A stretch of 22,645 bases of DNA from a virus, in the IMG/VR virus record IMGVR_UViG_3300042987_000391, positions 1 to 22,645 of that record; one strand, given 5' to 3'. The notes beneath the pieces are model-generated. The model made no database searches and was not told the DNA's origin. It saw only the letters and a list, made by a program, of their open reading frames with translations. Positions within the stretch are counted from its first letter, which is position 1. Each line of letters starts with the position of its first letter. Below, piece by piece: positions 1-22,645 of this stretch. Both the position numbers and the translations under genes were made by a program.

Positions 1-7
1 TCGGCGT

Positions 8-223
8 ATGGCTGATGTTTATACACACGTTCAAATTCGTTGCGGTGGTTTGGAAGTAAGTATCGGAACTGATACTCAATATCCAGATATGGTTACCGAT
101 ATTACTAGCCGTTGTCTAAATACTTTCAACGAGGCATTAACTACCGCAAAAAATAATGGCGTGGATATTTCTGATATGCGGCTTATCACCAGCGATTATG
201 GTGACGATTACGAAGAAGATTAA
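8..223 (+). CDS. Small acidic hypothetical phage protein
   Basis: Seventy-one residues with no family I can name. The sequence starts with a short beta-like stretch (VQIRCGGLEVSIGTD), continues with a helical middle (residues 30-48) and ends in a very acidic tail (DYGDDYEED). It contains no membrane segment and two cysteines. Only seven bases lie upstream of its ATG, so the ribosome binding site cannot be judged, but those bases are open in another frame and reach a TGA at 13-15, which would suit an upstream gene overlapping this start. It is the only confident plus-strand gene and converges on the minus-strand operon, so it probably marks the end of an oppositely transcribed module. Function unknown. 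Confidence 0.6.
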   Translation: MADVYTHVQIRCGGLEVSIGTDTQYPDMVTDITSRCLNTFNEALTTAKNNGVDISDMRLITSDYGDDYEED

Positions 224-390
224 TGTGCCTTCAATGCGGCAAATGCTGGATACAGCACACTTTTACCTCTGACGATACTGTTGACGCAACCGATTTTTTA
301 ATCCAACCAAACCTTGTATTCGGCGGTAACTCTGCCTTTAATCGGGTCAATAAAATGGAGCCGCTGACTAGGGATAGCGCTCGCGGCTAA
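223..390 (+). CDS. Candidate small cysteine-rich protein, overlaps a convergent gene
   Basis: A 55-codon frame starts at an ATG that overlaps the stop of the preceding plus-strand gene (TAATG), the junction style used across this phage. The N-terminus carries three cysteines in a C-x-x-C-x-x-C pattern (C5, C8 in MCLQCGKC) followed by a histidine, as in small metal-binding phage proteins. Against it, the last 31 codons lie over the end of the opposite-strand metallophosphoesterase gene, which is itself well conserved in motif. The real product could therefore be only marginally selected. I do not recognise a family. Confidence 0.3.
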   Translation: MCLQCGKCWIQHTFTSDDTVDATDFLIQPNLVFGGNSAFNRVNKMEPLTRDSARG

Positions 391-1332
391 TAAATCTCTG
401 GCATAGCGGTTATCGCTTTCCGTGCTACCAGTTTGATAAACCGAACCTAATCCGTTTGCCATAGGCCAACAGGCGTGCGTATGGTAATGACCGATATATA
501 CGTCACGGAATTCCCACGGATAAGCACCGCTACGCCATCTATTAGCGTGTTGAACAATTGCGGCTGGTGAAGCAAAGCCATTACGACCAACTTCATCTCC
601 GTGTATTAACAAAGCGCGATAATTACCAATTTCTACACGTTGAACATCTTCGGGGCAGTCTGCCCAAGTTAATCGTTTTTCATCTACTAACAATTGCCGC
701 GCTAACTCGTAGCACATTCTGTCCACGTTATCGGAACGTGGAACATCTGCGCGTTTGCTACCGATACGCCCGTGATTACCCCATTCCGCAACCACTAATA
801 CTTTTTCGTATATTGCTAATGCTTCTCTAACTGTATCCACAATTAATCTGGATACTGTTACGTATTGTTCAAATAGCGTTGCGTCTATTTCGTGTAATTG
901 CGCTGGATAGTTAAATAAACCTTCCACCATATCGCCACCAAACATAATAACTACATCTTTAACAGGGTGGTCAGCACGTTGAATTTCCGTAATACGTTTT
1001 GCTTTAGTTACAAATTCCATTACGCGTTTGCGCATTATTTGGCTGTTATAGGTGGTTGTCTTTTTACTACCTTGCCAGTCAGTTAAATGCCATAACGCAA
1101 CTTCCGATTTAATTTTTCTTTTATCGGCAATAGGCGCAATAACTTCTTTAATCTCGCCCATTGATAACGTGGCGTCAAATGCGGCTTGAATAGTTGCTTC
1201 AACTAATTCTTCCGTGCGTTGTTTGGCTTCTTTTAATTGTTTTTGTGTTCGTATTAATGCTTTGCGTAGTTCTACTACATCTGAACTGGCTACCTCGTCA
1301 GGTATTTCTTCCAGTTGTTTCTTTAAACTCAT
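298..1332 (-). CDS. Calcineurin-like metallophosphoesterase
   Basis: This 344-residue protein carries the metal-binding motifs of the calcineurin-like (Mre11/PP2A) phosphoesterase superfamily in the right order: HLTDWQ (residues 82-87, the D-x-[H/Q] motif I), GGD (132-134), GNH (185-187), an IHGD histidine (H244) and GHYHTH (281-286). The fold uses two metal ions to hydrolyse phosphodiesters or phosphomonoesters; the substrate here is unknown, with nucleic-acid processing or nucleotide hydrolysis both possible. The first 60 or so residues are charged and helical, likely a coiled coil placed before the catalytic domain. Its ATG overlaps the upstream stop by four bases (ATGA), with only a weak AAAGAAA upstream, so translation is probably coupled. 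It is the last gene of the short operon with the HTH and DUF6378-like genes. A replication or DNA-modification accessory role is inference. Confidence 0.8.
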   Translation of the reverse strand: MSLKKQLEEIPDEVASSDVVELRKALIRTQKQLKEAKQRTEELVEATIQAAFDATLSMGEIKEVIAPIADKRKIKSEVALWHLTDWQGSKKTTTYNSQIMRKRVMEFVTKAKRITEIQRADHPVKDVVIMFGGDMVEGLFNYPAQLHEIDATLFEQYVTVSRLIVDTVREALAIYEKVLVVAEWGNHGRIGSKRADVPRSDNVDRMCYELARQLLVDEKRLTWADCPEDVQRVEIGNYRALLIHGDEVGRNGFASPAAIVQHANRWRSGAYPWEFRDVYIGHYHTHACWPMANGLGSVYQTGSTESDNRYARDLLAASAIPSQRLHFIDPIKGRVTAEYKVWLD

Positions 1333-1607
1333 TTTTTCTTTGCCGCGTCATAAAAAGCACAACTTTGTGCGTGAGTTGTATATCCGATTTTGTCTAACCA
1401 GTTATCTTCGTGTTCTGGGTTTTTGAACGCTCTTACTGTTTTAAATGCGTCCATCATTAACGCAACTTTATAAGGTTCAATAGGTTCTACACCAAGTAAT
1501 GCGCCCCATATTTTTCCTATGGTAATAAAGTTTTGATAGAAATCGCCGTGATACATCTGGCGTTGTTCAAGTATTTCTTTTACTCGTTGTTCTGCCGACA
1601 CCGACAT
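1329..1607 (-). CDS. DUF6378-like phage protein
   Basis: Ninety-two residues with the pattern I associate with DUF6378: a YHGDFYQN-type motif near residue 20, a middle helix with K-x-x-x-x-M-M and a K-x-x-R-A segment, and the closing DNWLDKIGY signature (about residues 68-76). Proteins of this family are common in phages and often sit with nucleotide metabolism or DNA-handling genes; the biochemical role is not established as far as I know. The pattern of acidic and histidine residues (H, D, E, D) is reminiscent of small all-alpha nucleotide hydrolases such as MazG-like proteins, but that is inference. It overlaps the upstream HTH gene by 28 bases, is preceded by AAAAGG four bases from ATG, and shares ATGA with the downstream phosphoesterase. 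Confidence 0.6.
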   Translation of the reverse strand: MSVSAEQRVKEILEQRQMYHGDFYQNFITIGKIWGALLGVEPIEPYKVALMMDAFKTVRAFKNPEHEDNWLDKIGYTTHAQSCAFYDAAKKK

Positions 1608-1819
1608 AAACCTTTTCTATGTTGAGAAATACTAATTTCAGCAATTCTGTAACCTTCTTTACGTAATGCGGTAGCAAGAGTTACATCTGGTAGGCGTTTG
1701 TTAATAGCCGCGTCAAGGGCTTTTTTATCGGCTTCACTTAATCCGTCTATTAATCTGGCAAAAGGACAAAGACTATTGCCCTTATAACGTGCTTCTTCAA
1801 TAGAGTTTTCTAAAGACAT
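1580..1819 (-). CDS. Small putative HTH DNA-binding protein
   Basis: Seventy-nine residues, mostly helical. Residues 43-75 (LPDVTLATALRKEGYRIAEI then SISQHRKGLCRC) look like a helix-turn-helix: a first helix ending in ALRKEGY, a turn, and a recognition helix leading to H-R-K-G-x-C-x-C. Actinobacterial phages carry similar short proteins annotated as HTH DNA-binding proteins, and some terminase small subunits start this way; I cannot choose between regulator and packaging roles. The C-terminal C-x-C with C18 could bind metal. There is no Shine-Dalgarno sequence before the ATG; instead a -10-like TATTCT ends six bases upstream, suggesting a leaderless message. It is the first gene of the short operon and lies directly after the late-operon terminator. 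Confidence 0.55.
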   Translation of the reverse strand: MSLENSIEEARYKGNSLCPFARLIDGLSEADKKALDAAINKRLPDVTLATALRKEGYRIAEISISQHRKGLCRCRQNNE

Positions 1820-1825
1820 AGCAGA

Positions 1826-1855
1826 AGAATACCGAAAAGATTAGACAAAAGACAA
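1826..1855 (-). promoter_or_regulatory. Putative leaderless promoter for the small operon
   Basis: On the minus strand a -35-like TTGTCT (1855-1850) and a -10-like TATTCT (1831-1826) are separated by 18 bases. The -10 ends six bases before the ATG at 1819, so transcription would start at or next to the A of the start codon. This agrees with the absence of a Shine-Dalgarno sequence at this gene, whereas most others in the window have one. Leaderless mRNAs are common in Actinobacteria. Box assignment is by eye. Confidence 0.45.
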
Positions 1856-1880
1856 TAACGCCACGCCTTAGTCTTTACCT

Positions 1881-1935
1881 AAAAAAATAAGCCTTTACCT
1901 AGCAGGTCACTTCCCCATAACCGCTAGGTAAAGGC
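1881..1935 (-). terminator. Strong intrinsic terminator of the late operon
   Basis: Perfect 13-base arms GCCTTTACCTAGC (minus strand 1935-1923) and GCTAGGTAAAGGC (1903-1891) form a stem. The intervening bases can extend it by about six more pairs (GGTTAT with GTGACC, some G-U) with one bulged base and a GGGGAA loop. The minus strand then reads TTATTTTTTT, a proper U tract. It starts eight bases after the holin stop and ends minus-strand transcription of the structural and lysis genes before the next promoter. Confidence 0.85.
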
Positions 1936-1942
1936 AAATTTG

Positions 1943-2182
1943 TTATTTAGTTTTTTTCTTGCTTATTGGCTTTTTAGCCAATTCTTTTTCCACTACGTCG
2001 GCAACTTTACCAAAAGCAGGGTCATTTGGGTTAATAGCGCGAATAGCAGGAGCAATAACGGCAATTAATCCTGCCGTTGCTATGTCTTTGATATCGGTTG
2101 CGCCTAGCGTGTAAGCGGTAATAGCCGCAACTAGGAACGAACGAGCATAGGATTCAATTGCTGATTTCACTTTCGGGTTCAT
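1943..2182 (-). CDS. Putative holin, two membrane segments
   Basis: Seventy-nine residues starting at the ATG at 2182, chosen over an open extension to 2308 because AAGGAGG lies seven bases before this ATG and the extension would overlap the endolysin gene. Two hydrophobic segments (about residues 14-28, SFLVAAITAYTLG, and 33-50, IATAGLIAVIAPAI) are separated by a short TDIKD turn, and the C-terminus is a lysine-rich tail ending KKKTK. Size, topology and position directly after the CHAP endolysin fit a small holin that permeabilises the cytoplasmic membrane to release or activate the lysin. The SD overlaps the endolysin stop (TAAGGAGG), so the two are likely translated together. It is the last gene before the terminator. 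Confidence 0.7.
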   Translation of the reverse strand: MNPKVKSAIESYARSFLVAAITAYTLGATDIKDIATAGLIAVIAPAIRAINPNDPAFGKVADVVEKELAKKPISKKKTK

Positions 2183-2192
2183 TTCTGCCTCC

Positions 2193-2672
2193 TTATGGGC
2201 GCGCAACTGCCATAACAACGGAATATGGTCGCTTTTTGCGATATACGCCGCCACCATTTGACTGCGAGCCTTTCTTATCGGGTGAGGTATTTCCTTCAAC
2301 ACAAACAAGTTGTTTGCCCGTGTTTTTGATAACTATACCTACGTGGTCGGGTTGAGCGTCGTTATCAAATTGAAAAAAAACTATATCTCCTGCTTCTGCT
2401 TGTCCAACAGGAACTAATTTATTATTTTTAGCAAACCATTTCAAGCCAGCGTCGCAACTGGCAAAACCTTTTTTAGTTGAAGCGGCTACGCGCTTTCCTT
2501 CACCTGCTTGATTAAATATCCACGATACGAACATAGCGCACCACGGATTTCCGTCTAATCCATACCATTTGCCATACATTGTTTTGTTATCTGGCACTTC
2601 TACATAATCAATTTGAGAAGTGGCTAAACCAACAATGGTTTCACTGTTTAATAAGGAATTTGTAGATTTCAT
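2193..2672 (-). CDS. CHAP-domain endolysin
   Basis: This 159-residue protein is essentially one CHAP domain (cysteine, histidine-dependent amidohydrolase/peptidase), which cuts peptidoglycan peptide or amide bonds. The catalytic cysteine sits in NPWCAMFVSW (C45), the histidine in PDHVGIV (H110), and the third residue is probably E126 or N128 in VEGNTS; AGDIVFF (94-100) is the usual strand before the histidine. It has no signal peptide, so export would depend on a holin, and there is no recognisable cell-wall binding domain, making it a minimal lysin. Its start overlaps the upstream membrane-protein gene by 32 bases; a GAG-type weak SD precedes the ATG. The next internal methionine would remove part of the domain, so this start is preferred. 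It lies between two membrane-protein genes as part of the lysis cassette. Confidence 0.88.
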   Translation of the reverse strand: MKSTNSLLNSETIVGLATSQIDYVEVPDNKTMYGKWYGLDGNPWCAMFVSWIFNQAGEGKRVAASTKKGFASCDAGLKWFAKNNKLVPVGQAEAGDIVFFQFDNDAQPDHVGIVIKNTGKQLVCVEGNTSPDKKGSQSNGGGVYRKKRPYSVVMAVARP

Positions 2673-2856
2673 CTATTCTCGCTTCCAATTTATCAACTTT
2701 GGTATCTATTTGGGCAACTTTATCTTTAATGCTTTCTCCACCATTTGGTTTTAATTCGGCAAGATAATATTTAACAAGATGACGAACGCCCACGGCTAAT
2801 GCTCCCATTAGGGTTGTAACGGATACGGCTAAAGCAGCCCAATTTTCAACAGACAT
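2641..2856 (-). CDS. Small membrane protein with coiled coil, lysis-associated
   Basis: Seventy-one residues: one N-terminal hydrophobic segment (about residues 6-25, AALAVSVTTLMGALAVGV), a short basic stretch, a KPNGGES turn, then a heptad-like helix (about 44-70, IDTKVDKLEARIDEIYKFL). This arrangement is common in phage lysis cassettes, where such proteins are called holin or holin-like without much proof. It begins four bases after the stop of the preceding fibre-like gene and has no good Shine-Dalgarno sequence, so it is probably translated by coupling. Its tail overlaps the endolysin start. It may be a second holin, an antiholin-like partner of the two-segment holin, or a membrane anchor; the sequence does not decide. 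Confidence 0.6.
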   Translation of the reverse strand: MSVENWAALAVSVTTLMGALAVGVRHLVKYYLAELKPNGGESIKDKVAQIDTKVDKLEARIDEIYKFLIKQ

Positions 2857-2860
2857 AACG

Positions 2861-3487
2861 TTATGCTAACAGAGCAACACCAGTAATAACAATTATTGAA
2901 GTTGTGTCTAAAACCGCTGGTGAATTGTAATCCAGAACATCTGAACCGCCATTACTGGTTGGGTGCCACAAATACATTTTGTCAGCAGTTGCGCCTAATG
3001 TTCCAAATATGGTGTAAGTAGTACCACCATCAGTTAAGAAACCGCTAGCCGCTAAATCGTGCGAGCGCGCTGGAATACCTGCTGGCATATCAAAATAAAT
3101 TTGTCCAGTTCCAAAATTTGAGATATTAGTACAAGTAATAGTTGCGTTAGCGGTAATCATTTTACCGATACGCTGAATTTCTATATCGCAAGGCGTTCCT
3201 GTATAAACCATATTGTTATTAACGCTTTGAATAGTTGTTGGATAATTATTTACAGTTGTGGAATAAAGACTATCGGCAATTTCTACCCATTGAGTTCCAT
3301 TCCAGTATTTGATTAACTGCGCGTCAGTATCATAAAACTGGTCGCCTATACGCGGATTAGTAGGCGTATTAGTTGAAAAATCTACGTTAGGCGTTGTAAA
3401 TCTTTGCGCGGTTTCTAGTTTAGATAAACGCTGGTAAATATCGTTAAATATAACGCGTAAATCGGGCGGTTGATTTATATATGCCAT
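2861..3487 (-). CDS. Tail fibre-like minor virion protein
   Basis: A 208-residue protein with a short coiled coil at the N-terminus (VIFNDIYQRLSKLETAQ), a fibre-type motif P-R-I-G-D-Q-F-Y-D-T-D (about residues 45-55) followed by YWNGTQWVEI, and then a beta-rich, glycine and threonine rich C-terminal half. The G-D-x-x-Y/F-x-T...W-x-G/N-x-x-W module also occurs at 7105-7365 in this window and is widespread in phage tail fibres. The last 100 residues (from YTGTPCDIEI to ITGVALLA) look like a trimeric fibre tip or jelly-roll head. AGGAAG precedes the ATG by five bases. Its place next to the Gp37-like tail-tip gene supports a receptor-facing tail component. Exact role unknown. Confidence 0.6.
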   Translation of the reverse strand: MAYINQPPDLRVIFNDIYQRLSKLETAQRFTTPNVDFSTNTPTNPRIGDQFYDTDAQLIKYWNGTQWVEIADSLYSTTVNNYPTTIQSVNNNMVYTGTPCDIEIQRIGKMITANATITCTNISNFGTGQIYFDMPAGIPARSHDLAASGFLTDGGTTYTIFGTLGATADKMYLWHPTSNGGSDVLDYNSPAVLDTTSIIVITGVALLA

Positions 3488-3495
3488 AACGCTTC

Positions 3496-4596
3496 CTAAT
3501 TGGTTGTAATTGTTAAGGTTATGGTAACGCGTTCTGGTCCGTTTTCACCGGGTTCCACGTTAAGTCCTACAATGCGGTAAATCTCATCTAAACCATTTGG
3601 AAAACGTTCATCTGTAATCATTAAACGAATATCGTCACCAATTGAATAAGTGCCGTATTCTGGTTCAACAAACGCTGGAACAACAACTTTAATAATTGGC
3701 GGTGGTTCGCTAAGTGCTAATACGCGACCTGTTGCCAGTTCATCTAAAACGTTTTGGTCGGTAATATCTGAATAAGAAGCAGTTGTTTGTAATAACGGAA
3801 AACCATTGGTAAATGAAGTTGAAGCAGTTGCTACTGATAATAATTTACCTTCATTTGAACCAGCACCAGTAACGTATAACGTATTAGTGGTAATTGAACC
3901 ATCTTCGGGATATTCGTAACTTGTTATATTTCCAGCAGGAAACATAAATACTTTGGTATTTAAATCACCAATACCAGTATCAATATGCCCAGTTCGCGGA
4001 TAACCAAGTATTAGAGTTTTTTTAGGTTCGTTTGTAACGTTGTCGTATTCAACTTTAATATTAAAATCAAAACCATCATCTTGGTCGGATAAATCTTTAA
4101 TTGCTTGCCATACTTGTTTCAATTCATAATCATAATAAACGCGGTCAATTAATACGCCAGACGTTTCACTACCAGTTATAACGCCAATATCGCCATAAGG
4201 GAGCAATTGTGCGTCGTCAATTAGCGTTCTAACTATTTCTAATTGGTCGGTATTTTGAAAGTTTTGCGTTGTTGTAATTAATCTACGTTCAAAATAACTT
4301 TCAAATTCTCTGGCTGTAATGGAAATAGTTTGTGCGTCAGAGTTATAAACACGTGCCCAAATAACACCGCCCCAAACAAGTTCGCCGTTTCTATCAACAT
4401 AAATAGCGTTACGTGCTGGAAGCGTGGCATTATCCACGTTATATTCAGCCGAATTAATACCAGATAATAAAATATGGGCTTGAAAAGTTCCAGCCGTATT
4501 TAATTGTTGATTAAAACTAACGCCAGTTATAGGAAGTTCAGCAATAATTTCGTTAGTAAGTAAGTCGGCAAATAAATACCGATAGGTAGTAGTCAT
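3496..4596 (-). CDS. ReqiPepy6 Gp37-like tail-tip protein
   Basis: This 366-residue protein resembles the siphovirus ReqiPepy6 Gp37-like family found after the tape measure and Dit genes in many phages of Gram-positive hosts. The fold is related to the tail-hub or Tal N-terminal region: an N-terminal strand-rich part with W-G-G-V-I-W (about residues 74-79), the segment SITAREFESYFERR (about 90-103) and a C-terminal beta domain with SIGDDIRLMI and EIYRIVGLNV. It likely forms part of the tail hub that closes the tube and carries fibres. A strong SD (AGGAAGG) lies seven bases before ATG. Unusually, a block of fibre-type genes separates it from the Dit gene. No peptidase or glycosidase domain is seen at its C-terminus. 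Confidence 0.8.
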   Translation of the reverse strand: MTTTYRYLFADLLTNEIIAELPITGVSFNQQLNTAGTFQAHILLSGINSAEYNVDNATLPARNAIYVDRNGELVWGGVIWARVYNSDAQTISITAREFESYFERRLITTTQNFQNTDQLEIVRTLIDDAQLLPYGDIGVITGSETSGVLIDRVYYDYELKQVWQAIKDLSDQDDGFDFNIKVEYDNVTNEPKKTLILGYPRTGHIDTGIGDLNTKVFMFPAGNITSYEYPEDGSITTNTLYVTGAGSNEGKLLSVATASTSFTNGFPLLQTTASYSDITDQNVLDELATGRVLALSEPPPIIKVVVPAFVEPEYGTYSIGDDIRLMITDERFPNGLDEIYRIVGLNVEPGENGPERVTITLTITTN

Positions 4597-4615
4597 TTGC
4601 CGACCTTCCTAAAGA

Positions 4616-4849
4616 TTAAGAAATAAGCGCGTTTGCTTCTTCTTCGGTTAAACCAAGTGCTTCAAGTTTAGCAAGAGCAGACGCTTTGGCTTCGGCTTTG
4701 GCTTGTGCTTCGGCTTCGCGTTCTGCGCGCTCTGTTTCTAGTTGTGCCGCTACTGCTTCACGCTCTGCTATTTCTTCCGCAGTTAAAGGAACAATAGTCT
4801 GTTCCCCTGTTGTACAATCCACAACAAGTTTAGTAAGTGTTTCCGCCAT
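4616..4849 (-). CDS. Small alanine/glutamate-rich coiled-coil protein
   Basis: Seventy-seven residues. A short N-terminal beta part (LTKLVVDCTTGEQTIVPLT) is followed by a long charged helix (about residues 22-62, alternating A, E, K, R) and a terminal LEALGLTEEEANALIS. Small proteins of this design sit beside fibre genes in many phages and often have a terminal helix-turn motif of this kind; they are suspected fibre-assembly chaperones or stalk subunits, but that is inference. AAAGGA precedes the ATG by seven bases. Position between the fibre paralogue array and the Gp37-like gene fits a role in fibre folding or attachment. Confidence 0.55.
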   Translation of the reverse strand: MAETLTKLVVDCTTGEQTIVPLTAEEIAEREAVAAQLETERAEREAEAQAKAEAKASALAKLEALGLTEEEANALIS

Positions 4850-4861
4850 GATATTCCTTTC

Positions 4862-5392
4862 TTATGCTTTCTTGATTCCCCAAATAGTGACATTTGAATA
4901 TTGCGCGTATGCGTTTCCTACTTCGTTACTAGCAAGAGCAACGCGCAAATTTGTGATAGCCGCAGAGTTTTCCCAACTTTGAGAAACTATGCCTAAATCA
5001 TATTGAAGATTACCCGTAGCGTCTAAACCTGCGTAGAACGAATATGCGTTTTTAGTATTCGCAGAAGTATAACTAGGAATATAAAACTCAATATTATTAA
5101 ATGTATTAGCCGTGACTTGTGTACCACCGCCATAGGTAGCGATAAGTCGGGCATTAGCATCTGCGGCAGTATTGCCTGAAAAACCATCTAATCGGACATT
5201 GTAATAGTTGGCAGTATTAGAGTTAAACCTGATATAAAGCGCACCTTGGTCTGCGTTGATATTAGCGGTAGTTCGTACCGATATAGTTATAAGCAAGTCT
5301 GTATAGGTACCAGGTATGCTTGCTAGTTCAATAACTGTCGGTGCGCTATTATCAACAGTAGCCGTCTGTATAACTTCGTATGTGAGTGCCAT
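4862..5392 (-). CDS. Fibre/receptor-binding-type protein, paralogue 3
   Basis: This 176-residue beta-rich protein is the third member of a tandem family. It starts with LTYEVIQTATVDNSAPTVIE, followed by the shared core LASIPGTYTDLLITISVR (about residues 23-40), a RFNSNTANYYNVRLDG segment, and the shared C-terminal end with N-V-T-I-W-G-I-K-K-A. The pattern suggests a single jelly-roll or carbohydrate-binding-like domain. The strongest matches with its two neighbours are the first 40 residues and the last 10, with divergent middle loops, as expected if the loops face the receptor. AAAGGCGG precedes the ATG. It sits between another paralogue and the small coiled-coil gene. Role in adsorption is inference from position and fold type. 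Confidence 0.6.
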   Translation of the reverse strand: MALTYEVIQTATVDNSAPTVIELASIPGTYTDLLITISVRTTANINADQGALYIRFNSNTANYYNVRLDGFSGNTAADANARLIATYGGGTQVTANTFNNIEFYIPSYTSANTKNAYSFYAGLDATGNLQYDLGIVSQSWENSAAITNLRVALASNEVGNAYAQYSNVTIWGIKKA

Positions 5393-5911
5393 TTATGCCG
5401 CCTTTATTCCATACAAAGAAATAGTGCTACCAGCATATAGATTTGTTGTAGAACCACCACCGCCGCTTGAGTATAAGTAAATAGATGAGATAGCGTTTGT
5501 AGAGCGATATACGCATACCCCTGCGCCTACTGTGTTATTTCCGCGACCTTCGCGCACCAACACAGTTTTGAACATATTGGTACTTGCGTAGTTCATAATA
5601 TGAATAAGCGATATACAATTTAGATTATTGCTAGGCCAACCATTTTCATATCCACCGAAAATCGCCCAACTTTCATTTACTCTATTTGTTCCATTTTTTC
5701 CACCAGAACTATTACCTGCCATACTTTGTGACGAGTAAAGAGAACTAGAGTCGTTATTGAAGCGTCCAACTAAAGACCAAAAATTGTTTGTAATACCGCC
5801 GGTGAAAACTATCACTAAGTCGGTGTATGCGCTAGAAATATTATTGAAAATCAACCCTGATGTATCACTACCTAACGTTGTTGTAGCAATTGATTCGTAT
5901 GTCGCTGGCAT
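5393..5911 (-). CDS. Fibre/receptor-binding-type protein, paralogue 2
   Basis: Second member of the tandem family, 172 residues. The N-terminus reads ATYESIATTTLGSDTSGLIF and continues NNISSAYTDLVIVFTGG, aligning with the SIPATYQNL and SIPGTYTDL segments of its neighbours. The end, STISLYGIKAA, aligns with FALYGIKGL and TIWGIKKA. The middle is rich in glycine, serine and asparagine (NSSGGKNGTNRVNES; SSGGGGSTTN) and differs completely from the others, so it is probably where specificity lies. The ATG overlaps the stop of the upstream paralogue (TAATG) and AAAAGGA lies six bases ahead. No transmembrane or enzymatic motif. Likely a homotrimeric or decorative tail component. Confidence 0.6.
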   Translation of the reverse strand: MPATYESIATTTLGSDTSGLIFNNISSAYTDLVIVFTGGITNNFWSLVGRFNNDSSSLYSSQSMAGNSSGGKNGTNRVNESWAIFGGYENGWPSNNLNCISLIHIMNYASTNMFKTVLVREGRGNNTVGAGVCVYRSTNAISSIYLYSSGGGGSTTNLYAGSTISLYGIKAA

Positions 5912-6468
5912 TAGAGTCCTTTTATTCCATAGAGCGCAAAGGAAGAATATTGCGCAAAGTTTCCGCTACTTGGAGTAATCGTGAGTGATGTAATAGTTGA
6001 TGTGCTATTCCAAACATTTACATTCAAACTAAACTCGCTTGACCCATTGATATTCATACCACCAATAGTTCTGAGTGTTTTTGTTTTATTGGTATTGCGA
6101 TAATCAAATATATCTACAACACCTGCGGTGAAGAAACTTGTATCCCCTGCTCTATCAAGGTTAGCAATAAAATCAGGATTTGATGTATTTGCGGAAGCAA
6201 GTGAAGTTCCTGTTACATACAAATAAGCAGACTTAGTGAAAGAAGTGCTATTCATAGTCATACGAACAGTTTCTCCACCCGAACCCGAACCCGAAACAGT
6301 AGATTTAGCAACAAAACGCAGTTGAAGATTTTGGTAAGTAGCAGGGATTGAGTTGAACTGTATTGACGAACTACCACCTGACCCTACTGTTTGCGTAGCA
6401 ATAGATACATACGAAGTAGTAGAAAGTCCTTGTTGCGTAGAAGAAGCAATAGTTCCAAGAATAGGCAT
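5911..6468 (-). CDS. Fibre/receptor-binding-type protein, paralogue 1
   Basis: First member of the tandem family, 185 residues from the ATG at 6468. I chose this start over an in-frame ATG nine codons upstream because it overlaps the previous stop as TAATG, the junction style of this operon, and because MPILGTIASS is a familiar N-terminus of phage tail proteins. After this tag-like N-terminus comes TTSYVSIATQTVGSGGSSSI then QFNSIPATYQNLQLRFVAKS, the family core, and an SSFALYGIKGL end. A GSGSGSGG stretch (about residue 70) is encoded by a repeated hexamer. The extra MPILGTIASS tag is absent from the other two paralogues and might be its attachment site to the tail. Confidence 0.6.
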   Translation of the reverse strand: MPILGTIASSTQQGLSTTSYVSIATQTVGSGGSSSIQFNSIPATYQNLQLRFVAKSTVSGSGSGGETVRMTMNSTSFTKSAYLYVTGTSLASANTSNPDFIANLDRAGDTSFFTAGVVDIFDYRNTNKTKTLRTIGGMNINGSSEFSLNVNVWNSTSTITSLTITPSSGNFAQYSSFALYGIKGL

Positions 6469-7103
6469 TAGGAAATATCTCCCACTACATACCAAAGGTC
6501 AGTATTTGCTTTAATTAAAGTTGCGGAAGAATATTGTGCGCGTAGTTTTGGCGCAGTTGCGGTGGCACCAGTTGAAGAAACAGTTGTTGTACCACTTGAC
6601 GCCGCTTGAATTGTTACTTGTCCAGCACCGATTTGAATAATATTTATTTGAGTTCCAATAGGAAACGCAGTTGTGGCATTAGTAGGTATTGAATAAGTTT
6701 GCGCCGAAGCATTAGAAGCAGTAACTAATTTACCATTATCAGTTAAAGCAAACGTATATGTAGTTCCAGTTTGCGCGTTAAAACCAAGATTAATAACTGG
6801 CGCAGTAAGAGTTTTATTTGTAAGAGTTTGCGCAGTTGTTAAATCGGCAGTTACGGAAGTATCAATAGAAATAGTTACTGTTCCGCTAGTTCCACCACCG
6901 CTAATACCAGTTCCAGCAGTTACACCTTCAATATCTCCTGCGCCTGTATAACCAAGTGAATTCCATACAGTTGAACCATTACCGATTTTTACTTTACCTG
7001 TATCAGTTTCATATCCCCATTCACCAGCGGCAAGTGTGGGATTAGCAGAAGTCCATTGTGCGGCAGTTCCTCTGCGTGCTTGAATTTGAGTTACTACTGC
7101 CAT
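6468..7103 (-). CDS. Tail fibre protein with Mtd-N-like start and shared C-terminal module
   Basis: This 211-residue protein has two parts. Residues 1-50 (RRGTAAQWTSANPTLAAGEWG, then GYETDTGKVKIGNGSTVWNS) match the common phage fibre N-terminal repeat also seen in the major tropism determinant. After the G-T-G-I-S-G-G-G-T-S-G linker, residues about 90-211 form a module with TLTNKTLTAPVINLGFNAQT, DNGKLVTASNAS, GAGQVTIQ and APKLRAQYSSAT ending in VVGDIS. That module is repeated in the 346-residue protein encoded at 7362-8402. GGAGG lies eleven bases before the ATG. It likely forms a beta-structured fibre shaft and tip subunit on the tail. Confidence 0.7.
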   Translation of the reverse strand: MAVVTQIQARRGTAAQWTSANPTLAAGEWGYETDTGKVKIGNGSTVWNSLGYTGAGDIEGVTAGTGISGGGTSGTVTISIDTSVTADLTTAQTLTNKTLTAPVINLGFNAQTGTTYTFALTDNGKLVTASNASAQTYSIPTNATTAFPIGTQINIIQIGAGQVTIQAASSGTTTVSSTGATATAPKLRAQYSSATLIKANTDLWYVVGDIS

Positions 7104-7104
7104 T

Positions 7105-7365
7105 TTAAGGTGTACCTCCGTTTACAGTTTGCGTTGCCGCAATATCTGGATTATAACCGCCTTGATAGGGTGCGATACTATCAAACGCGCCACCATCTAT
7201 TTCGGTTAAAATCGTTGTGGTGGAAACTAATTGCCAATTTGAACCATCATAAACTTTTAAACCTTGCGAAGTATTAAAATAAAGGTCGCCAGCGCGTAAC
7301 GCAGGATTAGAAATATCTGACGCGCTAGTAGGTACATTTGTAGGCGTTAAGGCTAAACGGCTCAC
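7105..7365 (-). CDS. Small fibre-associated protein
   Basis: Eighty-six residues read from a GTG that overlaps the previous stop by four bases (GTGA). The central motif AGDLYFNTSQGLKVYDGSNW (about residues 26-45) is the widespread fibre module in which an aromatic strand pair is closed by W; a relative occurs in the protein at 2861-3487. The C-terminus (TEIDGGAFDS and YQGGYNPDIAATQTVNGGTP) is short and glycine-rich. It probably contributes a trimerising or linker element to the fibre complex together with its two flanking genes, which share a C-terminal module with each other. No catalytic motif. Confidence 0.6.
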   Translation of the reverse strand: MSRLALTPTNVPTSASDISNPALRAGDLYFNTSQGLKVYDGSNWQLVSTTTILTEIDGGAFDSIAPYQGGYNPDIAATQTVNGGTP

Positions 7366-8402
7366 GAAATATCACCCATAACTAACCAGTTATCCGTGCT
7401 TGTTTGAACGGCTGTGGCGGTAGAGTATTGCGCTCTTAACTTAGGCGCACTTGCGGTTGCGCCAGTAGAAACAATAGTTACACCAGAGCCTTGCGCAAAC
7501 GTTACTTGTCCAGCACCTAATTGTGCCAAGTTTAATTGCGCGCCAACTGGATAAGCAACGGAAGAATTAGGTGGAATTGTTAGCGTAATTGCCGAAGCGT
7601 TAGAAAGAGTTACTAATTTGCCATTATCATCAAGAACAGTTGTGTAAGTTGTTCCTGTTTGAGCGTTAATACCTAAATTAACTTTAGGGCTAGTTAAAGT
7701 TTTATTAGTAAGAGTTTGTGTTCCTGTTTCGGTAGCAACGCCTGTAAGTGTGTTATTAGCCGCGCTAATAGTTTTATTAGTAAGCGTTTGAGCCGTATTT
7801 AAATCTACTGTAATTGCGGTATCAATTGCCAAAGTTACAGCGCCAGATGAACCACCACCACTTAAACCATTACCAGCAGTAACGCTTGAAATATCTCCGC
7901 TTTCTGGGATATTTGTAGTTACTAAAACGCGTGTATCAGTAATATTGCCGCTAGTAATAGATAACGCACCAGCCGCAACCGCAACAGTTGCTAAAGAAAT
8001 AGAGTTTGCTGGTAACGCTGGCGCAACTGGCGAACCAGCAGGAGTTCCAGCCACAACTTGAAACGCTACGTTATTTGAAGAACCTGAATAATATGAATCA
8101 TTTACAGTCATACAAATTAAATCAATGCGCGGATTTGTAGGGTCTGCCGTAGTAATAGCAACTGTTACTTGCGCGTCATTGTAAGCAACATAAGTTCCCA
8201 TATTACTTTGCGTAGTTCCAACAATTGCCGCCCAACCGCTAGCAATACGAACGCTCATACCAACAGGTGAGTTAGGTGTTACCGCCAAAGAAGATGAATT
8301 AATAATTCCTGTGGTAGCCCAAAGTGCTTGCGTAGTTAAGCGGTCATTTTCCGCTGGGTGCGAACCATTTTGTAACCACGAAGGCGGAGTGCGTAGCGTC
8401 AT
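7362..8402 (-). CDS. Large tail fibre/minor tail protein
   Basis: A 346-residue, S/T/G/A-rich protein. Residues 1-165 form an N-terminal domain (WLQNGSHPAENDRL, RIASGWAAIVGTTQSNMGTY, DPTNPRIDLICMTV) of a type frequent in siphovirus minor tail proteins just behind the Dit, likely the part that docks on the tail tip. A linker with GNGLSGGGSSG follows, then TLTNKT repeats (three copies of the L-T-N-K-T motif near residues 206, 228) and a C-terminal module ending VMGDIS that is shared with the protein at 6468-7103. TAGGAGA precedes the ATG. It is the first fibre gene of the cluster and probably the main attachment fibre; receptor unknown. Confidence 0.65.
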   Translation of the reverse strand: MTLRTPPSWLQNGSHPAENDRLTTQALWATTGIINSSSLAVTPNSPVGMSVRIASGWAAIVGTTQSNMGTYVAYNDAQVTVAITTADPTNPRIDLICMTVNDSYYSGSSNNVAFQVVAGTPAGSPVAPALPANSISLATVAVAAGALSITSGNITDTRVLVTTNIPESGDISSVTAGNGLSGGGSSGAVTLAIDTAITVDLNTAQTLTNKTISAANNTLTGVATETGTQTLTNKTLTSPKVNLGINAQTGTTYTTVLDDNGKLVTLSNASAITLTIPPNSSVAYPVGAQLNLAQLGAGQVTFAQGSGVTIVSTGATASAPKLRAQYSTATAVQTSTDNWLVMGDIS

Positions 8403-8410
8403 TTATTCTC

Positions 8411-9274
8411 CTATACGTAAGCAGAGTTCCACGTTACCGTAGCACTCGTAACATTTACAAGTGTGCTTCCTGCGTCACCTGTTAAATAAAAATCGTTATT
8501 TCCTGGTTCTGCCCAAAACCATTCACCAGAAATAAGCAAATTACGAGCAGGTTGTCCGTTGAGCGTAATAAGTTTATTGTATAAATCTATTTCTAGTAGG
8601 TCAGTATCGGCGTATGTCCCCGTAAAATTTAAGGCAAAACCTTGCGTTTGATTACCTAAAACTGGGTCAGTAATCGGTCCATTAAGCGTTATAGTCGGAT
8701 AAGCGTTTGCCCAACCGTTATTTGTAATAGTGGTAGTAATCTGAACAGAACCGCCACCATAAGTTAAGTTATAAGTGCGGTTATAAATACGACCAGTAGG
8801 CGGCGTATAAGCCAATAAAGCCGTTTGTTCGTTATTACTAAAATACGCTGGGTTAGGGCAAAAAAACTCTACTTGCGCAGTTATATAGCCGTATGTGTAG
8901 TTAGGGTCAATAACAGATGTAAATAAACGAACACGAGCGTTTATATATTGCGTATCATTTGGCGGTAATAAGAAATATAAAGGCGTTGTACCGCTAGTTT
9001 GTGGTAATAGATAACGTTGAAGCGTATTAAAGTTTGTTTGTGCCGAATTAACGCCATCTCCAAATACGTTAAACGTAATGGTAATACTACGACCTGAATA
9101 AAAATCTCTACCAGAAAACATACCATCGGCATATCCTCGGTTATCATCTTGCGTTCTAAGTGATGGAACACCTTCTAATCCTGTAACGCTAAGAATTTGA
9201 TATGGTGAAGTTGCGCCACCAAAAGTTATACCAGCAAATGAAAATGAATATGGTTGCGTTAAAGTAATTGTCAT
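8411..9274 (-). CDS. Distal tail protein (Dit)
   Basis: A 287-residue beta-rich protein directly after the tape measure, the standard position of Dit. The N-terminal half (LTQPYSFSFAGITFGG, LEGVPSLRTQDDNRGYADG, FYSGRSITITFNVFGD) matches the N-terminal ring domain of the siphovirus tail-component family, which forms the hexameric ring at the end of the tube. The C-terminal half (YNLTYGGGSVQITTTITNNG, YPTITLNGP, GEWFWAEPGNNDFYL) is the galectin-like part typical of Dit proteins, with the final W-x-P-G-x-N signature. Its ATG overlaps the tape-measure stop (ATGA). It connects the tail tube to the hub and fibres encoded downstream. Confidence 0.8.
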   Translation of the reverse strand: MTITLTQPYSFSFAGITFGGATSPYQILSVTGLEGVPSLRTQDDNRGYADGMFSGRDFYSGRSITITFNVFGDGVNSAQTNFNTLQRYLLPQTSGTTPLYFLLPPNDTQYINARVRLFTSVIDPNYTYGYITAQVEFFCPNPAYFSNNEQTALLAYTPPTGRIYNRTYNLTYGGGSVQITTTITNNGWANAYPTITLNGPITDPVLGNQTQGFALNFTGTYADTDLLEIDLYNKLITLNGQPARNLLISGEWFWAEPGNNDFYLTGDAGSTLVNVTSATVTWNSAYV

Positions 9275-12186
9275 AACATTAACATTCCTGAAGAACCACC
9301 TGCTCTAATTGCTGCCGCTGGTACAGGTTTAGGCGCAACAGTAACAGTTGAACCAAGTTTAATTGCGGCAATAGTTTTTTCGTGAACATCATAAGCATCA
9401 ACTTTAGTGGCAGTAAAGTTTTGTGTAATGTTAATTCCAGCCATAGATTTTTCTTCCGCTTTACGGAAATCGGCAATACTATATGGCGTTGTTGTAACTT
9501 TTGCGCCGCCTGTATAAAGAAGTGTAGAAGAACCGCCACCACCACTACTACCACCGCCACCTGCTTGTCCAAATGGTGTACCTACAAAACTTGCCGCCGC
9601 TGCTTGCGCCGTTTTTAATTGAGCAATAGCCGCTAATGTAGAAGCAACAGCGTTTTTAATATTGCCTAATTTCTCATTAAATTCTTTTTCTACTTCGGCT
9701 AAAGTATCAGCAAGTTGTTTCTTTGCTTTGGCGGTAGCCTCTGCCAAGTTTTTAGCGGCTTCTGCTAACGCTTCGTTTAAATTCTTGTTTATATCTTTAA
9801 TACGTGTTTGAAATTCTTTATCAATTGTGGCAAGTGCTTCTGTTAAATCTGCTTGCGCTGACGCTAACGCCTCGTCACGTGTTTTTTCCGCTTCGGTCAT
9901 TTGCGCAGTAAATTCACGATTAATTTCTGCTTGTGCCGCCATATAATCTGACGCTTGTTCGGCAAGAAATACTGTTAAATCATTTTGCGCTTCACGATAC
10001 GCTTTGTTTAATTCATCAGTAGCAAGATTTGCGCCCTTATTCATAACCGTTGCTAACGTATCTAAACCATTATCGGTTTGAGTTTCCATAGCGCGGAAAG
10101 TGGCTTGTAATTCTTTAATAGTTTCTGGTGTTGCTTTCAAAATACTTTCGGCAAGTCCAGTTCCTACTTCGGGTCCAGCCGATACAACTTGTTCAATAAA
10201 CGTCTGACTAAATCCAGCCGCCGCTAATTCAGAAGCCTTTGCCGCTAGACGGCGAGCGCCAGCCAGTTTATTTTGTAATGCGTTTAATAATCCTTCTGCG
10301 CTAGCAGTTCCAGCCTCAACCAAACCTTTAAATAAATCTGTAACGCTAAATGAAGTTCCTTGTTTATATGCGTCACGTAATCTATTAATACTTTGATTAA
10401 CAATATCTTGTAACTTTTGAGCGTTTGCCTTGTAGATTTCAGCCACTTTTGCGGCATTATCTTTTTCAAGTTTAGCCAAATCTTCGGCGCGTTTAGCGTT
10501 AAGTTTGCCCATTGTTTCGTTAAACGTTTTTTGAGCCGCCGCTGTCTTCTTACGATATTCGTCATTTGCTTTCAGAATATCTTCATTTCTATTTTCTTCT
10601 GCTTTTAATCTTTCTTCTGCGGCTCTAGCGTTAGCAGTAGCAACTGCCTCGTTATAATCTTTATTTGCTTCCGCCATTTGTTCGTTATATTTATTTTGAG
10701 CGTCAACAATTTTTTCGTTAAGGTCCTTAACGATTTTCATATAATCTTCGTTTTGTTTTTTAATTTCTTTTTCGGCAGCAATTTGTTCTTTAGTCTTACC
10801 GCCACCTTTTTTACCGCCACTTTTATTACCAAAATCAGGTACTTCAATACCTTTACCGCCACCAATTTTGATGGGTTTATTTAATTTATCAAGGTTAGCC
10901 GCTAGTTCTTTAGCCTTCTTTGACGCGCCATCAGCCAAATCGGATACGCCATCTAAACCTTTATTAAGAATATCTAATCCAGCCTTAGCAAATTTACCTA
11001 CGCCCGGAAGTTTTGATAACGCAGTAAGTAATCCTTTAAGTGGACCAAATACGGCTTTTAATATTGTTTCTCCAACTTTACCGATAATAGGAATAATTGC
11101 GGCAAACGCCATTAAACCTGCTTTACCTACTTGAATAACTGCTTTACGGAACGTTTCAGATTTGTTCCAAAGCATTACAAATACACCTGCTAATAAAACA
11201 CCAGCAGTAACAATTAAACCAATAGGGTTCAATTTCATAACAGTATTAAGTGCTTTAAATTGTCCAGTAAGAATTAATGTGGCGGCTTGTTGTATTTTAG
11301 TAACAATTGTCCACGCTTTAGTAAGCGCAGTTGAAACTTTAATGGCAAGATTATAAGAAGCAAGCGCAACTGTAACTGTTAAAACTATTCCAGCAAATAT
11401 TTTAAACGCTTCTGCGTTACGTTTAACAAATTCAATACCCGAATTTAACGCGGCTAATAACGCATTTAATTTTGGTAATAAAAAAGAACCTACGCTTTCC
11501 GCGCTATCTTTAAATTGTTCTTTCATTACCACTAATTGCCCAGCAAAAGTTTTTGTAAAAGCAATTGCTTGACCGCCAGTTTGCGTGGCTAATTCGTCCA
11601 TTGCTTTCTTTAGTGCTTCGCTCTTAGGCAAACTTTCATCTAAAGTAATACCTAATTCTTTAAATGCTTTGGTGCTTCCGTTACTTGCTTTACCCAAAAT
11701 ACTTGCGGCAGTTCCTAAATCAATATTCTTCAAACGCGCTAAATCGGCAGAAATAGCAAGAAGTTTTTGTGATTCCGCTAAATCGCCAGTTGAATTCAAT
11801 AAAGTATTTAATGCCGAAGCCGCTTCATCTCCGCCAAAACCTAGTTTGACGTAACTACCAGATAATTCTTCAACTTGCGCTCGCGTTGCGGCTGTGCTTA
11901 TACCAAGATTAGAAAGCGTTACGCCTAACTTTGTAAATATTTGTTCAGTTTCTTGCGCTTCCTTAATACCAATAGCAGCAAAACCAGCAAACGCCGTTCC
12001 CATACCGATTAAAGCCGCAGTTGCTATACGGCTAACTTTCTGCATTTTATCAACGCTTGCGCCAGCCTTAGCGGCTTGTCCGTCCATTTTTTCAAGTTCG
12101 TTATTAACGTCTTGAAACTTCGCAATTGCTTGGTCGGCAATAGCCTTGATTTCAAATATGGCAGGTGGTAAGAAACTATTAGCCAT
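9271..12186 (-). CDS. Tail tape measure protein
   Basis: At 971 residues this is the longest gene. It has the tape-measure composition: helical, Ala/Lys/Glu-rich, with hydrophobic segments at about residues 53-75, 262-285, 321-340 and 355-370 that may insert into the host membrane during DNA delivery. Long charged coiled-coil regions run from about 465 to 600 and 725 to 850 with many A-E-x-x-K repeats. A glycine-rich hinge (873-886, GQAGGGGSSGGGGSS) precedes a short C-terminal domain that likely binds the tail tip. No lysozyme or peptidase motif was seen. At about 0.15 nm per residue the tail should be near 145 nm (inference). AAGGGG lies before an ATG that overlaps the upstream stop (TAATG). 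Confidence 0.92.
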   Translation of the reverse strand: MANSFLPPAIFEIKAIADQAIAKFQDVNNELEKMDGQAAKAGASVDKMQKVSRIATAALIGMGTAFAGFAAIGIKEAQETEQIFTKLGVTLSNLGISTAATRAQVEELSGSYVKLGFGGDEAASALNTLLNSTGDLAESQKLLAISADLARLKNIDLGTAASILGKASNGSTKAFKELGITLDESLPKSEALKKAMDELATQTGGQAIAFTKTFAGQLVVMKEQFKDSAESVGSFLLPKLNALLAALNSGIEFVKRNAEAFKIFAGIVLTVTVALASYNLAIKVSTALTKAWTIVTKIQQAATLILTGQFKALNTVMKLNPIGLIVTAGVLLAGVFVMLWNKSETFRKAVIQVGKAGLMAFAAIIPIIGKVGETILKAVFGPLKGLLTALSKLPGVGKFAKAGLDILNKGLDGVSDLADGASKKAKELAANLDKLNKPIKIGGGKGIEVPDFGNKSGGKKGGGKTKEQIAAEKEIKKQNEDYMKIVKDLNEKIVDAQNKYNEQMAEANKDYNEAVATANARAAEERLKAEENRNEDILKANDEYRKKTAAAQKTFNETMGKLNAKRAEDLAKLEKDNAAKVAEIYKANAQKLQDIVNQSINRLRDAYKQGTSFSVTDLFKGLVEAGTASAEGLLNALQNKLAGARRLAAKASELAAAGFSQTFIEQVVSAGPEVGTGLAESILKATPETIKELQATFRAMETQTDNGLDTLATVMNKGANLATDELNKAYREAQNDLTVFLAEQASDYMAAQAEINREFTAQMTEAEKTRDEALASAQADLTEALATIDKEFQTRIKDINKNLNEALAEAAKNLAEATAKAKKQLADTLAEVEKEFNEKLGNIKNAVASTLAAIAQLKTAQAAAASFVGTPFGQAGGGGSSGGGGSSTLLYTGGAKVTTTPYSIADFRKAEEKSMAGINITQNFTATKVDAYDVHEKTIAAIKLGSTVTVAPKPVPAAAIRAGGSSGMLML

Positions 12187-12617
12187 TACTTACCCCTTAT
12201 ATCCAGATTTTTACGGACAATATTAGGCGCGATTACTTGGAACTTTTTAAAGGCAGGTGCCATATATGGGAAACCGCGCATAGCAGTAGTTCCTTTCCAA
12301 GAGCGTGGCGCAAAATTACCACCTAATTCTACCGCCCGACCATAGATAATTGTTGGTCCGACAATGGCTTCATATTTAGCAAAACCTTTTGTAATCTTTT
12401 CGCCACGAATTGAACGCCGTAAATTACCTGTTCTATTCATAGGCGGTAAACCAGCAGTTGCCTTTTCGCCTTTTGGTCTGCGCCCTTGAATTTCTTCTTT
12501 AGATAATTGAATTAACGCCATCATCATTTCGTCACGAGCGTTACGCGCACCTTCGTCAATAGATTTGGTGGCTTTAGTAACGCTTTCTCTAACTAATTTC
12601 AGATTTGACGTTATCAC
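12186..12617 (-). CDS. HK97 gp10-like neck/tail protein
   Basis: A 143-residue protein of the HK97 gp10 family type: MNRTGNLRRSIRGEK (about residues 59-73), IYGRAVELGG (90-99) and a closing FPYMAPAFKK (115-124) are the family landmarks. Family members are head-tail joining or tail-completion proteins. It starts at GTG (12617), with AAGG six bases upstream, and its first codons overlap the end of the frameshifted chaperone by 29 bases. The position is unusual: it usually lies between the adaptor and the major tail protein, but here it sits between chaperone and tape measure. It could act as the tail terminator in place of, or with, the protein at 14442-14930. Confidence 0.7.
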   Translation of the reverse strand: MITSNLKLVRESVTKATKSIDEGARNARDEMMMALIQLSKEEIQGRRPKGEKATAGLPPMNRTGNLRRSIRGEKITKGFAKYEAIVGPTIIYGRAVELGGNFAPRSWKGTTAMRGFPYMAPAFKKFQVIAPNIVRKNLDIRGK

Positions 12618-13151
12618 TTTCCACCTTTTTCACTATTACCGAAATATGAACCAACCAGTCCACAAGTGCGGCAGGTTGTTCATCTACTTGCGCAGGTGTC
12701 CAACCAAATTCCTTTGCTAATACAAAATAGAACCATTGTTCATCTGGATAACTAAAGGCTTCGTGGCGTTCTCCGCCTTCAAGTATCCATTTTAAACGTT
12801 GGAGTTGCCGAAAGGGCTATCAACGTCTTTTGTGGTTTCTTCGGTTTCTGCTAAGGCTGGGAACAAAATCTTTTGTGCGTCTTTTGTTTGTTCTGTTAGA
12901 AAATCGTAATCCGCCATTTCCATTTCATCTAAAACGGAAATTTTAACCGAAGGAATTGGTAATTCTAATTCCCAACTATCAACCATAATGGCAATAAGTC
13001 CATCAGTTAGCGATAACGCTTGCATAATGCCTTGTTCAGCACTTGCCGCGTTAGCGTAAACCTTTTTGCGGTCTTTTACCTTTAGTTCCTTTGGGTCTTT
13101 TAGAGTTACCTTTGCCTTGCTTACTGGTAAAACTACTTCTTTCTTAGCCAT
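12589..13151 (-). CDS. Tail assembly chaperone, long -1 frameshift product (GT type)
   Basis: Reading 0 frame to codon 114 and then shifting back one base at CCCTTTC (12816-12810) gives a 187-residue protein: the 114-residue chaperone N-terminus plus 73 residues ending at TAG 12591-12589. The extension (RLKWILEGGERHEAFSYPDE, then WFYFVLAKEFGWTPAQVDEQ) has the W-x-x-E...GWTP...V-D-W-L form of the T domain of siphovirus GT proteins. It has no good start codon of its own and its frame is closed upstream by TGA/TAG just before the slip site, so frameshifting is the only sensible way to make it. The pair of products guides tail-tube polymerisation around the tape measure and is absent from the finished tail in lambda. 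Confidence 0.82.
12792..13151 (-). CDS. Tail assembly chaperone, short product (G type)
   Basis: The unshifted reading is 119 residues. It has a Lys-rich N-terminus (VVLPVSKAKVTLKDPKELKV), a helical middle (EQGIMQALSLTDGLIAIMVD), PIPSVKISVLDEMEMADYDF and an acidic linker before the frameshift site, ending SPFGNSNV. This is the layout of lambda gpG-like chaperones encoded between the major tail protein and tape measure. GAAGGA lies seven bases before the ATG, preceded by a second GGAAGG copy. It follows a hairpin that separates it from the tail-tube gene, which fits the need for much less chaperone than tube protein. Usually most ribosomes make this form and a minority the longer form. Confidence 0.82.
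   Translation of the reverse strand: MAKKEVVLPVSKAKVTLKDPKELKVKDRKKVYANAASAEQGIMQALSLTDGLIAIMVDSWELELPIPSVKISVLDEMEMADYDFLTEQTKDAQKILFPALAETEETTKDVDSPFGNSNV
12810..12816 (-). promoter_or_regulatory. Programmed -1 frameshift slippery heptamer
   Basis: The minus strand reads C CCT TTC in the chaperone frame, a perfect X-XXY-YYZ heptamer (codons P113 and F114). Tandem slippage by both tRNAs keeps pairing at the first two positions. It lies 18 bases upstream of the 0-frame stop, the place expected for a siphovirus chaperone shift site. I did not identify a convincing downstream stem or pseudoknot. Confidence 0.8.
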
Positions 13152-13190
13152 TTATTTTCCTTCCGTAGTTGCCTTCCGATTTATTTATTA

Positions 13191-13249
13191 AGGTGTTGAG
13201 GGGTGGGAGTAGGGGAAGGCGACCTACTCAACCAACCCCCTCAACACTT
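13191..13249 (-). promoter_or_regulatory. Long hairpin between tail-tube and chaperone genes
   Basis: Eleven-base perfect arms (GTGTTGAGGGG at 13193-13203 with CCCCTCAACAC at 13237-13247), extendable by two pairs outward, enclose an asymmetric internal loop and a second seven-pair stem (13207-13213 with 13223-13229) with a nine-base loop. Neither strand has a U tract after it, so it is not a textbook intrinsic terminator. It may be an attenuator, an RNase processing site or a 3'-end stabiliser for the tail-tube message. Confidence 0.7.
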
Positions 13250-13258
13250 CTATTCTGG

Positions 13259-14245
13259 CTATGCGTAAGTGCCAGAAGCCTTTGCGTTTTGTAGAACCCA
13301 CTTAATAGGCGAATATCCACCAGACGCACCAGCGTCAGTTGTATTTGCTTGTCCATTTAGTTCTACTGTTACGGATACAAAATCGTCACCACGGTCAATT
13401 GCGGCGGCGGTATAAGCACCCTTAGTAATTGTTGCTTGAATTTGAACAGCAGTTGCGCCAGAGCCGTATGCCCAGTTAAGAACAATTGCTGGTTGAGAGT
13501 TGGTTAGATAACGTGTTAATTCGGTATCTGCCGTCATAATGAACTTAATTGTTCCAGTTACTTCAAGTGGTCCAAGAAATACTTGATATGGGTCTTGTGT
13601 CTGGCTAATGCCGTAAATTGGTGTAACGGCACGTGTCATATCAATGTTTCCTTCCATTGAATATGAAACTGCTGAACCACCGATAGATACAGTTCCTTGC
13701 CATACAGGAGTTGGCAAAACTGTGCTAAATGAAGGAGTTGGGTCAGTAGTTGTGCTAGAAGAAAATCCTGTGGTCTTTGTATCAAATTCCAACATTCCGT
13801 CAGCGTTAAACTTCAATGAGAAATCGCTGAATTGGCAACCCGGAAATCTACGAACATTTACCGCATAAAAATCGGTAAGTGTGTAAGAAATTGGTTGTGT
13901 ATCTGTTCCAGAAGTTAAAGAATTTAGCAAAGAAATTGTGTGTGTATAAGGTGCGCTTGCGCCAGATGTGGCAACTGCGCCCATAATTCCTGCTAGAGAA
14001 TAGCCAATTGTGTCGGCAAATACTGCGCCACCAAAATCAAATGTGGAACGCTTACGTCCTTGAATATAGTTGTAATTAACTACGTTAGAACCACGCAACC
14101 CTGTATCGTAGAGCGGGTCAATTACATCTACTGGCTTTAAACTATCTTTTGCTACTGGTATGAAATCGGTTGGTGCTACTGCTGTTCCTTTGGTTGCTTC
14201 TTTGGCGATACCAACATAGGAACGCACCGAGGCTTGTACGGTCAT
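13259..14245 (-). CDS. Major tail tube protein
   Basis: A 328-residue protein with the phage tail tube N-terminus (SYVGIAKEATKGTAVAPT, residues 9-26), a hydrophobic turn FGGAVFADTIGYSLAGIMGA and several beta segments (FPGCQFSDFSLKFNADGMLE, VSYSMEGNIDMTRAVTPIYG, EVTGTIKFIMTADTELTRYL). These match the tail-tube family common in phages of Actinobacteria. It polymerises in hexameric rings around the tape measure to form the non-contractile tube. The length is typical to slightly long for the family. The ATG overlaps the upstream stop (TAATG), and a long hairpin follows the stop. It should be one of the most abundant proteins made from this window. Confidence 0.85.
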   Translation of the reverse strand: MTVQASVRSYVGIAKEATKGTAVAPTDFIPVAKDSLKPVDVIDPLYDTGLRGSNVVNYNYIQGRKRSTFDFGGAVFADTIGYSLAGIMGAVATSGASAPYTHTISLLNSLTSGTDTQPISYTLTDFYAVNVRRFPGCQFSDFSLKFNADGMLEFDTKTTGFSSSTTTDPTPSFSTVLPTPVWQGTVSIGGSAVSYSMEGNIDMTRAVTPIYGISQTQDPYQVFLGPLEVTGTIKFIMTADTELTRYLTNSQPAIVLNWAYGSGATAVQIQATITKGAYTAAAIDRGDDFVSVTVELNGQANTTDAGASGGYSPIKWVLQNAKASGTYA

Positions 14246-14433
14246 TATTCACTCTCCTGCTTTTCTGCCAAAGGCGTTGCTGTGGCTGGTTTAGTTGCTG
14301 GTTTAGCCGCGCCAACTGCGACAACATCTGGTGCGCTAAAGTTATCAGGCGCTTCAAATTCTTCGCTAGGTTTGACTACAACTCCAAGCGAAGGGAACAC
14401 GCGCTCATCTGTTCCGTTATATTTGTATTTCAT
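14245..14433 (-). CDS. Small protein between tail terminator and tail tube
   Basis: Sixty-two residues: an ordered first half (KYKYNGTDERVFPSLGVVVK then PSEEFEAPDNF) followed by a low-complexity, Ala/Pro/Lys-rich tail (AAKPATKPATATPLAEKQES). The first half resembles small conserved proteins that sit directly before tail-tube genes in many actinobacterial phages, but I know of no assigned function. A very good SD (AAGGAGA) precedes the ATG, and its stop overlaps the tail-tube start, so it should be well expressed. A structural decoration or neck accessory role is possible; no motif decides it. Confidence 0.65.
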   Translation of the reverse strand: MKYKYNGTDERVFPSLGVVVKPSEEFEAPDNFSAPDVVAVGAAKPATKPATATPLAEKQESE

Positions 14434-14441
14434 TGTTCTCC

Positions 14442-14930
14442 TTATGCTTGTACCATCTCGGTTACGTCAAACTGAAGTTCAGCGAACGTTTCCGTTGCGC
14501 CTTCTTCCGTTGTGGCAGGTTCGCCGTAGGTCGCGCTAATAATCGGTTCTGCTCCTTGCCATACTAAAGTGCCGCTTTCGTCACCAAAGTTATGGTCAGA
14601 GCGTAACCTTGTCTTAATATTATCAACAAGTGTATCAAAATCCAGCATAGCGTCTTGCGCATTTCTTTGAAGACTATGGTGATAAATTTGTAATATAACG
14701 GAATAATCAACACGCTTCCAGCCGTTATGCGCACCGCCAATAGCAAGGCGTGTTTCGTTTTCACTTTGGATAAAAATGACTACCGCCGCACGGCTTAATT
14801 GACCGGGCTGACTATTAACTTGAAAATTAATACGCTTTGGAAAAGAAATTAAAACTTGATTTAAAGTAGGTATTTGCGGATTTGATAGAAATTTGAATAA
14901 CGTATCCCGAACACCAGTGCGCCCTGCCAT
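14442..14930 (-). CDS. Putative tail terminator / neck completion protein
   Basis: A 162-residue protein located between the head-tail adaptor and the tail-tube gene. It begins with helices (RTGVRDTLFKFLSN), followed by FPKRINFQVN, a strand AAVVIFIQSENETRLAIGG, a second core strand YSVILQIYHHS with helix DFDTLVDNIKTRLRSDHNFG and a final pair IISATYGEP / FAELQFDVTEMV. The alpha/beta order with two long strands around DFDTLVDNIKTRL resembles tail terminator proteins (lambda gpU/gpZ or HK97 gp10 neighbours). GGAGAG lies seven bases before an ATG that overlaps the adaptor stop. It could instead be the head-closure protein; no separate stopper gene is visible. Confidence 0.55.
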   Translation of the reverse strand: MAGRTGVRDTLFKFLSNPQIPTLNQVLISFPKRINFQVNSQPGQLSRAAVVIFIQSENETRLAIGGAHNGWKRVDYSVILQIYHHSLQRNAQDAMLDFDTLVDNIKTRLRSDHNFGDESGTLVWQGAEPIISATYGEPATTEEGATETFAELQFDVTEMVQA

Positions 14931-15817
14931 TAACGAACTCTCCGATAAAGGCTAACCATTTCAAGAGCCATAGCAATATCTCCGCCATAACGTTGAGCCG
15001 CTTCAATGTTAGTGGTAGGTGTATAAGTAATATTCATAGTTAAAGAGTTATCGCCACGAACCTTTAAAAACGCGGTGGTTACGAGAATAGCGGCTTGCTT
15101 AATCGCAGTAGGTAAGTTACCAAAGGTCACGCCAGCCGCGTGGCTATACGTTAAGGCAGACGTTAGAGGAATAGTTGTTGAACCATAAACGTAGTTACTA
15201 GCCACGTAAATAGTTTCAGATTTTGCGCCGTCATAAATCCGATACATACTGCCAGCAGTAATACCAGTTGCGTTAGATACCACCATTGAACTTTGTCCAG
15301 CAGTTGCGGTGGCGATAGCGTTATTAACATAACCAGCCGTATAGTTATATTTGGTAAAGATTTGATATGCGTTAGAACCAGCACCGCCAAAAGAAAGCGG
15401 ACCTTGTGAAGAATACGTTAGCGATAATTGACTAATCGGAATAATAATTTGTTGTTCTTCAAACCAGCAGGTTGAAGGGTCGGTAAGTGTTACTAAATTA
15501 TTTGGGTCAGCACCATATTGGAAACTTTGTAACGAAATAATTGGATATTGATATGGGTGAAGTTCAATATAACCTTGCGGTGTAAATCTGGTGCGTTGTG
15601 TTTCTGTGCGTGAAGAAGCCACTAAATTTTGATTCAAATATTCGTCAAGAAAAGATGAAGCACGAAGTATTACACGCGCTAGTTCAGCGTCTTGCGCCTC
15701 TGCGTTACCGCCTACAACCAAGTTATCGTAATCAATACTTGTCGGCGCGTTCTTATATTCGGCAACCGTTATATAAGGATATTCGTTAAACGTTAGTGTT
15801 GTTACGCCTGTTGCCAT
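14930..15817 (-). CDS. Head-tail connector adaptor protein
   Basis: 295 residues from the ATG at 15817; an in-frame upstream ATG (15868) lies inside the zinc-ribbon gene and is not favoured, since 15817 overlaps that gene's stop as TAATG. The N-terminal helical part (YITVAEYKNAP, DAELARVILRASSFLDEYLN) is the portal-docking helix bundle of gp6-type adaptors. A beta domain follows (ELHPYQYPIISLQSFQYGAD, CWFEEQQIIIPISQLSLTYS, YQIFTKYNYTAGYVNN), then an insert (SSMVVSNATGITAGSMYRIY) and a C-terminal helical part LPTAIKQAAILVTTAFLKVR. It is longer than HK97 gp6 (about 110 residues) because of these beta inserts. It should form the ring under the portal. Confidence 0.7.
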   Translation of the reverse strand: MATGVTTLTFNEYPYITVAEYKNAPTSIDYDNLVVGGNAEAQDAELARVILRASSFLDEYLNQNLVASSRTETQRTRFTPQGYIELHPYQYPIISLQSFQYGADPNNLVTLTDPSTCWFEEQQIIIPISQLSLTYSSQGPLSFGGAGSNAYQIFTKYNYTAGYVNNAIATATAGQSSMVVSNATGITAGSMYRIYDGAKSETIYVASNYVYGSTTIPLTSALTYSHAAGVTFGNLPTAIKQAAILVTTAFLKVRGDNSLTMNITYTPTTNIEAAQRYGGDIAMALEMVSLYRRVR

Positions 15818-16092
15818 TAGTCGCCGTCTTTCATAATTCGTTCGTTTTCGTGTCCACAACGCGAACACTTTTTAAACCAACTACCAAAACCACACGCACT
15901 ACACGGAAAACCTTCGCCCATTATTGCGCCGCTAGTGCTTGCTTGTCCTAAACCTTCTTCTTTCATTTGTCGTGCGTGCTTTGGATTATCTACGTTAATT
16001 AATCCATCGCGCCCTGCTCTATATACCTTTGTGCCACGTTCAGTTTTGACGGCAACTTCCTTCAAACCTGTTGGCGGTATCATCTTTGGCAT
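15817..16092 (-). CDS. Small zinc-ribbon protein between capsid and adaptor
   Basis: Ninety-one residues. The N-terminal half (IPPTGLKEVAVKTERGTKVY, NVDNPKHARQMKEEGLG) is a small ordered domain; residues 64-79 form a zinc ribbon with C64-x-x-C67 and C76-x-x-C79 (PCSACGFGSWFKKCSRCGHE). The ATG follows a run of G (AAGGGGGG) that serves as SD, four bases away. It lies after the capsid-gene hairpin and before the adaptor, so it may be a capsid accessory, a neck factor or a late regulator that binds nucleic acid. Similar short proteins are seen after capsid genes in related phages to my recollection. Function unknown. Confidence 0.65.
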   Translation of the reverse strand: MPKMIPPTGLKEVAVKTERGTKVYRAGRDGLINVDNPKHARQMKEEGLGQASTSGAIMGEGFPCSACGFGSWFKKCSRCGHENERIMKDGD

Positions 16093-16111
16093 ATAACCCC
16101 CCTTATTTAGT

Positions 16112-16151
16112 TAAGTTGTGGTGCGCCCACTATTTGACGCACCACAACTTA
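16112..16151 (-). promoter_or_regulatory. Perfect hairpin after the major capsid gene
   Basis: Fourteen-base arms (TAAGTTGTGGTGCG at 16112-16125 pairing with CGCACCACAACTTA at 16138-16151) enclose a 12-base loop, starting eight bases after the capsid stop. No U tract follows on the minus strand. As at the tail-tube gene, this fits a partial terminator, processing site or 3'-end stabiliser of the capsid message. Confidence 0.7.
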
Positions 16152-16158
16152 TTAATTA

Positions 16159-17865
16159 CTACGCGTTTACAATTCCTGATACTGCGCCGTTCCAAGCAGG
16201 TGCGGTGCAGAAGAATGTTCCACGGAAGTAAGTGCTGAATTCATAAGCAAACTGTGTTACAGGCCATTGGATACCCATATAGTCCTGAACCATAAAGTTT
16301 GCCCATACATCAGAAACCTCTGTGTCTGGAATTGGAAGTGTGTAAGAAAGAACTGGTGATACGCCCTGTGGCAACCAAGGGTGAACAGTTAGCGGAACCA
16401 TCTTTCCAGTTACTTCGTTGTATAGCGCGCCAATTGTTGCGCCACCTACGTAATCTCCAGCCTCAGTTTGAGTTAGAGTCAAGCGGTAGTTTGCGGTTGA
16501 ACCGTTCTTAATTGAATCAGAGAGTTGCTTGCGGTCTGCGCCGTTAATCAAAATCTCATCTGGGTCAGCCTTTACGCTGTTGTAAAGGTTATAGAACACG
16601 GTCTGATATTCAACACCAGGATTTGCTATTGAGAATGTGCTATTAATTGAGTTGTTATAACCAGAGTTTGAACCCAAAACTGTTGGGAGAATTCCGTCAT
16701 AACCTGTTGCGTAAGCAGAAGTATCAGATGAAGCACGTGAAGCAGCAGCACCAGATGTGCTATATGCCGCGTTGTTACCTGTAACGCTTGCGCTTGCTCC
16801 CTGAATTGTGAAGGTACCAGTTCCTTTTAGAGTTCCCTGATACTTCAAGTTTGCTGCGCCTGTTGCGGTTCCAACGTAGATGTTGTAACCAAGTGCGCCA
16901 GCAACTGCGGTGCTAACAGTAATTGTTAGAACGTCGCCAGAGGCAACTGCGGTGCTTGCTTCTGTTCCGAGAATTGACTCACCGAAACCAGAACCAGAAA
17001 TACCTGCGTCAGCAGTAACGTTTACATAATAAGTTGCCGCCGCAAGAGCAGTTTGTGTACCGCTTGCTACTGGGCTTGCCAATGTAAATGTTGGAGCAGA
17101 AAGTGCGCCTGAATAACCAGAAGCAGTTCCGCGTGCCATCAACATCATACGCTCTTCCATCAACATTGTTGCGTAGAGAGTTGAAGTTGAAGACAATTGA
17201 CGCAAATCTTCGTAACCCATACCAGAGAAGTTAGCGTCAAATGAAACGCTATCTGATAGTGAGTAAGAGTTGTAAGGCAGAATTAAGTCATCTGCGGCAT
17301 AAGAAATCTTTGGACCACGCTCGTAGTTGATAGAACCAAATGCGGTTGTGGTGCTTTCTGTAATACCGGGCCAGATGTTTCCTACTCCGCCTGTACCTGT
17401 ACCTGTGTAACCAAGAATACGCTTTACACGGTGTGAAGTACCGACACCCTTCTTACGCGCAATTTTGTTGCGTAGAGGTGTTGGGCGTGGAGTAAGCAAC
17501 TTAGCAGGTGCTTCAAGGTCAAATGCCGCGAAAGATGTGCTAAGTGGTGATGTAAGAGTAATATCCTTTTGGATATCTTGCATTGCTAGGCGCTGTGAAG
17601 AAAGTGCGTTATTAAGCGCGCTTACTGCGTCTGGTGCCAATGACTTATTAGCAACAAGTTGTTCTAGTGAAGCAACTGCGTCGCCAGAAGCCGCTGCGAA
17701 GGTAGATTTTCCTTCACGGATAGCGGCAACTGCCATTGGGTCAGTAACAGCGTGAGATACAGACTTTGAAAGTTCAGATTTGAACTCGTCCATAGCAATA
17801 GCCTGTTCCTTAGCGGAACTAGCGTCGCCGAACATATCGGCTGCTTTAGGGGCTGTTAGTGCCAT
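16159..17865 (-). CDS. Major capsid protein with inserted Ig/FnIII-like domain
   Basis: This 568-residue protein follows the protease-scaffold gene and has the expected HK97-fold pattern. Residues 1-100 are a helical, charged N-terminus that may act as a delta (scaffold) domain cleaved by the protease. Residues 120-250 hold the capsid start (LTPRPTPLRNKIARKKGVGT, with FGSINYERGPK and EERMMLMARGT) and residues 385-568 the C-terminal part (EILINGADRKQL, PLTVHPWLPQ, FFCTAPAWNG). Residues about 257-368 are an insertion with Ig or fibronectin-III style strands (TYYVNVTADAG, LGYNIYVGTATG, GTFTIQG) that could protrude as a surface decoration. AAAGGA precedes the ATG. A perfect hairpin follows the stop. 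Confidence 0.88.
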   Translation of the reverse strand: MALTAPKAADMFGDASSAKEQAIAMDEFKSELSKSVSHAVTDPMAVAAIREGKSTFAAASGDAVASLEQLVANKSLAPDAVSALNNALSSQRLAMQDIQKDITLTSPLSTSFAAFDLEAPAKLLTPRPTPLRNKIARKKGVGTSHRVKRILGYTGTGTGGVGNIWPGITESTTTAFGSINYERGPKISYAADDLILPYNSYSLSDSVSFDANFSGMGYEDLRQLSSTSTLYATMLMEERMMLMARGTASGYSGALSAPTFTLASPVASGTQTALAAATYYVNVTADAGISGSGFGESILGTEASTAVASGDVLTITVSTAVAGALGYNIYVGTATGAANLKYQGTLKGTGTFTIQGASASVTGNNAAYSTSGAAASRASSDTSAYATGYDGILPTVLGSNSGYNNSINSTFSIANPGVEYQTVFYNLYNSVKADPDEILINGADRKQLSDSIKNGSTANYRLTLTQTEAGDYVGGATIGALYNEVTGKMVPLTVHPWLPQGVSPVLSYTLPIPDTEVSDVWANFMVQDYMGIQWPVTQFAYEFSTYFRGTFFCTAPAWNGAVSGIVNA

Positions 17866-17894
17866 TGTATTCCTTTCGTAAAGAGTTGGTTTTG

Positions 17895-18698
17895 TTAATT
17901 ACTTGGCTTGGTTGCGTTTGCTTTAGCGTCAAAATCTGCCGCTAATTCACGGTAACCGCGAGCCAAGTCCTTATCTGCGGTTACGGAAGCCTTAGCGCGG
18001 AATTCAGCCGCTTTATTTAATAGTTCGGAAACTTCCGACATATCAATTTTAACGCCTGAACGCTTTGGACCTCCAGATACTGCCTTGCTTTTTGCCGTTG
18101 CTAATTCGGCTTGTAACTTATTAATTTCCTCTTGATAGGAATTAATCTCGGTAGTTACCGCGTCCTTTGCACTCTTTACGGCTTTTTCTACAATTGCAGT
18201 AATTGTCTTTTCAGACAAATCTTCGTCATCTTCTTCTTCGTCAATAATGGTGCCAATTTCTTCCGTTGTTGGTGTCGGAATAATTTCTGTAACACTCTTA
18301 GGTGTTTGTGCTGGCGATACCATTGTTGCGGTAGTCATATTGGAAGTTGTTCCATCTGGTAGAACAGTTTGTCCACCGCCGTGTGAGTTACCTACTTGAT
18401 TACAACCGCACTCTAGGCACTTGGTTGCTTCGGCACTTTTGCCTTCGGCTTCTTCAACTTCTTCTTCAGCGGCAGAAGGCTTGCTACCTTCGGCAGTTTC
18501 TTCTTCGGCGCTTTCGCCATATTGACGCTTTTCTTCAACTTCTTCTTCATCTTCGCCGTCAATTTCAATTTCTACGCCAGCCTCTTTACACATAGCAGTA
18601 ATTTCTTTTAGTGCTTGTTTAGCGGCGGCATAGCGTTCTAGTAGTTCTTCTTTGGAAGGCTTTTCGGAAACCGCCTTCTCATCTTCTTTATGTTCCAT
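17895..18698 (-). CDS. Candidate nested scaffold protein from an internal start
   Basis: Codon 282 of the protease gene (ATG at 18698-18696) is preceded by AAAGGAG with five bases of spacing, one of the best Shine-Dalgarno sites in the window. Translation from here gives 267 residues containing the acidic segment, CLECGC cluster and coiled coil but not the protease. This matches lambda C/Nu3, in which the scaffold is made from a nested in-frame start within the protease gene. Use of the site is inferred, not shown. Confidence 0.6.
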   Translation of the reverse strand: MEHKEDEKAVSEKPSKEELLERYAAAKQALKEITAMCKEAGVEIEIDGEDEEEVEEKRQYGESAEEETAEGSKPSAAEEEVEEAEGKSAEATKCLECGCNQVGNSHGGGQTVLPDGTTSNMTTATMVSPAQTPKSVTEIIPTPTTEEIGTIIDEEEDDEDLSEKTITAIVEKAVKSAKDAVTTEINSYQEEINKLQAELATAKSKAVSGGPKRSGVKIDMSEVSELLNKAAEFRAKASVTADKDLARGYRELAADFDAKANATKPSN

Positions 18699-19541
18699 TG
18701 TTACTCCTTTGGCAGTTTCTACAAGTTCTTCCAACTTAGTGAAGTCAGAACCATTATCAGATTTCGCAAGCATTAGTTTTGCGTTAGGGTTTGCTGGTCT
18801 ATCTACTAGCGATACTTCTACAATTTGTCCGTCAATAATGCGACCATTAGCCGCTTTATTATCACGCACAACACGTGGCGAACGGATACCAATTGAGAAA
18901 CCTTTTAATACGCCAGTTTCTACCTTCTTAACAGAAACAGGGTCCACAACCAAAGCAGAAATGTAATGTCCGTCAGATTTGCTATCCAATTCTTTAGCAA
19001 CACCTGCGGCAATATTTGAATGTTGTTCGCGGATATTACCGCCAGTTTTAAACCACTCTGGCATAGCCTTTTCTAACCAACCAGCGTCACAAATTTGCTG
19101 GTCAATATCTACGCTGTCGTCAGTTGCCTTACCATAAACAAGTAACGTTCCGTCTTCTTGCTTTTCTTGCTTAATAATTGCGGCATACGCATTTGTTGTA
19201 TCTATTGCCATTGACTTATCCTTTTTCTTTTCTCTCTCCGCTATGGAATTCGCCCACGATTTGCCAGCATCTCCGCCCCATAAAAGCCAAGCAATATAAC
19301 CCTTTGAAGGATTTTTAGCGTTACCCCAGTTTTCTCCTTTTTTATCAACTTCGTGTCTGGCGAAATAACTTACCATACGATTAATGGTTTCTAAAGGAAT
19401 TGATTTACCATTTGATAAATCTCTTGCGCGAGCAACGCCTACTTCGGTTCCACCTCTGCCAAATTCGCGGCGTAATTCTAAACCACGTGCGGCATTTTGT
19501 TGAACACTTTTAGGTGGTACAAAACCATTTGCCGAAGGCAT
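17895..19541 (-). CDS. Prohead protease with fused scaffold region
   Basis: A 548-residue fusion. Residues 1-105 are a small domain with REFGRGGTEVGVARARDL and YFARHEVDKKGENWG...WLLWGGDAG. Residues 111-260 are a prohead serine protease: catalytic H174 in REQHSN, S216 in KGFSIGI, and the strand VEVSLVDRPANPNAKL (241-256) that closes these domains; E242 or D248 may be the third residue. Residues 282-548 are scaffold-like: charged helices, an acidic region (327-372), a CLECGC cluster with a nearby histidine (375-387), a Pro/Thr linker and a coiled coil (440-485). The protease cleaves scaffold and capsid N-termini during head maturation. Internal ATGs with strong SDs occur at codons 111 and 282. 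Confidence 0.85.
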   Translation of the reverse strand: MPSANGFVPPKSVQQNAARGLELRREFGRGGTEVGVARARDLSNGKSIPLETINRMVSYFARHEVDKKGENWGNAKNPSKGYIAWLLWGGDAGKSWANSIAEREKKKDKSMAIDTTNAYAAIIKQEKQEDGTLLVYGKATDDSVDIDQQICDAGWLEKAMPEWFKTGGNIREQHSNIAAGVAKELDSKSDGHYISALVVDPVSVKKVETGVLKGFSIGIRSPRVVRDNKAANGRIIDGQIVEVSLVDRPANPNAKLMLAKSDNGSDFTKLEELVETAKGVTMEHKEDEKAVSEKPSKEELLERYAAAKQALKEITAMCKEAGVEIEIDGEDEEEVEEKRQYGESAEEETAEGSKPSAAEEEVEEAEGKSAEATKCLECGCNQVGNSHGGGQTVLPDGTTSNMTTATMVSPAQTPKSVTEIIPTPTTEEIGTIIDEEEDDEDLSEKTITAIVEKAVKSAKDAVTTEINSYQEEINKLQAELATAKSKAVSGGPKRSGVKIDMSEVSELLNKAAEFRAKASVTADKDLARGYRELAADFDAKANATKPSN

Positions 19542-20449
19542 TAATCCTCGTTTCCTAGAATTATGGATATAGCGTCTTCACCTAAATTGCGCGTATCTAC
19601 TACGTAAGGCGCAATATCACAAACACAATTTGGGTGCGCTGGTGGTTCCGTATCTCCACTAGGAAAACGCTCGTCAATACGGATAGGCGAAGCGTCTGCG
19701 TTCTCTTGGCATAAGTCGCAAGGTTCAGCAACCAACCACTCTACCAGTTCAACGCCACTATCTTCATATAATTCGCGGTTAGCCACGCTGACGGCACGGC
19801 TCATTTCCGTTTGAGCAATATTTAAAGCGCGCTCGCTATCGGACAAAATATCGTCAATTTCTATTTCTAAATCCTTTGCCAACTTCTCACGATAACCAGC
19901 AATTTCTTCCAAAATAGTGCCTACTACGGCTTGCGGTGTTTGACCTTTCTTTAAAGCGTTAGCAAGTGCCGTTCCTATTCGGTCTAACGAAGTTCTATTT
20001 AAACCTTGAATTGTTACACCGCGCCTATCTAATAACGTTTGTAATCCTTTAGGCGGTTGAACTAATGCGGCGGCGGCTCTATTGCCCGGTTTCCAGTTAG
20101 CCCAATTAACACCGATAGCACGTTGTAATTGTTGTTTAGTAGGTGCTTTATTTATCTTTGCTTTAGCAATTGCCGATAACGCAATATCTTCACCTAATAC
20201 ATACGCTTCGCTATAAACAGTTCTAAACGCCGCCATTAACGCCGTATTATTTGGTCTAACGTTTGCTCTTGCCCAGTCACGTGCTTGCTCGGTAGTCATA
20301 TTTACGCTAGGCATATTATGTAAAAATGCTTCAACCACATCTTTGGTATTAATACTTTCTTTAATACCATCACGAATTAATTTGGCACGTCTAGCGGCTA
20401 ACCGAACCTTTGCGCTATTACGTTGCTTCCACGCACGGCTTTCCTTCAT
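19541..20449 (-). CDS. MuF-like minor head protein
   Basis: A 302-residue protein between portal and protease, the normal MuF position. The C-terminal half holds the Mu F-like motif: ALNIAQTEMSRAVSVANREL (207-226), EWLVAEPCDLCQEN with C244 and C247, and PPAHPNCVCDIAPYV with H272, C275 and C277, a set that probably coordinates zinc. The N-terminal half is basic and helical (RAWKQRNSAKVRLAARRAKL). Family members are present in few copies inside the head at the portal and are involved in head assembly or delivered with DNA. No C-terminal toxin extension is present, unlike polymorphic MuF fusions. It starts seven bases after the portal stop with an AGG-type weak SD, so coupling is likely. Confidence 0.85.
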   Translation of the reverse strand: MKESRAWKQRNSAKVRLAARRAKLIRDGIKESINTKDVVEAFLHNMPSVNMTTEQARDWARANVRPNNTALMAAFRTVYSEAYVLGEDIALSAIAKAKINKAPTKQQLQRAIGVNWANWKPGNRAAAALVQPPKGLQTLLDRRGVTIQGLNRTSLDRIGTALANALKKGQTPQAVVGTILEEIAGYREKLAKDLEIEIDDILSDSERALNIAQTEMSRAVSVANRELYEDSGVELVEWLVAEPCDLCQENADASPIRIDERFPSGDTEPPAHPNCVCDIAPYVVDTRNLGEDAISIILGNED

Positions 20450-20455
20450 TTTTAC

Positions 20456-22306
20456 CTACGCTAAATAACGTTCGGCATACCAGCGTGCGCTGTCGTAATC
20501 CTTTGTGGCTACAAATTTATTCAAAACGTCAGCATAAACAACTGGCGTTTCTTTAAATCGGAATGAACGTTCTGGCGATTTGCGTAACCAGCGCAAGAAT
20601 TGTTTTAGTTCCTCTTGAACTGCTTTACCTTCGTCAATTTGTTCACGTTCGCCTTCGCCTTGAACTGTTCCTAATTCTTCGGCAGTTGGTTCTGGCGTAG
20701 GTGCGTCAATTGCGCCTAATAGTTCATCTCCACCTTCAACTGGTGTTTCTAGTGGTTTAAATCCACCTTCGGTAACTAAATACGCACCATTACCTACGGC
20801 AACAATAGGCATATCTGCCTCTGGTGCTTCAATTAATGGGCGACCTGTTAATGAACGTGCTTCGTTAAGTGTTAATGCGCCAGACTTTAACTCAATATCG
20901 CGTGTGCGAGCAACTGATTCCAAATCTTGACGACCACTTTCCATAAACTTAAATTCAAGTTCGCGTGGCATACCTAAGAACATATAAGACAAATGCGAAA
21001 GCATACGAGATACCCACGTTGCTAACGGAATTGCGCCTAATACTTCCGAACTTTGTGCTTGTCCTAATTGAAAACCAGAGCCGCCTAATCCGTTCTTTGG
21101 ATTAAATCCAATTTCGCTAGGCAATACGCCGTAGTGACCGCAAATAGAATTAACTAAATACTCATCTAACGTATCTTTAAAACGTTCGCCATATCCGTCA
21201 TATTGAACTGGTTCCATACCTGCTGGAAGAAGTCTTACGCGCTTACGTTGTTCTGTTTGTCCAGCCAAATCGGAATTAAAAATATCTTCATACGCCTTTA
21301 GCAAGTTAGGATTATTACCAAAGTTTGCGTCCGTTTTCATAATCAATTCTGGTGTAACGCCATCTGTATATTCGGCGCGTAACCATTGTTGCCTACGCAA
21401 ATAAATATCGGCTAATGGCAAAGCGCGTTCAGTTGGGCTATAACCATAAACAGTTGTGGCTCTACGATTACGAATAAAGTAAGCAAGTTCATCGGAAGTA
21501 AATTCGCCATCTGCGGTTTCACTTTCGGTTGGTGCGGCAAATTCGCTACGTGGAAAACCATAAAGAATTTGTTGATAAGAAGGAAATGGCGGAGTAGGGC
21601 GCATACCTCTATCGTCAATTAATGGCTTAATAGTTGAACCATCAAGAATTTGTAATCCAAATAAATCGCCGCCTACTGTTGGTTGCGGCCAAATTGCCCA
21701 CGCGTCAAGCACCAATATTTCTTCAAGTGCGATATTCAACCAGTCATAAAAGAGTAATCCGTTAGCCTTATCTGGTTGTTCCCAAAATGAACGAAGGCGC
21801 GCAATTTCTTCCGTATATCTTTCACGTGCCACCGACATAGCGCGAACGCGAGCGCCACCGATTTCGCTAATAAGTTTTTCTGCGCTATCTTCGGCAAGAA
21901 CAATATCCCAATTTAAACCAAGTATTTTTGCCTTACTTACTTCAATACAACGGCGCAAAATATCAATTTGGTCTGCCGCAGCGCGTAGAGTTTTAAACGG
22001 AACTAATCTAGTTTCCGTAATATTAATATTTTGTGCTACTTGATATTCATAGCGGCGTGGGTCTGGTCTTCCACTTTCGGAAGGTGGATTAATTGCGCCC
22101 GGAATAATAGGCGAACCTGGTGAGAACGGAACAGTAGGCGTAATGGCGTTACGTGGCAAAGGGTCAGTTTGTCCGTAAGTTACATTTGTGCGCCCCGATA
22201 TATTACGCATTTGCTGTTCAGTTAAGGTTACCGAACCTACAGGAAGATTAGGTGCTTTCTGTAATTGTTCGGCAACCTTTTCAGCAAATCGGTCTATTAG
22301 ACCCAT
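20456..22306 (-). CDS. Portal protein
   Basis: A 616-residue protein with the layout of HK97/SPP1-type portals. The N-terminus is disordered and Pro/Asn-rich (20-90). The core has RLVPFKTLRAAADQIDILRR, WNYG-type loops replaced by LNWDIVLAED, LEEILVLDAWAIWPQ (about 193-207) and GLFGLQILDGSTIKPLIDD-like hydrophobic strands. The wing and stem follow (EYLVNSICGHYGVLPSEIGF, GGSGFQLGQAQSSEVLGAI), then SGALTLNEARSLTGRPLIEA, a classic portal clip-to-C-terminus motif. The C-terminal 90 residues are acidic and then basic. It forms the dodecameric ring through which DNA is packaged. A strong AGGGGG SD sits before the ATG. The terminase gene is not directly upstream in this window. Confidence 0.87.
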   Translation of the reverse strand: MGLIDRFAEKVAEQLQKAPNLPVGSVTLTEQQMRNISGRTNVTYGQTDPLPRNAITPTVPFSPGSPIIPGAINPPSESGRPDPRRYEYQVAQNINITETRLVPFKTLRAAADQIDILRRCIEVSKAKILGLNWDIVLAEDSAEKLISEIGGARVRAMSVARERYTEEIARLRSFWEQPDKANGLLFYDWLNIALEEILVLDAWAIWPQPTVGGDLFGLQILDGSTIKPLIDDRGMRPTPPFPSYQQILYGFPRSEFAAPTESETADGEFTSDELAYFIRNRRATTVYGYSPTERALPLADIYLRRQQWLRAEYTDGVTPELIMKTDANFGNNPNLLKAYEDIFNSDLAGQTEQRKRVRLLPAGMEPVQYDGYGERFKDTLDEYLVNSICGHYGVLPSEIGFNPKNGLGGSGFQLGQAQSSEVLGAIPLATWVSRMLSHLSYMFLGMPRELEFKFMESGRQDLESVARTRDIELKSGALTLNEARSLTGRPLIEAPEADMPIVAVGNGAYLVTEGGFKPLETPVEGGDELLGAIDAPTPEPTAEELGTVQGEGEREQIDEGKAVQEELKQFLRWLRKSPERSFRFKETPVVYADVLNKFVATKDYDSARWYAERYLA

Positions 22307-22319
22307 TTATGCCCCCTAA

Positions 22320-22645
22320 TTAACCGTGAACAACTACACGATATTGATTTGAAGTTGGTGCTACCGAGAACAATAACGTAATAGCGGTGGTAGAAGTATG
22401 TTGAACGTCGCAAATAACTTCCGCGTATGGCGAGGAATTATCATAAACGGCAACAGTTACATCTTTAGTTCCAAGATTATGTGAAACTACATAAGAAGTT
22501 GCGGTGCCATCGCCTACGTTTGCGGCATATTTCTTAACAACTACCGCAGTATCAATATCAAATCCGCTTGCGCCAACAGTTAGACCGCCACCGCTTACTA
22601 CTACGCCAGAGAAATTAGAACCAACAAGTTGAACACCATTACTTG
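22320..22645 (-). CDS. C-terminus of a virion fibre-like protein (partial)
   Basis: An open frame enters from the right edge and ends at TAA 22322-22320, giving about 108 C-terminal residues; the start lies outside the window. Glycine-rich turns (SNFSGVVVSGGGLTVGASGF) lead into a compact domain with TSYVVSHNLGTKDVTVAVYD, then NSSPYAEVICDVQHTSTTAI and a terminal YRVVVHG strand. I associate the H-N-L-G-T-x-D-V-x-V-x-V-Y-D pattern with C-terminal beta domains of phage tail or head fibre proteins. Its location 14 bases upstream of the portal ATG, where a terminase would usually be, suggests a head-associated or attachment fibre encoded between terminase and portal. Exact role unknown. Confidence 0.6.
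   Translation of the reverse strand, partial: SNGVQLVGSNFSGVVVSGGGLTVGASGFDIDTAVVVKKYAANVGDGTATSYVVSHNLGTKDVTVAVYDNSSPYAEVICDVQHTSTTAITLLFSVAPTSNQYRVVVHG

Follow-up and report, generated by a model that had tools for sequence, protein, structure and literature searches.

The three-gene array and its neighbourhood

The window, by which we mean the whole 22,645-nucleotide stretch of viral DNA under analysis (IMG/VR record IMGVR_UViG_3300042987_000391), carries on its minus strand, in this order, the genes for a portal, a Mu-F-like protein and a tail tube, a long tape-measure-like gene, the genes for a distal tail protein (Dit) and fibres, an array of three consecutive paralogous genes (A, B and C), a minor tail protein gene and an endolysin gene (Table 1). 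The Dit assignment, made from profile matches, places the array in the predicted tail-tip module of this 22.6-kb window. The array is compact: the stop codon of A and the start codon of B overlap by one base, while C begins directly after the TAA of B and in the reading frame of B. A homologue of the fibre gene just upstream of A is found in the same position in 168 of 212 loci. This fibre gene and the next one (7362-8402) share a C-terminal domain of approximately 100 residues and both match phrog_8780 and phrog_21978, making them a second paralogous pair in the tail module. Outside the tail module, positions 298-1332 encode a 344-residue protein that matches a phage exonuclease family (phrog_284, 1.1e-38) and has no Pfam family.

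Table 1. Features of the array, its neighbours in the window and variants at related loci (L numbers)
Feature	Position	Strand	Basis
Subunit A, 185 aa: N-terminal tag and a single predicted beta-sandwich domain	5911..6468	-	ORF; profile
A-only N-terminal tag, MPILGTIASSTQQGLS, putative anchor	6421..6468	-	extension confined to the A position
Subunit B, 172 aa	5393..5911	-	profile
Subunit C, 176 aa	4862..5392	-	profile
Upstream fibre gene, Mtd_N N-terminus and conserved C-terminal domain; candidate docking partner	6468..7103	-	Pfam PF18454, 1.7e-17
77-aa Glu/Ala-rich protein, immediately downstream of the array	4616..4849	-	similar ORF adjacent in 128/212 loci (low complexity, hence homology of neighbouring ORFs less certain)
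Distal tail protein (Dit)	8411..9274	-	PF22768, 1.2e-9; phrog_33 (Dit), 5.9e-24
Minor tail protein, downstream of the array	3496..4596	-	phrog_1885, 2.6e-62
C-terminal extension on both B and C	L003 4649-5962 and 5980-7320; L143; L253; L256
C-terminal extension on C only	L224; L268; L278; L283
Extra divergent relatives	L052 7043-7495; L115 332-820; L172 7580-8071; L234 5073-5516; L268 1883-2332; L217 4687-5112; L055 920-1126

The three proteins align from end to end at 25-29% identity, and in pairwise local alignment (BLOSUM62) they score 106, 133 and 96, as against means of 40-46 for shuffled sequences (z = 7.3, 12.8 and 8.0), none of the 1000 shuffles reaching the score of a real pair. The preliminary description of this DNA had proposed three paralogous, variable tail genes that share an N-terminal core and a [Y/W]GIK ending but have unrelated middles. 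The paralogy holds far beyond what chance or low complexity would yield (z of 7-13 over shuffles), homologous variable tail genes are supported, and the common core and ending are evident in the alignment. The notion of unrelated middles was an overstatement and has been dropped, as the middles are diverged yet alignable along the whole length, with the ends far more conserved. Profile searches against Pfam and PHROG returned no convincing family for A, B or C, and no sequence relatives were found in the PDB.

One A, one B and one C in every set

Profile scans of IMG/VR with the three proteins and with each position, together with a genome-contig scan and a search of named phages, yielded 256 distinct loci, of which 19 are cut by a contig end. 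A complete A, B and C is present in every one of the 237 untruncated loci (one set in 224, two sets in 12 and, in the last, a full and a cut set), so that the arrangement expected of an obligate heterotrimeric tail protein, exactly one gene of each type per set, is found in 237 of 237. The gene order is A-B-C throughout, save for B-A-C in one set of L279 and perhaps in L102, which is cut by the contig end, and neighbouring genes within the array are spaced by at most 20 nt in 92-94% of cases. In seven of the single-set loci a further, divergent relative with a weak score lies near the normal A-B-C set. In L040 (5546-5995) B is reduced to 150 residues and the central part of the domain is missing (profile positions ~63-78), suggestive of a shortened or decaying slot. 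The genome-contig scan also located a set on a pond contig (JAIXXV010000018.1) that is binned in a ~0.8 Mb bacterial metagenome-assembled genome and may represent either a prophage or a phage assigned to the wrong bin; the search for hosts yielded no named one.

The preliminary description had assigned an N-terminal MPILGTIASS tag to the first gene only, and this proves to be general in the family: among up to 246 triplets, an N-terminal extension occurs only at the A position, with a median of 17 residues against 0 for B and C. The rule is thus one A, one B and one C per set, with the tag on A, in a family that lies outside Pfam and the PHROGs.

Known receptor-binding proteins of phages are mostly homotrimers, and the three genes could in principle encode three separate homotrimeric adhesins, each with a receptor of its own and all present on the virion. 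Single-copy relatives detected by profile, Streptomyces phage Stuff gp30 (E 2e-8) and a tail protein of Erythrobacter phage XM05 (5e-12), lend this some credence: they contain the same domain and are likewise encoded by tail genes, but carry it once, either within a longer protein or at its end, and are presumably homotrimeric, which indicates that the domain can exist without partners. Such single-copy distant relatives are under-sampled, since the loci were found by matching the A, B and C profiles. Separate adhesins, however, would be expected to come and go singly, whereas no untruncated locus lacks a slot, the two-set loci duplicate the whole set, B and C are without the tag that is always present on A, and covariation between the subunits is specific (see below). 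We consider separate adhesins unlikely, and the earlier suggestion that one virion gains several binding specificities, in the sense of three separate receptors, finds no direct support.

The three positions are ancient lineages

In a FastTree phylogeny of 257 copies the sequences group by position rather than by genome, with two label changes, the minimum for three labels. A smaller IQ-TREE analysis with outgroups supports A at 85 and C at 99; B is nearly, though not strictly, a single clade, and the inner support is weak. The A, B and C types hence behave as separate lineages and not as copies arisen within genomes. When the window genes were classified with position profiles that had been built without the window, each scored best with its own, A at 157 bits against 89 for the next best profile, B at 137 against 82 and C at 120 against 68 (margins of 69, 56 and 52 bits). 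Because copies cluster by position and the window genes score as their own slot, the triplication predates all sampled phages. A recent tandem duplication is ruled out by the clustering on the trees, and the earlier scenario of duplication followed by rapid divergence had the timing wrong.

Covariation and models point to contacts between chains

Mean-field couplings between chains, computed from 246 paired triplets, reach 2.52, compared with a maximum of 1.39 over eight shuffled pairings. Six residue pairs lie above that maximum, each with a member among residues 1-7 of B or C. In contrasts that are independent on the tree, A3-C6 (14:2, p 0.004) and A3-B1 (11:1.5, p 0.012) were retained, the p values being optimistic as the states were picked post hoc and the six tests are uncorrected. 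B5-C166 is one-sided but small and borderline, and the pairs B4-C3, B4-C165 and A30-C7 failed.

In nine loci A, B and C share a reading frame, with nothing but stops and a few residues between them. AlphaFold2 modelling of one such natural in-frame chain (L142), with the stops read as glycine, gave a pLDDT of 86.3 and a pTM of 0.84; the glycine tether itself forces the chains near each other, but a much lower pTM would be expected if the three domains had no defined arrangement. The tethered B and C of the window were modelled with a pLDDT of 78.9 and a pTM of only 0.59, and the two predicted domains have an identical order of 12 strands. The alignment rows used comprised A-B-C and B-C chains, A-B rows having been dropped since MAFFT slid B-C onto A-B. 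Among viral models the L142 chain matched single-domain proteins of uncultured phages (34-46% identity) and one 391-residue protein across two domains (TM 0.48/0.60). Among solved structures it retrieved laminin LG pairs with probabilities of 0.77-0.97 but low TM scores, and galectin-8 with a TM of 0.46 on target length, a weak resemblance of the model to the laminin-G and galectin folds. The window B-C model gave no convincing fold match to solved structures.

Slots are replaced, not gradually diversified

Where both flanks are 80-95% identical at the DNA level, the arrays they enclose usually share approximately 50% identity in protein sequence, close to the 48-50% seen as background; at 95-98% the arrays are either nearly identical or partly or wholly replaced; and at 99.5% or above all are near identical, some of these pairs being one contig fetched twice. 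Two loci can share a contig, and the comparison thus counts some contigs twice. Individual pairs reveal the unit of exchange. In L089 and L095, with flanks at 96%, A is 97%, B 50% and C 95% identical, a single-slot exchange of B, and L039 and L057 likewise differ only in B. L152 and L159 (flanks 91-96%) retain A and have both B and C replaced, while two further pairs (L064/L225 and L018/L249) share a near-identical B flanked by A and C at background identity. The variability of the array is replacement and not gradual divergence. Its source is mostly whole-gene or slot replacement by recombination and not the rapid divergence of recent copies invoked earlier, and a comparison of entropy in strands and loops did not place the variation in loops, so that the receptor-facing loops proposed as its site were not borne out.

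The contigs are assembled from metagenomes and the conserved gene ends can mislead assemblers, which raises the concern that the exchanges between contigs are assembly artefacts and that the array is not truly swapped. This we regard as highly improbable: in L152/L159 and L089/L095 both contigs rejoin the same phage's flank past the swap, such that two errors would be needed, the exchange pairs come from different samples, and arrays enclosed by the most similar flanks are all near identical, duplicate contigs among those pairs notwithstanding.

A putative heterotrimeric tail-tip head

Taken together, we give a probability of roughly 0.7 to the reading that the three genes encode the chains of an obligate 1:1:1 heterotrimeric tail-tip head that is anchored by the A tag and exchanges its slots by recombination. 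Each chain would fold as a beta-sandwich, and the three would come together through their N- and C-terminal strands, as the covariation and the model suggest. Docking of the head to the tail would fall to the tag of A alone, the most likely partner, judging from its position, being the fibre of the gene just upstream, and the variable middles would bind a structure on the host surface, probably a glycan. Recombination would exchange either a single slot or the entire array, each gene always for one of its own type (A for A, B for B, C for C), retaining the three-slot architecture while the binding surface is re-combined. A heteromeric tip, one of two options in the preliminary description, is strongly supported by the rule of one A, one B and one C, the clades by position, the covariation between subunits and the tethered model; the low pTM of the window B-C chain counts against a physical 1:1:1 complex.

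We also incline, if only slightly, towards a wider reading, in which environmental tailed phages, a large group of them, use an obligate three-chain head as a combinatorial adhesin whose slots are swapped singly from a common allele pool, the conserved interface strands and the single tag allowing any A, B and C to assemble. Phage tail tips are usually seen as homotrimers, such that one gene confers one specificity. If slots are indeed replaced singly, this would explain differing attachment among phages with near-identical genomes, and slot-wise swapping among related phages could be a combinatorial route to changing the attachment target.

Heterotrimeric tail proteins have precedents. According to excerpts of the report on virophage DSLV2, its tail proteins QIG59353-QIG59355 form an experimentally demonstrated 1:1:1 heterotrimer that binds cells and, as in the window array, are encoded by three consecutive genes of similar size that form clades by position (PMC12724248). 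The DSLV2 proteins resemble the T4 gp37 tip with collar domain PF07484 (PMC12724248, excerpts), unlike A, B and C, whose Pfam matches up to E 1 do not include this domain, and the same excerpts make no mention of slot-wise exchange between close relatives. A second precedent is mycobacteriophage Mysterious, in which three consecutive siphophage genes (gp35, gp36 and gp37) encode a beta-sandwich heterotrimer resolved by cryo-EM at the distal tail (PMC13252515, preprint); the window array is likewise three consecutive genes, with a predicted beta-sandwich trimer. A point of difference is that the Mysterious proteins are described with N-terminal hairpin arms and a ring of six (PMC13252515). A tblastn search with the A, B and C consensus (E 0.01) returned no Mycobacterium phage among 50,697 phage records, which may not include the Mysterious genome. 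Finally, host-recognition genes in the metaviromic islands of marine phages, including C1q-like and lectin-like ones, vary among otherwise similar phages, and the excerpted account describes neither an obligate three-paralogue array nor slot-wise exchange (PMC3909814). Heterotrimeric tail proteins and variable host-recognition genes are thus already known, and against these sources, as excerpted, the slot-wise exchange of the window family looks new.

Tag, appended domains and fusions

Replacement of the A domain tends to leave the tag behind with the flanks: the median tag identity is then 53%, compared with 27% for random pairs, and tags at least 80% identical account for 18% of pairs with related flanks but 0.3% of random pairs. 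At the opposite end of the proteins, 10 triplets have an addition of ~250-290 residues at the C terminus of C, four of them also on B, and no triplet has one on A. Where B and C are both extended (Table 1), the added domain measures ~270-290 residues; in L003, where they were tested, the appended domains are Gly_rich_2. A proximal A with C and B reaching outward would fit the pattern of the tag and the appended domains.

The same data bear on the alternative that A, B and C build some other mixed assembly, such as a ring encircling the tail tip, with a structural and not a receptor-binding role. The heterotrimers of Mysterious gp35, gp36 and gp37 do form a ring of six on the distal tail protein (PMC13252515), and the array lies near the Dit gene. 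Were the ring purely structural, however, one would not expect it to be where phages with near-identical flanks differ most, and Gly_rich_2 domains appended to C and B speak against it as well. Both arguments still leave room for a ring that also binds receptors; an assembly with a structural role only is, in our estimate, distinctly improbable.

In two of the 10 triplets with an extended C (L046 and L274) C is fused to the A of the following set, and in L046 this fusion (4175-5488) runs through an FN3 domain. The C of one set joined to the A of the next in L046, L274 and L279 looks as if two heads were strung together.
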